Numbered from the stretch's first letter, positions 1 to 64,000 are shown. The stretch is 64,000 nucleotides of DNA from Sulfurimonas sp. C5 (GCF_029872055.1 NZ_JARXNQ010000002.1:124001-188000), one strand, 5' to 3'. Notes: generated by a model not told the origin, from the letters alone. A program made the numbers and translations.

Positions 1-2
1 TG

Positions 3-1058
3 GTTGATGTAGTAAAATCTGCTATCGATAAATATAAACTGTTTGAAGATGATTTTCACTTGATGCGCTTTATTACAGCACTGCAAAATTATCAAGATAT
101 TGAGGCACTGCTTTTTGAATATGAACGTCTTGAGATCTCTGCAGCGGCAAGTGACATCAGCGGGGTGAGGGTGCTTACTATCCATAAGTCTAAAGGTCTC
201 GAGTACGAGCACGTTATCGTGATGGACAGACTTAAAAAAGCTCCTGCACCTAGAGACAGCATCATTTACAAATATGAGGGAATTGAGCTGCAAAGTATCT
301 ACTTGCGTATTAAAAATAGAGATTTACTTGATCCTGAATACGCAGAAGCGCTTGCAAAAGAGAAAACTCTGATCGAAGAAGACAGTTTAAACGGTTTGTA
401 TGTTGCCTTTACAAGGGCGAGAGAAAACCTGTTTATCATCAAAAAAACAAAAGATTCCCTTTTTGACCTTTTGGAACTCTCAGACGGAAGTTTCGGCACT
501 TTAAAACTTGCACCAAAAGAGCAAAAAGCACCAGTAGTCTATGAAAAGATGAACTACCGAGACTTTTATTACGGCACGCAAGTTGAGATTTTGGCATATG
601 AAGAGGAGAAAGAGGAAGACTTAGCAAGTATCAACTTCGGTTTGGCAACCCACTATACTTTGGAGATGCTAGAGGAGTTTACTACAGAGTCATTGCCAAG
701 TGCGCTCTCTATGACGGAAAACAAATTCGGTTTTGCTTTAGAGGAACACGAGTTTGCCGAAATCGAAAAAAGAGTAAAACAGCTTTTAGAAAATAATCAG
801 TTTGCAGAACTTGTGCATGGTGAGTGTTACAAAGAAAAAGGGCTTAAATATAAAAATAATCTGCGTTATATAGACCTGCTTGTAAAAAAAGAGGACAAAT
901 GGATGATTATTGATTACAAGACGGGTGAACACTTTCACAAAGAATATATAAAACAGGTAAAAAGTTATATCAAAGCAGTTGAAGAGATTACAAATCAAGA
1001 GGTAGAAGGGTATTTGTGCTACCTCTTAAGTGATGATGTAAAGATCGTAAAAGTTTAG
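3..1058 (+). CDS. AddA/RecB-like helicase-nuclease, C-terminal part (5' end outside window)
   Basis: The reading frame is open from the first bases, so the start lies upstream of the window. Visible are the late UvrD-family helicase motifs (LTIHKSKGLEYEHVIV near residue 53 and LYVAFTRAREN near residue 123), followed by a C-terminal PD-(D/E)XK nuclease with the IDLLVKK...IIDYKTG core. This order matches the Campylobacterota RecB-like AddA subunit, which with AddB processes double-strand breaks for recombination. AddB is not in the window, so it should lie upstream or elsewhere. The stop overlaps the end of the convergent modC gene by 4 bp. Family call is firm; AddA versus another UvrD-nuclease fusion is an inference. 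Confidence 0.85.
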   Translation, partial: VDVVKSAIDKYKLFEDDFHLMRFITALQNYQDIEALLFEYERLEISAAASDISGVRVLTIHKSKGLEYEHVIVMDRLKKAPAPRDSIIYKYEGIELQSIYLRIKNRDLLDPEYAEALAKEKTLIEEDSLNGLYVAFTRARENLFIIKKTKDSLFDLLELSDGSFGTLKLAPKEQKAPVVYEKMNYRDFYYGTQVEILAYEEEKEEDLASINFGLATHYTLEMLEEFTTESLPSALSMTENKFGFALEEHEFAEIEKRVKQLLENNQFAELVHGECYKEKGLKYKNNLRYIDLLVKKEDKWMIIDYKTGEHFHKEYIKQVKSYIKAVEEITNQEVEGYLCYLLSDDVKIVKV

Positions 1059-1906
1059 TTGTTCAGCATCGGTGAAAATGCTTTTGTACTGACACTTAGC
1101 ACTTGACCTATTTGAAGATTTTTTACCTCTTCATCACTTACAACTACTTCCACAAGCTGTTGTCCGATCGAGATGACGGCAACATTGATGACATCCACCT
1201 TAATGATGTCTAAAAGCTCTCCGTGAAATGAAAATTTAGCACTTCCCTGTGTTTTTAAAAGGATATTTTTCGGTATACCGTCAGCTTCAATTGAACCGTG
1301 ATTCAATACTATGACACGAGAAGCTAAACGATAGATCTCACTTGGATCGTGACTTACCATGATCGTCGTAATGTTAAACTCTTTATGTAAGGCTAAAATC
1401 TCGTTTTGCAGTTTTGTACGCATTGTCGGATCTAGTGCTGAGAGCGGTTCATCAAGTAAAAGAATTTTTGGTCTGTTCATCAGTGATCGACACAGTGCCA
1501 CACGCTGCTTTTGCCCACCGCTGAGTTGGTTTGGCAGTCTGTCTTGAAGTTCTGTCAGTTCCGTTACTTCTAAAAGATGTTCTGCAAGTTCTCTGTCTTT
1601 TTGAACAAATAGAAGGTTCTCAAGTACACTCATATTAGGAAAAAGTGCATAGTCTTGAAATACAAAACCTATCTCTCTCTTTTGCGGTGGTAATTTGTGT
1701 TTTTGATCTAGCCAGCTGTTTTGATCGACAGTAATATTTCCCTGTGCTTCTTCAAGACCGGCAAGAATTCTAAGCAGTGTCGTTTTACCGCTCCCGCTTT
1801 TTCCACTGAGGGCTACAAACTCCCCTTGTTTGATGTTGAGATCCACAAGGAGCTGCATATCTCCCTGAGAGCCTTGAAGTTGTTTAGTTATATTTAATTG
1901 AACCAT
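1055..1906 (-). CDS. modC: Molybdate ABC transporter ATP-binding protein ModC
   Basis: A 283-residue ABC ATPase with Walker A GKSGSGKTT near residue 36, signature LSGGQKQR near 128, Walker B ILLLDEPLSALDP near 148 and switch histidine in MVSHDPSE. Residues from about 220 form a TOBE-type regulatory domain, typical of ModC and related oxyanion transporters. It should hydrolyse ATP on the cytoplasmic side to import molybdate or tungstate. It overlaps modB by one base and closes the porin-TOBE-modB-modC operon. Tungstate or sulfate specificity cannot be excluded from sequence, but the neighbouring TOBE protein favours molybdate. Confidence 0.88.
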   Translation of the reverse strand: MVQLNITKQLQGSQGDMQLLVDLNIKQGEFVALSGKSGSGKTTLLRILAGLEEAQGNITVDQNSWLDQKHKLPPQKREIGFVFQDYALFPNMSVLENLLFVQKDRELAEHLLEVTELTELQDRLPNQLSGGQKQRVALCRSLMNRPKILLLDEPLSALDPTMRTKLQNEILALHKEFNITTIMVSHDPSEIYRLASRVIVLNHGSIEADGIPKNILLKTQGSAKFSFHGELLDIIKVDVINVAVISIGQQLVEVVVSDEEVKNLQIGQVLSVSTKAFSPMLNN

Positions 1907-2589
1907 TAATGTATACCGATCTTCTTTTGATATCTGCGATTAAAAATATAAACACTTAACAGTACTACAAAGCTAATAGTAACCATTATTGCCGAATAGA
2001 TATGAGCCATTGAATAGTCCATAATCTCTACCATTTCATAGATCGCAACTGATGCAACCTTCGTCTCACCAGGAATACTTCCACCAACCATAAGTACGAC
2101 ACCAAACTCACCTACAGTATGAGCAAATGTGACTATTAGAGCAGTAAGGAGTGCCGGCTTGATATTTGGCAATGCTACATATAAAAGAGTTTGAGTTTTG
2201 TTTTTTCCAGCTATATAACTTGCTTCAATCATGTTTTTATTTAAAGATTCAAATCCACCTTGTAAAGGTTGGAGCATAAATGGCATAGAATAAAAAGCAC
2301 TTGCAATCACTAAACCGGTAAATGAAAACACAAGTTTTACATCAAAAACATTTTCAAAGAAAGCGCCTATAGGTGAATTTTGTGAGAGTGCCACTAAAAG
2401 ATAAAACCCGAGTACGGAAGGTGGCAGCACTATAGGAAGAGCCGTTACACTTTCTAAAAATGGTTTGATTTTCGAGCGGGTTTGCGAAAGATACCATGCA
2501 AAAGGAAGTGAGATTACAAACAGCACCAATGTTGTAATAGCTGCAAGTTTAAACGAAAGAAAAAATGGTTCAAAATCAATACCGAACAT
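1906..2589 (-). CDS. modB: Molybdate ABC transporter permease ModB
   Basis: A 227-residue integral membrane protein with about five or six hydrophobic segments. It carries the inner-membrane EAA-type loop EASYIAGKNKTQTLLYVALP that contacts the ATPase, followed by HTVGEFGVVLMVGGSIPGET, a stretch strongly characteristic of ModB. It forms the translocation pore for molybdate. It lies 3 bp after the TOBE gene and overlaps modC by one base, so the genes are translationally coupled. No periplasmic binding protein ModA is encoded next to it, which is unusual. Confidence 0.9.
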   Translation of the reverse strand: MFGIDFEPFFLSFKLAAITTLVLFVISLPFAWYLSQTRSKIKPFLESVTALPIVLPPSVLGFYLLVALSQNSPIGAFFENVFDVKLVFSFTGLVIASAFYSMPFMLQPLQGGFESLNKNMIEASYIAGKNKTQTLLYVALPNIKPALLTALIVTFAHTVGEFGVVLMVGGSIPGETKVASVAIYEMVEIMDYSMAHIYSAIMVTISFVVLLSVYIFNRRYQKKIGIH

Positions 2590-2592
2590 CTA

Positions 2593-2988
2593 TTACTCCA
2601 CTAAAGAAAGAGAAAGGTCACTTTCATTAATGAATGCATAGACTATTCCCCTCTCTTGTAAATTGAGTTTTTTTGCCTGTTTAGTTGTAATCATAGATTC
2701 TAAAATAATACCTGAAAAATCAAGTTTAAGCGTTGTTAAAACACTGCCGTAATTGATCGAGAGTATAGTCGTTTTCAACTGGTTTGCAATACTGATATCG
2801 CTGTTTTTCTCTCGAGAGATAATAATATTTGTAGACTTTACATAAAGCTGTACTTTTGTGCCCACTTGGATGTGGGGAGTAAGCTCCAAGGAGATCATGG
2901 AGAGTGTATGCTCTTTACATAAAAGTTGGACACGGTGAAGAGTTTGAATGGACTCTATCTCAGTGATCTCAGCTATAAAGTTACTCAT
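2593..2988 (-). CDS. Di-TOBE (Mop-like) molybdate-binding protein
   Basis: A 131-residue protein built of two TOBE-like repeats of about 60 residues, each with the pattern of a hydrophobic strand, a VKSTNIIIS or AFINESDLSLSL ligand-loop end, and a central I-x-x-I-x-x-G motif (TTILSINYGS). There is no DNA-binding helix-turn-helix, so it is not a full ModE. Proteins of this type bind molybdate or tungstate and act as stores or buffers, or as detached ModE ligand domains. The start has AGGA nine bases upstream, placed directly on the porin stop codon, showing tight coupling. It may buffer oxyanion in the cytoplasm for the transporter encoded downstream. Confidence 0.75.
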   Translation of the reverse strand: MSNFIAEITEIESIQTLHRVQLLCKEHTLSMISLELTPHIQVGTKVQLYVKSTNIIISREKNSDISIANQLKTTILSINYGSVLTTLKLDFSGIILESMITTKQAKKLNLQERGIVYAFINESDLSLSLVE

Positions 2989-2996
2989 ATGGTTTC

Positions 2997-4463
2997 CTAG
3001 AATGTATAATTTAACTCTAATCTCGAGTCAATAAAATCTGTTTTAGTCTTGTCATCTTTAATGTAGTCGTTATAACCAAGTCTAAAACGGTATTGGAACT
3101 GAGGAGCTGATGCCAGGTTTTTAATATATCCGAAATAGTAAAACATTTTATCACTTTCTGACTTTGTTTTATCTCCGTCTACATATAAAACAGATGTTTG
3201 GAAAAATCCGTTTTTGTAAATACCTGTTTTGTTATCACCTTTTACAAGTTCAAGTCTATAGCTTTTTGTATTTGCTCTCCAGTTATAAATACCCATACTT
3301 CTTGTATAGCCTGCAGTCGGGAAACCTCTCCATGGAGTTACAAGATCCGCTTTATCTAAAATATTTGTATATCCTAAATTGATTTTATAATCATCAATTT
3401 TTGTTACGATTCTCGCTGCAATCATATCCGCTTTTAAAGAGTTAGGACTCTTATATCCGCTTGTGCTTCCAGTAAGTGAAGCGCCGCCGACAGCACCTGC
3501 ACCGTTATCAAACTGGTGGATATATCTCACACCCGGAGTAACAGAAAAACCTCCAAGGTTCATATTGTAGTTTACTTCACCCATTGTTTGTGAGAGAAGT
3601 TCAGGAACTACGTACGATGCAAAATTGATTTGTAGATCTTTTACAGAGTTGTTTTGAAAATCAAGTACGATAAGCGGTGCACTTGTTGATTTTCCTGCTG
3701 TGCTTAATGCTGTATATGTTAAACCTTTATGCATTGCCGAATCATCATTTTGATTCCATTCAGGATGAATTGATGATGAAGAACTTGCATCACCGTACAT
3801 TAAAACCGAATGTGAATCTTGATGATCTCTAAGTTTTTGTTTAGCAAGGTAAGCAACTTTTAGTTTTGAATCTTGAATATCTTTTGACTCAATAACAACA
3901 CCGTCAAAACTGTTTGGAATCATTTTTGTATCATTAGACTTTGTATAAAAAGTTTCAACAAGTTGTCTACCTGCAATTAGTTTTGTTTTTGAAATTTTAT
4001 ACGCAATATTTGCTTGAGCAAATGTATAAAGAGATTTTGAACCAGTATTTACATAGTTAAAACGGCTGAATAGATCTTTACCTGCTTTAATAGTATTTAC
4101 ATTATCCTGTGTTTCACTAAAAAAAGCACGTGCACCATATCCTGCTATTGTAAAATCAAAACCATTATAGTCTGCACTTTTGTAAACAAGACTAGCACCT
4201 AGTCCACTAATAAAATGAGTGTTGCTTGTAGAGTCATCGTACCAAAAGTAGAAATTGTTATTACGTAGTCTTCCATAAAAATTTCCTTCTTTAAGCATAT
4301 CAGTCAAACTATTCGCTTTTTTTTGTTTCTCAAAATAGACCATTTGTCCATTTGCTTTAATCGCAGAACGAACTTCAGGTTCATTTGCTTGAAGAGCACC
4401 AGATAAGAGTGCGATAGATGTGATTGTACTTAATAAGTGTAGTTTTTTCTTTATTATAAACAT
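2997..4463 (-). CDS. OprD-like outer-membrane porin heading the mod operon
   Basis: The chosen start (4463) has AGGA eight bases upstream; a longer TTG-start reading to 4502 lacks one. The 488-residue protein has a signal peptide (FIIKKKLHLL...SGALQANEP) and ends in NYTF with a C-terminal phenylalanine, the usual signal for barrel insertion. Conserved blocks include FYGRLRNN near residue 70, KAGKDLFSRFN, GRQLVETFYTKSNDTKMIP, EQKLRDH-like KQKLRDH and PWRGFPTAGYTRSMGIYNW. The same blocks occur in the porin at 60469, so the two are paralogues. Position at the head of an operon with mod genes suggests passage of molybdate across the outer membrane; that is inference. Confidence 0.82.
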   Translation of the reverse strand: MFIIKKKLHLLSTITSIALLSGALQANEPEVRSAIKANGQMVYFEKQKKANSLTDMLKEGNFYGRLRNNNFYFWYDDSTSNTHFISGLGASLVYKSADYNGFDFTIAGYGARAFFSETQDNVNTIKAGKDLFSRFNYVNTGSKSLYTFAQANIAYKISKTKLIAGRQLVETFYTKSNDTKMIPNSFDGVVIESKDIQDSKLKVAYLAKQKLRDHQDSHSVLMYGDASSSSSIHPEWNQNDDSAMHKGLTYTALSTAGKSTSAPLIVLDFQNNSVKDLQINFASYVVPELLSQTMGEVNYNMNLGGFSVTPGVRYIHQFDNGAGAVGGASLTGSTSGYKSPNSLKADMIAARIVTKIDDYKINLGYTNILDKADLVTPWRGFPTAGYTRSMGIYNWRANTKSYRLELVKGDNKTGIYKNGFFQTSVLYVDGDKTKSESDKMFYYFGYIKNLASAPQFQYRFRLGYNDYIKDDKTKTDFIDSRLELNYTF

Positions 4464-4490
4464 ATCGTGTCCTATATAGAGGTAATTTTT

Positions 4491-4558
4491 CGTAGTATAC
4501 AAAAAAATATAACGATATTGTAAAAAAGTTCATTATATCTTTTAAAATATAACGATAT
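4491..4558 (-). promoter_or_regulatory. Tandem ModE-like operators overlapping -10 boxes of the porin-mod operon
   Basis: Two copies of AAAATATAACGATAT (4504-4518 and 4544-4558) lie exactly 40 bp apart. Each is the right half of an imperfect dyad with an 8-bp spacer: CGTAGTAT-N8-ATATAACG at 4491-4514 and CATTATAT-N8-ATATAACG at 4531-4554. This matches, as I recall it, the layout of the E. coli modA operator (CGTTATAT-N8-ACATAACG). Read leftward, each left half contains a -10-like hexamer (TATACT, TATAAT), so a bound repressor would block initiation. A third inverted half-site ATATCGT sits at 4462-4468, over the porin start. Spacings of 40 and 50 bp place all sites on one DNA face. Confidence 0.6.
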
Positions 4559-4629
4559 GTTACAATTTGTAATATTGGTGATTTTTGAGTATAATTTTAG
4601 AGAAAATCACTACAGCTTAATGAAAACTG

Positions 4630-4665
4630 AAATTAAGTAAAACTTTATTAAAAATTACTTAATTT
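4630..4665 (+). repeat. AT-rich inverted repeat in the region before rplM
   Basis: AAATTAAGTAA at 4630-4640 and TTACTTAATTT at 4655-4665 form an 11-bp perfect dyad with a 14-nt loop. It could be a weak RNA hairpin or a protein-binding dyad. It lies between the divergent porin and rplM promoters; there is no evidence for a specific partner. Confidence 0.45.
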
Positions 4666-4689
4666 AAACAAAATATAAGTTTTTATGAC

Positions 4690-4695
4690 TATACT
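4690..4695 (+). promoter_or_regulatory. Possible -10 element for rplM-rpsI
   Basis: TATACT lies 37 bases before the rplM start and is preceded by a T-rich stretch, as is typical of Campylobacterota housekeeping promoters that lack a clear -35 box. Weak evidence from sequence alone. Confidence 0.35.
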
Positions 4696-4731
4696 TCCAC
4701 CACTAAAATATAAAACTTGAAAGGTTCAAGA

Positions 4732-5154
4732 ATGAAATTTACTAAAATTGCTTCTGCTGAACAAATCGATCAAAAATGGGTTTTAATCGATGCAGAGGGT
4801 AAAACTTTTGGTCGTTTAATCACTGAAGTTGCAACTATCCTTCGTGGTAAAAACAAACCTTGTTATACTCCAAATATTGACTGTGGTGACTATGTAGTTA
4901 TCATCAACGCTTCTAAAGCTACATTCAAAGGTTTAGACAAAATTGCTAACAAAGAGTACCACTCACACTCTGGTTACTTCGGTAGCACAAAAAGCGTTAA
5001 AATGACTGAGCTTTTAGAGAAAAACCCTGAGAAACTATACAAATTAGCTACTCGCGGTATGCTTCCTAAAACTAAGCTTGGTGCAAAAATGCTTAAAAAA
5101 TTAAAAGTTTATGCAGGTGCTGAACATCCTCACACTGCACAAATTGCTAAGTAA
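4732..5154 (+). CDS. rplM: 50S ribosomal protein L13
   Basis: A 140-residue protein with the L13 signatures [19 protein letters not shown] near the start, [20 protein letters not shown] and [22 protein letters not shown] near the end. It binds 23S rRNA early in large-subunit assembly. The start was set at ATG 4732 rather than the upstream in-frame TTG at 4717, since the family begins with the MKFTK-type N terminus and TTG would only add a read-through of the leader. It is followed 11 bp later by rpsI, the conserved partner in nearly all bacteria. Confidence 0.98.
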
Positions 5155-5165
5155 GGACTAATATA

Positions 5166-5558
5166 ATGGCAAACAAAATTTATGCAACAGGTCGTCGTAA
5201 GAGCTCAGTAGCAAAAGTATGGTTAACTCCAGGTAGCGGTAAAATCACTGTAAACGGTCTTTCTTTAGATGCGTTTTTAGGTGGTCTTGAAGCGAAAAAA
5301 CTTCGTGTAAAACAACCATTAAACATTACTAAACAAGATGAAGCTGTAGATATCGTAGCAACTACTTTAGGTGGTGGTTTCGGTGGTCAAGCTGACGCAC
5401 TTCGTCACGGAATTTCTCGTGCTTTAGTAAAATTTAACCCAGAGTTAAAAGCTATCCTTAAACCTGAAGGTATGATGACTCGTGATTCACGTGTTGTTGA
5501 ACGTAAAAAACCAGGTAAAAGAAAAGCACGTCGTTCTCGCCAGTTCTCAAAACGTTAA
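5166..5558 (+). CDS. rpsI: 30S ribosomal protein S9
   Basis: A 130-residue protein with the S9 N terminus [15 protein letters not shown] and the invariant basic C terminus [16 protein letters not shown], whose last residues reach the P-site tRNA. The [18 protein letters not shown] segment is also diagnostic. It is co-transcribed with rplM and followed by a hairpin terminator. Confidence 0.98.
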
Positions 5559-5579
5559 TCGTTTTTTCGAACACTTTTC

Positions 5580-5603
5580 TATCCAGAGGATTTTCTCTGG
5601 ATA
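5580..5603 (+). terminator. Intrinsic terminator after rpsI
   Basis: TATCCAGAG and CTCTGGATA form a perfect 9-bp stem around a 6-nt GATTTT loop, 21 bases after the rpsI stop. A pyrimidine-rich, T-containing tract (TCCTTTCTTTCTATTTTCC) follows. Confidence 0.7.
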
Positions 5604-5651
5604 TCCTTTCTTTCTATTTTCCCTTTTAAATTTTTTGTATATAATTCTCCA

Positions 5652-7148
5652 ATGAAATTTCTTATAATATTTATTTTTACATTTAATCTATTAGCATCAA
5701 CACTTCATCTTGCAACTTCAGCAAACCCTTCAAGGCTGAATCCTTTACTTGCAACAGACTCTAGCTCAGGAGAGATAGCGGGTTTTATTTTCAATGGACT
5801 TCTCAAATATGACAAAGATAACAAAGAGATAATTGGCGATCTGGCAAAAAATTATTATTTCAAAGATAATAAAACACTGGTATTTGAGTTGAAGCATGGA
5901 GTAAAGTGGCATGATGGTGAAGAGTTCACCGCCAAAGATGTCCTCTTTACTTATAAAACTTTGATCTCAGATAAAATATCTTCACCATATAGCGCAGGAT
6001 TTAGATTTGTTTCAGATGTAAAAGTTCTCGATAAATATACAGTTGAAGTCAAATATACAAAACCTTATTTCAAAGCATTAGAGACTTGGATGATGGGTAT
6101 AATCCCCGAACATATTTTAAAAGATGACCAAAATATTATGAATTCTAAGTTCAATACTCATCCAATTGGAACAGGAGCTTATAAACTTGAGAAGCTGGAG
6201 TTTTCTAAAGACATTGAACTGAGTGCTTTTGATGAATACTTTGAAGGCCGGGCAAAAATTGACAAGATTGCTTTTCATGTGATTGCAGATTCAATGACAA
6301 GTTTTTTGATGCTGAAATCTGCAAAGCTTGACCTTGGTTCACTTGAACCAATGGCGTATGAAAGACAATTAAACAAAGAGTTCTTCGAGAAGTTTAATAT
6401 TTATGAAAAGATCGCTTTATCATATACATATTTAGGGTTTAACCTAAGAAAAAAGAAGTTTCAAGACCCCAATGTTCGTAAAGCACTTTCTCTAGCAATT
6501 AACAGACAAGAACTTGTAGATATTCTTTTTTTTCAACATGCAAAAGTTTGTACAGGACCTTTTTTACCTGGTAGTGCAGCGTTTAACGAAAACGTAAAAG
6601 CACCGAAACAAGATATAAATGAAGCAAAACGCTTACTCAAAAGTGCAGGCTATGATGAGAAAAACCCTTTTACTTTTGAGATCGCAACATCCAATTCAAG
6701 TTCTATAAGACCATATGCGGCAGAGATCCTACAGAACCAGTTAGCTCGTGCTGGGGTTATTGTAAAACTGCGTGTAATGGAGTGGCAGGCTTTTTTAAAC
6801 ACTGTCGTTTTCCCGCATAAGTTTGACACGGTACTACTTGGATGGGGATTATCACCTACACCGGATCCATATATGTTCTGGCATAGCGATAACGATAAAG
6901 TAGGCGGTTTTAATCTTGTAGGGTATAAAAATAAAAAGATTGATTCGATGATTGAAAAAACTCAGTCTATGGTTGACAGAGAAGCATTGGCAAAAAGCTG
7001 GCAGGAAATGTTTTCTATCATCACCCATGACAATCCGTATCTTTTTTTATATATTCCAAACTCGATAACAGCAGTAAATAAAGATATTAAAAACATTAAG
7101 CCTGCACTAGGCGGTATATGGCACAACTATATAGAATGGGAGAAATAA
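5652..7148 (+). CDS. Periplasmic solute-binding protein, family 5 (peptide/nickel type)
   Basis: A 498-residue protein with a signal peptide (KFLIIFIFTFNLLAS) and the full SBP_bac_5 fold: NPSRLNPLLATDSSSGEIAGFIFNGL near residue 25, LKHGVKWHDGEEFTAKDVLFT near 80, and a conserved HPIGTGAYKL block near 170. Such proteins deliver oligopeptides, dipeptides, nickel chelates or other organics to an ABC permease. No permease or ATPase genes are adjacent, so the partner is encoded elsewhere. The HAD gene starts two bases after its stop, so the two are co-transcribed. The ligand cannot be read from sequence. Confidence 0.85.
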   Translation: MKFLIIFIFTFNLLASTLHLATSANPSRLNPLLATDSSSGEIAGFIFNGLLKYDKDNKEIIGDLAKNYYFKDNKTLVFELKHGVKWHDGEEFTAKDVLFTYKTLISDKISSPYSAGFRFVSDVKVLDKYTVEVKYTKPYFKALETWMMGIIPEHILKDDQNIMNSKFNTHPIGTGAYKLEKLEFSKDIELSAFDEYFEGRAKIDKIAFHVIADSMTSFLMLKSAKLDLGSLEPMAYERQLNKEFFEKFNIYEKIALSYTYLGFNLRKKKFQDPNVRKALSLAINRQELVDILFFQHAKVCTGPFLPGSAAFNENVKAPKQDINEAKRLLKSAGYDEKNPFTFEIATSNSSSIRPYAAEILQNQLARAGVIVKLRVMEWQAFLNTVVFPHKFDTVLLGWGLSPTPDPYMFWHSDNDKVGGFNLVGYKNKKIDSMIEKTQSMVDREALAKSWQEMFSIITHDNPYLFLYIPNSITAVNKDIKNIKPALGGIWHNYIEWEK

Positions 7149-7149
7149 T

Positions 7150-7797
7150 TTGATAATACTTTTTGATTTGGACGGAACCCTTATAGATTCTACAGAAGCT
7201 ATTTTAGAAGGTTTCCATCATTCATTTGAAACTCATAATCATACTCATCCGAGTGATGAAGAGATCAAAGCACTTATCGGACATCCCTTAGATGTAATGT
7301 TTGCCGAGCTTGGAGCACCAGAGGAAAAGGTATGGGATTTTGTAGATACTTATAAAGAACATTATAGAAAAATTTCTACTCAAAAAACGGAACTTTTACC
7401 TTTGGCAAGAGAAGCAATATTATTAGCGAGCGAATTTGCCGAACTGGGTATCGTGACAACAAAAACAGGTAAATATTCTAGAGTTTTAATGGAACATTTT
7501 GGCGTAATGGATAAATTTCGAGTATTAATCGGGCGTGAAGATGTAGAAAATCCAAAACCTCACGCCGAACCTATTCAAAAAGCTTTGTCTGCTTTCGAAG
7601 ATATAACAACTAAAGATATCTGGATGATCGGTGATACGGAATTAGACCTCATAAGTGCGCAGAATGCCTTGGTTAACGGGATTGGTGTGTTGTGTGGATA
7701 CGGTATGGAAAATACCCTAAAACAATATACTTCAACAATATTTAATAACTCTCTTGAAGCTATAGAATATTTAAAGCGTGTAAAAGAAACACACTAA
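7150..7797 (+). CDS. HAD-superfamily phosphatase, phosphoglycolate phosphatase-like
   Basis: A 215-residue HAD hydrolase starting with TTG, with motif I FDLDGTLIDS (nucleophile and acid/base Asp), motif II VTTKTG, a lysine in NPKPHAEP and motif III IGDTELDL. The helical cap between residues 15 and 80 is the C1 type of Gph/PpaX enzymes. It may remove phosphate from 2-phosphoglycolate or a related metabolite. The TTG start at 7150 is the only one that keeps the conserved N-terminal strand; it sits one base after the preceding stop, so translation is probably coupled. Confidence 0.82.
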   Translation: MIILFDLDGTLIDSTEAILEGFHHSFETHNHTHPSDEEIKALIGHPLDVMFAELGAPEEKVWDFVDTYKEHYRKISTQKTELLPLAREAILLASEFAELGIVTTKTGKYSRVLMEHFGVMDKFRVLIGREDVENPKPHAEPIQKALSAFEDITTKDIWMIGDTELDLISAQNALVNGIGVLCGYGMENTLKQYTSTIFNNSLEAIEYLKRVKETH

Positions 7798-7878
7798 AAA
7801 CTTGTAAACTAATATATATTATATTTTCAAGCTATATTTAAGTGCATCTTCTCTAAAATACTACCATCTAAAAGTATT

Positions 7879-7898
7879 GAGAAAAGTCAGCTTTTCTC
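7879..7898 (+). promoter_or_regulatory. Leader hairpin ahead of the por operon
   Basis: GAGAAAAG-TCAG-CTTTTCTC is a perfect 8-bp stem with a 4-nt loop that ends 12 bases before the AAGGAG ribosome-binding site of porC. No U-run follows, so it is more likely a 5'-end stabiliser or regulatory structure than a terminator. Confidence 0.45.
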
Positions 7899-7919
7899 GG
7901 GAAAGATTAAGGAGAATTT

Positions 7920-8477
7920 ATGCTAGAAATCAGATGGCATAGTCGTGCTGGTCAAGGTGCCGTTACAGGTGCTAAAGGTTTAGCGGACGTTATTTCTACA
8001 ACTGGTAAACATGTACAGGCATTCGCATTTTATGGTTCGGCAAAACGCGGTGCGGCAATGACTGCATATAATCGTGTTGATGACAGTGTGATTATGAATC
8101 ACGAGAAATACATGGAACCTGATTATGTATTAGTGATCGACCCGGCATTAGTTTACACATCTGATGTAACTATCAACCATAAAGATACAACAAAGTATAT
8201 TATTACAACTCACATGACTACTGAAGAGTTAAAAGCTTCTCAACCAAAATTAGCTGATAAAGAAGTTTATACTGTTGACTGTATCAAAATTGCACAAGAA
8301 ACAATCGGTCGTCCTATCCCAAATACACCGATGTTAGGTGCATTAATGAAGATTTCTGGTATGTATGATATAGAGTTCTTTAAAGAAAGTATGATAAGAG
8401 TTCTTGCAAAATTACCACAAAAAATTGTTGATGCAAATATGATCGCTATTCAGCGTGCATATGATGAAGTAAAATAA
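7920..8477 (+). CDS. porC: Pyruvate:ferredoxin (flavodoxin) oxidoreductase, gamma subunit
   Basis: A 185-residue 2-oxoacid oxidoreductase gamma subunit, beginning with the typical IRWHSRAGQGAVTGAKGLA motif and containing FAFYGSAKRGAAMTAYNRV. It forms part of the enzyme that interconverts pyruvate with acetyl-CoA and CO2 using low-potential electron carriers. Start ATG has AAGGAG at the proper distance. It begins the por operon gamma-delta-alpha-beta, the same order as Helicobacter porCDAB. In an autotroph using the reductive TCA cycle this enzyme would run as pyruvate synthase. Confidence 0.93.
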   Translation: MLEIRWHSRAGQGAVTGAKGLADVISTTGKHVQAFAFYGSAKRGAAMTAYNRVDDSVIMNHEKYMEPDYVLVIDPALVYTSDVTINHKDTTKYIITTHMTTEELKASQPKLADKEVYTVDCIKIAQETIGRPIPNTPMLGALMKISGMYDIEFFKESMIRVLAKLPQKIVDANMIAIQRAYDEVK

Positions 8478-8487
8478 GGAGCGTATA

Positions 8488-8883
8488 ATGGCAAATACAG
8501 GTTGGAATGAATTTGAAATAGGAGCTATGTTACGTTCTTTCGAAGGTGGTATCGACGATATCGCCGGAACTTTACAAGAGGATCGTAATTACTCTAAAAG
8601 TAACTCGTTTACTGCTTCGGTTGCAGACTGGAGAATTGAAAAACCGGTTTTCAACAAAGACTATTGTATTGATTGTCAATTTTGTTGGATTTATTGTCCG
8701 GATATCTCTATTATTTCTAGAGATAAAAAAATGGTTGGTGTAGATATGGATCACTGTAAAGGGTGTGGTATCTGTGTTGAGGTTTGTCCTACAAACCCTA
8801 AATCACTTTTAATGTTCCCAGAGCATGCAGACGAAGAGACTGAAATTGCTAGATGGCCAGAGAAAGAAAGCAAGGAGAATTAA
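8488..8883 (+). CDS. porD: Pyruvate:ferredoxin oxidoreductase, delta (ferredoxin) subunit
   Basis: A 131-residue subunit with two bacterial ferredoxin motifs: CIDCQFCWIYCPD near residue 57 and CKGCGICVEVCPTNP near residue 90. These hold two [4Fe-4S] clusters that pass electrons from the thiamine centre of PorB to ferredoxin or flavodoxin. The start has GGAG eight bases upstream. It sits 10 bp after porC and touches porA directly. Confidence 0.93.
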   Translation: MANTGWNEFEIGAMLRSFEGGIDDIAGTLQEDRNYSKSNSFTASVADWRIEKPVFNKDYCIDCQFCWIYCPDISIISRDKKMVGVDMDHCKGCGICVEVCPTNPKSLLMFPEHADEETEIARWPEKESKEN

Positions 8884-10107
8884 ATGGCATTTGATAAAAT
8901 GGAATTAAGAGAAGTTGAAGTATGGGATGGTAACTTTGCAGCTGCTCAAGCTATGAGACAATGTCAAATTGATGTTGTTGCTGCATACCCGATTACTCCA
9001 TCTACTCCAATTGTTGAAGGATACGCGAAGTTCCTTGCTGATAACTATGTAGAGGGTGAATACGTTATGGTTGAGTCTGAGCATGCTGCTATGTCAGGAT
9101 GTATCGGTGCTGCAGCTGCTGGTGGGCGTGTTGCTACTGCAACTTCTTCTCAAGGTTTCGCTTTAATGGTTGAAACTTTATACCAAGCATCTGGTATGCG
9201 TTTACCAATCGTACTTAACGTTGTAAACCGTGCACTTGCTGCTCCACTTAACGTTAACGGTGACCATTCAGATATGTATCTTGGCCGTGACTCTGGTTGG
9301 ATTCAGTTTGATGCTTATTGTCCTCAAGATGCATATGATTTAAACTTCATTGCATTCAAAGTATCTGAAGACCATGATGTGAGATTACCTGCTATGGTTC
9401 ACCAAGATGGTTTCATGACTTCACATACTGCACAAGGTGTACGTACTTTAAAAGATGATGATGCATACGGTTTTGTTGGTGACTTTAAACCAATGAACGA
9501 TATGCTTGACTTTGAGCATCCTGTTACTCACGGTGTTCAAACAGAAGAAGACTGGCACTTTGAGCATAAAGCTCGTCAACACAACGACCTTATGACTAAA
9601 GTATTACCAAAAATTCAAACTGCATTTGATGAATTTGAAAAACTTTCAGGTCGTAAATACAACATTGTTGAAAAATACGATATGGACGATGCTGATGTAG
9701 CAGTAGTTTGTATGGGTACTTCAGTTGAAACTGCTCGTGAAGTTGCAACTGAAATGAGAGAAAAAGGGATCAAAGCAGGTGTAGTTGGCTTACGTGTAAT
9801 CCGTCCATTCCCATTTATGCAGATCCAAGAAGCGCTTAAAGGTTGTAAAGCTGTTGCAACACTTGACCGTTCTTCTCCAAATGGTGCTCCAGGTATGTTA
9901 TTTAACGAAATTTCAGGTTGTTTATATAACCTAGAAACTCGTCCAATGCTTTCTGGTAAAGTTTATGGTCTTGGTGGTCGTGACTTAACTAAGAAACATT
10001 TAACAGACCTATATACTGAGCTTCAAGCAAATGTAGATGCGGGTAAAGTTACTACTCCATTACAAGAGTTTATCGGTGTTCGTGGACCGAAACTATCATT
10101 TTTATAG
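8884..10107 (+). CDS. porA: Pyruvate:ferredoxin oxidoreductase, alpha subunit
   Basis: A 407-residue alpha subunit with YPITPSTPIVEGYAKFLAD near residue 36 and the acidic ESEHAAMSGCIGAAAAGGR segment that helps position thiamine diphosphate. The central block GLRVIRPFPFMQIQEALKG is the transketolase-like C-terminal domain. It begins right after the porD stop. Full length for the family and without any sign of damage. Specificity for pyruvate rather than 2-oxoglutarate is inferred from gene order and subunit number. Confidence 0.93.
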   Translation: MAFDKMELREVEVWDGNFAAAQAMRQCQIDVVAAYPITPSTPIVEGYAKFLADNYVEGEYVMVESEHAAMSGCIGAAAAGGRVATATSSQGFALMVETLYQASGMRLPIVLNVVNRALAAPLNVNGDHSDMYLGRDSGWIQFDAYCPQDAYDLNFIAFKVSEDHDVRLPAMVHQDGFMTSHTAQGVRTLKDDDAYGFVGDFKPMNDMLDFEHPVTHGVQTEEDWHFEHKARQHNDLMTKVLPKIQTAFDEFEKLSGRKYNIVEKYDMDDADVAVVCMGTSVETAREVATEMREKGIKAGVVGLRVIRPFPFMQIQEALKGCKAVATLDRSSPNGAPGMLFNEISGCLYNLETRPMLSGKVYGLGGRDLTKKHLTDLYTELQANVDAGKVTTPLQEFIGVRGPKLSFL

Positions 10108-10116
10108 GATTGTATC

Positions 10117-11073
10117 ATGAGTGAAATGAAAAAAATTAAAAACTTAAAAGAGTTCTCAACTTCTGCAGACAGATTTGAAGGTGCAAACCTTCTTTGTCCT
10201 GGTTGTGCTCACTCTATCATCGTTCGTGAAGTTTTAAATGCTACAAACGATGACTTAGTACTTTCAGCTTCAACAGGATGTCTTGAAGTATGTACGGCAG
10301 TTTACCCATATACATCATGGGATGCTTCTTGGATCCACATCGGTTTCGAGAATGGTTCAACTGCAGTTGCAGGTGCTGAAGCTATGTATAAAGCACTTAA
10401 AACAAAAGGTCGTCTAAAACAACCTGATCGTAACCCTAAATTCGTATCTTTCGCTGGTGACGGTGCATCTTACGATATCGGTTTCCAATGGATCTCTGGA
10501 TGTATGGAACGTGGTCACAACATCATGCACGTTGTTTTAGATAACGAAGTATATGCAAATACTGGTGGTCAACGTTCATCTTCTACACCAATCGGTGGTA
10601 GTAATACTACAACACCAGCTGGTCGTGTATCTTATGGTGAGAAACAAAATAAAAAAGATATGGTAGCTATTATGGCTGCTCACGGTATCCCATATTCTGC
10701 ACAAGTTGCTCCAAATAAATGGAAAGATATGGTTAAGAAAATCCAACACGGTTTTGCAGTTGACGGTCCTGTATTTATCAATGCAGTATCACCTTGTACA
10801 ACTGAGTGGAAATTCGATCCAAAAGACACAATGATGTTAACAGACCTCTCAACTGATTCATTAGTATTCCCACTATATGAAATCATTGACGGACATGAGT
10901 TAAACATCACTTACCGTCCTAAAAACGTAGTACCGGTTGAAGAGTATCTTGCAGCACAAGGTCGTTTCAAACACTTATTTAAAGATGAGTATAAATACCT
11001 TATCAAAGAGTGGCAAGAGAGAGTAGATGCTAACTGGGCATACTTAAACCGCCGTGAAGAAGCTCGCGTATAA
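10117..11073 (+). CDS. porB: Pyruvate:ferredoxin oxidoreductase, beta (thiamine-binding) subunit
   Basis: A 318-residue catalytic beta subunit with the thiamine diphosphate motif running from GDGASYDIGF near residue 112 to DNEVYANTGGQRS near 148, and cysteines CPGCAH and CLEVC near the N terminus that bind a third iron-sulfur cluster. Last gene of the por operon; a strong hairpin follows 33 bases later. With PorA it forms the thiamine active site. Confidence 0.94.
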   Translation: MSEMKKIKNLKEFSTSADRFEGANLLCPGCAHSIIVREVLNATNDDLVLSASTGCLEVCTAVYPYTSWDASWIHIGFENGSTAVAGAEAMYKALKTKGRLKQPDRNPKFVSFAGDGASYDIGFQWISGCMERGHNIMHVVLDNEVYANTGGQRSSSTPIGGSNTTTPAGRVSYGEKQNKKDMVAIMAAHGIPYSAQVAPNKWKDMVKKIQHGFAVDGPVFINAVSPCTTEWKFDPKDTMMLTDLSTDSLVFPLYEIIDGHELNITYRPKNVVPVEEYLAAQGRFKHLFKDEYKYLIKEWQERVDANWAYLNRREEARV

Positions 11074-11106
11074 TAGCGAAGTTTAATCTTGGCAAACCTT
11101 GCATCC

Positions 11107-11148
11107 AAGTAGCAAACGGCAGACTTTTAGTCTAGCCTTTTGCTACTT
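11107..11148 (+). terminator. Long hairpin terminator after porCDAB
   Basis: AAGTAGCAAA (11107-11116) pairs with TTTGCTACTT (11139-11148), and inside it GGCAGACT pairs with AGTCTAGCC with one bulged A. The result is a long, nearly continuous stem. Only a short T stretch follows, so termination may be partial. Confidence 0.65.
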
Positions 11149-11264
11149 TAACACAATTCTTACTAAATCTAAAACTTCTTTCGTATTGTAAAACTTATAA
11201 AATTTTCTTTTTTTCAATTTTTGTACTATAATATTTTCATATAGCTCCAAATTGGAGGTTCTTT

Positions 11265-11837
11265 ATGTTAGACCCCGTACTGTTACGCATTGCAAAAAGT
11301 GCTATTTTGGAAGAGTTGGATCAAAGTTATAGTTTTGATTTAAAAGATGTAATCGATAAATATCCTTTTTTAGAAAAAAAGGGGGCTTGTTTTGTTACTT
11401 TACATTCCCATAAAGATTTACGAGGCTGTATAGGTTCTATAATAGCTCATCAAACACTGCTTAGAGATCTTATTGATAATGCGTATGCAGCTGCATTTTC
11501 TGATCCTAGATTTTCCCCATTAGAGTTTAAGGAACTCCATAATATTAATCTCGAAATTTCACTGCTTAGTTCGCCTGAATTGATAGAGTACAGTGACTAT
11601 ACTGATCTTCTTGAGAAACTTGAACCAAACAAAGACGGACTCATTATTAATCATAACGGATATCAGGGGACATTCTTACCACAGGTTTGGGAACAGCTCC
11701 AAACTCCGGAATTATTTTTAGAACATCTTGCGTACAAGGCAAATCTAACACCTTCAGTTTATTTAAATCATCCAAAAATTTATAGATATAGAGTAGAAAC
11801 TATAGAGGAGAAATTCGATGCAATACTACCGATCTAA
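11265..11837 (+). CDS. amrA: AmmeMemoRadiSam system protein A (AMMECR1 domain)
   Basis: A 190-residue AMMECR1-family protein with the family hallmark DLRGCIGSI near residue 48, followed by AYAAAFSDPRFSPLEFKEL. The start follows GGAGG with good spacing. AMMECR1 proteins are conserved from archaea to humans; the bacterial role is not known. Its end overlaps the radical SAM gene by 20 bp, so the products are probably made together. The gene symbol follows the database naming of the cassette and does not imply a known reaction. Confidence 0.9.
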   Translation: MLDPVLLRIAKSAILEELDQSYSFDLKDVIDKYPFLEKKGACFVTLHSHKDLRGCIGSIIAHQTLLRDLIDNAYAAAFSDPRFSPLEFKELHNINLEISLLSSPELIEYSDYTDLLEKLEPNKDGLIINHNGYQGTFLPQVWEQLQTPELFLEHLAYKANLTPSVYLNHPKIYRYRVETIEEKFDAILPI

Positions 11838-12807
11838 AGATGAACATTCTATCATATGCGTTTTGTGTCAGCACTACTGCACATTAAAAGAGAATAAACA
11901 CGGGATATGTGGAATTAATTATAATATTGACGGAGAACTTGTAAATAAGACTTACGGACATCCAAGTGCTTTGCATATAGATCCAATCGAGAAAAAACCG
12001 CTGTATCACTTTTTACCAGGTTCACGCTCATTATCTCTTGGTACGGTCGGATGTAACTTCCGATGTCCGTTTTGTCAGAATTATGAAATCTCCCAAACTA
12101 CAGATGTAAACGAAGCTGCAGATTATCCTCCTGAAAAGATAGTAGCTCTAGCACTCGAACACAAAACACAAAGTATCAGCTACACATACAATGAACCAAC
12201 CATTTGGTATCCATATGCAAAAGATATAGGAATACTGGCAAAGCAAAACGGTTTGAAAAATGTTTTTGTATCCAGTGGATATGAATCTCATGAAGTATTA
12301 GAAGATATGAAGAGTTGGGTTGATGCGGCAAATATAGATCTTAAAAGCTTCTCGCATGATTATTACAAAAAAGTACTCAAAACAAATCTAGACGGAGTTC
12401 TTGATTCCCTAGAACGTTTTGCAAAAAGTGATATATGGCTTGAGATCACAACGCTTTTAATTCCCGGAGTTAATGACTCTGAAGAGGAGATAAATAATAT
12501 GGCAGAGTTTATCTCAACAAAACTGGGTTTAGATATCCCCTGGCATTTTAGTGCTTTTCATCCCGATTATAAGATGATGGATACTCCGAGTACACCAATA
12601 GAAACACTAAACAAAGCAAAAGAGATAGCTCACAGCTATGGGATAAAATATGTCTACTTAGGAAATGTAATTAATGACGGTAGTACCTATTGTCCAAAAT
12701 GTGGGGCACGAGTTATAGAAAGAGAAGGGTACAGTACGGAGATAGTTTGTTTGGAAGAGTCTCGATGTTGCGAATGTGGCGAACCTATTGAAGGAGTTTG
12801 GCAATGA
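11818..12807 (+). CDS. amrS: AmmeMemoRadiSam system radical SAM enzyme
   Basis: A 329-residue radical SAM protein related to pyruvate formate-lyase activating enzymes. The [4Fe-4S]-SAM motif is GCNFRCPFCQNYEIS (CxxxCxxC) near residue 78. Extra cysteines near the N terminus (CVLCQHYCTLKEN...CGI) and a C-terminal zinc-ribbon-like pair (CPKCGARV...CCECG) flank the barrel. The start ATG has GAGGAG upstream inside the AMMECR1 gene. The substrate is unknown; pairing with AMMECR1 and MEMO in one operon is strongly conserved across bacteria and archaea. Confidence 0.9.
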   Translation: MQYYRSKDEHSIICVLCQHYCTLKENKHGICGINYNIDGELVNKTYGHPSALHIDPIEKKPLYHFLPGSRSLSLGTVGCNFRCPFCQNYEISQTTDVNEAADYPPEKIVALALEHKTQSISYTYNEPTIWYPYAKDIGILAKQNGLKNVFVSSGYESHEVLEDMKSWVDAANIDLKSFSHDYYKKVLKTNLDGVLDSLERFAKSDIWLEITTLLIPGVNDSEEEINNMAEFISTKLGLDIPWHFSAFHPDYKMMDTPSTPIETLNKAKEIAHSYGIKYVYLGNVINDGSTYCPKCGARVIEREGYSTEIVCLEESRCCECGEPIEGVWQ

Positions 12808-13589
12808 AAAGGGCAATGAGTGTAGCAGGAAGTTTTTATCCGGCATCGAACGAGGAAATTGAGAGTTATTTAAAGTATTTCAATAAGGTTTTTGAAAAAC
12901 ACTTTTCGCTCATAGATACATGCAGTAGGGCTGTGATAGTACCACATGCAGGATATATATATTCAGGGTTTACTGCAAATATTGCATATAGAATTTTACA
13001 AAATTCAGCTATAAAAAGGTTTGTTGTCATTGGTCCATCTCATCGTATAGGATTCAACGGAATAAGTTTATGTGAGTTTGAAGAGTATGATACACCTTTT
13101 GGAGCTTTAAAATGTGACCAAGAGATTGTAAAAGCTTTGCAGGAGAACTTTCAGATCGGATGTGTACCTGAAGCACATCATGAACATTCAACAGAGGTAC
13201 AGTTCCCCTTTTTAAAACATTATATTCCTGATGCAACACTTGTAGAACTGGTGTATTCAAGTGTAGATACAGAGAGTGTATCGCATATCATAGATTATTT
13301 ATTAAAACAAAATGATATAGGGATAATTATAAGTACGGACCTAAGTCATTTTTATACTTTAAAAGAGGCAAACTTACGCGATCAGATCTGTATAAATGCG
13401 ATTGAGAACTTAAATCTGGAGAAATTGGAAGAGGGGTGTGAAGCTTGTGGTATGATAGGGGTGAAAGCTTTACTTACAAGTGCTAAAAAATTCTCTATGC
13501 AGCCGCATATTATTGATTATAGAACGAGTGCTGATGTGAGTAACGATACTGAGAGTGTCGTTGGATATGTTAGTGCTTATTTTACATAA
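12804..13589 (+). CDS. amrB: AmmeMemoRadiSam system protein B (MEMO family)
   Basis: A 261-residue MEMO-family protein, homologous to class III extradiol dioxygenases. Putative metal ligands and conserved residues lie in VVPHAGYIYSG, PSHRIGF and DLSHFY, with HHEHSTEVQFPFL and a cysteine in CGMIGVKAL near the C terminus. The start was set to ATG 12804: AAGGAG lies eight bases upstream, and ATGA overlaps the amrS stop. No enzymatic activity is assigned to bacterial MEMO proteins. It closes the three-gene cassette. Confidence 0.88.
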   Translation: MKRAMSVAGSFYPASNEEIESYLKYFNKVFEKHFSLIDTCSRAVIVPHAGYIYSGFTANIAYRILQNSAIKRFVVIGPSHRIGFNGISLCEFEEYDTPFGALKCDQEIVKALQENFQIGCVPEAHHEHSTEVQFPFLKHYIPDATLVELVYSSVDTESVSHIIDYLLKQNDIGIIISTDLSHFYTLKEANLRDQICINAIENLNLEKLEEGCEACGMIGVKALLTSAKKFSMQPHIIDYRTSADVSNDTESVVGYVSAYFT

Positions 13590-13659
13590 TTAGTTTCAAT
13601 CCTCAGTTATATAAATCAAAAAGACGATAAAATACCTAAAAAATAAAAGGGAAGTAATT

Positions 13660-14169
13660 ATGCCTTTATTAGATTCATTTACGGTTGATCACACAATCAT
13701 GCCAGCACCTGCAGTTCGTCGTGCTAAGGGGATGAAAACACCATCTGGAGATAAGATTACTGTTTTTGACCTCCGTTTTTACAAGCCAAATGTAGATAAA
13801 ATGGATGGGAAAGGATTACATACATTAGAGCATCTTTTTGCCGGTTTTATGAGAGATCATTTAAATTCTAAAAAAGTAGAGATTATAGATATCTCTCCAA
13901 TGGGTTGTAGAACTGGTTTTTATATGTCTGTAATCGGTACACCTTCAGAGAAAAAAGTGGCAAAAGCATGGAAAGAATCTATGGAAGATGTACTAAGCGT
14001 TAAATCTGAAAAAGATATTCCTGAACTCAATGTATATCAGTGCGGTACGTATAAAATGCACTCACTTAAAAATGCTAAAAAGATAGCATCTGATGTACTG
14101 AGCCATAAAATAGGTGTAATGGATAATGAAAAATTAAAATTAAATTTGAAAAAAGTAGGGAAAAAATAG
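13660..14169 (+). CDS. luxS: S-ribosylhomocysteine lyase LuxS
   Basis: A 169-residue LuxS with zinc ligands in [14 protein letters not shown] near residue 54 and YQCGTY near 126, and the catalytic cysteine in [10 protein letters not shown] near 84. It splits S-ribosylhomocysteine into homocysteine and the AI-2 precursor, closing the activated methyl cycle. The gene has a GGGAAG ribosome-binding site and its own 70-bp leader. Two unknown genes follow closely and may be co-transcribed. Whether AI-2 acts as a signal in this organism cannot be read here. Confidence 0.97.
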
Positions 14170-14171
14170 AG

Positions 14172-14474
14172 ATGTATATTGTTCTTCCAATGGATAGTGA
14201 TGATGTTCAAGAAGCATCACTAGTAAGTGTAGCCGATGTTAAGGTTTGGGCACAGATTCTTATTGAAGCAGGAGAGGTTGTAGAGATCTTACATGCAGAT
14301 GCATTTGATGCATTTGACAACCTTTCTGAAGCGGTAGTTCTAATCAATGATTTTGAAAACCCTATGCCGTTTTTAGAATACAATATGATGCCCCTTGTTG
14401 CACATACGCAGAGAAGTATAGACGATATTGTAGAAGCGTTTTTATTCCGTGAACTACATGATATGGCGGTTTAA
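14172..14474 (+). CDS. Conserved hypothetical protein, 100 aa, downstream of luxS
   Basis: A small acidic soluble protein beginning two bases after the luxS stop. It has alternating hydrophobic strands (MYIVLPM, VVEILHADAF, AVVLINDF) and helices, which suggests a compact alpha/beta fold resembling the NifX/dinitrogenase-cofactor-binding type in outline; I cannot confirm this. No signal peptide, membrane segment or cysteine motif. Spacing makes co-transcription with luxS very likely. Function unknown. Confidence 0.7.
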   Translation: MYIVLPMDSDDVQEASLVSVADVKVWAQILIEAGEVVEILHADAFDAFDNLSEAVVLINDFENPMPFLEYNMMPLVAHTQRSIDDIVEAFLFRELHDMAV

Positions 14475-14485
14475 GGGTCATATTG

Positions 14486-14977
14486 ATGGATTTAGATCAG
14501 TTTTTAAAACTATTTAATCCCCTTCCGGGTAACTGCTATATGCAAGTTACCACTAATCCTGACGATACTACTACGGCTCTTGGTGAATTGATGCAAAAGG
14601 TTAACGGTGAACTAAGAGTTGTTTACTACACAGAAGATCAGGATTCTTTTGGTGCTCTTAATGTTGAAAAAAAACAACAAGTTGATAATTTTTTAAAACC
14701 TTTTCGGGCACTGCCTCGAGACAATGATGTCGTTATTTTTCAAGAAATTCTCTCACAACATACAAAACCGGAACAACTTGTGAAAATTGCCTATACGACT
14801 TTAGCTAATGCCGCACATATTATTATTATGGAAAAAAAAGGGAACATGGATATAGAAGCGACAATTGATATGCTTGACAGGTTTGAATTTCGTAGTCCAA
14901 ATTACATAGATAACGTAGTTGAAGGCTATGATTTAGTAATGGCAAAAAAGCTACATATGTGGGGCAACGGATTATAA
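14486..14977 (+). CDS. Conserved hypothetical protein, 163 aa
   Basis: A soluble alpha/beta protein without signal peptide. It shows strand-like segments at ELRVVYYTED near residue 42, NDVVIFQEIL near 80 and AAHIIIMEKKG near 108, an order reminiscent of a Rossmann-like or methyltransferase-like sheet, but no cofactor motif is evident. The start was placed at ATG 14486 rather than the TTG one codon earlier. It lies 11 bp after the previous small gene, so luxS and the two unknowns probably form one unit. I do not recognise the family. Confidence 0.7.
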   Translation: MDLDQFLKLFNPLPGNCYMQVTTNPDDTTTALGELMQKVNGELRVVYYTEDQDSFGALNVEKKQQVDNFLKPFRALPRDNDVVIFQEILSQHTKPEQLVKIAYTTLANAAHIIIMEKKGNMDIEATIDMLDRFEFRSPNYIDNVVEGYDLVMAKKLHMWGNGL

Positions 14978-15032
14978 AAATTTTTAATTCTATCTATGAT
15001 AGAATAATCTAACATTAATAAAAAGAGAATAT

Positions 15033-17366
15033 ATGAACTGTTTGAAAAACGGCAAGAACCCTTACAAGTTATTTTTTAAAATATTTGGTTCAATCATTAC
15101 TGTTTCACTTGTAATATATTCCATTTTTCTTTACAACTCTTATCTTTCAATCATACGCGAAACAGACAATCTTCTTGATACAGTTCTCAAACAGAAAACA
15201 AAAAATATTACGGCTACACTTGCTCATGTCGAGATGGACCTTGATTATATGGTTGAGTATGTAGAAACAAAAATTAAAAATAATGATACTGAGTTTATTA
15301 AGAAAATTGAAACGAATTTTTTCTTATTTGCAAAAAACCATCATCACTACCAACAGTTAAGATACTTAAGCCTGGACGGTAAAGAGATAGTACGTGTTGA
15401 TTGGATTAATGAACAAGTAGTTAAAAAAACGGATCTTCAAGATAAAAGCTCAAGATATTATTATTTAGAAGCATCAAAACTGCAAGAAAATGAGATTTAT
15501 GTTTCAGCATTAGACCTAAACATAGAATACGGTAAGATTGAAGAGCCCTATAGACCTATGATCCGCTTTGCAGAACCTGTATTTGTAAATGGTGTAAAAC
15601 AAGGGTATGTTGTAGTTAATTATTGTGCACAAACACTCTTGGACTCTATTAAAAAATCAGAGAAACATTTAAATAATTTATTGTTAAACAAAGAGGGTTA
15701 TTACCTGGTTGGAGTAGATAAAAATAGAGAATTTGGTTTTATGTTTAACAAAAGTGAGAATCGGTTTTCAAATGATTATCCTAATGGATGGAAGAAAATT
15801 TTAGAAGCTAAAAGTAATGTCTTGGAATTTGATAACAGTTATGCGCATTACATTGCGTATGATCCTGTAAGTGTCATTAGTCCAAACAGGTCAGTTACAA
15901 GTGATAGATACTGGTATTTAATCGCATATCATACATATGCCGGGATATATAATGAGTTATACAATATATTTAAATTAAATCTCATTTTTATAATACCTGT
16001 TTTGTTAATAGAAATTTTTATATCTTTGATTTTAACAAGGTTCAAAATTAAGGAACTTGAAGCGCAACAGTGCCTTTTGGAACATCAGGAAAAAATTGAA
16101 AATTTGGTAAATGAACAAAAAGAGTTATTATCTTTATTTGATATTGGAGATTCTACTTTATTTAAATGGCGTGATGACAAAATTTGGACTGTTGAATATG
16201 TATCTAAAAATGTTGAAAAGATGCTCGGCTATACTCAGGAAGATTTTTCTAACGGCTCACTTGCATATCAAAAATGTGTTTATGAAAATGATCTTGCACG
16301 GGTTGCAAATGAAGTTGAAAGTGCAAAAGAAAACAAAGTGGATTACTTTACACATGAACCGTATCGTGTAGTGACAAAATCTGGTGAGCTCAAATGGGTA
16401 GTAGATTATACAGTTGTCAAAAAAGATGAGGACGGTAAAATTGACTACTTTATAGGCTATATCTCAGATATTACAGAGATGGTGAATGCTCAATATGAAT
16501 TGCAACATAAACTGCAAGATGTTATTGATACACAGAATTCAATCGTGATATTGACTGACGGAAAAGAACTTAAGTTTGTAAATAAAACATTATTAGACTT
16601 TTTTGGATATGAAAGTTTAGAAGCCTTTAGAGAAGACTATGACTGTATATGTGAAAGATTTATAGAACAAGAAAACTTCTTTCACTTAGGTAAGGTGAAA
16701 GAGGGTGAAGCACATTGGATTGAAAGTCTTCTAAATCTTAGTGGAAGACAAAGGGTAGTGTCAATGCTTAACTACAGTGTTGAACCGCATGCTTTTGCCG
16801 TTTCGATAAATAATTTCGGTGAGCATGAATATATAGTGAATTTTATTGATATCACAGATAGTATGGTGGAGAAACTTGAACTTAAAAAAGAAGCGAGTGT
16901 TGATGAATTAACACAGCTTTACAATAGAATATATTTCAATAAAAATATAAGCAAGATTTTACAAATGCAACAAAATCATAATATGCAAACAGGAATAATT
17001 TTCTTTGATATAGATCATTTTAAAAGGGTGAACGACACTTACGGACACGATGCAGGAGATAAGGTTCTACAACAAGTAGCTTCAATTGTAAATAAACATA
17101 CAAGATTAAATGATAAAGTTATAAGATGGGGCGGAGAAGAGTTTGTCATAATAACTGAAGTGGATACAAAAGAGTCTTTACAAAACATAGCGGAACATTT
17201 AAGGGTAGAGATTCAAAAGTCTGAGTTTCAAGATGTCGGTTCTGTAACTTGTAGTTTTGGATGTCAAATGCATAATGATACAGATGATATTTTAGAGACT
17301 ATTAAAAAAGCTGATGAGAAATTGTATATTGCTAAAGAGAGCGGCAGAAATAAAGTAATAATATGA
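15033..17366 (+). CDS. Membrane diguanylate cyclase with Cache-like sensor, two PAS domains and GGDEF
   Basis: A 777-residue signalling protein. Membrane segments lie at about residues 14-36 and 310-332, enclosing a periplasmic dCache-like sensor (LRYLSLDGKEIVRVDW near 110). Two PAS domains follow (about 365-480, with VEYVSKNVEKMLGYTQEDF, and 490-610), then a GGDEF domain with an intact active site RWGGEEFVII and an RLND inhibitory site at the standard spacing. It should make cyclic di-GMP in response to an outside ligand, under product inhibition. It converges on a second diguanylate cyclase gene, with seven bases between the stops. Confidence 0.9.
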   Translation: MNCLKNGKNPYKLFFKIFGSIITVSLVIYSIFLYNSYLSIIRETDNLLDTVLKQKTKNITATLAHVEMDLDYMVEYVETKIKNNDTEFIKKIETNFFLFAKNHHHYQQLRYLSLDGKEIVRVDWINEQVVKKTDLQDKSSRYYYLEASKLQENEIYVSALDLNIEYGKIEEPYRPMIRFAEPVFVNGVKQGYVVVNYCAQTLLDSIKKSEKHLNNLLLNKEGYYLVGVDKNREFGFMFNKSENRFSNDYPNGWKKILEAKSNVLEFDNSYAHYIAYDPVSVISPNRSVTSDRYWYLIAYHTYAGIYNELYNIFKLNLIFIIPVLLIEIFISLILTRFKIKELEAQQCLLEHQEKIENLVNEQKELLSLFDIGDSTLFKWRDDKIWTVEYVSKNVEKMLGYTQEDFSNGSLAYQKCVYENDLARVANEVESAKENKVDYFTHEPYRVVTKSGELKWVVDYTVVKKDEDGKIDYFIGYISDITEMVNAQYELQHKLQDVIDTQNSIVILTDGKELKFVNKTLLDFFGYESLEAFREDYDCICERFIEQENFFHLGKVKEGEAHWIESLLNLSGRQRVVSMLNYSVEPHAFAVSINNFGEHEYIVNFIDITDSMVEKLELKKEASVDELTQLYNRIYFNKNISKILQMQQNHNMQTGIIFFDIDHFKRVNDTYGHDAGDKVLQQVASIVNKHTRLNDKVIRWGGEEFVIITEVDTKESLQNIAEHLRVEIQKSEFQDVGSVTCSFGCQMHNDTDDILETIKKADEKLYIAKESGRNKVII

Positions 17367-17373
17367 TTATTAC

Positions 17374-18348
17374 TTAATTATTTTCATAGAGGACAACTTT
17401 ATTACGTCCAGAGTTCTTGGCGTCATACATAGCTGAATCTGCAGCAGATATTAAAGCCTCCATGGAATCTGCATCTTTGGGATAAGAAGCAACCCCTAAA
17501 CTGGCTGTAATAAAGAGTCTTGTTGTTTCATCGACAGCAATAGGATCTTTTACAATACTTGCTAGTAGCCTTTGTGCCAGTATTTCCGCTTCAGTATTTT
17601 CTGTAAAAGGCAATACGATTAAGAACTCTTCACCACCGTAACGTGCGACATAATCTGTTTCACGCACTGTAATATTAAGGATTTTTGAAAATTCTTGAAG
17701 TACAAAATCTCCTGCACAATGACCGTGTCTATCGTTGATATTTTTAAAATGATCGACATCTAAAAGAATACATGATATTGGATGGTTATATCGTTTTGCT
17801 TCCAATAAATCTTTTTCTAAACGACTTTCAATTGTTTTTCTATTACATAGGCATGTTAGCGAGTCATGAGTTGCCAAGTAGTTCATCTCTTTTTCAAGAA
17901 GTTTACGATCTGTAATCTCTTCAATAATCCCCTCAATAACAGGTATCCCTTCTTGGTTTACATCGATATAACTGTGAACAGAAATATATCTTTGTGAACC
18001 GTCTGGATGTGTGAAGTCTATCTCCATATAGTTATGCTTTACTTTTTTTTCTTGAAGAGTTTTAAAAAATTCAAAACATGTAGTTATGGATTCATCAGAC
18101 CAGTTAATGTATTTAATCCAATAAGAATCAAATACTTGTTGTCTGGAAATACCAAAGATGTGTTCGACTGCACCGGAAAGATACAAAAGTTTATTGCTGT
18201 TGAGGTCATGACTGTAAAATACAAATTTTTCTTCCAGACGTTTAACAATACGTTGGAGAAATTCAGCGGGTAATGTATCATCGTTGTTTTCAGGGATGAA
18301 AGGAGTATTTGCAGTTTTTGAAATAATACGTGTAGCTGTGTTTTCCAC
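17374..18348 (-). CDS. Cytoplasmic PAS-GGDEF diguanylate cyclase
   Basis: A 324-residue protein with no membrane segment. A PAS fold at about residues 35-145 (FYSHDLNSNKLLYLSGAVEHIFGI, then a PAC-like HSYIDVNQEGIPVIEGIIEEITDRK end) precedes a GGDEF domain with ARYGGEEFLIVLP and an RETD inhibitory site. It should be an active, product-inhibited cyclic di-GMP synthase. It starts with GTG, supported by GGAGG eight bases upstream. No phosphodiesterase partner (EAL or HD-GYP) is nearby. Confidence 0.9.
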   Translation of the reverse strand: MENTATRIISKTANTPFIPENNDDTLPAEFLQRIVKRLEEKFVFYSHDLNSNKLLYLSGAVEHIFGISRQQVFDSYWIKYINWSDESITTCFEFFKTLQEKKVKHNYMEIDFTHPDGSQRYISVHSYIDVNQEGIPVIEGIIEEITDRKLLEKEMNYLATHDSLTCLCNRKTIESRLEKDLLEAKRYNHPISCILLDVDHFKNINDRHGHCAGDFVLQEFSKILNITVRETDYVARYGGEEFLIVLPFTENTEAEILAQRLLASIVKDPIAVDETTRLFITASLGVASYPKDADSMEALISAADSAMYDAKNSGRNKVVLYENN

Positions 18349-18580
18349 TCAAATGCCTCCTTCAAGATTTTTTGAAAAACCTCAGAAATAATTACTTTTT
18401 CTTAATTACTGTATAAGCAGCCCTAATGTTTTGTTAAAATTGGTTATAGTATACAATAAAATATGTAAAATAACAAAATTAAACTAAAAAATATTTACAA
18501 CAAATAGCCTGAGAGTCTTCTTTTACTTCATACTAAGTTTGATATGTTATATTGAACAAAACGGCTGAAAGGATAAATAA

Positions 18581-19342
18581 TTGAAAAGAATAGTATTTAA
18601 AGTAGGGAGTAGTGTTTTAACAAATAGAGATGAAGTAGCTAAAGAGAGGATGTTAAATCTTGTTTCACTAATCGCAGAAGCAAGAAAAAAATATGAAGTA
18701 ATCCTTGTAACATCAGGAGCGGTAGCTTCGGGGTATACGGCACTTAAAATTGATAGAAAGAAAGCAGTAAGCAAACGACTTTTGGCATCAGTAGGACAAC
18801 CGATTCTCATGCATAGTTATAAAAACAAGTTTGATATATACGGCGTAGATATTGCACAAATTCTTTTAACGGAGGAGGATTTTGACTCCCGAGTACATAC
18901 GAAAATTTTTCAAGATATTATAGATAGTGCATTGGCAAACGGCATTATACCGATTGTAAATGAAAATGATATTTCTACTATCCCAGATCAACTTTTTGGA
19001 GATAATGATCAACTCTCAGCACACGTAGCACATTATACAAATTCAGATACGCTTATAATTCTTAGTGATATTCAAGGTTACTATGAAGAAAATCCGAAAA
19101 AAAATCCAAATGCCAAACTTTTACAAGAGGTGAATGAAATTACAAATGAAGATCTTAATCAAGAACATTCCCCAAACAATGAATTCGCCTCTGGCGGCAT
19201 AGTAACAAAACTAAAAGCTGCAAAATACATGATGGATAACGGTAGAAGTATGTTCTTATGTAGTGGATTTGATCTTAAAGCTGCAAAAGATTTTTTATTT
19301 TCTGAGAAGTATGAAAGCGGAACTCTATTTAGAAAAAAATAG
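18581..19342 (+). CDS. proB: Glutamate 5-kinase, short form without PUA domain
   Basis: A 253-residue amino-acid kinase: KVGSSVLTN near the start, VTSGAVASGYTAL near residue 45, PIVNENDISTIPDQLFGDNDQLSA near 130 and SGGIVTKLKAAKYM near 205. It phosphorylates glutamate as the first step of proline synthesis. The E. coli enzyme carries a further C-terminal PUA domain of about 100 residues; this protein stops after the kinase fold, as in other Campylobacterota, so it is not a truncation. Start is TTG, with GAAAGG ahead of it. Obg, a frequent partner, is not adjacent. Confidence 0.93.
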   Translation: MKRIVFKVGSSVLTNRDEVAKERMLNLVSLIAEARKKYEVILVTSGAVASGYTALKIDRKKAVSKRLLASVGQPILMHSYKNKFDIYGVDIAQILLTEEDFDSRVHTKIFQDIIDSALANGIIPIVNENDISTIPDQLFGDNDQLSAHVAHYTNSDTLIILSDIQGYYEENPKKNPNAKLLQEVNEITNEDLNQEHSPNNEFASGGIVTKLKAAKYMMDNGRSMFLCSGFDLKAAKDFLFSEKYESGTLFRKK

Positions 19343-19362
19343 AGTTCTTTGCCATTATAGAG

Positions 19363-19887
19363 TTATTCTTGAGCAGCTTCAGCATTTACTGTTACAGGAG
19401 CAGCATTTAGCATTAAGATGCTTTTCTTAACATTACTGATGTGTACCCAAAAACCGATAAGACCAACTAAAGCAACAAGACCGAATAATGGGAAAATAAA
19501 ACTAGCAATAGAGCTTCCGTACCAAACCCATCCCCAAACGTTACTATACATTTTAATATCGTTAAAAGTTAGATTTCTTTCTGCAACAAAAGCTTGAAAC
19601 TGAGTATTGAGTTTTAAAAGTGTTACAGGAATAGCAACAAGTGACCAAATTGGAATAAGTTGTGTCCAGATCCAAACACCGCTAGTATTGTTCATAGGAT
19701 TTGATGTAGTCATTACTTTTGCAAAAGAGCTTTGTGATAGTAAGAACAGAATAATAAGAGCAAGATATACTAGAAAAAATAATATAACAACTCCGCCCAT
19801 CGCTGCTATAACACTATTATTACTGCCTGCTAATAATGGTGTTGCCAATAGTCCTAAACCAAGTAAAAGTTTCCCTAAAATCTTCAT
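19363..19887 (-). CDS. Multi-pass membrane protein of unknown function
   Basis: A 174-residue protein with an N-terminal hydrophobic stretch ending in TPLLAG, possibly a signal peptide, then about four membrane helices (VVILFFLVYLALIILFLL, WIWTQLIPIWSLVAIPVTLL, WVWYGSSIASFIFPLFGL and following). The WxxxQLIPIWSL pattern resembles small DUF4328-like proteins, but I am not certain. The start was moved to ATG 19887, which has AAGGGG upstream; the longer reading begins inside the promoter region. Stands alone, convergent with proB. Confidence 0.65.
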   Translation of the reverse strand: MKILGKLLLGLGLLATPLLAGSNNSVIAAMGGVVILFFLVYLALIILFLLSQSSFAKVMTTSNPMNNTSGVWIWTQLIPIWSLVAIPVTLLKLNTQFQAFVAERNLTFNDIKMYSNVWGWVWYGSSIASFIFPLFGLVALVGLIGFWVHISNVKKSILMLNAAPVTVNAEAAQE

Positions 19888-19985
19888 TTTACCCCTTTTT
19901 TTGTTAAAATTATAAGTATAATAAATCAATATAGCTTATAATATCATTAACATTATTGTTATTTTTAGTTAAATTTTGAAAGTGA

Positions 19986-20744
19986 GTGAGTTTGAATAGT
20001 TTCGATGATGAGATGCATAAATTAGTTTTAAGTGAAGATGGTAGTTATACGGCATATTCTAGAGAATATGATGAACATTATCACTCTACAAAAGACGGTG
20101 CACTTAAGGAAAGTTTACAAAAACATGTAATTCCAGCTTTCACCATCCACAAAAATAAAAGTGAACTGCATATTTTAGACATATGTTTTGGACTCGGTTT
20201 TAATACGTTGGCAACATTATGGTATCACCAACAAAATGGTTTAAACTGTAAGTTATATATCTATTCTCCAGAGCTTGACAGTGATCTTGTACATTCTTTA
20301 AAAGATTTTACGTATCCTGAAGAGTTTGAATGTTTTTCAAATGTAATTGAGGATCTCAGCGAGCAGGGCTGGTATGAAGATGAAGAATTTTCCATAGAAC
20401 TGTTTTTAGGGGATGCAAGAGAGTATATCAAAAGATTTGAAAACCAGTTTGATATTGTTTATCAAGATGCTTTTAGCCCCTCTGCTAATCCTATTCTTTG
20501 GACACAGGAGTATTTTGCAGACATTGCAAAAGCGATAAAAAAAGAGGGTGTACTGACTACTTATTCGATAGCGCTAAAAACAAGGCTGGCATTACATCTA
20601 AATGGTTTTCACGTTTATCTCAATAAAGGTGAAGATTTTAGAAGTGCAACTTTAGCTTCATTGTCTAATATAGAAGGTTATGAAGAAGTGGATGTGGAAC
20701 ATAAGCTTCAGTGTAATCCAGATGTGGAACCGTTAAGAGATTAA
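19986..20744 (+). CDS. MnmC-type tRNA methyltransferase (MnmD-like, methylase domain only)
   Basis: A 252-residue class I SAM-dependent methyltransferase with HILDICFGLGFNTLAT near residue 62 and the MnmC signature DAFSPSANPILWTQEYF near 158. In E. coli MnmC the same domain methylates nm5s2U34 in tRNA and is fused to an FAD oxidase; here only the methylase is present. That fits the MnmEG pathway, with mnmG at 25068 in the same window. GTG start at 19986, or possibly TTG two codons later. The next gene starts at once after the stop. Confidence 0.82.
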   Translation: MSLNSFDDEMHKLVLSEDGSYTAYSREYDEHYHSTKDGALKESLQKHVIPAFTIHKNKSELHILDICFGLGFNTLATLWYHQQNGLNCKLYIYSPELDSDLVHSLKDFTYPEEFECFSNVIEDLSEQGWYEDEEFSIELFLGDAREYIKRFENQFDIVYQDAFSPSANPILWTQEYFADIAKAIKKEGVLTTYSIALKTRLALHLNGFHVYLNKGEDFRSATLASLSNIEGYEEVDVEHKLQCNPDVEPLRD

Positions 20745-21647
20745 ATGAAACTTCTTCTTGCTTTTGTTTTAACCTTTTGGATTTCATTGATTCTACAAGC
20801 AGATGTGCAAGAAGTAGGGAAAGCAAATATTAATTCCATATTGATCTTTTCATCCCAAAAAGGATTAAATTCTGGAATTTACCATTTTAAAAATAGAGGA
20901 ATATCATTAGAGATATATCATCTTCCAATCAGATATGATTTTCCTTCAAAAAGTGCTTGGAATTATTATATAAAAGGTGATTTGAGTTTTAGCCGGGTAT
21001 CAGTGAGCCAACATACACTTCAGCCTTATGAATCAGTGATTGCTTACGGTACAAGTATTGATACCTATATAGGTGGTTTGGGAGGAGGTATAAGATACAT
21101 ATTTGGGCATGGATTCAGTGCTTCTATAGGTGGTGAAATACTTTATTCCCGATCGGCTGTGAAGTTGGGAGAAGCAAATGTTCAAAATACCGTAAAAAAT
21201 TTATTTGGTAATGATTTTAATACAAATCTTACATATGAATTTGAAGCAAGTCTCAATTACATGGATGTGTTTAACGAGTATAAAATATATGCCGACTTCG
21301 AATACAAACTTTATGAAACAAAAACAAATTTTTCATTAGGGGAATTAGACGGTTTTAGGAGTGAATCATCTGTGATGAGCTTTTCTACAGGTTTTGAAAC
21401 ACCCAGTATTTTTGATTTTGGTACAAACTATTTAACGTTTGAAGGACGGGTATATGAATATTTTTTGAATGGGACGGTTGTAAATACTACAGGAGTAGAC
21501 CGTTATACAACTATGAGTGGTACTATGTATCTTTATGTCCCGAATCAATATGATTATATAGAACGTTTTTTTGTTGAAGTGAGTTCTGCACAGTCAGAAT
21601 CGATAGAGGGGTATAATATAGGAGTTGGTTTTAGTATGAAGTTTTAA
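20745..21647 (+). CDS. Predicted outer-membrane beta-barrel protein
   Basis: A 300-residue exported protein: signal peptide KLLLAFVLTFWISLILQA, then alternating amphipathic strands rich in Gly and aromatic residues (IGGLGGGIRYIFGHGFSASIGGEILY), ending in GVGFSMKF with a terminal phenylalanine expected for a barrel substrate of the Bam machinery. ATG directly follows the stop of the methyltransferase gene. I do not recognise a family. Function could be a channel or structural barrel. It converges on recQ with a 4-bp overlap. Confidence 0.72.
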   Translation: MKLLLAFVLTFWISLILQADVQEVGKANINSILIFSSQKGLNSGIYHFKNRGISLEIYHLPIRYDFPSKSAWNYYIKGDLSFSRVSVSQHTLQPYESVIAYGTSIDTYIGGLGGGIRYIFGHGFSASIGGEILYSRSAVKLGEANVQNTVKNLFGNDFNTNLTYEFEASLNYMDVFNEYKIYADFEYKLYETKTNFSLGELDGFRSESSVMSFSTGFETPSIFDFGTNYLTFEGRVYEYFLNGTVVNTTGVDRYTTMSGTMYLYVPNQYDYIERFFVEVSSAQSESIEGYNIGVGFSMKF

Positions 21648-23416
21648 GAGTTGATAATGTTTAAAAACTCTTCACCGTATTGTTGATATTTTTTAATTCC
21701 TACACCGTTAACCTCTAACATCTCCTCTTTTGATGTCGGCATCTCGTTTGCAAGATGTTTTAATGTTTTGTCGCTGAAAATTATATATGCAGGTACTTCA
21801 AGCTCCTCTGCCAGCTCTTTACGTTTTTCACGAAGCCTTTCAAATAAAGAACGGTCATAATCGAACTCACCCTCTTGTTGTTTTGCTCTGTGCTTTTCTA
21901 AACTATTAAGACGTGAAGCTTTGATCGAAACACTTTGTTGCGATCGTAAAATATTTGCAGCTTCTTGAGTGAGTTTGAGTGCTTGAAACTCCCCTAAAGT
22001 GATGATTTGCAACTCTATGAGACGCTCTACAATGACAAACCACTCTTTTTTGCCAAGATGACTGCCAATTCCATAAACTGAAAGTTTATCTGCTTTATTG
22101 GCTAATAGTTTTTGATCTGTTGAACCCCGAAGTACATCGATAATGTAGTTTTTCCCAAATGTCTGATCAGTTTTATAAATACAGCTGAGTAGCATTTGTG
22201 CTTCTTTTGTAATATCTCTGCTCTCATCATCGCTTAAACAGTTTTCACATCTTTCACCACACTCTTCGATCGCATCATTAAAGTAAGAAGCCAACTGCTG
22301 ATGAAAACAAAGCTCGCTTGTCGCATATTTATAGATAGTATTGATCTTTTCTGCCAAGTGTTCTTTGTAAATTGGATCGGCAATCTCATCAAGATAGCGT
22401 TTATGCTGCATAATATCGCCCGCATTAAAAAGTAGTAATACTTCTGAATTTTCTCCGTCACGTCCCGCACGCCCTATCTCTTGGTAATAGTTTTCTAGAG
22501 ATTTCGGCAGGCTCATATGCACTACAAAACGGATGTCAGCCTTATCAATACCCATACCAAAAGCAATTGTAGCGACCATAATGTTTACGCGATCATTTAC
22601 AAAAAGTTTGAAATTGTGTTCACGAATATGCTGAGGTAGCCCTGCATGATAGGGAAGTGTTTTATATCCTGCCTGATTCAAATAAGAGCTGAGATCTTCC
22701 GCTTTTTTTCTTGAACTTACATAGATGATTCCGGCTTCTTCTTTATGATTTAATAGAAAATTTTTGAGTTGTGCCTGACCGTTTGATATTCGTCTCTCTA
22801 CAGAGATAAAAAGATTTTTACGAAATATTTTTCCTTTAAGAAGCAGAGGATTTTGTAGTTGCAATTCTCTTAGAATATCTTCTGTTACATGATGCGTTGA
22901 AGTAGCTGTAAATGCTGCAATTACTTTATCTGGAAAGTTATATTTTAATTGCCCTAAAGAACGGTAATCATCGCGAAATTCATGTCCCCATTGAGAGATA
23001 CAGTGTGCTTCATCGATTACAAAAAAATTGATCTCAATGTTACGAAGTATCTCTAGTGTATGAGGATTATTCAGTCTCTCAGGTGAGAGATATAAAAACT
23101 TGAGTTTGTTGGCGTATAAAGCTCTTATTGTCTCCTCAATCTCATCAAAGTTCTGAGCTGATGAAAGCATTGCAGCAGAGATCCCTTGTGCTTGCAGAGA
23201 AGCTACTTGATCCTGCATAAGGGCAATAAGCGGAGAAATAACAATTGTAACTCCTGACATCATCATTGTAGGGAGTTGATAGACTAAACTTTTTCCACCA
23301 CCGGTCGGTAGAATCATTAAAAGGTCACGACCTTCCAAGATCGCATCAACACCTTCTTCTTGAAGTTCTCTAAAGCTGTTATGCCCAAAGAACTCTTTTA
23401 AAACTTTTTGTTTCAT
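21644..23416 (-). CDS. recQ: ATP-dependent DNA helicase RecQ
   Basis: A 590-residue RecQ helicase: Walker A LPTGGGKSLVYQLP near residue 37, DEAHCISQWGHEFRDDY near 130, motif VI EIGRAGRDG near 315, the RecQ zinc-binding cysteines (CFHQQ...CGERCENC) near 365-390, a winged helix, and a C-terminal HRDC domain (FSDKTLKHLANEMPTSKEEM) with helix-hairpin-helix NGVGIKKYQQYG. Unwinds DNA 3' to 5' in recombination and fork rescue. Its start overlaps the ribE stop by one base (TAATG). Confidence 0.96.
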   Translation of the reverse strand: MKQKVLKEFFGHNSFRELQEEGVDAILEGRDLLMILPTGGGKSLVYQLPTMMMSGVTIVISPLIALMQDQVASLQAQGISAAMLSSAQNFDEIEETIRALYANKLKFLYLSPERLNNPHTLEILRNIEINFFVIDEAHCISQWGHEFRDDYRSLGQLKYNFPDKVIAAFTATSTHHVTEDILRELQLQNPLLLKGKIFRKNLFISVERRISNGQAQLKNFLLNHKEEAGIIYVSSRKKAEDLSSYLNQAGYKTLPYHAGLPQHIREHNFKLFVNDRVNIMVATIAFGMGIDKADIRFVVHMSLPKSLENYYQEIGRAGRDGENSEVLLLFNAGDIMQHKRYLDEIADPIYKEHLAEKINTIYKYATSELCFHQQLASYFNDAIEECGERCENCLSDDESRDITKEAQMLLSCIYKTDQTFGKNYIIDVLRGSTDQKLLANKADKLSVYGIGSHLGKKEWFVIVERLIELQIITLGEFQALKLTQEAANILRSQQSVSIKASRLNSLEKHRAKQQEGEFDYDRSLFERLREKRKELAEELEVPAYIIFSDKTLKHLANEMPTSKEEMLEVNGVGIKKYQQYGEEFLNIINS

Positions 23417-24033
23417 TAATATAGAGATGTAATCGAATCAACTTGGTCCCAAGTAAGGGAATCTTGAGATGTTTGATGTTTGAGAATATGTGCGATGTAG
23501 CGTGCAAACATATCTGTTTCTATATTTACACGTGAGCCTTTTTTGTAGTTTTTAAAGAGTGTTTCTTTCATTGTGTGGGGAATGATCGTAAGGCGGAAGC
23601 TGTCATTGAAAACTTCATTGATTGTCAGGCTTACACCGTCAATTGTGATTGAGCCTTTTGGTACGATATAAGGGATAAATTTTTTGTCCAGTTTTACAAA
23701 AACATCGAATGAGTTGCCGTTGTCTTTGATATCTGTTATTTCACCGATTGTATCGACATGCCCTTGAACAATGTGCCCTTCAAAACGATCACCCATCGCC
23801 ATTGCAGGTTCGATATGTACTTCGTTTTTGTAGTTCTCGATTGCTAGAAGTTTTTGGCTCTCTGGTGAGAGTTCGACACAAAAGCCGTCATGAGAAGTTT
23901 CAATTACGGTTAAACATGCACCGTTGATCGCAATACTGTCGCCAAGTTTTGCTTTATGCGATGAGCGGATGCAGAGTTTACTTCCTACAAAACTTTTAAC
24001 AGTTGCAACTTCTCTGATTAGGCCTGTGAACAT
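23416..24033 (-). CDS. ribE: Riboflavin synthase alpha subunit
   Basis: A 205-residue protein built of two lumazine-binding repeats: MFTGLIREVATV with KLGDSIAINGACLTV in the first, and EGHIVQGHVDTIGEI with KGSITIDGVSLTI in the second. It converts two molecules of 6,7-dimethyl-8-ribityllumazine into riboflavin. Overlaps both neighbours by a single base, so translation is coupled from the Sel1-repeat gene through recQ. Complete and typical in length. Confidence 0.95.
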   Translation of the reverse strand: MFTGLIREVATVKSFVGSKLCIRSSHKAKLGDSIAINGACLTVIETSHDGFCVELSPESQKLLAIENYKNEVHIEPAMAMGDRFEGHIVQGHVDTIGEITDIKDNGNSFDVFVKLDKKFIPYIVPKGSITIDGVSLTINEVFNDSFRLTIIPHTMKETLFKNYKKGSRVNIETDMFARYIAHILKHQTSQDSLTWDQVDSITSLY

Positions 24034-24719
24034 TAGAACACTATCTTTCCGTCTTCTTGTAGACCACGGATGATCTCTTTTGCACGTTCATGCCCTTTGT
24101 ATGCAGCTTTTCTACAAAGGTCAAGCGCTTTGTCGTTGTCTTGTTCACAACCGATCCCTTGATCGTACAGCAGACCTAGATTGTACAGACCTTGTGCCAG
24201 ACCGCCTTCAGCCGCGCGTGAGAAACAGATGAAACATCTTGCATCGTCTTGATTTACACCCAGACCATCTTTATATAGAGTCCCCAGGTTGTTAAATGCT
24301 TCAAGATTACCGCGTTTTGCAGCTTCTTCATACCAAAATGCAGCCTCTGAATAGTTTTGTACACATCCAAGACCGCGCTCAAGCATAAGTGCTACTTCGT
24401 ATTGTGCTTGAGGTACTTCACGGATTGCAGCCTCCATAAAAAGCTCATGTGCTTTGAACTGATCGTGTTCTACACCGCCTAAACCGTTTGCATATAAAAT
24501 AGCAAGGTTGAAAAGTCCGTATGGCTGTTTCGCTTCTGCAGCTTTTGTGTAGAACTCAAATGTTTTTTCATTATTTTGTTCACACCCTTGCCCCATTTGG
24601 TACATATATCCTAAAGATGCCTGTGCATCAGGATTACCTTGTTCGGCAAGTTCAGTATAAAGTTTAAAAGCCGTTTCATAATCACCGGCAGTATAAGCAT
24701 TATGTGCGTTTTGTATCAT
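24033..24719 (-). CDS. Sel1-repeat (TPR-like) protein
   Basis: A 228-residue protein made almost wholly of Sel1-like repeats of about 36 residues (GNPDAQASLGYMYQMGQGCEQN, QAQYEVALMLERGLGCVQN, LEAFNNLGTLYKDGLGVNQD). Several repeats carry a cysteine at the GxGC position, as in Helicobacter cysteine-rich Hcp proteins, but there is no signal peptide, so it is cytoplasmic as read. Such solenoids mediate protein-protein contacts. It overlaps the small gene upstream by 4 bp and ribE by 1 bp. Partner unknown. Confidence 0.82.
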   Translation of the reverse strand: MIQNAHNAYTAGDYETAFKLYTELAEQGNPDAQASLGYMYQMGQGCEQNNEKTFEFYTKAAEAKQPYGLFNLAILYANGLGGVEHDQFKAHELFMEAAIREVPQAQYEVALMLERGLGCVQNYSEAAFWYEEAAKRGNLEAFNNLGTLYKDGLGVNQDDARCFICFSRAAEGGLAQGLYNLGLLYDQGIGCEQDNDKALDLCRKAAYKGHERAKEIIRGLQEDGKIVF

Positions 24720-24922
24720 TGCTTTTCGTTCTCTGTTCTAATGTTTTGTCTAAAGGTTGTTTGATTCCCTTTAGCTTTTGCTTTTGCTTCTCTAATTTTG
24801 TCTAACAGGTTCTCTTTTGTTTCGAGTCTGTTTTCTCTTAATTCAAAATCAGTCATACCATCGATTTCAGCATCATACTCTAAAATTTCCGGTTTATAAT
24901 CTTTAAATAAATCGTCACTCAT
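24716..24922 (-). CDS. Small charged hypothetical protein, 68 aa
   Basis: A soluble, highly charged peptide with an acidic first half (DYKPEILEYDAEIDGMTDFE) and a basic, helical second half (KENLLDKIREAKAKAKGN). It overlaps the Sel1-repeat gene by 4 bp (ATGA), which supports real translation as first gene of the 68-aa/Sel1/ribE/recQ operon. No motif recognised. Confidence 0.65.
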   Translation of the reverse strand: MSDDLFKDYKPEILEYDAEIDGMTDFELRENRLETKENLLDKIREAKAKAKGNQTTFRQNIRTENEKQ

Positions 24923-25018
24923 CTTAAAAAGCCTAATTAGTTTAGTTTTTATTATGCAAATGATACTTAAAAATGATAAAATTCCATTTAAAATTAATGT
25001 TTAAGTATGATTTAGAAT

Positions 25019-25043
25019 AAATACCTGAGCTTTGGTATTTTTT
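25019..25043 (+). terminator. Terminator-like hairpin in the mnmG leader
   Basis: AAATACC (25019-25025) and GGTATTT (25034-25040) pair around an 8-nt loop and are followed directly by further Ts. It lies 25 bases before the mnmG start, with no rightward gene upstream of it. It could be an attenuator or simply a leader hairpin. Confidence 0.4.
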
Positions 25044-25067
25044 CTAAATTGTACAATGAGGGTGCTT

Positions 25068-26954
25068 ATGGAATATGATGTAATCGTTGTCGGTGGTGGT
25101 CATGCGGGTATAGAAGCTGCATTTTCTGCTGCTCGTATGGGTAATAAAACTTTAATGGTTTCAATGCTCGCTGAAAACGTGGGTGCTACTTCTTGTAATC
25201 CTGCCGTAGGCGGACTTGCAAAAGGACACTTAGTTCGCGAGATCGATGCACTTGGCGGTGAGATGGGTCTTATTACTGACGAAGCCGGTATCCAGTTTAG
25301 AATTCTAAACCAGACAAAAGGACCTGCAGTTCGTGGAAGCCGTGCTCAGATTGATATGGACAAATACCGTGTTATTGCAAGAAACAAAGTACTTCACGAA
25401 CCGAATTTGGATCTTGTGCAAGAGACGGTTGAGTCTTTAATTATTGAAGACAATGAAGTTAAAGGTGTAATTACACAACTTCTAAATGAATACCGTGCAA
25501 AAAAAGTGATCATCACTTCGGGAACTTTCTTAAACGGTGTAATCCACATCGGTGAGACAAAACAAGTAGGCGGGCGTTTTGGAGAAAATGCTTCTGTAGG
25601 GCTAAGTGCATCATTAAAAGAAGCTGGTCTGATTATGGATAGACTAAAAACGGGAACGTGTGCGAGAATCGATAGTTCTACGATCGACTTTTCTGTAATG
25701 GAGGAGCAAGACGGTGACGAGCTTCCAAATCCATTCTCTTTTAGAACTGATCGCGCGGAGTTCAGACGTACGAAAAAACAGCTTCCATGTTTCATTGCAT
25801 ATACAAATGAAGAGACACATAACATTATTGAGTCAAACTTTTACCGTGCACCGCTTTTTACAGGTCAAATTGAGGGTGTGGGACCTAGATATTGTCCATC
25901 GATTGAAGATAAGATCAATAGATTCCGTGATAAAGACAGACACCATCTTTTCATAGAACCTCAAACTGCAGACAATACGGAAGTATACGTAAACGGTATG
26001 AGTACGTCACTTCCACCTGATGTTCAGCGTGACATGATCCACTCTGTTAAAGGGATGGAAAATGCGAAAATCGTTCGTTATGGTTATGCGATCGAGTATG
26101 ACTTTGTTGATCCAAGAGAGTTAAAACACTCGTTGGAGACTAAAAAGATCAAAGGGCTTTATTTAGCTGGTCAGATTAACGGAACAACTGGTTATGAAGA
26201 AGCTGCAGCTCAAGGGATTATGGCGGGTATAAATGCGGCACTTTCAATTCAAGGGAAAGAGCCTTTAGTACTTCGCCGTGACGAAGCGTACATCGGTGTA
26301 CTTATTGACGACCTAGTGACAAAAGGGACAAAAGAACCATATAGAATGTTCACGTCTCGTGCAGAGTACAGACTACTTCTTCGTGAAGAGAGTGCAGATA
26401 CGAGACTTAGCCACTACGGACATGAAATAGGTCTTTTAGATGATGAAACATATGCAAAAGTACAACAAAAAGACAAAGATATCCAAGAGGGCTACAAACT
26501 TTTAGAAGAAACACGTTTTACTCCTAACAAAGAAGTGAATGCACTGCTTGCATCAATGGATGAAGAGCCAATTAAAGATGTATCAACAGCTCAGCAGTTA
26601 GTTGCACGTAAAAGCTTTGACATTGAAAAGATGGTTAAACTTGTTCCTGAACTTGCAACGTATGATGAGTATATCAAAGAGGAGATTCTTGTAGAGGGGA
26701 AATATGCCCGTTACATTGAAAAACAAAGTGAAGAGATCGAGAAGATGAAAAAATATCTTCAAGTGAAAATTCCTGAAGATTTTGACTTTACAAAAGTGAG
26801 CGGTCTGAGCAAAGAGATCCAAGAAAAACTTGGCAAGTTCAACCCGCCGACACTTCAAACAGCAATGAACATTAGTGGTATCACTCCTGCTGCCATTGAA
26901 ATTTTACATATCTATATTAAAATGGAAAGTAAAAAGCAGTCTAAAAACTCTTAA
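25068..26954 (+). CDS. mnmG: tRNA uridine-5-carboxymethylaminomethyl modification enzyme MnmG (GidA)
   Basis: A 628-residue FAD-dependent enzyme with the dinucleotide motif [40 protein letters not shown] near residue 45, and [23 protein letters not shown] near 370. With MnmE it modifies U34 of tRNAs. The start was set to ATG 25068, which has GAGGG upstream; the longer open frame would add 12 residues out of the leader. Divergent from the recQ operon; convergent with thpR, overlapping its end by 14 bp. Confidence 0.97.
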
Positions 26955-27441
26955 TAGATGTGTATACGGCACCTCCAGGGTGGCGTATCTCGCTTTCCAT
27001 CAAATGAAGCGTCGTTTCAACGCTACCGAGATCTTCATTTTTATAACTTTCAAGTACCTCTTTAAAACTATCTATATCTGTGATATTTTTTATTCTCATA
27101 AGAGTGACATGTGGGACAAATTCCTTTGTCTGTTTCAAAGAGAATTTTTTGGAAATAGAGTCGCTTAATCTTGCAATCCCCATACTTGTACTTTTGGCAT
27201 ATAAAATTTTATTTGTTTTAAAATAATCTAAACCAGACAGAGTTTGTGTAGGAATAGGGGTAATCAATTTCGGCAGTTTTTCCAGTATTTCTTCTACACT
27301 ATATTTGTTTCCAAAATAATTGATCGTCAGATGGAGGTTTTCATCTGGTACCCATCTTCCTTCAAGAAGATTGGCAAAATCAGACTGTATGTTTTCATAG
27401 TTATTTAGGTTGGCTTTTAAAGCTAAAAAGAGAGGTTTCAT
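26941..27441 (-). CDS. thpR: RNA 2',3'-cyclic phosphodiesterase (2'-5' RNA ligase family, ThpR)
   Basis: A 166-residue 2H phosphoesterase with the two HxT motifs, HLTINYFG near residue 40 and HVTLMRIK near 118, which form the active site. It opens 2',3'-cyclic phosphate ends in RNA. The start was placed at the ATG giving [12 protein letters not shown], the usual N terminus, with GAGGG upstream; a further 12 codons are open upstream. It overlaps the 3' end of mnmG on the opposite strand. Confidence 0.85.
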
Positions 27442-27580
27442 ACTTTTATTACCCTCAAGGATAGTTTGTGTGTTCATTATAGCAAAAGAGAAAATACAAA
27501 GCTGGAGATTTTAAACAAATTAAATTATTTTATAGTACAATCTTTGGCATAAGACAATGCAAAAATAAGGTAGAGATCTT

Positions 27581-28195
27581 ATGAGAACAATAAAGTTTGA
27601 AGACAAAGAGATATGTCCGAGCAAAATAGTTTGTATAGGACGTAACTATGTAGAGCATATTTATGAACTCGGTAATGAGATACCAGAGAGCATGGTAGTA
27701 TTTAACAAGCCGAATACGGCACTTTCAAAAGAGTTGCATTATTATAATGAAGATACTCGTTTTGAGGGTGAGATCTGTTTTTTAATTGAGAGTTCTCAAA
27801 TAGCGGGAATCGGTTTCGGGCTTGATCTGACACATGCAGATATACAGAATAAAATGAAAGAAAAAGGGTTGCCGTGGGAACGTGCCAAAGCGTTTGACGG
27901 TTCTGCCGTTCTTGGGCACTTTATTGAATTTCACGGAGATGTAAAACAGCTTAGATTTGAGCTATATATTAATGATGAGCTTCGACAGGAAGCTACGTAT
28001 GATCTAATGATTTATAAGCCTGATGTGATGATAAATGAGATTGAGAGTTTTATGAGTTTATGTGACGGTGATGTTATTATGAGCGGTACTCCTAAAGGGG
28101 TTGGAAACTATAAAGTTGGTGATGTTTTTAAAGGTATTATCTATTATAAAGATGAGATTTTATTGGAATCTTTTTGGAGGGTTAAAAACCTTTAA
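27581..28195 (+). CDS. Fumarylacetoacetate hydrolase-family protein
   Basis: A 204-residue FAH-fold protein: VCIGRNYVEHIYELGNEIPE near residue 18, metal-ligand acid in EGEICFLIE near 60, a conserved catalytic lysine in GLPWERAKAFDGSA, and the family end motif MSGTPKGVGNYKVGDV near 168. Bacterial members act on acylpyruvates, oxaloacetate or ring-cleavage products; the substrate here cannot be told. Stands alone with AAGGTAG ahead of its ATG. Confidence 0.85.
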   Translation: MRTIKFEDKEICPSKIVCIGRNYVEHIYELGNEIPESMVVFNKPNTALSKELHYYNEDTRFEGEICFLIESSQIAGIGFGLDLTHADIQNKMKEKGLPWERAKAFDGSAVLGHFIEFHGDVKQLRFELYINDELRQEATYDLMIYKPDVMINEIESFMSLCDGDVIMSGTPKGVGNYKVGDVFKGIIYYKDEILLESFWRVKNL

Positions 28196-28274
28196 AGTAA
28201 TTATTGTGTTTATATTTCATTATCTTTGATTTACTAAACTTGTTACATACCTTTATGAAACAGGAGAAAAAGAT

Positions 28275-28724
28275 ATGAATAAAAAAATAATAATTTTTAC
28301 AGTATTAATAACAAATATAACGTTTGCTTACGCTTTACCTGTAGAGGTAAGGGAAGTAAGTACAACTTCAGAGAGCAGAAAAAATTCTGAAACTTTAGCA
28401 AGTATGAGTGTTGAAGCACTTCATGAAAGAGGTTTGGAAAAAGATACTGCAAAGAATAAAGTTTTACAATCTTTAAAGCATGGCGAACACCTAAGCCATA
28501 TAATGGCACAAAATATTATAAAACATTTTGATGAGGTGGAACATAATGATATTGTTTCACATATTTCTGATGCTGCTTTATTTGGAAAAAGTATAGATCT
28601 AAGTTCTTATGAACATCTTATCTCATTTGCACAAAAAACTAAAAAGCTGACTTTAGATCAAGGGAATTTAGAAAAGCTTCAAAAAATATCCCTTGAAAAT
28701 CAAAGTTTTGCAAATTTATCTTAA
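28275..28724 (+). CDS. Exported hypothetical protein, 149 aa
   Basis: It begins with a signal peptide (KKIIIFTVLITNITFAYA) and a GGAG ribosome-binding site. The mature part is helical and Ser/Lys/Glu-rich (SRKNSETLASMSVEALHERG, KTKKLTLDQGNLEKLQKIS), with no cysteine and no recognised domain. Likely periplasmic. Its 3' end overlaps the end of the convergent SDR gene by 9 bp. Confidence 0.7.
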   Translation: MNKKIIIFTVLITNITFAYALPVEVREVSTTSESRKNSETLASMSVEALHERGLEKDTAKNKVLQSLKHGEHLSHIMAQNIIKHFDEVEHNDIVSHISDAALFGKSIDLSSYEHLISFAQKTKKLTLDQGNLEKLQKISLENQSFANLS

Positions 28725-29426
28725 AGATTGTGCAAACTGATCAGTAACACTTTTAGGGTCATGAGTAAGACCTTCTTTGATCATTTTTGCAAACTCATCG
28801 GGATAGATCTCCGTTTGATCTGTTTGCAGAGCCATTATAATCTCATCTGCTATAGATTCCGGTGATGCCTTGGGCATACTTTCATCCGGAGTCATTTTTG
28901 TATCGATTGGACCAGGCAGTACTTCAAGTACGGTAATCCCTTTTGAATTCATATGCGCTCTTATTGCCTGTGTCAGTGAATGCAAGGCACTTTTAGAAGC
29001 AGAGTAAAGACCCATAACAGGAAGATTACAAAGTGCTAAAATAGAAGTAATGTTTACGATAGCACCGCCATTATTTATTTTGTCAGATAAGAGTTGCGTT
29101 ATTTTTAACGTCCCTTGCACATTGATCGTAAAATCTGCATAGCAATCTTCAAAAATTGTTTTGCCGCTGTTAACACCTGCATTATTGATAAGCAGATCAA
29201 TATTTTCAACAGATGCCAAGTTGTTTTCCAACATAGTGTGATCTGAAAGGTCTAATTGAATAAGTGAAATTTTATCCGATAATTTTTCCAAATTTTGAGT
29301 ATTTTTTAAGTCTCTTACTCCACAATATACTTTTTCAATATTATTCTCCAGCAAAGCCTTTACAATCGCTAAACCCAATCCGCCGTTTGCTCCAGTTACC
29401 AAGGCTATTTTATTTGTTAAATTCAT
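28716..29426 (-). CDS. Short-chain dehydrogenase/reductase
   Basis: A 236-residue classical SDR with cofactor motif TGANGGLGLAIVKAL near residue 11, NNAGVNSG near 80 and catalytic Tyr-Lys in YSASKSAL near 140. The substrate is unknown. It is divergent from a MarR-type regulator gene, with about 60-80 bases between them, the standard layout for a regulator and its target. GTG-poor, ordinary composition; the start has AGAGAG upstream. Confidence 0.87.
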   Translation of the reverse strand: MNLTNKIALVTGANGGLGLAIVKALLENNIEKVYCGVRDLKNTQNLEKLSDKISLIQLDLSDHTMLENNLASVENIDLLINNAGVNSGKTIFEDCYADFTINVQGTLKITQLLSDKINNGGAIVNITSILALCNLPVMGLYSASKSALHSLTQAIRAHMNSKGITVLEVLPGPIDTKMTPDESMPKASPESIADEIIMALQTDQTEIYPDEFAKMIKEGLTHDPKSVTDQFAQSLR

Positions 29427-29487
29427 TTTATTTCTCTCTTTGATATTTCGTGATATGCTTCAAAAGTATAGAATAAAATACAAATAA

Positions 29488-29504
29488 TGTCAACTAGGTT
29501 TACA
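29488..29504. promoter_or_regulatory. Pseudo-palindrome at the MarR-family gene start, possible operator
   Basis: TGTCAACT-A-GGTTTACA: six of eight positions are symmetric around a central A, a size and shape common for MarR-family operators. It lies just before ATG 29505, in the gap between the SDR gene and the regulator, so it could control both. Confidence 0.4.
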
Positions 29505-29927
29505 ATGTCTTTATGTTTTTTATCATTAGAAACGGGAAAAATATTTAATAAAGTGATTTTACAGCGATTACAGCAACAAGGCTTTGAAGGTTTGAGCGAA
29601 GCACTCATCATTCTATTTCCCTATATCGATCAGGCTGGGGAGATCTCAAGTTCTGAACTCTCGCGTCAGCTTGGATATTCAAGACAAGCGATGCATAAAA
29701 ATATAAAAAAGCTTGAAGAGCTTGATTATGTACAATTGAGTACAGAAAAAAATCAAAAAGAGAAGATGATCAGCTTTACCGCTAAAAGTAAAAATTTAAT
29801 GGCAGAGGCAAATAAAATCATTGAAGAGATTGAAAAAGAATTAAGTACTCTTATAGGGAAAGAGGAACTTGAAACCTACAAGAGTAATCAGGCAAAAATA
29901 TACGCTAGTTTAAATTCACTTCTGTAA
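29505..29927 (+). CDS. MarR-family transcriptional regulator
   Basis: A 140-residue winged-helix protein: ISSSELSRQLGYSRQAMHKNIKKLEELDYVQLSTEKNQKEKMISFTAKSKNL-type wing at about residues 45-105, flanked by dimerisation helices. MarR proteins are ligand-sensing repressors of nearby genes. I chose ATG 29505 because a likely operator ends at the base before it; an in-frame ATG at 29487 would also be possible, and neither has a clear ribosome-binding site. Target is probably the divergent SDR gene and possibly itself. Confidence 0.82.
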   Translation: MSLCFLSLETGKIFNKVILQRLQQQGFEGLSEALIILFPYIDQAGEISSSELSRQLGYSRQAMHKNIKKLEELDYVQLSTEKNQKEKMISFTAKSKNLMAEANKIIEEIEKELSTLIGKEELETYKSNQAKIYASLNSLL

Positions 29928-29986
29928 ATATAAAAGATTAAGACATAACAATATAAAATACCTTATCAATAGTGAAAAGGTGTATA

Positions 29987-32899
29987 GTGAGCGATATTTT
30001 ATCTTCTCATCCTTGGCTTGCATGTCAATTGGGTCAAAAGGAATTAGAAAATTTAGTTAAAAAAATTGAAGAATTTGAATTAGATCAACAAAAGTTTGTA
30101 AATTGGTTTTCAAATTTTAAAGATCCAAAAGAGTATGAACTCGCTCTAAAACTATTTGACCTCATTGATTTTAGAAATAGTAAAAGACTCATAGATACTA
30201 TTAAAACATATAAAACCCAAATCGATCAATGCAAATATGAATTAGATAAAAAAAATATTATTTTAGTAAGTTCAGATGAAAATACAGATAGTTCAAATCG
30301 TTTTATTTATGATCTTGCAAAAGAGTGGAAAATCCATGAGAATAATGTTTTTAAAGCTTCAGAATTAAAAGAAGATATACTAAAAGATAGTTCTAATTTT
30401 TTTATATTTTTTAATGATACACACGGTACAGGGAATCAGTTCGTAACAGAATTTAAAGATATTATAGAGTCTATAGATGAAAAGAACTGCGCTATTATCT
30501 GCATCACTATTACAGATATTGCACTTAAAAGATTTCAAGAAGAATTTTCAGATATTGCATTTATACAGCCAAATTTTCAATCTACTAAAAATATTCAAAA
30601 ACATCATGCGGAACAAAAGCTGACTCAAGAAGAGTTAGACCTTATAAAAAAGTTAGGTGAAAAAGTATATCCTAGTCATCCCTTAGGATACAAAGAATCT
30701 TCTCTTTTAATAGCATATTCTCATCAATGTCCGAACAATACTTTGCCAATCATATGGGCAAATGGAGAGAATAATGAAGTAAAAGCTAAAGCTTATCCTT
30801 GGCATCCTTTATTTGAATATAAAAAGATTAAAAAAGAAATTGCTAGATCACAAGAAGTTGATGAAAAAAACCTTACCGCTTTACCACCTAGAAATCCTGA
30901 TTTTATTGGGAGAGTTGATGAATTAAAAGCGATACAAGAAAATCTGCAAAGTAATAAACTTATTTATATTGTAAATGGTATAGGAGGTGTAGGTAAAAGT
31001 GAAGTCTCATATGAGTATTTTCATAAACATAAAGATGAGTATAAAAAAGTAGCTTTCATAGAACTCTCAAATGAAGAGTTGTCCTTAGAAGATATTTTCC
31101 TTATAAATTTTAAAGAGATGTTTCAACTTAATAGTTTTGATGCAATTATTAGAAGACTTCAAGAGTATCCTGAAAGAAATCTGTTTTTAATAGATAACCT
31201 TGAGAGAATAGAAGATTTTGAAAAACTAAAAGCTTTAAATACAAACTTTGATATGTTAATTACAAGTAGACAAACAGATATAGATACAAACCATCAGTTA
31301 AATTTAGAAACACTTTTAAGAGAAGATGCAAGAGAACTTTTTTTAAGCATCTATAAAACCGATGAAGATATTGAAGATATACTTGACTATCTTGACAACC
31401 ATCCTCTGTTTATAAATCTGATGGCTAAGTCTTTGGTGAGAAAATATATCACTTTAAATGAGTTAAGAGATGATATAAAAAACAATACAATTGCAAAAAT
31501 TCAGTCAAAAGACAGACAAACATTTGATGAGCATTTGAAAAAAATTTTTAATAAACAGTTTGAAAATGAGAAAGATAAAGAGTTAAAACTGCTTTTACAA
31601 AAACTTTCAATTTTCCCATCGGTTGAGATAAGCTTTGAAATATATGATAAGCTGCTTGAAGTCGAAAGAACTCAGCTTCAACAGCTTGTAGATAAAGGGT
31701 GGCTTATTCATAAAGATGGTCAATATAAATTGCATCAGATTATTAAAACTTTTATATTGACATCGTATCCACCTGAGTATGAAGAAATAATTCCTATATT
31801 TGAAAATGTAGCAAATTACATTGATCCTTATGATTCAACTTTGGTAATTAATTTACTTACTCATTATATCTCTATTATTGAGTCTTTTTTAAGCTTTTAT
31901 AAAAATCAGAAAGATGGATATATAGCAGGACTATTAGATTCTTTAACATATTTATATTTTGGAGTAGCAGATTATGAAATTGCTTTGAATATACAGAATA
32001 ATGCAAAAGAGATAAGAGAAAGTTCCCAAAATAGTGACGAGTTATCAATAGCTAAAAGCTATAACCTTTTAGGAGTTATTTTAAATGAACAAGGACAATA
32101 TGAAGAGGCATTAGACTGGATTGAAAGAGCTTTAGTAATACAGGAAAAAATATTAGAAATAGACCATCCTGATAAAATAGTTACATATAACAATATAGCT
32201 TCAGTATATATTAACAAAAAAGATTATAAAAAAGCTTTAGAGTGGTATGATAAAGCTTTAGAAATAGAAAAAAAGTTAGTAGAAATAAACCCGCTTGATA
32301 TTGTAATAACATATAATGGTTTTGCTTTAGTGTATAGTCAAAGAACGAAATATAAAGAAGCTTTGGAATGGTATGATAAAGCTTTAGAAATAGAGGAAAA
32401 AATGTTAGAAGCAAATCATCCAAATATAGCGGTGACGTATAATAATATAGCTACTACTTATTCTTCAAAAGGCAGTGATGAAGATGCATTAGAATGGCAT
32501 GGAAAAGCTTTAGATATTAAAGAAAAAGTTTTAGGTATAAATCATCCTAGTACAGCTACAACATATAATAATATAGCTACAGTATATAGTTCAAAAAGAA
32601 AATACCTAGAAGCTTTAGAATGGTATTTAAAGGCTTTAAAGATAAGGGAAAAAATATTAGGAAACAATCATATTGATACAATATCAACGTATCAAAACAT
32701 AGCTTTTGTTTATAAAAAACAGAAGTTTTGTAAAAAAGCTTTAGAATATTTCAAAAAAGCTTTAAATGCTTGTGAACAAACTGATTATAGTCGAGATAAA
32801 ATATTACAAATAAATAGATCAATTAAAGATATAGAAAAACTACAAAAACAAGAAAACAAGGCAAAATTTAAAGATAAGGGTCGTTTTTGTCAAGAGTAG
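29987..32899 (+). CDS. PRTase-like/NB-ARC (STAND) NTPase/TPR protein, candidate single-gene defence sensor
   Basis: A 970-residue protein from GTG 29987 (AAGG six bases upstream; GTG 29972 is an alternative). Residues 1-290 resemble the phosphoribosyltransferase-like effector domain of conflict systems (PRTase-CE): FFNDTHGTGNQF near 142 and PLGYKESSLLIAYSHQ then PNNTLPIIWA near 235-260. Then NPDFIGRVDELKAI and P-loop GIGGVGKSE near 331, Walker B-like LFLIDNLERIE near 400, sensor MLITSRQ near 424, a NHPLFINL motif, a winged helix ending KLHQIIKTFI near 585, and six kinesin-light-chain-like TPRs of exactly 42 residues (about 685-935). This is the effector-NTPase-sensor layout of NLR-like antiviral proteins. 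No helper gene is adjacent. Function is inference from architecture. Confidence 0.8.
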   Translation: MSDILSSHPWLACQLGQKELENLVKKIEEFELDQQKFVNWFSNFKDPKEYELALKLFDLIDFRNSKRLIDTIKTYKTQIDQCKYELDKKNIILVSSDENTDSSNRFIYDLAKEWKIHENNVFKASELKEDILKDSSNFFIFFNDTHGTGNQFVTEFKDIIESIDEKNCAIICITITDIALKRFQEEFSDIAFIQPNFQSTKNIQKHHAEQKLTQEELDLIKKLGEKVYPSHPLGYKESSLLIAYSHQCPNNTLPIIWANGENNEVKAKAYPWHPLFEYKKIKKEIARSQEVDEKNLTALPPRNPDFIGRVDELKAIQENLQSNKLIYIVNGIGGVGKSEVSYEYFHKHKDEYKKVAFIELSNEELSLEDIFLINFKEMFQLNSFDAIIRRLQEYPERNLFLIDNLERIEDFEKLKALNTNFDMLITSRQTDIDTNHQLNLETLLREDARELFLSIYKTDEDIEDILDYLDNHPLFINLMAKSLVRKYITLNELRDDIKNNTIAKIQSKDRQTFDEHLKKIFNKQFENEKDKELKLLLQKLSIFPSVEISFEIYDKLLEVERTQLQQLVDKGWLIHKDGQYKLHQIIKTFILTSYPPEYEEIIPIFENVANYIDPYDSTLVINLLTHYISIIESFLSFYKNQKDGYIAGLLDSLTYLYFGVADYEIALNIQNNAKEIRESSQNSDELSIAKSYNLLGVILNEQGQYEEALDWIERALVIQEKILEIDHPDKIVTYNNIASVYINKKDYKKALEWYDKALEIEKKLVEINPLDIVITYNGFALVYSQRTKYKEALEWYDKALEIEEKMLEANHPNIAVTYNNIATTYSSKGSDEDALEWHGKALDIKEKVLGINHPSTATTYNNIATVYSSKRKYLEALEWYLKALKIREKILGNNHIDTISTYQNIAFVYKKQKFCKKALEYFKKALNACEQTDYSRDKILQINRSIKDIEKLQKQENKAKFKDKGRFCQE
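32046..32801 (+). repeat. Six tandem TPR-coding units of about 126 bp
   Basis: Within the STAND gene, 42-codon units recur with shared words at DNA level such as gctttagaatggtatgataa and tataataatatagcta. Near-identity of the central units (NNIA.VY, ALEWYDKALEI) suggests recent internal duplication, so repeat number may differ between strains. Confidence 0.7.
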
Positions 32900-32911
32900 A
32901 AAGAGAACTTT

Positions 32912-33931
32912 CTACCCCATAGGGTAAAGAATCTCATTGTGTACCGCATCACACGCTGCAAGAATCTCATCACTCAATACTACATCCATAGCATCTAAAG
33001 AAGCATCGAGCTGTTGAGGTGTTGTCGCACCGACGATTGTTGAAGCAACAAAGTCAAATTGTTTTGACCACGCTATTGCCAGTGTTACTGGATCCAGACC
33101 GAAATCACTTGCAATTTTGAGATATTTTTGTGTTGAAGCAAGTGTTTTATCATTTAAAAAGCGATGAGCCATAGTTCTCAGTCTTGAGTTAGGAGACTTG
33201 ACATAATTTGCAAATCTTCCGTGAACATCAGCGCTTTGATTGTATTTACCGCTTAACACACCACCAGCAAGAGGTGAATAAGCTAAAAGCGAGATTTGCT
33301 CTTTACGTGCAACAGTTGCCAGCTCATCTAAGAAACGACGGTTTAAAAGGGAAAAGTTGTTTTGGATCGATTGAAATCTTGCATATCCTTTATACTCAGA
33401 AGTCATAAGTGCTTTTGTCGTACCGTAAGCAGTATCGTTTGATGTCCCGATGTAGCGGACTTTTCCTGCAGTTACAAGACGATCAAATGCTTTTAGACTC
33501 TCTTCGATCGGTACAACAGTATCGGGCCAGTGCATTTGGTAAAGATCGATGTAGTCAGTACCGAGTCTTTTTAAACTTCCTTCAATTCCACGTTCGATGT
33601 GAAAGCTGTCTATTGCCGTGAGTCCGTGGCGAACAGGTGGCGTGTACCAGCCGTTTGCAGCTCCTGCAACTTTAGAAGCAAGTATAATACTCTCACGCGG
33701 TTTTGTTTTAAGCCAGCGCCCGACAATCTCTTCTGTAAGACCTGCTAGTTTTGCATTTGGCGGGATAGGGTACAACTCTGCAGTATCAAAGAAATTTACA
33801 CCTCGATCATATGCTTTATCCATGATCTCAAATGCCACTTTTTCATCGGGAGTTTGTGTCCCAAATGTCATTGTTCCCATACAGATAGGGCTTACTCTCA
33901 GACCGCTTTTCCCTATGTATCTATACTCCAT
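32912..33931 (-). CDS. Aldo/keto reductase (Tas-like)
   Basis: A 339-residue NADPH-dependent aldo/keto reductase. The catalytic tetrad lies in FFDTAELYP (Asp and Tyr), IILASKV (Lys) and YQMHWPD (His); the cofactor end has TIVGATTPQQLDASLDAMD. Reduces aldehydes or ketones; the physiological substrate is not evident. It ends 12 bases after the STAND gene on the opposite strand and shows ordinary housekeeping composition. Confidence 0.9.
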   Translation of the reverse strand: MEYRYIGKSGLRVSPICMGTMTFGTQTPDEKVAFEIMDKAYDRGVNFFDTAELYPIPPNAKLAGLTEEIVGRWLKTKPRESIILASKVAGAANGWYTPPVRHGLTAIDSFHIERGIEGSLKRLGTDYIDLYQMHWPDTVVPIEESLKAFDRLVTAGKVRYIGTSNDTAYGTTKALMTSEYKGYARFQSIQNNFSLLNRRFLDELATVARKEQISLLAYSPLAGGVLSGKYNQSADVHGRFANYVKSPNSRLRTMAHRFLNDKTLASTQKYLKIASDFGLDPVTLAIAWSKQFDFVASTIVGATTPQQLDASLDAMDVVLSDEILAACDAVHNEILYPMG

Positions 33932-34012
33932 AATCCTTCCTTAATCGTTCACTTTTATTTGGTTATTATTATAGTTCAATTTATTTTGATAGAAATAAAA
34001 AAGCCAAGCTAA

Positions 34013-34657
34013 ATGAAAATATATTATAGAAAAAGTCAAATTCATACATACTGTCATTTCAAACATCCCTACGAGCCTTTTAACATTGAAAAGGCAAAAA
34101 CACTGATCGTCGGAAATACACCTCCGGCACGTTTTGCACAAAAAAAACTGCAAGAGGGTGATGTTGATTGGTACTATGGCAGTAAGTACAATGCATTCTG
34201 GAAGATTTTAGAACAAAGTTGTAAATGTGAACAACCGCTAACTACAAAAGAGCAGAGACAAAACTTTTTCTTACAAAACAGCATTGGGATTTTTGATACA
34301 ATAGATGAGTGTAGCCGTAAAAAAGGTTGCGGAGCGAGTGACGGTGATCTTCATAATATTGTTTTGATTGATGTTGTGGCACTTTTGAAAAAAAACAAAT
34401 ATAAAACACTTCGGCTTTTTTTCTCGGGAAGATTCGTAGCCGAGCTTTTTCAAAAAGCGACTAAGACAAAGTTTGATTTGCGATCTAGAGAGATGCAGAA
34501 GATAGAACTAGACGGCAAAACACTCGAACTTACCATACTCTATTCCCCATCACCCTCTTGGGCTAGAGGATTATCTGAAGAGTTGCGTAAAAATCCAAAC
34601 AAAAATAAAATACGCTTAGAACAATATAGTCAAATTTGTATACAATATAAAAATTGA
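34013..34657 (+). CDS. Uracil-DNA-glycosylase-superfamily-like protein
   Basis: A 214-residue protein that matches the outline of the UDG superfamily: first-strand motif TLIVGNTPPARFA near residue 30 (usually GxxPG), WYYGSKYNAFWKIL near 54, like the YYxxxxNxFW block of MUG and hypoxanthine-DNA glycosylases, a central LFFSGRFVAELF strand, and LYSPSPSWARG near 178 where the family has its C-terminal catalytic loop. The usual catalytic Asp or Asn after the first motif is not clear. Could be a base-excision glycosylase or a related DUF. No operon partner is certain; a PEBP gene follows 15 bp later. Confidence 0.55.
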   Translation: MKIYYRKSQIHTYCHFKHPYEPFNIEKAKTLIVGNTPPARFAQKKLQEGDVDWYYGSKYNAFWKILEQSCKCEQPLTTKEQRQNFFLQNSIGIFDTIDECSRKKGCGASDGDLHNIVLIDVVALLKKNKYKTLRLFFSGRFVAELFQKATKTKFDLRSREMQKIELDGKTLELTILYSPSPSWARGLSEELRKNPNKNKIRLEQYSQICIQYKN

Positions 34658-34672
34658 ATTGAAGGAGTGAAG

Positions 34673-35209
34673 ATGAAAAAGATAGTTCTTATACTTTTAG
34701 CAAGTGTTTCATTTATATTTGCAGATGGGTTTACACTAAAAAGTGATGATTTCAGCGGACAGTTGACAGATGCACAGGTTTTTAATGGTTTTGGATGTAT
34801 GGGTAAAAATATCTCCCCTTCTCTTAGCTGGGAAAATGCTCCTGCAGGGACAAAAAGTTTTGCAATCACTATGTATGACAAAGATGCGCCGACAGGCAGT
34901 GGATGGTGGCACTGGATTGTAGTTGACATTCCAAAAGATGTAACGAGTTTAAAACAAAACAGCGGCAATATAAGTTTAGATCTTATGCCAAAAGGTGCTA
35001 TTCAAACACGAACAGATTACGGGCAAGGTGGCTTTGGCGGTGCATGTCCACCTGTAGGTCATGGTCCGCATCAATATGTAATTACGGTACATGCATTAAA
35101 TATTGAGAAGCTGGGAGTAGATGAAGAGGCATTACCGGGACTTGTCGGTTTTATGATTAATGCACATACGATAGGCAAAGCTTCTGTAATTGCATACTAC
35201 GGAAGATAG
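34673..35209 (+). CDS. YbhB/YbcL-family (PEBP, Raf-kinase-inhibitor-like) exported protein
   Basis: A 178-residue PEBP-fold protein with a signal peptide (KKIVLILLASVSFIFA), CMGKNISPSLSWENAPAGTKSFAITMYDKDAPTG-type core, WWHWIVVDIP and GPHQYVITVHALN motifs. The start was set at ATG 34673 with GGAG seven bases before; the GTG two codons earlier overlaps that site. Bacterial members bind small ligands but have no firm role. Periplasmic location is inferred from the signal peptide. Confidence 0.87.
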   Translation: MKKIVLILLASVSFIFADGFTLKSDDFSGQLTDAQVFNGFGCMGKNISPSLSWENAPAGTKSFAITMYDKDAPTGSGWWHWIVVDIPKDVTSLKQNSGNISLDLMPKGAIQTRTDYGQGGFGGACPPVGHGPHQYVITVHALNIEKLGVDEEALPGLVGFMINAHTIGKASVIAYYGR

Positions 35210-35217
35210 AAACAGAG

Positions 35218-35955
35218 TTACATATATTTTTTTCTTTCTTCTTTGGAGAATTTTTCCAAAGAGTAGCGAAGCATAACTCTGGGCATAACTTTAGAGTGCT
35301 TTTCTAGGAAGTTGATCAGGAGTTGTTTATCCTGTTTTCCAACTTCCCGCAATACCCAGCCTACTGCTTTGTGAATAAGATCCTCTTTATCCTTTAGCAA
35401 CATCTCCGCAAGTTTAATAGTGTCATTGAGTTGCAGATGTTTGATGAACCATAAAGTTGCTACAACAGCAATGCGTCTTTCCCACAAAGAATCTGATTGT
35501 ACAAGTCGATACAAGATATCCCGATTTTTATCCAACAGATAGCTCCCGACTATTTTATGTGCAGAACTATCCACAAGATCCCAGTTATTAATGTACTGCG
35601 TATGGCTTAGATAGAGTTCATAGATGGTTTGTTTTTGCTTGGAAGCATTTTCAAAATGAAAAATGAGTATAAAAAGAGCAAGAAGTCTGCTCTCGTGATA
35701 TTCGCTTTTTAAAAGTAGTATAGTTTCATCAAGAGAAAGTTGTTTATATTTTTTAGAGAGTTTTCTGAGTACGGGAACTTTAACCCCTAAAAATATATCC
35801 CCTTCAGAGTATTCGCCGATACCTGTTTTAAAAAATTTTTTTGTCTGATTGGCAACATTTTCATCGGCGTAATTGTATAGTTCTTTTAAAATAGTCTCAA
35901 AAACACTCAGTGTAAATCCTTTGGAAAATAATGAAAGAAGATTATATAATACCAT
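35218..35955 (-). CDS. DNA alkylation repair protein (AlkD-like HEAT repeats)
   Basis: A 245-residue all-helical protein with the AlkD-family motifs FLGVKVPVLRKLSKKY near residue 52, NNWDLVDSSAHKIVGSYL near 122, LWERRIAVVATLWFI near 155 and DLIHKAVGWVLREVGK near 195. AlkD glycosylases release bulky cationic alkyl bases such as 7-methylguanine. The first 15 residues extend beyond the usual N terminus, so translation may begin further in. Convergent with the PEBP gene, with 8 bases between stops. Confidence 0.83.
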   Translation of the reverse strand: MVLYNLLSLFSKGFTLSVFETILKELYNYADENVANQTKKFFKTGIGEYSEGDIFLGVKVPVLRKLSKKYKQLSLDETILLLKSEYHESRLLALFILIFHFENASKQKQTIYELYLSHTQYINNWDLVDSSAHKIVGSYLLDKNRDILYRLVQSDSLWERRIAVVATLWFIKHLQLNDTIKLAEMLLKDKEDLIHKAVGWVLREVGKQDKQLLINFLEKHSKVMPRVMLRYSLEKFSKEERKKYM

Positions 35956-35984
35956 TATGATGATTGCAATAAAGGGGAAGTGAA

Positions 35985-36731
35985 ATGTTTACCCATAATA
36001 TAAAAGCAGTTCTATGTGACATTGGCGGTGTATTGTATGTAGGCGATACACCGATAGAGGGTGCCATAGATGCTATAAAGAGAATAAAAGAACGCTATCC
36101 GATTCGTTTTCTAACAAATACGACACAAAAAACAGGTGTAGAGGTAGTGAAAAAACTTCAGGAACTCGGATTTGAGATTCAACAAGAAGAAGTAATAACG
36201 GCACTTGATATGACAAAGATGTTTTTGGAAAATCAAAAAAGTACAGCTGAGTTTCTTTTGACAGACAATGCTGTTATGTTTTTTGAATCTTTAAAGAAGT
36301 ATCCGAAAAATTATGTTGTTGTCGGTGATGCCCAGCACAATTTCAGCTATGAAAATTTAAATCAGGCTTTTCGTACTTTACTAAAAGGAGCAAAACTTAT
36401 AGCAGTTGCGAACAATCGTTACTTTCAGGATCATGACAATGAACTGAGTATGGATGCGGGTTGTTTTGTAAGTGCTTTGGAATATGCTTCCGGACAAAGG
36501 GCAGAAGTGTTAGGTAAACCATCCAAAGAGTTTTATGAACTTGCCTGTCAATCTTTAGGTTTAAGCTCGAATGAATGTGTGATGATCGGTGATGATATAG
36601 AAGGGGATGTGCATGGTGCACAAAAAGCAGGGTTGCAGGCAGTGCTAGTCAAAACGGGTAAGTTTAATGAAGCTGATTTGCAAAAAGGTATAATTCCCGA
36701 TCAAGTTTTAGAATCTATCGCAAAGTTATAA
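35985..36731 (+). CDS. HAD hydrolase, subfamily IIA (LHPP/NagD-like)
   Basis: A 248-residue HAD phosphatase with cap type IIA: motif I LCDIGGVLYVGD, where the second Asp of DxD is Gly as in LHPP-type enzymes that have DISG; motif II FLTNTTQKT; lysine in LGKPSKEFYE; motif III MIGDDIEGDVHGAQKAG. LHPP acts on phosphohistidine, phospholysine or pyrophosphate in eukaryotes; the bacterial substrate is unknown. It is followed 14 bp later by an esterase gene and they may be co-transcribed. Confidence 0.82.
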   Translation: MFTHNIKAVLCDIGGVLYVGDTPIEGAIDAIKRIKERYPIRFLTNTTQKTGVEVVKKLQELGFEIQQEEVITALDMTKMFLENQKSTAEFLLTDNAVMFFESLKKYPKNYVVVGDAQHNFSYENLNQAFRTLLKGAKLIAVANNRYFQDHDNELSMDAGCFVSALEYASGQRAEVLGKPSKEFYELACQSLGLSSNECVMIGDDIEGDVHGAQKAGLQAVLVKTGKFNEADLQKGIIPDQVLESIAKL

Positions 36732-36745
36732 AGGATGATAAAGAG

Positions 36746-37309
36746 ATGATTTTATATATTCACGGTTTTGGAAGCAGCGGACAAGGGGGAAAGTCAAAAC
36801 TCTTTAGAGAGTATTTTCAAAATAAAAACATCAAGTTTTTAGCCCCTTCGCTTTCAATTATTCCTGATCTTGCAATAAGTACGTTAGAAGAGATTGTACA
36901 TGTATGTGAGGATGAAGAGATCGTTTTGATGGGTTCTTCTTTGGGCGGGTATTATGCTATATATTTGAGTGAAAAGTATAATCTTAAAGCCGTGCTTATT
37001 AATCCTTCGATCAAGCCGTATGAAACGTTAAAAAAAGTAATTGGAAGCAACAAAAGCTACTATGACGGTAATTTTTCATTTAACTGGGGAGAAGCTCAGG
37101 TTAATAGTTTGAAAAAGTTTAGTGTTGATAAAGTAAAAAAAGAGAACTATCTGCTCTTAGCAAGAAAGGGTGATGAAGTTCTTGATTATCGTGAAGCGGA
37201 GAAAAAATTAGAAGGTGCACGGATGATCATAGAAGAGGGCGGCGATCACGGATTTTTAGACATAGATAGATATTTTAAAGAAATTTCGGAGTTCATAAAC
37301 ACTCCATAA
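36746..37309 (+). CDS. YqiA-like alpha/beta hydrolase (esterase)
   Basis: A 187-residue small alpha/beta hydrolase: YIHGFGSSGQGGKS at the oxyanion region, nucleophile elbow GSSLGGYYA near residue 66, acid in ARKGDEVLDYREA and histidine in EGGDHGFLD. The length and order match the UPF0227/YqiA esterases that favour short-chain esters. The substrate is unknown. Convergent with the histidine kinase gene. Confidence 0.82.
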   Translation: MILYIHGFGSSGQGGKSKLFREYFQNKNIKFLAPSLSIIPDLAISTLEEIVHVCEDEEIVLMGSSLGGYYAIYLSEKYNLKAVLINPSIKPYETLKKVIGSNKSYYDGNFSFNWGEAQVNSLKKFSVDKVKKENYLLLARKGDEVLDYREAEKKLEGARMIIEEGGDHGFLDIDRYFKEISEFINTP

Positions 37310-37317
37310 CGTATATT

Positions 37318-38364
37318 TTAAACCAGAAGATGTTGCAAATTAAGTTGAAAAGTTGAACCTTCATTGAGTTTGCTCTCAACAGAGAGTTGAATGTTAAGTT
37401 CATCACAAATTTTTTTAACTATATGCAAACCAATACCGATTCCCCGTTCATGCTCTTTATAAAAGCGATCAAATATTTTATTTGGTTCTTTGATCCCTTG
37501 ACCAGTATCTTTTATACTTAAAATTGAGTGCTCAAGTGTGATCAAAACCTCACCGTTTTCTTTATTGTACTTGGCGGCATTGGAGAGTAGATTGTCGATA
37601 ACACGGATAAAAGAGTCTCTATGAGTATGGAGTTGCAGCGAACTTAGAGATGTCTGGAAGTTGATCGAAGAAAAATTGTTTGATATCATCGCAACTCTCT
37701 CTTCAATAATATCTTTAAGATCAAAACTCTCTTGTTGGTTTGTATGGCTTTTGAGATAAGCCCGCAGATTTTCCTGCAAGTTTAAAATAGTTTGTACGGC
37801 ATTTTCTATGCGTGAGATTTTTGTGCTTTCCCCAAATTCACTTTTTAACATTGAACTGTTCAGTCTGAGAGTTGACAGAGGTGTATTAAAGTCGTGTAAT
37901 ATGTCTTTTACGAACTCTTCTGTGAGTTTCAAAGCATCTCTTAACGGTGCTAAAGTGTAAAATGCAAAGAGGAATGACAGAAGTATAACTATAATGAGCA
38001 CGGGAATAAATTGTATAAGTAATTGTATTTCTAAATTTTGCAACTCTTGTTCATATTCACTTTTTTTCAAATAGATTTTTAAAGAGTGTTTTGTAGAACT
38101 CGGAATCAAAAAGTAGCCACTTAAAGTGTCTTTTTCTTTATGGAGTTTATAGAGTTGTTCCTCTTTAAGCGGGGCAAAATCAAATTGAAATTTAGGACAC
38201 TGAAGATTGAAACTGCATATTTTCATCTCTGAAAATATGGTTTCATCGAGAGTTGCAACATCTTTTTTGTACTCAAAGAAAAATAGTGCTCCAATGAGGG
38301 TGGCAAGTGAAAAAAAGAAGATAAAAAAACTTCGGCTAAGTGCTTTGAACTCAACTTTTTTCAA
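37318..38364 (-). CDS. Sensor histidine kinase
   Basis: A 348-residue membrane kinase. Transmembrane segments at about residues 12-28 and 133-153 enclose a short periplasmic sensor containing two cysteines (MKICSFNLQCPKF). Phosphoacceptor motif ILHDFNTPLSTLRL near 172, N-box SNAAKYN, G1 IKDTGQGI and G2 GIGIGLHIVKK follow. It overlaps the response regulator gene by 14 bp and would phosphorylate it. The signal is unknown; the beta-barrel gene upstream in the same operon may be a target or part of the sensing circuit. Confidence 0.9.
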   Translation of the reverse strand: MKKVEFKALSRSFFIFFFSLATLIGALFFFEYKKDVATLDETIFSEMKICSFNLQCPKFQFDFAPLKEEQLYKLHKEKDTLSGYFLIPSSTKHSLKIYLKKSEYEQELQNLEIQLLIQFIPVLIIVILLSFLFAFYTLAPLRDALKLTEEFVKDILHDFNTPLSTLRLNSSMLKSEFGESTKISRIENAVQTILNLQENLRAYLKSHTNQQESFDLKDIIEERVAMISNNFSSINFQTSLSSLQLHTHRDSFIRVIDNLLSNAAKYNKENGEVLITLEHSILSIKDTGQGIKEPNKIFDRFYKEHERGIGIGLHIVKKICDELNIQLSVESKLNEGSTFQLNLQHLLV

Positions 38365-38989
38365 GAATGTATCCTACCCCTCGAATATTTTTTATAGGCA
38401 GATGTGTTGTTTGTTTTAGTTTATTGACTGCTACACGCAAGGCCGTGTCTGACGGTTGTGTAAGCTGGTCTAGTAAAATAGTTTTATCAATTACATTGCC
38501 TATGTTTTGCATAAAAAGTTCACACAGTTTTTCTTGAACTTCACCTAATTGTACAATTTTACCATCAATTGAAAGTGTTTTTGAATCAGGAGAAAATCTT
38601 AGATTTTCATACTCAATCTCTTTTTTCTTCTGAGAGAGTTTCGCATTTACCCTGATGAGCAGCTCTTCAGGATAAAACGGTTTTTTCAGATAATCATCTG
38701 CTCCAATTGAAAAAGCTTTTGAAATTGAGTCGAGATCAATGAGTGCACTGATAAAGATAGCAGGAGTCTTATCATCTGCATTGCGTAAACTTTCTAAAAG
38801 TTCAAGCCCGTTCATATCGGGCACATTAATGTCAAAAATATACAGATCATACTTGTTGTCATAACTTGCATCAATTGCATCATTACCGTTATGTACCAAC
38901 TCCACTGAATAACTGCTTTCTTCAAGCAGTTCTTTTAGAGTTAGTGCTAGTTCTTTATCATCTTCAAGAAGCAGTATATTTTTTTTCAT
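38351..38989 (-). CDS. OmpR-family response regulator
   Basis: A 212-residue two-domain regulator: receiver with acidic pocket LLEDDKE, phosphoacceptor LYIFDINVPDMNGLEL near residue 53 and conserved Lys in DDYLKKPFYPEEL; then a winged-helix DNA-binding domain at about 125-210 ending in NIRGVGYIL. Typical length. It begins 9 bases after the beta-barrel gene stop and overlaps the kinase gene, so the three genes are one operon. Confidence 0.92.
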   Translation of the reverse strand: MKKNILLLEDDKELALTLKELLEESSYSVELVHNGNDAIDASYDNKYDLYIFDINVPDMNGLELLESLRNADDKTPAIFISALIDLDSISKAFSIGADDYLKKPFYPEELLIRVNAKLSQKKKEIEYENLRFSPDSKTLSIDGKIVQLGEVQEKLCELFMQNIGNVIDKTILLDQLTQPSDTALRVAVNKLKQTTHLPIKNIRGVGYILEKS

Positions 38990-38998
38990 TATTAAAGC

Positions 38999-39820
38999 CT
39001 AAAAAAAGTAGCCTAGTTTTACGGCAATATATGTTTGACTTGCACTGTCACTTATTCCGTATGCATAAGAAAAAGTGGAAAACCAGTTCTTATCTATGCT
39101 GTAGTAAGCATACAACGAAGCTGTCTCAACTTTTTCAACACCGACATAGATACTGTCACTATTAGTATAAGTACCGCTCATATATAACTTGTCTGTTATA
39201 TTATATCCAACACCTCCGCTGTAAGAGTGTGTGTTTTGATAGTAAACACTAATTATAGAATTACTGTAATCTGTATCGTTGATTAATGTATATCCATAAC
39301 CGCCGAAAAGATTGAGTTTGTCTATATTATAACTTACATTCACTCCCGCAGTATAATCTGTCTTGTTGTTGTTTAGTGAGGAATCGTATGTCGGAAGTAT
39401 AGCTCCGATTGAAAAACGTACGGCAAAATTTGTTGTTGGGAAAACTTGATACGCCGCACCTAAAAACGAGTCCTGTAAACCGCTTTCATTGTAACCGTTA
39501 CCACGTTCTGTATATATGGATGTTGCTGCTTGAAAAGAGAAGTTTTTATAGTAATAGTCAGCTTGAATAGTTGTTGCAAGGGTATCTGTTTTATTTAAAG
39601 TCGTATAGTCCGAACTTGTGGAACTCAAACCTACAATAATATCGTAATGGTAATTTTGTGTAAGTGACTTCTTTGTACATCCGTCAATATCTACTAGATC
39701 TGTAAAAGGTGTATTGGGGCATTTATCTTTTGCATCACTGACACCATCCATATCAGAATCAAATGCAAACAAGTTACCAGAGAAAACTAGTAATATTAAA
39801 AACAGTAAAAATTTTTTCAT
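38999..39820 (-). CDS. Outer-membrane beta-barrel protein with N-terminal thrombospondin type 3 calcium repeat
   Basis: A 273-residue protein: signal peptide (KKFLLFLILLVFSGNLFA), then one calcium-binding thrombospondin type 3-like motif DSDMDGVSDAKDKCPNTP with a cysteine pair (KCPN...DGCTK), then about 220 residues of alternating barrel strands ending AVKLGYFF with terminal Phe. Similar OmpA-like N-terminal repeats link a barrel to the periplasm. It is the first gene before a two-component system, suggesting envelope or cation sensing; that is inference. Confidence 0.8.
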   Translation of the reverse strand: MKKFLLFLILLVFSGNLFAFDSDMDGVSDAKDKCPNTPFTDLVDIDGCTKKSLTQNYHYDIIVGLSSTSSDYTTLNKTDTLATTIQADYYYKNFSFQAATSIYTERGNGYNESGLQDSFLGAAYQVFPTTNFAVRFSIGAILPTYDSSLNNNKTDYTAGVNVSYNIDKLNLFGGYGYTLINDTDYSNSIISVYYQNTHSYSGGVGYNITDKLYMSGTYTNSDSIYVGVEKVETASLYAYYSIDKNWFSTFSYAYGISDSASQTYIAVKLGYFF

Positions 39821-39879
39821 ATATGTTCCTTAATCAAGAGACCGCTAAAAAGCGATCTTGTGTAGTTTTAATAGTGTGT

Positions 39880-40266
39880 TTAACGACCACCCATCATCTT
39901 AGGCACTGAGCCTGCAGGTGATGAACTACTTTGATTTTGTTGACGGAACTGATTCCCAATACGGTGTTGGTTCATGTTTTGAATTTTTAGCATCTCTTGA
40001 GATTGCTGCATTTGCATCTCTTGTTCTGCATTTACACCTTCAGCCGTATTTGTACGCATTCTTTGTTGCAGTTGTGTAATTGCTGCTTGACGATCTTCGT
40101 TGTTCATATTAGCAACTCTGAGTTTAAACTGATTCATTAGTCTTACACGCTCTTGAGCAGGTGCATTTTGGATCTCTGTTATTTGTTTATCGATCGTAGC
40201 AGGATCTTCTGCAAAACTTAAAGTTAAACCACCTAGCAAAGCTAGAGTTAATAGTGTCTTTTTCAT
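39880..40266 (-). CDS. Exported Gln/Met-rich helical protein, 128 aa
   Basis: Signal peptide KKTLLTLALLGGLTLSFA, then a helical, Gln-, Asn- and Met-rich mature protein (QERVRLMNQFKLRVANMNNEDRQAAITQLQQ). The tail is Ser/Pro/Gly-rich ending PKMMGGR. In size and helical, metal-friendly composition it recalls Spy/CpxP/zinc-resistance periplasmic chaperones, but the LTxxQ signature is absent. It lies 59 bp upstream of the barrel gene of the two-component operon and could share its control. Family not recognised. Confidence 0.65.
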   Translation of the reverse strand: MKKTLLTLALLGGLTLSFAEDPATIDKQITEIQNAPAQERVRLMNQFKLRVANMNNEDRQAAITQLQQRMRTNTAEGVNAEQEMQMQQSQEMLKIQNMNQHRIGNQFRQQNQSSSSPAGSVPKMMGGR

Positions 40267-40329
40267 ATTGACTCCTTGTTTTGATGGTGGTAGTATGACA
40301 CATAAATGTTAGCGGAGTGTTAGTGTCAT

Positions 40330-41781
40330 TTAACTTCTTGTAATAAGTTTATGCTCCTTAATCTTTTTTATCAGATTAGAAAGCATAGAAGTTCTTTTTT
40401 CCTCTTCTTCAATAGTAGATTTCGCACTGAGGTTAAAGCTGTCCATTTTTTTGTCGAGGTAGCTTGTATTAAACGTACCAGCTTTAAAGTCGGCATCTCT
40501 GACGATCTCTCTATGAAGTGAGATATTTGTTGTAAAACCGTCAATATTATATTCATCTAGTGCACGTCTGGCTTTTTTTACTGCACCTTCCCAATCAAGT
40601 GCAGAAACAATCAGCTTTCCGATCATAGAATCATAGTTTGACGGTACTTCATAACCTTCATAAGCACTAGTGTCCAGTCTCACACCAGGACCACCCGGTG
40701 TAAGATAGTTACTAATTGTACCTGTTGAAGGCATAAAGTTCATTTGTGGATTTTCCGCGTTTATACGGAATTCAATCGCATATCCGCGGAATTTGATCTC
40801 TTCTTGTAAGAACTGTAATTTATCCCCTTCAGCAATTTCAATCATTCTTTGAATAATGTCTACGCCTGAGATAACTTCAGTTACCGGATGCTCCACTTGC
40901 ACCCTTGTATTCATCTCTATAAAGTATATATTGTCAGCTTCATCAACTAAAAACTCTACTGTTCCTACACTCTCATAACCGAGTTTGAACATCGCTTTTG
41001 TTGATACACGATAAAGCTCTTTACGAACTGCATCGTTAAGACGAGGAGATGGTGCTATTTCGATCACCTTTTGGTGGCGGCGCTGAATTGAACAGTCACG
41101 TTCGCCTAAATGAAGTACATTCCCAAATTTGTCGGCAATGACTTGTACTTCAATATGGCGAGGATTTTCTACATATTTTTCAATGAACACTTCCCCCTTA
41201 CCAAAATACTTGAGTGCTTCATTTGTAGCTGATTCAAACGCAGTAGAGAATTCTTTGGCAGTTTTTACGATTCTCATACCGCGACCACCGCCACCAAAAG
41301 CGGCTTTAATGATTACAGGAAAGCCGATCTCTTTAGCAATTTTTTCCCCGTCAGTTTTATCAAGAATAGGCGTATCGGTTCCTTCAAGGACTGGCACTCC
41401 GATCTCTTTCATGGCAACTTTTGAAGCCATTTTATCCCCAAAAAGTTCTATATGTTCTGGTTTGGGACCTATAAAGATAATGTCATTGTCTGCACATGCT
41501 TGTGCAAACTCTGCACTTTCACTTAAAAAACCGTATCCGGGATGGATAGCATCACAGTCAGCTTTTTTTGCCATAGAGATAATTCTCTCATAGTTTAAAT
41601 AAGCTTCAACCGGATTTCCCATAATCGGGTAGCATTCATCTGCTTTTTTTACCCATACGCCGTCTACGTCGACTTCAGAAAACACAACGACACTTGTGAT
41701 TTCAAGCTCTTTACATGCACGGATGATTCTAAGAGCGATTTCACCCCTGTTTGCAATTAATACTTTAGAAATTTTTTTCAT
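40330..41781 (-). CDS. Biotin carboxylase subunit, probably pyruvate carboxylase subunit A
   Basis: A 483-residue ATP-grasp biotin carboxylase: KVLIANRGEIALRIIRACKELEI at the start, AIHPGYGFLSE near residue 78, glycine-rich KAAFGGGGRGMRIV near 155, RDCSIQRRHQKVIE near 230 and EMNTRVQVEHPVTE near 290. It carboxylates biotin on a carrier protein. At 483 residues it is longer than AccC (about 445), with a helical tail like two-subunit pyruvate carboxylase PycA. No accB or pycB is adjacent. The start was set to ATG 41781 (GGAG seven bases upstream). Either acetyl-CoA or pyruvate carboxylase is possible. Confidence 0.85.
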   Translation of the reverse strand: MKKISKVLIANRGEIALRIIRACKELEITSVVVFSEVDVDGVWVKKADECYPIMGNPVEAYLNYERIISMAKKADCDAIHPGYGFLSESAEFAQACADNDIIFIGPKPEHIELFGDKMASKVAMKEIGVPVLEGTDTPILDKTDGEKIAKEIGFPVIIKAAFGGGGRGMRIVKTAKEFSTAFESATNEALKYFGKGEVFIEKYVENPRHIEVQVIADKFGNVLHLGERDCSIQRRHQKVIEIAPSPRLNDAVRKELYRVSTKAMFKLGYESVGTVEFLVDEADNIYFIEMNTRVQVEHPVTEVISGVDIIQRMIEIAEGDKLQFLQEEIKFRGYAIEFRINAENPQMNFMPSTGTISNYLTPGGPGVRLDTSAYEGYEVPSNYDSMIGKLIVSALDWEGAVKKARRALDEYNIDGFTTNISLHREIVRDADFKAGTFNTSYLDKKMDSFNLSAKSTIEEEEKRTSMLSNLIKKIKEHKLITRS

Positions 41782-41910
41782 TGTATTCTCCATTTAAAAA
41801 AATCATGGCAGCATTATAATTTCTCAAAAGTTACAATTCTTCACTTATATTGCTTTAAAAATTATCTATTTTTGTCCTATTTGTTACTTTTTATTGCTAA
41901 AATAATTTTC

Positions 41911-42795
41911 ATGAAACGAGAAACTCTAGATCAGAAGATCAAAATTACCAACGATATAATGTTCTACATCTACACAAATATCGATACTGATATCAATATG
42001 GATGAGCTTGCAAAAAATTACGGGATCAGTAAGTTTTATATGCATAAAATTTTCAAAGAGGTGTTTGATAGAAATATTTATGAAAGTATAAAATCGATTC
42101 GTCTGCAAAAAGCATCTAATCTTTTACTTACAAATAGATACTCTACTATTTCGGAAGTTGCCAATGCTTGTGGATATTCTTCTCAGACATCGTTCATCCG
42201 TGCATTTAAAGAGCGTTTTTCTATGACACCGAAGGTCTGGAGAAAAGGGGGATATTTAGAGTATTCAAATAAAATTGTCGATCAGTCCCTTAAAACAAGA
42301 AACTCTATGATCACTTTAGATAATTTTGATCATCTAAGTCCTACAATTGTAAAAATGCCGGAGATGAAAGCGTATTATATTCGTCATCAAGGGTATAATG
42401 ATGCAATACGCCAGACATGGCAGAAGATTCAAACATGGATATATTCAAACCATCTAGAAGAGTATGAACAGATCAGTCTGTTTCACGATAATCCTTCAAT
42501 TACCTCTTTGGAAGACTGTCAATACGTAGCATGTGTAGTAGATAAAGAGGGGAAAAAACTGCAAGATAACCGACTACCTAAGTTTACAATTGCAAGCGGT
42601 GTATATGCAAAATTTACTCTAGAGGGTGCTTGCGGGGATCTGTTACGCTTTATTCAGTGGTTATACCATGAATGGCTTCCTAAAAATGAATACGAAACAA
42701 CAACAAAACCACCATATGCAGTTTATAGACAAAACAAATATCTGACACAAGATGGAAACTTTGATCTCGACTTTTACATATCTATAAAATATTAG
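41911..42795 (+). CDS. AraC-family regulator with GyrI-like ligand-binding domain
   Basis: A 294-residue regulator of Rob type. The DNA-binding part comes first (about residues 10-110): MDELAKNYGISKFYMHKIFKEVF and the AraC signature ISEVANACGYSSQTSFIRAFKERFSMTPKVWRK-like segment. The C-terminal GyrI-like domain (about 140-294) usually binds hydrophobic drugs or metabolites. ATG 41911 was chosen because the frame upstream is leader-like. Divergent from the biotin carboxylase gene with about 130 bp between the starts; a regulatory link is plausible but not shown. Confidence 0.85.
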   Translation: MKRETLDQKIKITNDIMFYIYTNIDTDINMDELAKNYGISKFYMHKIFKEVFDRNIYESIKSIRLQKASNLLLTNRYSTISEVANACGYSSQTSFIRAFKERFSMTPKVWRKGGYLEYSNKIVDQSLKTRNSMITLDNFDHLSPTIVKMPEMKAYYIRHQGYNDAIRQTWQKIQTWIYSNHLEEYEQISLFHDNPSITSLEDCQYVACVVDKEGKKLQDNRLPKFTIASGVYAKFTLEGACGDLLRFIQWLYHEWLPKNEYETTTKPPYAVYRQNKYLTQDGNFDLDFYISIKY

Positions 42796-42851
42796 ATTAA
42801 ACTTCAAAGGGTAATATTTCGTATCTATATAATATAGTAAGCGAGATAAAT

Positions 42852-43646
42852 ATGAAAACATATTATTATGTACATACAGGGCATAGAATAGGTCTGGATA
42901 GATTTCGTAGAGCCGTAACGGTACTAGGATCTTTAAATGCAGACATTACCCTTTTATGCAGTGACTTTAGAATAGCACAAGAAGCAAGAAATTTTGGAAT
43001 TGATAAAGCAGTGGGTATCGATGTTGTAAGAAACATTGCCAATATTGCTCACAAGGGTGATCAGCTGATTTTAGACTCTGCTGAAGTCAATCCTATTATG
43101 CTTGAAGATATGAAACAGTTTTTCTCAAATCTTATTGTAATCGAGAACGATACAATCGTAGTTGCAGATAAATATTTTGAACAAAAAGCCAAAACTGTAA
43201 AAATATCTTACTTTTTCGGTGATGATGACTATGAAAAAGATTTAATGAAAAATTTCAATTTTGTAGAAAAACTCAATCCCCATCTCCAACTTGGATATTA
43301 CTACTTTTTAGATTATGAAGATGAACTCAAAGAGAAATTTGTAAGCAGTTATGAGTTTGATGAGTACGATGATATGATTATGGAATCAGAGATTCTCATT
43401 AGTGCTTCTCCTCAGGCAGTTGTAGAATCTTTGGCAGCCGGTGGTAAGCCTATCTATATACAAAGAGCAGATTATCCGGAAGATTTTAATAAAAAGTTTG
43501 AAGAGTTAAATATTCCGATAATACACAATTTTGATCAAAACCTGTTACAAGAGACATTAAATCACATAAATGAGATAAAATATGGTAAAATCCCCTCCGA
43601 TTGCAATAAGTTTGTGTCATTTATAAAAGAAAACTTAATTTTATAA
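42852..43646 (+). CDS. Conserved hypothetical protein, glycosyltransferase-like fold
   Basis: A 264-residue soluble protein starting with YYYVHTGHRIGLDRFRRAV, which resembles the first strand and glycine loop of GT-B enzymes and of PseG- or MurG-like nucleotide-sugar proteins. The SEILISASPQAVVESLAAGGKPIYIQRADYP-type block near residue 180-210 matches the C-terminal sugar-nucleotide site of that fold (site of a conserved Glu and Ala-x-Gly). No close family is recognised. It stands 61 bp before petA but has its own start region; petA has a separate promoter. Confidence 0.6.
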   Translation: MKTYYYVHTGHRIGLDRFRRAVTVLGSLNADITLLCSDFRIAQEARNFGIDKAVGIDVVRNIANIAHKGDQLILDSAEVNPIMLEDMKQFFSNLIVIENDTIVVADKYFEQKAKTVKISYFFGDDDYEKDLMKNFNFVEKLNPHLQLGYYYFLDYEDELKEKFVSSYEFDEYDDMIMESEILISASPQAVVESLAAGGKPIYIQRADYPEDFNKKFEELNIPIIHNFDQNLLQETLNHINEIKYGKIPSDCNKFVSFIKENLIL

Positions 43647-43667
43647 ATAATTAAAACTTATTTGGTA

Positions 43668-43673
43668 TATAAT
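43668..43673 (+). promoter_or_regulatory. -10 promoter element for petABC
   Basis: TTTGGTATATAAT ends in a perfect TATAAT, 35 bases before the petA start, in the T-rich context usual for Campylobacterota promoters. It lies after the stop of the preceding gene. Confidence 0.6.
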
Positions 43674-43707
43674 AAGAATTGAAAATTCACAAGAAAGTGA
43701 GCGAAAT

Positions 43708-44232
43708 ATGAAAGATAGTAGCCGTAGAGGTTTTATGGGAAAAGCATTCGGTGCTGTAGCGGGTGTAGGGGCCGTTGCTTCACTTTATGCGATGAAAAAA
43801 AGTTGGGATATGCTTCCAAGTGTAAAAGCGGCGGGTTTTACAACATTGGATATGTCGGCATATAAAGAAAATGAATTAGTTACTGAAAAATGGCGTGGAA
43901 AACCTATCTTTGTTCTTAAGTATACGCCTGAGATGATGGGAAAATTAACTGAAAAGCAAAAGGCACGTACTGTTTTTATTAACGGTGAAGGGTATTTAGT
44001 AAATCTTGGACTTTGTACACACCTTGGTTGTATTCCTGGTTACAATTCTGATACTCAATCATTCTTATGTGCTTGTCACGGTGGTACATATGATTTTGCT
44101 GGTGATGTTACAAAAGCACCGCCACCGCGTGGACTCGATATTCCTCCATTTAAAATAGATGGGAATAAACTTGTTCTTGGTGAAGAGGGACCAGAGTATA
44201 AAAATATGAAAGCAACTGGCGTTACGCTTTAA
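43708..44232 (+). CDS. petA: Ubiquinol-cytochrome c reductase Rieske iron-sulfur subunit
   Basis: A 174-residue Rieske protein. An N-terminal twin-arginine signal-anchor (SSRRGFMGKAFGAVAGVGAVASL) is followed by the [2Fe-2S] ligands in CTHLGCIPG near residue 109 and CACHGGTYDFAG near 127. It takes electrons from menaquinol in the bc1 complex and passes them to the PetC cytochrome. First gene of petABC; 13 bp precede petB. A promoter box lies just upstream. Confidence 0.96.
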   Translation: MKDSSRRGFMGKAFGAVAGVGAVASLYAMKKSWDMLPSVKAAGFTTLDMSAYKENELVTEKWRGKPIFVLKYTPEMMGKLTEKQKARTVFINGEGYLVNLGLCTHLGCIPGYNSDTQSFLCACHGGTYDFAGDVTKAPPPRGLDIPPFKIDGNKLVLGEEGPEYKNMKATGVTL

Positions 44233-44245
44233 TTAAGGGGAGAAA

Positions 44246-45460
44246 ATGGCACATTTTGAAAAAGCAACAAGCCTTCATGATTGGATGAACCAACGTTTAG
44301 CAGTTGATACAGTTCGCCGTGTTATGGCTAAAGAGTATTGGATCCCTAAAAATATCAACTTTTTATGGGCAATGGGGATGATTTTAGCAGTAACATTCGG
44401 TTTACTGTTAGTATCTGGTATCTTCTTATTAATGTATTATCAACCAAATGTAGCAACTGCATTTGACAGTGTTAACTACACTATTATGAAAGAGGTTGAA
44501 TTCGGTTGGTTATGGAGACATATTCACGGTGTTGCAGCATCTGTAGTATTCCTTATTATATATATTCATATGTTCACAGGAATTTATTACGGTTCATATA
44601 AAAAGGGACGTGAGATGATCTGGATCTCAGGTATGCTTCTGTTTGTAACTTTCTCAGCTGAAGCGTTTTCTGGTTATATGCTTCCATGGGGACAAATGTC
44701 TTACTGGGCTGGTATGGTTATTACAAACCTTTTTGCTGGTGGTTCATTACATGCTGACGGTTTAGTTGAGTGGATTCGTGGGGATTACGTTCCGGCTCAA
44801 GCTTTCTTAAACCGTTTCTTTATGCTGCATGTACTTTTATTACCGTTAGCAATTTTAGGTCTTATCGGACTTCACTTTGCTGCACTTCGTATCCCTCACG
44901 TTAACAATCAAGATGGTGAAGAGATCGATTTTGAAGCTGAAGCTGCAAAATATAAAGCAGGAAACAAAAAAGAGTCTAAAGTTATCGCATTCGCTAACGA
45001 CTTTATGTCTAAAGATATGATGGTAGTTGGAATCTATTTAGTATTCTTTTTCTATTTAGTGTTTTTCCATTATGACTTTGCAATGGACCCGGTTAACTTT
45101 GACCCTGCAGATGGATTAAAGACTCCTGCACATATTTACCCTGAGTGGTATTTTTTATGGTCATATGAGATCTTACGTCCGTTCCCTGCTGATCCAGGTT
45201 TAGTTGCATTCGGATTTGCTCAAGTAATTTTCTTTGCTTTACCGTTCTTAGACAGAAGTCCAAATGCTGTTCCGGCTGCTCGCCGCGGTGCATTTAAATA
45301 CTGGTTCTGGTTAATGCTTGTAGATATGATTGTGCTTACTGGTATGGGTAAATTACCGCCTGAAGGTATTTTCAGTACTATCGGTTTAGTTGCTGCTATC
45401 GTCTTTATTTTATTATGGATAGCTTTACCGTTCATTACAAAAAAAGAGAAAGCGTTATAG
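44246..45460 (+). CDS. petB: Cytochrome b subunit of the bc1 complex
   Basis: A 404-residue cytochrome b with eight or so membrane helices, heme histidines in WLWRHIHGVAAS and IYIHMFTG near residue 90-110 and FFMLHVLLLPL near 190, and the quinol-site motif YPEWYFLWSYEILRPFP near 300 (PEWY, as usual). It oxidises quinol at the outer face and reduces it at the inner one. Full-length, b6-fused form. Six bases separate it from petC. Confidence 0.96.
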   Translation: MAHFEKATSLHDWMNQRLAVDTVRRVMAKEYWIPKNINFLWAMGMILAVTFGLLLVSGIFLLMYYQPNVATAFDSVNYTIMKEVEFGWLWRHIHGVAASVVFLIIYIHMFTGIYYGSYKKGREMIWISGMLLFVTFSAEAFSGYMLPWGQMSYWAGMVITNLFAGGSLHADGLVEWIRGDYVPAQAFLNRFFMLHVLLLPLAILGLIGLHFAALRIPHVNNQDGEEIDFEAEAAKYKAGNKKESKVIAFANDFMSKDMMVVGIYLVFFFYLVFFHYDFAMDPVNFDPADGLKTPAHIYPEWYFLWSYEILRPFPADPGLVAFGFAQVIFFALPFLDRSPNAVPAARRGAFKYWFWLMLVDMIVLTGMGKLPPEGIFSTIGLVAAIVFILLWIALPFITKKEKAL

Positions 45461-45466
45461 GAGTAT

Positions 45467-46411
45467 ATGATGAAAGAATTTAAAATATTAGCAGTTGTAG
45501 TATTCTTTACTCTTGTAACTTACTACTTAGTTGAACCGTTTGCACACTCGCAAATGCATAAACATATTGAGAGTGAAGGTTTTGAATATAAAGACCTTCC
45601 GGAACTTACAAAAAAAGGTGACGCTGCTCGCGGGCAAGAGCTTGTAATGGGTGCGGGAGCTTGTCTTGGTTGTCACTCTATGGAAGTTGCAGGTATGCCT
45701 GCACCAATGGACCCTGTAACAGCTGCACAAAGTTACGGTGTAAACCCACCGGATCTTTCAAATGCAGGTGCTGTATATGATGAGAAGTTCTTAGCAGCTC
45801 TTATTCAAAACCCTGCACACGCTTTAATGGTTGAACATAAATTTGATGCCGAAAAAGGTCAAATGCATCCAATGGTGCCTTTCTATGGAGCTGGTGGAGA
45901 TCTTGATCAAGAAGTAGCTGATATGGTTACTTACCTAAAATCAGTTGCAGTGAAAAAAGAGGAACTTACATCTGAGCAAGCATTTGAATTAGCATGTGGT
46001 AGATGTCATGCTGACCATTATGCTGGTTGGACACAAATCGGTAAGACACCAACATTCAAAAAAGAGCAAGATGAGTTAAAATTTAAAACACAGGTACTTG
46101 ATTATCAAGACAGTTTAAAAGCATATATGGGTAAATTACCACCGGATTTAAGTATCTATATCCGTTCTCGTGGTGCTCATTACATTGAAACATTTGTGGA
46201 AAATCCACAAAACTATCTGAAAGGTACTGCAATGCCACGTGTTGGTGTAAACGAACATGCAATGGAAAAAGTTGTTGAGTATCTTGAAGATTCTGGTGAT
46301 GCAAAACGCCATGAGAGAGAGAACGTTGGTAAGTATGTAATGATCTTTATCGTTATATTTGCACTATTTGCTTTCTTATGGAAAAAACAAATCTGGAGAG
46401 ATTTACATTAA
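45467..46411 (+). CDS. petC: Diheme cytochrome c subunit of the bc1 complex
   Basis: A 314-residue protein with an N-terminal membrane segment or uncleaved signal (FKILAVVVFFTLVTYYLV), two c-type heme motifs (CLGCHSM near residue 64 and CGRCHAD near 170) and a C-terminal anchor (VMIFIVIFALFAFLW). Campylobacterota use such a diheme protein in place of the single-heme cytochrome c1. It accepts electrons from the Rieske protein and hands them to soluble cytochrome c. ATG 45467 and 45470 are both possible starts, with GGAG ahead. Confidence 0.94.
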   Translation: MMKEFKILAVVVFFTLVTYYLVEPFAHSQMHKHIESEGFEYKDLPELTKKGDAARGQELVMGAGACLGCHSMEVAGMPAPMDPVTAAQSYGVNPPDLSNAGAVYDEKFLAALIQNPAHALMVEHKFDAEKGQMHPMVPFYGAGGDLDQEVADMVTYLKSVAVKKEELTSEQAFELACGRCHADHYAGWTQIGKTPTFKKEQDELKFKTQVLDYQDSLKAYMGKLPPDLSIYIRSRGAHYIETFVENPQNYLKGTAMPRVGVNEHAMEKVVEYLEDSGDAKRHERENVGKYVMIFIVIFALFAFLWKKQIWRDLH

Positions 46412-46418
46412 TTTAATA

Positions 46419-46495
46419 GCAAAATGAGCTAAGCTCATCTTGCTTCGCTAGGACCGCTCTGGTCACTAAAGCTTGCCCCTTATGGGGCAGAATTT
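46419..46495 (+). terminator. Three consecutive hairpins after petABC
   Basis: Hairpin one, 46419-46443: GCAAAATGAG pairs with CTCATCTTGC with one mismatch. Hairpin two, 46452-46464: GACC-GCTCT-GGTC. Hairpin three, 46474-46489: TGCCCC-TTAT-GGGGCA, followed by AATTTTCTTCTT. The last has the look of an intrinsic terminator; the others make the region unusually structured. Confidence 0.6.
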
Positions 46496-46567
46496 TCTTC
46501 TTAATCATTCTTTTTAAAGTTTATCACTGTTTACTTCTACAAAGTTTCCTTTTGCTATAATGCGCGC

Positions 46568-47047
46568 ATGAGATTTAGAGATCTAAAAAAACAGAAAAAA
46601 AATCAGCAAGATACACAAAAGAAAAAAGTATTAAAGTATGCCTCTTATCCAGATCGCATAAAAGCATTTGTAGTTGATATGTTTATGATCTATACCCCGA
46701 TTTTATATTTTATAGCTTATGTTGTAATGGGCTCAAAAGAGGAGTTTCAAGCTTCTCAGTTGGCACCCCTTATAGCAGTTTCAATCTATGGTGTGATCTA
46801 TGCAGTACTGATTGCAAAATTTGGACAAACACCGGGAAAGAAAGCGTATATGATCAAAATCGTTGATGATAAAACAATGAAAAACATCTCTTTTTTCAGA
46901 GCAATTTGCAGATTTATTATGTTTTTATTCTCTACAACAATTCTTTTAGGATTATTAACTCCGTTTTATAGAAGAGATAAAAAAGCACTGCATGATATAG
47001 TGTGTGGTACAATCGAAATAGAAACAAAAGAGATGAATGCTTTATAA
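46568..47047 (+). CDS. RDD-family membrane protein
   Basis: A 159-residue protein with a basic, charged N terminus (about 30 residues) and three or four membrane helices. The family hallmark is ASYPDRIKAFVVDMFMIYTPI near residue 25 (Arg-Asp-Asp-like positions), FGQTPGKKAYMIKIVDD in the middle and FYRRDKKALHDIVCGT near the end. RDD proteins are of mixed role (some are cation antiporters). It stands between petABC and moaA with its own start and is not in a tight operon. Confidence 0.8.
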   Translation: MRFRDLKKQKKNQQDTQKKKVLKYASYPDRIKAFVVDMFMIYTPILYFIAYVVMGSKEEFQASQLAPLIAVSIYGVIYAVLIAKFGQTPGKKAYMIKIVDDKTMKNISFFRAICRFIMFLFSTTILLGLLTPFYRRDKKALHDIVCGTIEIETKEMNAL

Positions 47048-47109
47048 TAAGTGTTATAAGAAAATAAACTAAAAGATTATAGAAATTTTTATCAATTATA
47101 GGAATATAA

Positions 47110-48075
47110 ATGCTAGTAGATAGCTATGACAGAGTAGTGGATTATATCCGTGTATCGGTCACGGAGAGATGTAATTTCAGATGTAACTACTGTATGCCTG
47201 AAAAACCTTTTTCATGGGTACCAAAAGAAAACCTTTTAACATTTGAAGAACTTTTTGAATTTTTGAAAGTGGCAATGGATGAGGGTGTAAAAAAGATCCG
47301 TATCACCGGTGGGGAACCTTTACTTCGTGAAGACCTGGATAAATTCATTAAAATGATTTATGACTATAAGCCAGATATTGATCTTGCAATGACAACAAAT
47401 GCTTTTTTACTCAAAGGTGCTGCGCAAAAGTTAAAAGATGCGGGACTCAAGCGTATCAACGTAAGTATCGATTCTCTTAAACCTGAAGTAGCACAAGAGA
47501 TCGCACAAAAAGATGTACTTAAAAATGTGCTTGAGGGTGTTGATGAAGCTTTAAAAGTAGGACTAAAAGTAAAAGTAAACATGGTACCTATGAAAGGGAT
47601 CAACTCAGATGAGATTGTAGATCTTTTAGAGTACTGTAGAGATCGTGGTATGACAATCCGTTTTATCGAATATATGGAAAATAAACATGCCGATGAAAAA
47701 ATAGAAGGTCTGAAATCGGATGAACTTTTAAATATCATTGCTCAAAAATATAGCTTCAAAGATGAAGGGTTTGACGGACATTCACCGTCACACTATTACA
47801 CTTTGGAAGATGGGTATAAATTTGGTATCATTGAACCATACGAAGATGATTTCTGTAAACAGTGTAACCGTATCCGTCTGACTGCGGAAGGACATCTTAT
47901 ACCATGTTTATATTTTGATGAAGCGATGAGTATTGCAGAGTTTGTAAAACGTGGGGATGTTAAAGGTGCTGCATTGGTACTGAAAGAGGTTGTGAAAAAC
48001 AAACCTGAAAAAAATCGCTGGGGTGGAGAAGATGACGAGGTCTCAACACGTGCTTTTTATGAGACTGGTGGATGA
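47110..48075 (+). CDS. moaA: GTP 3',8-cyclase MoaA (molybdopterin synthesis)
   Basis: A 321-residue radical SAM protein with [14 protein letters not shown] near residue 21 (CxxxCxxC), a glycine-rich [12 protein letters not shown], a second C-terminal iron-sulfur site [10 protein letters not shown]...IPC near 253-270, and the essential C-terminal Gly-Gly (YETGG). It converts GTP to the cyclic precursor of molybdopterin. This ties to the mod transport genes at the other end of the window. queE follows 13 bp later, so the gene probably heads moaA-queE-queD. Confidence 0.96.
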
Positions 48076-48088
48076 TTAAAGGGGTACA

Positions 48089-48847
48089 ATGCTCTATTTA
48101 GTTGAACATTTTTATTCAATACAGGGGGAAGGGCGTTATGTAGGAAGCCCAAGCCTTTTCTTCCGTTTTGGCGGATGCAATATGAAATGTGAAGGCTTTG
48201 GATGTAAAGAGAAAGCACAAGACGGTACAGAAGTTCTTGGATGTGATACCGTGTATGCCGTAAACAAAGAACACTTTTCCCACGCATGGATTGAAATAAA
48301 TTCTGTTGAACAACTATTAAATATTCTTGAGCTATATGAGTTGCCAGAAGGTGTAGATGTAGTATTGACCGGAGGCGAGCCTTTGATCTATGCAAACGAT
48401 CCTCTTTTTGTATCTTTTTTAGAGAAACTGCGTGAAAACAACCATAGAATCACGTTTGAGACTAACGGTACCATAGCGATAGATTTTGAAAAATATCCTG
48501 TCTATAAAGAGTGTGTTTTTGCACTCTCTGTAAAGTTAGAGAATTCAGGGGAATCACTAGCTAAAAGATTACGTGGCGGTGTAATAAATTCAATTGCTAC
48601 TCATGCAAAAGATGCTTTTTTTAAATTCTCAATTGACGAAGATTCGATCAATATGGCACTAGATGATGAGATTGAACAAATTACAGAGCATGCCCCTTTT
48701 ATAGACGTTTATTGTATGCCTTTAGGGGGAAATAAGGCAGATGTAGAGAAAAATACTCTCGCCTTAATTGAGTACTGCAAAAATAAAGGCTATAATTTTA
48801 GTGATAGGCTGCATATACGTATATGGGATGAAAATAAGGGAGTGTGA
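48089..48847 (+). CDS. queE: 7-carboxy-7-deazaguanine synthase QueE
   Basis: A 252-residue radical SAM enzyme of the 7-deazaguanine (queuosine/preQ1) pathway: EHFYSIQGEGRYVGSPSLFFRFGGCNMKC near the start and VLTGGEPLIY near residue 92. It turns 6-carboxytetrahydropterin into 7-carboxy-7-deazaguanine. The cluster cysteines are CNMKCEGFGC (CxxxCxxxxC) plus a further one in VLGCDTVYA, not the standard CxxxCxxC. Three bases from queD, its upstream enzyme in the pathway. Fold and context make the call safe despite the unusual spacing. Confidence 0.92.
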   Translation: MLYLVEHFYSIQGEGRYVGSPSLFFRFGGCNMKCEGFGCKEKAQDGTEVLGCDTVYAVNKEHFSHAWIEINSVEQLLNILELYELPEGVDVVLTGGEPLIYANDPLFVSFLEKLRENNHRITFETNGTIAIDFEKYPVYKECVFALSVKLENSGESLAKRLRGGVINSIATHAKDAFFKFSIDEDSINMALDDEIEQITEHAPFIDVYCMPLGGNKADVEKNTLALIEYCKNKGYNFSDRLHIRIWDENKGV

Positions 48848-48850
48848 CGT

Positions 48851-49432
48851 ATGATCATTCGTAAACTGTTTAAATTTGAGAATGCACATATTGTTCGTGG
48901 ATGTTCAAGTGTGAAATGCCGCTCTTCGATCCATGGACACTCTTACAAAGTTGAAGTTCTGTTTGAATCAAATTATTTGGACAACGGACAGATGGTATAT
49001 GATTTTGGTTTAATGAAGCAAAATATCAAAGATCTGATAGAGTCTTTTGACCATGCTATCACTTTATGGAATGGTGATGATGCAGAATATATAGCTGATA
49101 TGAAAAAACATTCCCATAGATGGGTAGAGTTGCCAGTTTCACCTTCAGCAGAACAGTTTGCCCGTGTTATTTTCGTACTTATTGATATATTGTTCCATTT
49201 GACAAAAGGGATAAACGGCGAAAAAGAGGTTAAACTTCACAGTATAATAGTGCATGAAACAGATACAGGATACGCACAAGCTTTTAGAGAAGATGCGTAC
49301 AATGCACAAATGGGACAGATTACACTTGAAGAGATTGTTTTTTCAGATGAAGTGCTTAACAGTTTTAACGACCGTAGTTTACTTGAAAAGCTTAAAGCGG
49401 GAAGTGAATTTATAAATCCGGAGTCGGTATAG
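48851..49432 (+). CDS. queD: 6-carboxy-5,6,7,8-tetrahydropterin synthase QueD
   Basis: A 193-residue PTPS-family protein: RKLFKFENAHIVRGCSSVKCRSSIHGHSYKVEV-type start with zinc histidines in AH and HGH and a catalytic cysteine, YDFGLMKQNIKDLIESFDHA near residue 56, and VHETDTGYAQ near 135. It makes the substrate of QueE from dihydroneopterin triphosphate. At 193 residues it exceeds the usual 120-140, with an insertion around residue 80-95 and a C-terminal extension of about 50. Tightly between queE and a membrane-protein gene. Confidence 0.93.
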   Translation: MIIRKLFKFENAHIVRGCSSVKCRSSIHGHSYKVEVLFESNYLDNGQMVYDFGLMKQNIKDLIESFDHAITLWNGDDAEYIADMKKHSHRWVELPVSPSAEQFARVIFVLIDILFHLTKGINGEKEVKLHSIIVHETDTGYAQAFREDAYNAQMGQITLEEIVFSDEVLNSFNDRSLLEKLKAGSEFINPESV

Positions 49433-49849
49433 ATGGAACAAATGTATAGCATGGGAGTAACTATTCACTCTTTGGGTGTAATGGCTCTAATTTTTTCGAT
49501 TGTTATTAATGTTGTACTGCTCTATGAAGCAACTGATATCGAACAGTATAAAAGAAAACGTTCAATAGTCCTTTTACCACTAAACTCAATGTTGGTAGCA
49601 GCAGTGATTTTTACAGGGATGATTATGATGGCAACAAAGCATCTTCATTTTACGCCTGAAAACATCGTAATGATTATTCTCTCTGTTTATTTGATTACTA
49701 AAGAGATACATAGAACAAAAGTTTTAAAGCATGTAGATGATGAAGATGAGGATACTTTTCTTCGTTATAAAGAGTTTGCTTACAAGATAATGAGTGTAGA
49801 ATTGGGACTGGTAATCATTGTATCTTCTTGGATGTGGTTTTTTGCATGA
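49433..49849 (+). CDS. Membrane protein of unknown function, 138 aa
   Basis: Four hydrophobic segments (LGVMALIFSIVINVVLLY, MLVAAVIFTGMIMMA, IVMIILSVYLI, LGLVIIVSSWMWFFA) with a charged loop KHVDDEDEDTFLRYKE between the last two. ATG follows directly after the queD stop and its end overlaps rsmE by ATGA, so it belongs to the queE-queD-rsmE operon. Could be a transporter or an integral helper; no family recognised. A nucleobase-related role would be inference from context only. Confidence 0.72.
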   Translation: MEQMYSMGVTIHSLGVMALIFSIVINVVLLYEATDIEQYKRKRSIVLLPLNSMLVAAVIFTGMIMMATKHLHFTPENIVMIILSVYLITKEIHRTKVLKHVDDEDEDTFLRYKEFAYKIMSVELGLVIIVSSWMWFFA

Positions 49850-50517
49850 TATTTATTTATGAAGAGAATGCCTCAAGAGAGCGCTTTACAATTAAAGGTG
49901 AACTACATAAATATTTGATAAAAGTGCGTCGCCATCAAGAGGGTGATGAGATCTCAATGCGCTTGAAAAATGCACCCGAAATGCTTTATACGTATAAAAT
50001 TGTTTCTGTAGATCCAAGAAGTCTGGAAGTTGCACTTGTTTCAGAACAGGTATGTGAAGTAAAAGCAAAAAAAGCACTCCATATAGGCTGGTGTGTAATC
50101 GATACAAAATCTGTTGAAAAAGTACTGCCTAGCCTGAATGAGATAGGGGTTGAAAAGATCACATTTATCTATTGCGACAGGAGTCAGAAAAATTTCAAAC
50201 CTGACTACAAGCGTTACGAGAGAATTTTGGAAGCTTCCAATCAGCAATGCGGCAGAACAGACTTTATGGAGTTTGCTACGGCAAAAAATGTACAAGAATT
50301 TGTAGAGGGAAATCCTGATACGAAAGTATTTGATTTCTGTGAGAACGTATTGAAAGAAGATGCCGAAATTTCGACAGTTTTAATAGGTTGTGAAGGGGGA
50401 TTTTCCAAAGAGGAAAAAGAGCTTTTATCAAAATATGAAGTTTTCCGTCTAGATACACCTTTGGTTCTACGTTCTGAGAGTGCAGTTCTTGCAGTTGCTT
50501 CAAAGATAATATTGTAA
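49846..50517 (+). CDS. rsmE: 16S rRNA (uracil-1498-N3)-methyltransferase RsmE
   Basis: A 223-residue SPOUT methyltransferase: N-terminal PUA-like HYLIKVRRHQEGDEI-type segment near residue 20-32 and C-terminal knot with IGCEGGFSKEEKELL near 182 and LRSESAVLAVASKII near 205. Methylates U1498 of 16S rRNA. I set the start to ATG 49846, which overlaps the previous stop (ATGA); the frame open upstream (TTG 49828) belongs to the overlap with the membrane protein gene. Confidence 0.92.
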   Translation: MIFIYEENASRERFTIKGELHKYLIKVRRHQEGDEISMRLKNAPEMLYTYKIVSVDPRSLEVALVSEQVCEVKAKKALHIGWCVIDTKSVEKVLPSLNEIGVEKITFIYCDRSQKNFKPDYKRYERILEASNQQCGRTDFMEFATAKNVQEFVEGNPDTKVFDFCENVLKEDAEISTVLIGCEGGFSKEEKELLSKYEVFRLDTPLVLRSESAVLAVASKIIL

Positions 50518-50534
50518 TTTATAAGTTTTTTTGG

Positions 50535-50540
50535 TATAAT
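50535..50540 (+). promoter_or_regulatory. -10 promoter element of rpmE-rsmI
   Basis: AAGTTTTTTTGGTATAAT gives a perfect TATAAT behind a run of Ts, 82 bases before the rpmE start. This leaves a long leader with two hairpins. Confidence 0.65.
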
Positions 50541-50551
50541 CCCATTTCTAA

Positions 50552-50608
50552 AAATCTGCCCCCATACGGATTTAAAAAATATATAGCTATTCGTACTTCG
50601 ACGAGTAG
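50552..50608 (+). promoter_or_regulatory. Two hairpins in the rpmE leader
   Basis: AAATCTG-CCCCCATA-CGGATTT (50552-50573) and CTATTCGT-ACTTCG-ACGAGTAG (50587-50608), each with one G-U pair. The second ends shortly before the AAAAGG ribosome-binding site. They could form an autoregulatory leader for L31; no known riboswitch class is recognised. Confidence 0.4.
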
Positions 50609-50622
50609 TAAAAGGTAAAAAA

Positions 50623-50823
50623 ATGAAAAAAGATCTTCACCCAGTATTAGTTGATTGTACAGTTACTTGTGCATGTGGAAACTCTTTCCAAACAAAATCT
50701 CAAAAAGACGAGATGAGAATTGACATTTGTAACGAGTGTCACCCATTCTTCACAGGTTCTGAGCGTATGGTAGATACTGCTGGACGTATCGAGAAATTCA
50801 AAGCACGTTACGCTAAAAAATAA
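50623..50823 (+). CDS. rpmE: 50S ribosomal protein L31 (zinc-binding form)
   Basis: A 66-residue L31 beginning [21 protein letters not shown] with zinc ligands in CAC and [10 protein letters not shown] and a basic [12 protein letters not shown] end. It is the cysteine-containing (C+) type; the zinc-free paralogue used under zinc shortage is not in the window. Transcribed from a promoter 82 bases upstream, followed 13 bp later by rsmI. Confidence 0.96.
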
Positions 50824-50836
50824 TCAAGATCTAATC

Positions 50837-51652
50837 TTGCTTACACTTGTTCCAACTCCGATTGGGAACATTGGCGATATATCGCTAAGAGCCATAGAGG
50901 TTCTTAGCCAAGCCGACACCCTTCTTTGCGAAGATACTCGCGTTACAAAAAAACTTCTTCATATTTTACAAGAGCGCTACAATACTGAATTAAAACCTAA
51001 CCAAGAGTTTATCTCTTTACATTCACACAATGAACAATCTTTTGTTGAAAAATTAGATCCATCTATATTTGAGCAAAACGTTGTTTATGTCAGTGATGCA
51101 GGAATGCCTGGAATCAGTGATCCAGGACAGGTATTGGTGGACTACTGTATTGCAAATTCTATAGAATACGACATCTTGCCTGGTGCAAATGCAGTACTTA
51201 CTGCTTTTGTAGCAAGCGGTTTTGTAAATACTCAAATGCTCTTTTTAGGCTTTTTAGACCATAAAGGCAGTTCTCGTGAAGCAGGGCTTAATGAAGCTCT
51301 TCACAACGGCTATACGACTATTTTATATGAATCACCGCATAGGATAGAAAAGCTTTTAGGTGAAATAGAAAAAACAGAACCCTCTAGAGAGTTGTTTTTG
51401 GCAAAAGAACTCACTAAAAAGTTCCAGAGATATCTGCGTGGAACGGCAAGTGAAATTTTGAAAACTCTTGATGGAAACTTTAAAGGTGAGTGGGTTGTTG
51501 TGATCCGTGCAGGGGAGAAACAAAACAGCTCTGCAATTACTCAAAAAGATATTTTAGAATTAGACCTTCCAAAAAAAGTTCAAGCGAAATTAATAGCAAA
51601 AATAACGGGTGAAAATACAAAAGCTTGTTATCAACGGTTGATGAATCTTTAA
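50837..51652 (+). CDS. rsmI: 16S rRNA (cytidine-1402-2'-O)-methyltransferase RsmI
   Basis: A 271-residue tetrapyrrole-methylase-fold protein: LTLVPTPIGNIGDISLRAIEVL at the start, CEDTRVTKKLL near residue 30, VSDAGMPGISDPG near 85 and LPGANAVLTAFVASG near 115. It 2'-O-methylates C1402 in the decoding centre. TTG start at 50837, the only position that keeps the N-terminal VPTPIGN strand. A weak ribosome-binding site; coupling from rpmE is likely. Confidence 0.93.
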   Translation: MLTLVPTPIGNIGDISLRAIEVLSQADTLLCEDTRVTKKLLHILQERYNTELKPNQEFISLHSHNEQSFVEKLDPSIFEQNVVYVSDAGMPGISDPGQVLVDYCIANSIEYDILPGANAVLTAFVASGFVNTQMLFLGFLDHKGSSREAGLNEALHNGYTTILYESPHRIEKLLGEIEKTEPSRELFLAKELTKKFQRYLRGTASEILKTLDGNFKGEWVVVIRAGEKQNSSAITQKDILELDLPKKVQAKLIAKITGENTKACYQRLMNL

Positions 51653-51692
51653 ATATTAACACTAATTAAAAATTTTTTGCTAAAATACCTCC

Positions 51693-52376
51693 ATGTTAAT
51701 TTATGCGAAACAACCTATATATTATTTTATTGATCATTACCCTCATAAGATCAAAACACTTTATTTAGCCAAAGAACTGGATAAAAAAGAGTACTCACGA
51801 TTAATGAAAATGGGATTTGAGATCAAAAGAATCCCTAATGAAGCTGCTGTTAAAATGAGTAAAAATGCCAATCATCAGGGCTTTTTAGCAGAAGTGGAAG
51901 ATTACCAACTACACGATTTTAAAACATTTCTAGATAAAGATTTTATTGTTGTTTTAGCAGGTTTAACCGATATAGGTAATATCGGTTCTATTATCAGAAG
52001 TGCTTATGCACTTGGTGTTGATGCAATTGTGGCATGTGGAGTAAAAAAATTGCCGATTGAACCGATACTCAGAACAAGTACAGGGGCACTTTTTGATATG
52101 CCTTTTGCGATCGAGCAGAATATTCACAATGTTTTAAACGATATGAAAATGTCCGGATTTTCAACATACGGTGCAGATATGGGCGGTATAGATATTCGTG
52201 ATGCCAAGATAAGTAAAAAAAGAGTGTTGGTACTTGGAAGTGAAGGAGAAGGTCTGAGCAACAGAGTTTCTTCTAAACTTGATAATGTTGTAAGTATTGC
52301 TATGTCACATGACTTTGACTCTTTGAATGTGAGTGTAGCAGGTGCTATTTTAATGGATAGGATGAGATATGAATGA
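51693..52376 (+). CDS. rlmB: 23S rRNA (guanosine-2'-O)-methyltransferase, RlmB/TrmH family
   Basis: A 227-residue SpoU-type methyltransferase: N-terminal substrate-binding part with HQGFLAEVEDY near residue 68, motif 1 TDIGNIGSIIRSAYALGVDAI near 90, motif 2 LVLGSEGEGLS near 178 and motif 3 LNVSVAGAILMDR near 210. Likely methylates G2251 of 23S rRNA; related family members act on other sites or tRNA. It overlaps the next gene by 8 bp. Confidence 0.88.
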   Translation: MLIYAKQPIYYFIDHYPHKIKTLYLAKELDKKEYSRLMKMGFEIKRIPNEAAVKMSKNANHQGFLAEVEDYQLHDFKTFLDKDFIVVLAGLTDIGNIGSIIRSAYALGVDAIVACGVKKLPIEPILRTSTGALFDMPFAIEQNIHNVLNDMKMSGFSTYGADMGGIDIRDAKISKKRVLVLGSEGEGLSNRVSSKLDNVVSIAMSHDFDSLNVSVAGAILMDRMRYE

Positions 52377-53157
52377 AGCTTTAGTCAAATTACGTGAAAT
52401 TGGTGCTCAAAAAATTTATGAGAAAACACATATTCCTGTAGAACATGTTCAAGCTATTTTACATGAAAGTTATGATGGTTTAAACAAAGTACAGTTTATA
52501 GGATTTATTTCTATTTTAGAACGTGAATACGGATTAGAATTAAAGGCTATAAAACTCAAAGGTATCACGTATTTTGACGGAGAGAGAAAAGAGGAGATTG
52601 ATGAGAGTATTTTCATCAATACAAAGCCTAAAAAAAGTCATAACGCTCTTTATATCATTATTGCCGTTATTGTATTTTTAATCTTTTTATTTGTGTTTTA
52701 TAATGATTCTAAAGAGGCAGTAAAACCTGCAATTCAAGAAAATGAAATTATCCAAAAAGTAAAAGAGAAAGTTGTTGAAGAAGTAAACAATACAGCAGCT
52801 CAAGAAACAAATGAAACGGTTGCAGTAACAGAAACATTAGATCAAAATACATCAGTTGAAGAAGAACAAGCTATAGAAAAGTCTTTTGTAATTAAAACAA
52901 ATACAAAACTTTGGATAGGATATATTGAGTTAGAGACAAACAAAAAAAATCAGACTGTAGTTTCAAAAGAGTTTAGTCTCGATCCAAATATTGACTGGCT
53001 AATCACTTTAGGACATGGATATGTTGATTTTGAAGTGAACGGCAAAGAGTATAGCTATAAAACGGAAAAAGGCTTAAAGTTCCTATATCAAGACGGTGAA
53101 TTAAAACCTATTTCATTCAAAGAATTTAAGAGGTTAAATAGAGGGTATGTATGGTAA
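52369..53157 (+). CDS. Single-pass membrane protein with RodZ-like layout
   Basis: A 262-residue protein. Residues 1-75 are helical and cytoplasmic (IYEKTHIPVEHVQAILHES, FIGFISILEREYGLEL), similar in size to the RodZ helix-turn-helix part. One transmembrane helix lies at about 93-112 (ALYIIIAVIVFLIFLFVFY). Then an acidic, low-complexity linker (about 115-170) and a C-terminal domain of about 85 residues with TKLWIGYIELE, ITLGHGYVDFEVNGKEY, which resembles the RodZ DUF4115 domain. RodZ links MreB to the envelope. Overlaps both neighbours (8 bp and 7 bp). Function is inferred from layout only. Confidence 0.6.
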   Translation: MNEALVKLREIGAQKIYEKTHIPVEHVQAILHESYDGLNKVQFIGFISILEREYGLELKAIKLKGITYFDGERKEEIDESIFINTKPKKSHNALYIIIAVIVFLIFLFVFYNDSKEAVKPAIQENEIIQKVKEKVVEEVNNTAAQETNETVAVTETLDQNTSVEEEQAIEKSFVIKTNTKLWIGYIELETNKKNQTVVSKEFSLDPNIDWLITLGHGYVDFEVNGKEYSYKTEKGLKFLYQDGELKPISFKEFKRLNRGYVW

Positions 53158-54020
53158 AAAGTCTTGTTTTACTGGTGTTATTCTCATATTCTTTAGTTGC
53201 TGAAGAAGTTATCGGGCTTGATAATGATATTCAAAGTGTTGTTGTTAAAGATGACCCTGTAACGGAGAAAATAAAAGGGTTTTTATGCCCTCAAACATAT
53301 ACACAAAACAAAGACTTTATCAATGCTATTTTTGATCCAAAAAGTGCTTTTTATAAAAACGATCGAGTTGATTCAGTTAAAGTGATTCAAACACTTCAGG
53401 ATAACGGTTTACTTGATCTGTTTTTTGATAAACCCCAAGAGATAAGACTTGATTTTAGAACAAACGGTTCGCCTATATTTTTTGTAAAAATCATTAGTGA
53501 TACATTAACTGCCTTGGGATATTACAAGTATGTTACAGTCGCTTCTACAAGGGATGCAACAGAGTTTATCTGGAGTGTAAATTTGACTTCGGAATATGCA
53601 ACTGATCCTTTGATTTTACAAAAAGAATTAAAGAAAAAATCGTGTGAAATTGTAGATATTCAAAGAACAAATGCAAAAGAGTGGTCATATTTAATCGATA
53701 TCTCAAATGCAAAGCTGAATGTTGAACAACTTGAAGATGGAAAACCATTGACATTAAAGCGTTCTTTATATGAACAATGGCTGGATATTTCTAAAATAAA
53801 AACATTGATGATTAAAAGTAGTCATAGAAATCATTGGTACCCTTATATAGCATATTATGACAGTTCTTTACACCTTTTAAAAGTGATTAAAAAAGATATA
53901 GTTCACGGGGCAATAGAGCTTAAAATGCCGAAAAATAGTGTTTATATGAAAATATCCGATCTGTATACTTTAAAAAATATTAAAGATGAAATGATATTTT
54001 ATCCCGAAGGCTCAAGATAA
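53151..54020 (+). CDS. Exported hypothetical protein, 289 aa
   Basis: A signal peptide (VKSLVLLVLFSYSLVA) then a mixed alpha/beta periplasmic protein with two cysteines (GFLCPQTY and KKKSCEIVDI, about 110 residues apart). No family recognised. It overlaps the RodZ-like gene by 7 bp and shares its operon, which suggests that the two products work together at the envelope. Typical AT-rich composition, no sign of damage. Confidence 0.68.
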   Translation: MVKSLVLLVLFSYSLVAEEVIGLDNDIQSVVVKDDPVTEKIKGFLCPQTYTQNKDFINAIFDPKSAFYKNDRVDSVKVIQTLQDNGLLDLFFDKPQEIRLDFRTNGSPIFFVKIISDTLTALGYYKYVTVASTRDATEFIWSVNLTSEYATDPLILQKELKKKSCEIVDIQRTNAKEWSYLIDISNAKLNVEQLEDGKPLTLKRSLYEQWLDISKIKTLMIKSSHRNHWYPYIAYYDSSLHLLKVIKKDIVHGAIELKMPKNSVYMKISDLYTLKNIKDEMIFYPEGSR

Positions 54021-54074
54021 TTCTAAATATATTTTGCTAAAATATCGCCAATATTTCTAATAGGGCATAATAAA

Positions 54075-55298
54075 ATGTTTGACGAATTTCATTTTAACAG
54101 AGTTGAGAGACTTCCTAAGTATGTGTTTGCTGAGGTAAACGAGATAAAGATGGCAGAGCGCCGTGCAGGAAAAGATGTTATAGACTTTTCTATGGGTAAT
54201 CCTGATGGTGACACGCCTGAACATATTCGTGAAAAGCTAATAGAGTCGGCCCAAAAAACTAAGACTCATGGATATTCTACTTCAAAGGGTATCCCAAAAT
54301 TATTACAAGCGATTGCAGACTGGTATGAAAGACGCTATGACTGTAAGTTAGATCCTGAAACAGAATGTGTTGCAACAATGGGTTCTAAAGAGGGGTATGC
54401 ACACCTTACATATGCGGTAATTAATCCGGGTGATGTAGCAGTTGTACCAGATCCTACTTATCCGATCCACGAATACTCTTTTATCCTAGCGGGTGGAAAT
54501 GTAATTAAGTTCGGAATTGAATTTGATGAGAAGTACCGTTTAGATGAAGATAAATTCTTTGAAAATTTAGAAAAAGTGTTTAAAGAGAGTTCACCGAAAC
54601 CAAAATTTGTTTTAGTGAATTTCCCGCACAACCCAAGTACAGCTACAGTAACGGTTGAGTTTTATGAAAGACTTGTTGCTATGGCCAAAGAGAAACGTTT
54701 TTACGTAATCTCAGATATTGCTTACGGTGATATCACGTTTGACGGATATAAAACACCTTCGATTATGCAAGTAGAAGGTGCAAAAGATGTTGCAGTTGAA
54801 TCGTTTACTTTAAGTAAGTCGTACAATATGGCCGGATGGCGTGTAGGTTTCTTCGTTGGAAACAAAAGATTGATCGGAGCACTGCAAAAAATCAAATCGT
54901 GGTTAGACTACGGTATGTTTACACCTATCCAAGTAGCAGCTACAATCGCACTAAACGGCGACCAACAATGTGTACAAGACATTACGGATAAATATAACCA
55001 CCGTCAAGAAGTACTGATCGAAGCATTCGAGCGTGCAGGGTGGCATATTGAGAAAAACGAAGCGAGTATGTTCTCATGGGCAAAAATTCCTGAGTGTGCT
55101 GCACATTTAGGTTCATTAGAATTCTCAAAACGTTTACTCGTTGAAGCAGGTGTAGCGGTTGCTCCGGGAATCGGTTTTGGTGAGTATGGTGAAGGATATG
55201 TTCGTATCGCTTTAATCGAAAATGATAACCGAATCCGCCAAGCAGCAAAAAACATAAAAGTGTTTTTAAAACAATTTGATGGGTGTAAGGATAAATAA
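54075..55298 (+). CDS. Pyridoxal-phosphate aminotransferase, class I/II (DapL- or AspC-like)
   Basis: A 407-residue fold-type I aminotransferase: DFSMGNPDGDTPEHI near residue 37, FPHNPSTATV near 182, the PLP lysine in SFTLSKSYNMAGWRVGF near 243, and an arginine for the substrate carboxylate near the end (GYVRIALIEND). It transfers amino groups to or from aspartate, alanine or LL-diaminopimelate; exact specificity is open. It is followed directly by homoserine dehydrogenase, so a role in the aspartate-derived amino-acid pathways is likely. Confidence 0.85.
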   Translation: MFDEFHFNRVERLPKYVFAEVNEIKMAERRAGKDVIDFSMGNPDGDTPEHIREKLIESAQKTKTHGYSTSKGIPKLLQAIADWYERRYDCKLDPETECVATMGSKEGYAHLTYAVINPGDVAVVPDPTYPIHEYSFILAGGNVIKFGIEFDEKYRLDEDKFFENLEKVFKESSPKPKFVLVNFPHNPSTATVTVEFYERLVAMAKEKRFYVISDIAYGDITFDGYKTPSIMQVEGAKDVAVESFTLSKSYNMAGWRVGFFVGNKRLIGALQKIKSWLDYGMFTPIQVAATIALNGDQQCVQDITDKYNHRQEVLIEAFERAGWHIEKNEASMFSWAKIPECAAHLGSLEFSKRLLVEAGVAVAPGIGFGEYGEGYVRIALIENDNRIRQAAKNIKVFLKQFDGCKDK

Positions 55299-56561
55299 GT
55301 GATAAAAGTAGGAATCATAGGCGTAGGAACTGTAGGTACAAGCGTTGCAAATATTTTAAAAGACAATGCAGATGTAATTAGTGCCCGTGCTGGACATGAC
55401 ATTATTGTAAAGAGTGGTGTTGTAAAAAACCTTAATAAAGATAGAGGTTTAGACATCATTTTAACGAACAATGTTGATGATATCCTAAACGATGATGAGA
55501 TAGATATTGTCGTAGAACTTATGGGTGGCGTAGAAGAGCCTTTCGAGGTTGTCAAACGTGCCCTTAAATCCGGTAAAGCAGTTGTTACTGCAAATAAAGC
55601 ACTTTTAGCATATCACAGATATGAGCTTCAAGAGATTGCAGGAGAGCTTGCTTTTGAATATGAAGCAAGTGTTGCGGGCGGTATACCTATCATTAACGCA
55701 CTTCGTGACGGTCTTTCTGCAAACCATATAGAGTCTATGATGGGTATTATGAACGGTACTTGTAACTATATGATGACGAAGATGACAAATGAGGGCGTTG
55801 ACTATGATGTTATCTTAAAAGAAGCGCAAGATTTAGGTTATGCTGAGGCTGATCCTACGTTTGATGTAGGTGGATATGATGCTGCACACAAACTGCTTAT
55901 TTTAGCTTCTATCGCTTACGGAATTGATGCAAAACCTGAAGATATTTTAATCGAAGGGATTGAGAACGTAACACAAGAAGATATCTCTTTTGCAAAAGAG
56001 TTCGGATATGCTATCAAACTTCTTGGAATTGCTAAAAAAACAGATTCTCAAGTAGAGTTACGTGTACATGCATGTCTCATCAATAAAGATGAGATGATCG
56101 CAAAAATTGACGGTGTAATGAATGGTATCTCTGTAGTGGGTGATAAAGTAGGTGAGACACTTTACTATGGACCGGGAGCTGGCGGTGATGCAACAGCATC
56201 AGCGGTTGTGGCAAACATCATCGATATTGCAAGAAGTGGAAAATCACGTCCAATGCTTGGATTCGATCGTCCTATGGAGGGTAAAGCACTTACTCTTAAA
56301 GCGATTGATGAGATCACGTCTAAATACTATCTTCGTATCAATGTAAGTGATAAAGCAGGTGTGTTGGCTAAGCTGACAAAACTGTTTGAAGATAACAATA
56401 TATCAATTGAGACGATGTTACAACGTCCTGCAGACAATAACTCTGCAAATTTACTTATTTCAACACATACAGCAGTTGAAAAAGATATACAAGCTATGAT
56501 TGATGCATTAGAAGCTCAAGAGTTTGTAAACGCTAAACCTGTAATGATCAGGATAGTGTAA
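55299..56561 (+). CDS. hom: Homoserine dehydrogenase
   Basis: A 420-residue enzyme: NAD(P)-binding VGIIGVGTVGTSVANIL at the start, VVTANKALLAYHRYE near residue 95, AGGIPIINALRDGLSAN near 126, EAQDLGYAEADPTFDVGGYDAAHKL near 190, and a C-terminal ACT domain from about 345 (LRINVSDKAGVLAKLTKLF) for threonine feedback. It reduces aspartate semialdehyde to homoserine. GTG start at the base after the aminotransferase stop, so translation is coupled. Confidence 0.95.
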   Translation: MIKVGIIGVGTVGTSVANILKDNADVISARAGHDIIVKSGVVKNLNKDRGLDIILTNNVDDILNDDEIDIVVELMGGVEEPFEVVKRALKSGKAVVTANKALLAYHRYELQEIAGELAFEYEASVAGGIPIINALRDGLSANHIESMMGIMNGTCNYMMTKMTNEGVDYDVILKEAQDLGYAEADPTFDVGGYDAAHKLLILASIAYGIDAKPEDILIEGIENVTQEDISFAKEFGYAIKLLGIAKKTDSQVELRVHACLINKDEMIAKIDGVMNGISVVGDKVGETLYYGPGAGGDATASAVVANIIDIARSGKSRPMLGFDRPMEGKALTLKAIDEITSKYYLRINVSDKAGVLAKLTKLFEDNNISIETMLQRPADNNSANLLISTHTAVEKDIQAMIDALEAQEFVNAKPVMIRIV

Positions 56562-56568
56562 TTTACAG

Positions 56569-57309
56569 ATGAAAATCTTAATTACTGGAGCAAGTTCAGG
56601 TTTAGGTGCTGAACTTGCACGTCAGTATGCTTCACAAGAAAACGAACTGATTCTCTTAGCACGAAGAGAAGAAAAACTGCAACAACTCCAACAAGAATTA
56701 CTTCCTCTGTGTAAAAATATCAAACTTATTATTGTCGATGTAACACACTTTAAAGAGTTACAAGAGCAATTACGTATTATAACTGCTGTAGATATGGTAA
56801 TTTTAAATGCAGGTATCTCTTTAGGACATTCTCACACGCAAACACCAACAATTGATGAGTTTAAAAATCTTTATGATGTGAATGTCTTGGCTAATCATGC
56901 AATTTTGGAAGTGTTATTACCTATTTTTACACAGCAGAAGAGTGGAAAAATTGTTTTTATCTCTTCACTGGCATCTTTATTCTCTATGCCTAGTTCTAAA
57001 GTGTATTCATCATCTAAAAGAGCTTTAAATGCATATGCTGAGGGTCTACGCTACAAGTATGCACCGCTTGGAATTAAAGTAATCAACATATTACCCGGAT
57101 TTATTAAAAGTGAATTAACTGATAAAAATGATTTTCATATGCCGTTTTTACTTGAAACGAAAGAGGGAGTTGCTCGGATAAAAAAAGCGATAGATAAAAA
57201 TAAAACAGAGTATGCTTTTCCTCGTAGATTTTATTTTTTTATCCGCTTTTTAAATCTATTACCTTTGTTTTTGAGTCAAAAGATTGTAAATTCTTTTAAC
57301 GAGAGATAG
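56569..57309 (+). CDS. Short-chain dehydrogenase/reductase
   Basis: A 246-residue SDR: TGASSGLGAELARQY near residue 6, VILNAGISLGHSH near 80, catalytic YSSSKRALNAYAEGL near 145 and an IKVINILPGFIKSELTDKND-type C-terminal half. The basic, hydrophobic tail (FYFFIRFLNLLPLFLSQKI) might associate with the membrane, as in YqjQ/DltE-like members. Only seven bases after hom but with no metabolic link evident. Convergent with a DsrE-like gene, overlapping by 14 bp. Confidence 0.85.
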   Translation: MKILITGASSGLGAELARQYASQENELILLARREEKLQQLQQELLPLCKNIKLIIVDVTHFKELQEQLRIITAVDMVILNAGISLGHSHTQTPTIDEFKNLYDVNVLANHAILEVLLPIFTQQKSGKIVFISSLASLFSMPSSKVYSSSKRALNAYAEGLRYKYAPLGIKVINILPGFIKSELTDKNDFHMPFLLETKEGVARIKKAIDKNKTEYAFPRRFYFFIRFLNLLPLFLSQKIVNSFNER

Positions 57310-57766
57310 GTACATAAGCGTACCCATCGCTTTGTTTATCGATAAGCCCTATAGTGGAATTAGGAACAAATTGAACAAATTCATATAGATCTTTCTTGTC
57401 AAGTTTATTTGCTTTACGTCCCACTTCACACATAAAAAAATCTACACCGTACGTATCTGTTAAAGAGATTAATCTTTTAGCATATTCTTTTTGTTTTGTT
57501 AAAAGAGCTGTATTTTTTTTATAAAGTGTATTAGGCAGATTCTTCACAAAAAATTTGTAAGCGTCTCCATGGATAACTACAGCAACTTCTAGTTCCTGTA
57601 GTTTGCCTTCATAATGGTTTTTTTGGTGTACTATACCAGAGAGAATTTTTTTCTCAAAAGTTTTTAAATCCCCGCTTGTAAAATCGAATACAACTTTTTT
57701 TGTTGCTTCATCAGCAAGCAAAGATGTAACAAATAAGAATAATAAAACAACAAACTTTTTCATCAT
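57296..57766 (-). CDS. Exported DsrE-family protein (sox-region copy 1)
   Basis: A 156-residue protein with a signal peptide (KKFVVLLFLFVTSLLADE) and a DsrE/DsrF-like fold: VVFDFTSGDLKTFEKKI near residue 26, ELEVAVVIHGDAYKFFVKN near 60, and a single conserved cysteine in GVDFFMCEVGRKANKLDKKD near 112. Cytoplasmic DsrE proteins carry sulfur on such a cysteine; these exported forms are poorly known. Last gene of the leftward sox-side run, 5 bp after the DUF302 gene. Periplasmic sulfur binding is inference. Confidence 0.72.
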   Translation of the reverse strand: MMKKFVVLLFLFVTSLLADEATKKVVFDFTSGDLKTFEKKILSGIVHQKNHYEGKLQELEVAVVIHGDAYKFFVKNLPNTLYKKNTALLTKQKEYAKRLISLTDTYGVDFFMCEVGRKANKLDKKDLYEFVQFVPNSTIGLIDKQSDGYAYVPISR

Positions 57767-57771
57767 TGATC

Positions 57772-58689
57772 CTATTCAGTGATGTTCTTAAGGATTTGCT
57801 CAAAATCGTTTTGTGCTTTCATTAGCTCTTTATGCGCTGCATCGTCTGTAACGTGTGCACTGCTTAGCCAGTTGTAAACAGCAGGGAATCCCATAACGAT
57901 TTTATCGTCACCTTTTTTCTTGTATAACATGGTTGTACAAGGAGCAAAGGCTGCAGCTTCTGGACGTGTTTTTGCAACAGTGTAAATTACCGGAAGTTTA
58001 CAGATCGAATAAGACTCGTAAAAATCAAATGGACTCTCTTTCTCTTCATCTAAAACACCAAGTTCATAATCAAGTGTCGCAGGCATAATAAAACCTTTTG
58101 GCGCAAAATTACTTTCTAAAGACATTTTGATCTCTTCTTTTGCATCGTCAAAATCTTCCGGATCATCAAGTTCATATTCATAGGCACTTACAAGATTTCT
58201 GCTCTCTTTTAGAGAATCTTCACTTAAAGTCTGTTTCGCATTCGGTAATGCCTCTTTGAGCGCTTTTATAGTTTTTGCTTCAAGAGTTTTTAAAACATCA
58301 TTGTTATCCATACCGATAATTTTTGCCTGCGCATCAGATGTTAATATACTTACATGTAATGTATCTTCATCATTCGCCTGATAGATACCGACACCCATCG
58401 GGATAAATACACCGGCATTTGCATTTATGCGTAATAGTTTATCCGCAAGTTTTGGCTCAACTACTGTCATAAGATTAAAAATCTTAAAGTCACTCTTTTG
58501 AAACTGTTTTTTAAACGGACCTGTCATGTCGTTGTTTAAAGTTACTGTGAAGCCATTTTTGACAAAACTGTTTTCAATTTGTTTAGGAGTAATAGCTCCA
58601 GACTTATTGTCTACACTAAAAAGATGTAGATCACCTTGTGCCATAAGTGTAACTGCTACACTTAACATCAATCCAATTATTTTTTTCAT
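57772..58689 (-). CDS. Exported DUF302-family protein
   Basis: A 305-residue protein with a signal peptide (KKIIGLMLSVAVTLMAQG) and an N-terminal DUF302-like half: FVKNGFTVTLNNDMTGPFKKQF, FKIFNLMTVVEPKLADKLL and AGVFIPMGVGIYQ near residues 85-105. A second, related half follows (IKMSLESNFAPKGFIMPATLDYEL ... SICKLPVIYTVAKTRPEAAAFAPCTTMLYKK), giving two cysteines. DUF302 proteins commonly occur with sulfur and copper genes in sulfur oxidisers; no activity is known. AAGGA precedes the start. A 59-bp gap upstream might hold a promoter. Confidence 0.75.
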   Translation of the reverse strand: MKKIIGLMLSVAVTLMAQGDLHLFSVDNKSGAITPKQIENSFVKNGFTVTLNNDMTGPFKKQFQKSDFKIFNLMTVVEPKLADKLLRINANAGVFIPMGVGIYQANDEDTLHVSILTSDAQAKIIGMDNNDVLKTLEAKTIKALKEALPNAKQTLSEDSLKESRNLVSAYEYELDDPEDFDDAKEEIKMSLESNFAPKGFIMPATLDYELGVLDEEKESPFDFYESYSICKLPVIYTVAKTRPEAAAFAPCTTMLYKKKGDDKIVMGFPAVYNWLSSAHVTDDAAHKELMKAQNDFEQILKNITE

Positions 58690-58748
58690 TGTTTATCCTT
58701 GTAATATTAAGAGCAAGTTTAACAATTGAGTGTAAAATTTATGTAAAA

Positions 58749-59183
58749 TTACGGAACGATATAAATCCATCCCTCTTTGACTCTTTCAGTTATTTCAACA
58801 ATCCCTGCAGTGACAATTTCAACATCATCAATAAGTTCTTCTTTTTTGATATGTTTTGTTCTCATTGTGTTTTCACATGCAACGAATTCAACACCGTATT
58901 GTTGAAGAGCATCAACACGCACGGCAATCTCTTTTTCTTTTTTAAGGAGTGCTCTAATACCGTGATAATACGCAACAATTCGCATATGTACCATTTCCGG
59001 TCCATAAAATTTCAGTACATTGTTTGCACTGCTGAGAACATGTTGAATAGTTTCGTCATCACCGCGATTAATTGAGAAAATTATTTCTCGTGGCTGCACA
59101 AGTGATGGTTTCGGTTCTGCAAATACTGTATCAGCATAACTTAAAACACTGAGTAAAGCAATTAATATAATTTTACGTATCAT
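58749..59183 (-). CDS. Exported DsrE-family protein (sox-region copy 2)
   Basis: A 144-residue protein with a signal peptide (RKIILIALLSVLSYADTVFA) and the same layout as the copy at 57296: IIFSINRGDDETIQHVLSSANNVL-like start, HMRIVAYYHGIRALLKKE near residue 85 and a single cysteine in GVEFVACENTMRTKHIKKEEL near 112. The two share order and cysteine position, so they are paralogues. Its start overlaps the thioredoxin gene stop by 4 bp (ATGA), so both are made together. Confidence 0.75.
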   Translation of the reverse strand: MIRKIILIALLSVLSYADTVFAEPKPSLVQPREIIFSINRGDDETIQHVLSSANNVLKFYGPEMVHMRIVAYYHGIRALLKKEKEIAVRVDALQQYGVEFVACENTMRTKHIKKEELIDDVEIVTAGIVEITERVKEGWIYIVP

Positions 59184-59563
59184 TTTATCCCTTTCGTAAG
59201 ATCTTTAAAGTCTTGGATATTCCATGAACCAGGAATTTTTTTCAGTATCTTTCCATTCTCATCAAGAAAAAAGAATGTAGGCGTGAGCATTATTTGTTCA
59301 TCAAGCGGAAGTTTTTCATTATCCAGGTTAATCTGTGCGGGAATAAATCTCTCCTCCAGCCAACGTGCCATTTCAGGATCTTGAAATACATTTTTTTCCA
59401 TTTTTAAACAGTAGTGGCAAGTATCTCTCATTACATCCAACATTATGGGTTTATTCGTCTTTTTCTGTACCTCTAGTGCATCTGAATAACTAAGCCATTG
59501 AAATGCTTCAAGAGATGCAGTAACAATAGTGAAACAAAACAGAATTCTTATTATTGTTCCCAT
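59180..59563 (-). CDS. Periplasmic thioredoxin-fold protein (SoxW-like)
   Basis: A 127-residue thioredoxin-like protein with a hydrophobic N-terminal signal (IIRILFCFTIVTASLEAF), active site RDTCHYCLKMEKNVF near residue 46, and the cis-proline in MLTPTFFFLDENGK near 93. It resembles SoxW-type proteins that keep SoxYZ or other sox partners reduced. It overlaps the MBL-hydrolase gene by 13 bp and the DsrE gene by 4 bp. The two-cysteine site is intact, so redox activity is expected. Confidence 0.82.
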   Translation of the reverse strand: MGTIIRILFCFTIVTASLEAFQWLSYSDALEVQKKTNKPIMLDVMRDTCHYCLKMEKNVFQDPEMARWLEERFIPAQINLDNEKLPLDEQIMLTPTFFFLDENGKILKKIPGSWNIQDFKDLTKGIK

Positions 59564-60459
59564 TCTAAAGTCCTATAGGCAGTTTCTACATTTTGTTTAT
59601 GTAGTACATCATACATGTGAACATTTTTATACTCTGGCATCAATATAGATGTTGTTGCATCTTCTATATCGATACCGTCCTCGATCGCTTCTAAAACTTT
59701 TTGTTTTAATTCGACTAGATAATTATAGGTAAAATCTATAGAGTGTTTGTTAATGAGAGACCCATGTCCACCTATAATATATTTATAATTGCCTTCTTGG
59801 ATAGATTGTAATGTCTCTATCCATCTATTTATATCACCATCACGTAATGATGGAACTCTGTCATTAAAGACTACGTCTCCTACAAAAATAGCTTTTAGTT
59901 TTGGAATGTAAATTAAAAGATCACTCTTTGTATGAGCTTTTTGATTTACACTGTATATAAAGATTTCTTGATTATCAATCTTAAGTTTTTTTTCTTGATC
60001 AACAAAAATATTGGGAAATTCTTGAGTAGTATTTTCATAGGCTTCAGGTAAAACCATTCTTTGCATTCTAGTTGTTTCCAGTTTTCCTTCTTCTTGGAAT
60101 TTTTTAGAACCTATAATGTCTATACCCAATTTTTTATAATAGCTATTACCTAACCAGTGGTCATCATGTACGTGGGTATTGATTACATAAGCCACCGGAA
60201 GGTTTTTTATCTTTTTGATTAACGAGTGAGCTTCTTTAGCATAATTATAAGTTGGCCCACTGTCAATCACAAGATAATGATTTCCAATTTCTACAAAACA
60301 TGAATTTACCATGTTTCCGTTGTTTTTTGAGTTGATTGCCTGTGGCTCACCAAAAAAGCAGTAGATATTACTACTGACTTTTTTAGCTTGAAGTTTGTAT
60401 TCAAAAGCAAGGAGAGAAGACATGAATAATATACTTAAAACCACAAGCAAGCGCATCAT
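59551..60459 (-). CDS. Exported metallo-beta-lactamase-fold hydrolase (SoxH-like)
   Basis: A 302-residue protein with a signal peptide (RLLVVLSILFMSSLLAFE) and an MBL fold: HYLVIDSGPTYNYAKE near residue 55, metal motif NTHVHDDHWLGN near 95, further ligands at HTKSDLLIYIP and GGHGSLINKH. This family includes SoxH and the zinc hydrolases encoded with quinoprotein systems; many handle glutathione- or sulfur-linked substrates. Nine bases separate it from the porin gene. The exact substrate is unknown. Confidence 0.82.
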   Translation of the reverse strand: MMRLLVVLSILFMSSLLAFEYKLQAKKVSSNIYCFFGEPQAINSKNNGNMVNSCFVEIGNHYLVIDSGPTYNYAKEAHSLIKKIKNLPVAYVINTHVHDDHWLGNSYYKKLGIDIIGSKKFQEEGKLETTRMQRMVLPEAYENTTQEFPNIFVDQEKKLKIDNQEIFIYSVNQKAHTKSDLLIYIPKLKAIFVGDVVFNDRVPSLRDGDINRWIETLQSIQEGNYKYIIGGHGSLINKHSIDFTYNYLVELKQKVLEAIEDGIDIEDATTSILMPEYKNVHMYDVLHKQNVETAYRTLEWEQ

Positions 60460-60468
60460 AAAACCTTT

Positions 60469-61998
60469 TTAAAATAAATAATTTAACTCGAAACGGTATT
60501 CGTTGTAAGAGTCTACATCTTTACCAGCTTTACTTCCGGCAACTCTATTATCAGCACTAACAAGTCCTACACGAAGTTTTGCTGAAAGAGCAGGTGTAAT
60601 TTGTTCTAGTAAATCTACATGAATAATATTACTGTCTGCTTGAACACCTGCTACTTGTTTTTTATCATCAAAGTTTTGCACTGCATAACGTACCATAGCA
60701 GTAAAACCTGGAATCATTTTCGCTTTTCCAAAGTTATATTTTACTTCTGCTGCCATAGTTTTTGTATTTGCATACCAGTTATATTGTGCCATTGCACGAG
60801 TATATCCACCAGTTGGGAATCCACGCCAAGGAGCTACGATATCTGCTGCATCTTCAACTGCAGAGTAAGCAATTTGTGCTTTTAACGGACCATTTGTTAA
60901 TGCTAAACGTGCCATATAAAGTGAACTATCAAGTGATTCAGCTTTTTTATACCCGTCTTGAGCACCATATAAGCCAGCTAGTCCACCTTTAAGACAAGCA
61001 CCACCAATTTTACCGCCGCCGTTATCCATTTGTTTCATATAACGAACACCTGGTGTTAAAGTATAACCACTGCCAAGAGCAATTTTATAATTTAGTTCAC
61101 CTGTAATTGATGAAACAACATCTGGTACTGAACCATATGTTACATCAATTTGAAGATTATTGATAGATTTATTTTGTAAATCTGCAACGATTAGTTTATG
61201 ATCTACACTTTTACCCGCTGCTTGAAAGTTCGCATAGCTTAAACCTTTGTGTATTGCAGAGTCATCATTATTACCCCATGAATCACCAGAAGAGTCTTTA
61301 AAAGTAATTACATCATGGAATTTTGAATGGTCACGAAGTTTTTGTTCCATAAAGTATGCACCACGGATTCTTGTTTGTGGAATCTCTTTAGTTTCAATTA
61401 CAAGACCATCAAATGTATTAGGGATCATTTTTGTATCATTTGATTTTGTTAAGAATGATTCAAAAATTTGACGACCGAATTTTACTGTTGTCTTTGAGAA
61501 ATCATATTGAAGATATGATTGTGCTAAAACAGCCATATAGTAGTCACCGTTATATTTTGCATCGTAACGGCTAATTGTATCTTTACCTGCTTTGATATAA
61601 CCTAAGTCAGCTACGCTTGCACGTAATCCTGAAAATGGGCTTCCTGAATAATACATACCAGCAGTTGCACTAAAACCTTTAAATGGTGCAGTTTTATAAA
61701 TCATGCTACCACCGATACCGAACGCTTTATTATCTTTGTTCCCTGTTCCGGCAATATCATCATTTTTCCAGTCCCACATGAATGAATTCATACGTAAACG
61801 ACCATAAAAAACACCTTCAGTAAAGGCTTTATCTAAACTATCAACACTTTTTGGAAGTACATTGTAAACTTCCATCATGTTTCCTTTTAGAGAACGTTTT
61901 GGTTGTGCATCATCTGCTGAAGCCGTTGTAAGTGTACCACAAGCAAGTAGTGCTGCAGTAGCCGCTGTAGCGAGCTTTACTTTATTCCATTTTTCCAT
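60469..61998 (-). CDS. OprD-like outer-membrane porin in the sox region
   Basis: A 509-residue porin with a signal peptide (LATAATAALLACGTLTTASA), strands with FYGRLRMNSFMWDW near residue 69, KAGKDTISRYD, GRQIFESFLTKSNDTKMIPNTFDG near 175, EQKLRDH, PWRGFPTGGYTRAMAQYNWYANTK near 393, and a C-terminal NYLF ending in Phe. It is a clear paralogue of the mod-operon porin at 2997. AAAGGATG precedes its ATG. Placement after soxB suggests passage of thiosulfate or other sulfur oxyanions across the outer membrane; this is inference. Confidence 0.85.
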   Translation of the reverse strand: MEKWNKVKLATAATAALLACGTLTTASADDAQPKRSLKGNMMEVYNVLPKSVDSLDKAFTEGVFYGRLRMNSFMWDWKNDDIAGTGNKDNKAFGIGGSMIYKTAPFKGFSATAGMYYSGSPFSGLRASVADLGYIKAGKDTISRYDAKYNGDYYMAVLAQSYLQYDFSKTTVKFGRQIFESFLTKSNDTKMIPNTFDGLVIETKEIPQTRIRGAYFMEQKLRDHSKFHDVITFKDSSGDSWGNNDDSAIHKGLSYANFQAAGKSVDHKLIVADLQNKSINNLQIDVTYGSVPDVVSSITGELNYKIALGSGYTLTPGVRYMKQMDNGGGKIGGACLKGGLAGLYGAQDGYKKAESLDSSLYMARLALTNGPLKAQIAYSAVEDAADIVAPWRGFPTGGYTRAMAQYNWYANTKTMAAEVKYNFGKAKMIPGFTAMVRYAVQNFDDKKQVAGVQADSNIIHVDLLEQITPALSAKLRVGLVSADNRVAGSKAGKDVDSYNEYRFELNYLF

Positions 61999-62026
61999 TT
62001 CTTCATCCTTTTTTTATTAAAAGGCG

Positions 62027-62032
62027 ATTATA
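62027..62032 (-). promoter_or_regulatory. Possible -10 element for the sox-region porin
   Basis: Read leftward, CATTATAATCG contains a perfect TATAAT about 28 bases before the porin start. It would let the porin be made apart from soxB. There is no clear -35 box. Confidence 0.45.
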
Positions 62033-62078
62033 ATGTCACTGGTGATGAACCAATGTCCTTGTGACACTATCACTGCCT

Positions 62079-62101
62079 AGCGGCAACTGGTACTTGCCGC
62101 T
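62079..62101 (-). promoter_or_regulatory. Strong hairpin between soxB and the porin gene
   Basis: AGCGGCAA-CTGGTAC-TTGCCGCT is a perfect GC-rich 8-bp stem with a 7-nt loop in otherwise AT-rich DNA. No T-run follows on the leftward strand, so it may be an mRNA stabiliser or processing site rather than a true terminator. Confidence 0.5.
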
Positions 62102-62141
62102 TCGTTTGTCCTTAGACACCTACCCCTTTAAGACTTACGAT

Positions 62142-63902
62142 CTAACAACCGCGAGAGCCTTTTTCAGGACATCCACACTCATAGTCTACAAGTGTTACAT
62201 TCCCTTTATTGCTTACATTTATTACCTTTTGGCGTTTAATGTAATCTCTGACAATGTCATATACCGGTCTAATCTTATCTTTACGTAGATTTGCACCTGC
62301 ATTTTGCAAGTTACCACCCCAAGAAGAGACCACATACGTTTTGTTTAGATCTATTGGTTTACCTCCTACTTTAAGATTAGATATTCTCTGACCCGCTTTG
62401 TTTGCAACGGCAATACTATATGTTACACCGCCTAAACGACTCATATCCCCACCTTGTTGGTAGAGTGGATTTGCATTAAATACATTATCCGCAATATCTT
62501 CTAATAAAGTAGCGATTTTTGCACCTTTTAACTCAAACGTATAAACGTTCGGGTATGTAATACCACACATCTCATAAACATTTTCCATTAAAACATCTTC
62601 ACCTGCTAAAACGGTAGTACCCCATCTATAGCCAGGAGTAAATGAGATATCACATTTCATTTCATCCATGATCGCATCATTAATGAGTTGATCGAAAGTT
62701 GAGAAGAATGTATCTCTTTTGTAAAGAATATTTTTTGTTTGTCCCAATACTTCGTTAAACTCTGAAGCAAACGGTGCATAAAGTTCATCAATTAACTTAA
62801 CGCCTTGTTCATCAGCAGGAATAAGATTGGAAGCGATAGGAACAAGTTTATACTCGTAATCTTTCACTTTACCGTCTTGAATATCAAGGTCTAAACGTCC
62901 TACATATTTTCCGTGACTTCCTGCAATAACGATAACAGTATTGTTGATTGTAATCGGTTTTGGTGAAGGGTCATGTGTATGTCCGCTTAAGATAAAGTCA
63001 ATACCGTGAACTTTACGAGCTACCTCTTGATCCACGCTGAATCCATCATGTGAAAGTACAACGACACAATCAACTTTATGTTCATTTCTTAATTCATCTA
63101 CATACTCTTGAAGTGTATCTAAACGAAGACCGAAACTCCATCCTTGAGTAAACTCTTTAGGGTTTGCAGTTGAAGTGAACGGGAACGATTGACCAATAAT
63201 ACCGATTTTTGCTCCGCCACGCTCTTCGATTGTGTATGGTTCAAAAATAAGCTCTTCATACTCATCAGAGAACGGATCGTCACCAACAACATTTTGAGAA
63301 ATAAATTTTGCATCAAGTTGTTCGATCAGTTTTCTTACTTGCTCTTTACCGTATGTAAATTCCCAGTGACCAACCATTACGTCAACACCAAGATAATTTT
63401 GCGCTTTAACAATAGCTTCACCGTCAGTTTTAAGTGCTACACCAGTACCTTGCCAAGTATCACCTGAATCAAGGAACAGCACATTTTCAGCACCACGCTC
63501 TGCACGAACACGATCTAAGTAAGTTTTCATATGAGCTACACCACCCATTTTTCCAAACTTTTTCGCTAAAGCTTCAAAATCGATACAAGTATCAAAATAA
63601 GCATCTAAAGAACTTGGCTCAAGTCCGTAATGTTTTGCAAATGCTTCACCACATAAAAATCCAGGAGTCCCTACAAGATTCGGTGCAGAAATTAATGTAG
63701 ACGGCTCTCTCCAGTAAAGTGGTTTTAAGTGGGCATGTAAATCACACATATGTAAAAGTGTTACATTCCCTTTAGCATTAAAGTCATAGATATCTTTAAG
63801 AGATATCTGTGAAACTGCTTTTGGCTTTGCACAACCTGCAACAGCGGCACTTAAACCGAAAATTGCTGCGATGTGCATAAAATCTCTTCTTGAAATATCC
63901 AT
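62142..63902 (-). CDS. soxB: Thiosulfohydrolase SoxB
   Basis: A 586-residue calcineurin-like phosphoesterase-fold enzyme with a twin-arginine signal (ISRRDFMHIAAIFGLSAAVAGC). Dimanganese ligands lie in LLHMCDLHAHLKPLYWREPS near residue 50, FLDSGDTWQG, VGHWEFTYG, LSHDGFS and LSGHTHDPSP near 310, and the SoxB block GGDMSRLGGVTYS near 485 is present. It releases sulfate from the thiosulfate-derived group on SoxYZ. The C terminus is cysteine-rich (ECGCPEKGSRGC), which is odd. It follows soxA by nine bases. Confidence 0.94.
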   Translation of the reverse strand: MDISRRDFMHIAAIFGLSAAVAGCAKPKAVSQISLKDIYDFNAKGNVTLLHMCDLHAHLKPLYWREPSTLISAPNLVGTPGFLCGEAFAKHYGLEPSSLDAYFDTCIDFEALAKKFGKMGGVAHMKTYLDRVRAERGAENVLFLDSGDTWQGTGVALKTDGEAIVKAQNYLGVDVMVGHWEFTYGKEQVRKLIEQLDAKFISQNVVGDDPFSDEYEELIFEPYTIEERGGAKIGIIGQSFPFTSTANPKEFTQGWSFGLRLDTLQEYVDELRNEHKVDCVVVLSHDGFSVDQEVARKVHGIDFILSGHTHDPSPKPITINNTVIVIAGSHGKYVGRLDLDIQDGKVKDYEYKLVPIASNLIPADEQGVKLIDELYAPFASEFNEVLGQTKNILYKRDTFFSTFDQLINDAIMDEMKCDISFTPGYRWGTTVLAGEDVLMENVYEMCGITYPNVYTFELKGAKIATLLEDIADNVFNANPLYQQGGDMSRLGGVTYSIAVANKAGQRISNLKVGGKPIDLNKTYVVSSWGGNLQNAGANLRKDKIRPVYDIVRDYIKRQKVINVSNKGNVTLVDYECGCPEKGSRGC

Positions 63903-63911
63903 TATATTATC

Positions 63912-64000
63912 CTATCTTTTTAGTCCAGGGATTGCTACTTTAGCCCCTTTTGCTTTATCTGTTATATAAACTTCTAAAGCCACCATTTCAGGTGAACCTA
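63912..64000 (-). CDS. soxA: Sulfur-oxidation cytochrome SoxA, C-terminal end (rest outside window)
   Basis: Only the last 29 residues are in the window: SPEMVALEVYITDKAKG followed by a PGLKR ending. This matches the usual SoxA tail (ALExYLxxxxxGxxxxxPGxR), and soxA precedes soxB in the soxXYZAB order. SoxAX is the periplasmic cytochrome that attaches thiosulfate to SoxY. Identity rests on a short segment plus position, so it is less sure than soxB. Confidence 0.72.
   Translation of the reverse strand, partial: GSPEMVALEVYITDKAKGAKVAIPGLKR

What the first reader, a model, noticed from the sequence alone, without database searches (positions are those of the whole stretch)
57296..60459. Periplasmic sulfur-handling module next to soxAB: MBL hydrolase, thioredoxin, two DsrE-like proteins, DUF302
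Five consecutive leftward genes all encode proteins with signal peptides. Three overlap (13 bp and 4 bp). The single conserved cysteine in each DsrE-like protein, the CHYC thioredoxin and the MBL fold together look like a chain for moving, reducing or hydrolysing bound sulfur outside the cytoplasm. DsrE proteins are usually cytoplasmic sulfur carriers, so exported pairs beside sox are unexpected and could be a distinct accessory pathway.
Basis: partly seen in the sequence, partly recalled or inferred. Interest (0 to 1): 0.72.

Follow-up and report, generated by a model that had tools for sequence, protein, structure and literature searches.

The report
Exported DsrE tied to Sox genes
These five genes are the tail end of a known thiosulfate-burning (Sox) gene cluster of sulfur bacteria; most of it is already described, but one exported DsrE-type sulfur-carrier protein occurs in exactly the same Campylobacterota genomes as the key Sox enzyme SoxB, so it may be an overlooked core part of the pathway.

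Summary
In detail: five leftward genes with signal-peptide-like N-termini, 13-bp and 4-bp overlaps, one cysteine in each DsrE-like protein and a CHYC thioredoxin. The reading is only partly right. The block is the 3' end of one Sox cluster, (sensor-RR-HK)-soxXYZAB-porin-soxH-soxW-dsrE-DUF302-dsrE, conserved across the family, and the soxH-soxW-dsrE part is already published for Sulfurovum indicum, where it rises on thiosulfate (PMC10045233). It is not a separate pathway, and the five genes are not one fixed unit: DUF302 follows directly in 31 of 39 relatives, the second DsrE lies nearby in 12.

What appears new is how strictly the first DsrE (58749-59183) tracks SoxB. In 298 Campylobacterota genomes both occur in the same 54, with no exception, in two divergent sox cluster types, with or without soxCD. 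Its cysteine is invariant in 55 of 55 and aligns with that of MTH1491, which lacks the export leader. These two exported proteins are the only DsrE genes found in this genome. I infer that the first is a core periplasmic Sox protein that takes sulfane sulfur off, or passes it between, SoxYZ carriers, with SoxW as reductant. The chemistry is untested.

The parts
58749..59183 (-). DsrE-A: exported DsrE/MTH1491-type protein, 144 aa, Cys103 (codon 58875-58877); the SoxB-linked member
   Evidence: Pfam PF02635; Cys invariant 42/42 and 55/55; aligns to the Cys of MTH1491; same 54 of 298 genomes as SoxB
59180..59563 (-). SoxW-like periplasmic thioredoxin, CHYC (59408-59419), DsbD C-terminal/DsbH-type fold
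   Evidence: Pfam/NCBIfam; CxxC invariant in 29; next to DsrE-A in 28 of 39 loci, not found beside it in most Sulfuricurvum-type clusters
59551..60459 (-). SoxH-like exported metallo-beta-lactamase-fold hydrolase, 302 aa
   Evidence: TIGR04558/TIGR04559 SoxH-related E about 1e-55 but under their cut-offs; H96,H98,D100,H101,H176,D195,H232 invariant in 36; only copy in the genome at E<=0.001
57772..58689 (-). exported DUF302-fold protein, two alpha/beta halves, invariant Cys230 and Cys251
   Evidence: Pfam PF03625; AlphaFold2 mean pLDDT 91 and Foldseek match to DUF302 structures 1q9u, 1j3m; 37 relatives aligned
57296..57766 (-). DsrE-B: second exported DsrE-fold protein, 156 aa, Cys113 (codon 57428-57430)
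   Evidence: Pfam PF02635; AlphaFold2 mean pLDDT 92, Foldseek matches 1l1s, 2pd2, 3pnx, DsrEFH 2hy5, TusBCD 2d1p; also in SoxB-negative genomes
60469..61998 (-). OprD-family outer-membrane porin, between soxB and soxH
   Evidence: PF03573 1.3e-18; same place in most relatives
62142..63902 (-). soxB, thiosulfohydrolase
   Evidence: TIGR04486 810 bits, cut-off 550
63912..64000 (-). 3' end of soxA; soxA, soxZ, soxY, soxX and a sensor/response-regulator/histidine-kinase trio follow outside the window
   Evidence: L004 ORFs, families

Best explanation
The block is the downstream part of the Campylobacterota soxXYZAB cluster, an exported support set for the SoxYZ carrier, and not a separate pathway. 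DsrE-A is most likely a core periplasmic Sox protein: its single Cys takes sulfane sulfur from (or exchanges it with) the SoxYZ swinging-arm cysteine after SoxXA/SoxB have acted, so that over-loaded or stalled SoxYZ is freed and the sulfur is passed on. SoxW, fed by the genome's DsbD, would reduce the resulting persulfides or wrong disulfides, as SoxS/SoxW do in alphaproteobacteria. SoxH is an intact metallohydrolase acting on a carrier-bound or thioester-like intermediate. DUF302 and DsrE-B are looser accessories. Shown: gene order, export-type N-termini, intact catalytic residues, strict DsrE-A/SoxB co-occurrence, and (in a relative) co-expression on thiosulfate. Inferred: persulfide transfer, the partner proteins and its direction.
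For: DsrE-A occurs in the same 54 of 298 Campylobacterota genomes as SoxB (0 discordant, 20 genera in both tallies, 48 of 54 within 10 kb). Within the family no genome of at least 90% completeness is discordant (63 both, 31 neither), and within the own genus it is 18 both, 17 neither. It is found in two sox cluster types (SoxB about 42% identical between them), including b-type clusters that hold soxC, and its distances follow SoxB's (r = 0.88). Cys invariant 55/55 and aligned with MTH1491. These are the only DsrE-family genes found in the genome; DsbD is present. soxH1, soxW and dsrE are 2.17-3.83-fold up on thiosulfate versus S0 in Sulfurovum indicum (PMC10045233). SoxS reduces false mixed disulfides of SoxYZ in alphaproteobacteria (PMC10451225).
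Against: No biochemical or genetic data were found for this DsrE. Co-occurrence with SoxB shows shared need, not sulfur transfer; the genomes are related, so the number of independent events is far below 54, and r = 0.88 partly reflects common descent. Most plasmid-borne sox clusters outside the phylum lack a close DsrE-A, so Sox chemistry as such does not need it. SoxW is not found beside DsrE-A in many clusters that keep it, which weakens a fixed DsrE-SoxW couple. Export was judged by a simple rule only.
Confidence: 0.5

Rival explanations
1. DsrE-A and SoxW do no sulfur relay in the main flux; they only repair or protect SoxYZ (removal of wrong disulfides and stuck polysulfane chains), as SoxS/SoxW do in Paracoccus and Rhodovulum.
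For: Present both with and without soxC in the cluster, so a step common to all Sox variants; CxxC thioredoxin next door in 28 of 39 loci; SoxS precedent (PMC10451225).
Against: A single-Cys DsrE fold is typical of sulfur carriers rather than reductases; DsrE-A persists where the co-encoded SoxW is not found.
Confidence: 0.3
2. DsrE-A hands periplasmic sulfane sulfur to a YeeE/SoxT-type importer, feeding biosynthesis or sulfur sensing in the cytoplasm.
For: In a divergent sox cluster (L075) a DsrE-A homolog is followed by two YeeE/YedE (PF04143) genes; the own genome holds PF04143 genes; SoxT-mediated sulfur import is described (PMC11582611).
Against: PF04143 genes of the own genome are on another contig, far from sox; in the family none were recognised next to DsrE-A (where unmatched neighbours were not all annotated).
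Confidence: 0.1
3. The five genes form a distinct accessory pathway, for example hydrolysis or reduction of polythionates or polysulfides apart from Sox.
For: All five exported; DUF302 beside sox was once proposed for trithionate oxidation (PMC5037610).
Against: DsrE-A was never found without SoxB in the complete genomes sampled; soxH, soxW and dsrE overlap or abut and follow soxB; DUF302 and DsrE-B are often elsewhere.
Confidence: 0.07
4. SoxH is the real workhorse (a SoxB-like hydrolase releasing sulfate) and the DsrE proteins are minor.
For: SoxH was proposed as SoxB substitute in soxCDYZH clusters (PMC9122950; PMC11237559); full metal site here.
Against: SoxB is intact beside it; SoxH was not found in a few clusters that keep DsrE-A (L046, L047, L058).
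Confidence: 0.1

Closest known systems
soxH1-soxW-dsrE segment of the soxXYZAB cluster, Sulfurovum indicum ST-419 (PMC10045233)
   Same: Same order dsrE-soxW-soxH1-(one gene)-soxB-soxA-soxZ-soxY-soxX; induced on thiosulfate
   Different: The passages read report one dsrE there and do not mention DUF302, a second DsrE or a phylum-wide SoxB link; the paper calls DsrE and SoxW thioredoxins
Sulfurovum mangrovi plasmid NZ_CP087125 (L187)
   Same: All five genes in the same order after soxXYZAB, with sensor/RR/HK upstream
   Different: On a plasmid; an extra small ORF before dsrE and an M15 peptidase gene after the block
MTH1491 (PDB 1l1s) and ST0148 (2pd2), DsrE/DsrF-like family
   Same: Closest solved relatives of DsrE-A; aligned conserved Cys in 'V.F.AC.NT'; same fold for DsrE-B by Foldseek
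   Different: No N-terminal export extension; function unknown
DsrEFH / TusBCD cytoplasmic sulfur relay (2hy5, 2d1p)
   Same: DsrE fold; single reactive Cys
   Different: Heterohexamer of three different subunits in the cytoplasm acting with DsrC/TusA/TusE (general knowledge); here two exported single-domain proteins and no other PF02635 gene in the genome
SoxS/SoxW-SoxV of Paracoccus and Rhodovulum
   Same: Periplasmic thioredoxin-type protein encoded with sox
   Different: The one here is of the DsbD-C/DsbH type; no SoxV/CcdA gene seen beside it, a full-length DsbD lies elsewhere
SoxH / 'quinoprotein relay system zinc metallohydrolase' TIGR04558, TIGR04559
   Same: Best NCBIfam matches (E about 1e-55), all metal ligands
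   Different: 186 and 188 bits, under the cut-offs of 300 and 280; encoded with soxXYZAB, not with PQQ enzymes
DUF302 and DsrE genes in Sulfitobacter sox clusters (PMC11034169) and DUF302 between soxA and soxB in Acidithiobacillia (PMC5037610)
   Same: Same domain types beside sox in other classes
   Different: Other positions; the DUF302 protein described is 191 aa, against 305 aa with two halves here

Membership tests
DsrE/DsrF-like family (PF02635) | HMM match over the gathering score | tested here: met
   45.7 and 34.9 bits, cut-off 22.7; 42/42 DsrE-A relatives match
DsrE/DsrF-like family (PF02635) | DsrE fold with conserved Cys | tested here: met
   DsrE-B model mean pLDDT 92, Foldseek to 1l1s/3pnx/2hy5; Cys invariant. 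DsrE-A was not modelled; its fold rests on sequence match to 1l1s
DsrEFH/TusBCD complex | Three paralogous subunits encoded together, cytoplasmic | tested here: not met
   Only two DsrE genes in the genome, both with export-type N-termini, not adjacent to each other
DsrEFH/TusBCD complex | Persulfide transfer by the conserved Cys | not testable with these tools
   Needs biochemistry
Sox system (core: SoxXA, SoxYZ, SoxB) | SoxB over the equivalog cut-off, with soxA, soxZ, soxY, soxX in the same cluster | tested here: met
   TIGR04486 810 bits; soxA/Z/Y/X ORFs in L004 named by sequence motifs and by synteny with the annotated S. mangrovi cluster
Sox system (core: SoxXA, SoxYZ, SoxB) | SoxCD in this genome | not tested
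   No soxCD in this cluster; one SoxY found genome-wide; SoxC itself was not searched for in this genome
SoxH (TIGR04558/04559 relatives) | Score over the curated cut-off | tested here: not met
   186/300 and 188/280 bits; so SoxH-like, not a curated member
SoxH (TIGR04558/04559 relatives) | Complete MBL metal ligands HxHxDH...H...D...H | tested here: met
   Invariant in 36 relatives
SoxW/SoxS periplasmic thioredoxins | Exported thioredoxin fold with CxxC beside sox | tested here: met
SoxW/SoxS periplasmic thioredoxins | Reduces SoxYZ / is reduced by SoxV | not testable with these tools
   No soxV recognised beside it; DsbD elsewhere
DUF302 (PF03625) | HMM and fold match | tested here: met
   35.9 bits, cut-off 23; Foldseek 1q9u E 3e-6

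The most novel reading that the evidence does not exclude
The exported DsrE (58749-59183) is an unrecognised core component of the Sox pathway in Campylobacterota, needed whenever SoxB is used, acting as a second periplasmic sulfane-sulfur carrier beside SoxYZ.
Probability: 0.4. Interest if true: 0.72.

Novelty: new variant of a known kind. Interest (0 to 1): 0.47.

Why it matters
Sox is the main thiosulfate-oxidising route of vent and sediment Campylobacterota, and how sulfane sulfur on SoxYZ is handled when soxCD is not in the cluster is an open question. A single small exported protein that never appears without SoxB, nor SoxB without it, in the 298 sampled genomes is a direct, testable candidate for a missing part, and a useful marker gene. 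It would also show DsrE-type sulfur carriers working outside the cytoplasm.

Tried and rejected
Separate pathway: rejected by synteny and co-occurrence. DsrE-A as a stand-in for SoxCD: rejected as a general rule, because b-type clusters hold soxC and DsrE-A together. DsrE-A and DsrE-B as a functional pair: weakened, DsrE-B lies near DsrE-A in only 12 of 39 loci and occurs in SoxB-negative genomes. Five genes as one operon: undecided; a weak terminator-like site lies at the dsrE-A stop and promoter-like sites in the region are at chance level. Second SoxH/SoxY cluster in this genome: none found, but SoxC was not searched. A search for a close DsrE-A on plasmids found it with soxB outside the phylum only in Indioceanicola profundi. 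Coordinates of the DUF302 model were not available, so whether C230 and C251 are close enough for a disulfide is open. SoxH and SoxW were not searched genome-wide in relatives, only in the neighbourhoods.

Full report
WHAT IS THERE. Pfam names them DsrE, DUF302, DsrE, a DsbH/DsbD-C-type thioredoxin and a metallo-beta-lactamase-fold hydrolase. The hydrolase is closest to the SoxH-related models TIGR04558/TIGR04559 but stays under their cut-offs. Upstream lie an OprD-type porin and soxB (TIGR04486, 810 bits). Only 89 bases of soxA are inside the window; the genome contig continues with soxA, soxZ, soxY, soxX, a histidine kinase, a response regulator and a sensor gene, all on the same strand (families).

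EXPORT AND ACTIVE RESIDUES. No signal-peptide predictor was on hand. By a simple rule almost all orthologs of all five proteins have export-type N-termini, and MTH1491, which lacks such a leader, aligns to DsrE-A only from residue 33. DsrE-A has one Cys (C103), invariant in 42/42 family members and in 55/55 sequences that include the divergent type; it lines up with the Cys of MTH1491. DsrE-B has one Cys (C113), invariant in 19/19. The thioredoxin CxxC is invariant in 29. The hydrolase keeps every metal ligand in 36. The DsrE-B model (mean pLDDT 92) matches MTH1491, other DsrE structures, DsrEFH and TusBCD. DsrE-A and DsrE-B are related by profile comparison.

IT IS PART OF THE SOX CLUSTER. 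In relatives of the same family the order sensor-RR-HK-soxXYZAB-porin-soxH-soxW-dsrE-A-DUF302(-dsrE-B) recurs. Of 39 loci, SoxB was seen upstream in 36 (in the other three the fetched stretch ends before it), SoxH in 36, SoxW in 28, DUF302 directly after DsrE-A in 31, DsrE-B nearby in 12. The same five genes in the same order stand after soxXYZAB on a Sulfurovum mangrovi plasmid. For Sulfurovum indicum the soxH1-soxW-dsrE part was published and is 2.17-3.83-fold higher on thiosulfate than on S0 (PMC10045233).

WHAT LOOKS NEW. In a sample of 298 Campylobacterota genomes, all at least 90% complete, DsrE-A (E <= 1e-15) occurs in 54 and SoxB (E <= 1e-60) in 54, and they are the same 54 (checked by script); 48 of the pairs lie within 10 kb. 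In the family sample no genome of at least 90% completeness is discordant (63 with both, 31 with neither), and in the own genus it is 18 with both and 17 with neither (weak DsrE-B-like hits left out). DsrE-B (15 both, 1 alone, 3 SoxB alone) and sox-type DUF302 (16, 0, 2) are less strict. Fisher values are given but overstate the case, since genomes share ancestry. The link holds in a second, divergent type of sox cluster (SoxB about 42% identical), which also holds soxC. An alphaproteobacterium, Indioceanicola profundi, has a 44% identical exported DsrE and a second DsrE about 5 kb from soxB on a plasmid, whereas other plasmid-borne sox clusters lack a close match.

MECHANISM. Shown: location, residues, synteny, co-occurrence, and induction in a relative. 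Inferred: DsrE-A exchanges sulfane sulfur with SoxYZ at a step common to all Sox variants, since it is kept with or without soxC in the cluster; SoxW and the genome's DsbD supply reducing power; SoxH hydrolyses a bound intermediate. A pure repair role like that of SoxS (PMC10451225) is the nearest rival. Import of sulfur through YeeE-type transporters is a weaker one, suggested by one divergent cluster in which DsrE-A is followed by two PF04143 genes.

NOVELTY. The domains, the cluster and its induction are known. An exported DsrE that is co-extensive with SoxB across a phylum was not found in the papers searched, which cover open-access literature only. I rate it a new variant of a known kind.

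Noticed in passing
L004:3155-6052 (contig positions beyond the window end): A sensor gene (cache-type in the S. mangrovi record), an OmpR-type response regulator and a histidine kinase lie directly upstream of soxX and recur there in most relatives; a likely Sox regulator, unlike SoxR of alphaproteobacteria.
   Followed up: partly
L178 (G324:C1:1762000-1781900): The unit soxH-soxW-soxW-dsrE-DUF302 is repeated three times in tandem behind soxXYZAB in one complete genome, with identical DsrE scores.
   Followed up: no
window 57772-58689: Two invariant cysteines (C230, C251) in the DUF302 protein in 37/37 relatives, at the end of one strand and the start of another in the model; possibly a redox pair or a ligand site.
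   Followed up: partly
L187 (NZ_CP087125.1 294000-310000): A complete Sox cluster with the five-gene tail on a Sulfurovum plasmid, a likely vehicle for transfer.
   Followed up: partly
L166, L167, L169, L170, L172, L173, L176, L179, L183: In b-type sox clusters a MOSC-domain protein (PF03473 for the L075 copy) and a small cysteine-bearing putative lipoprotein are conserved around soxB; role unknown.
   Followed up: no
window 57296-57309: The dsrE-B gene and the convergent short-chain dehydrogenase gene overlap by 14 bp at their 3' ends.
   Followed up: no
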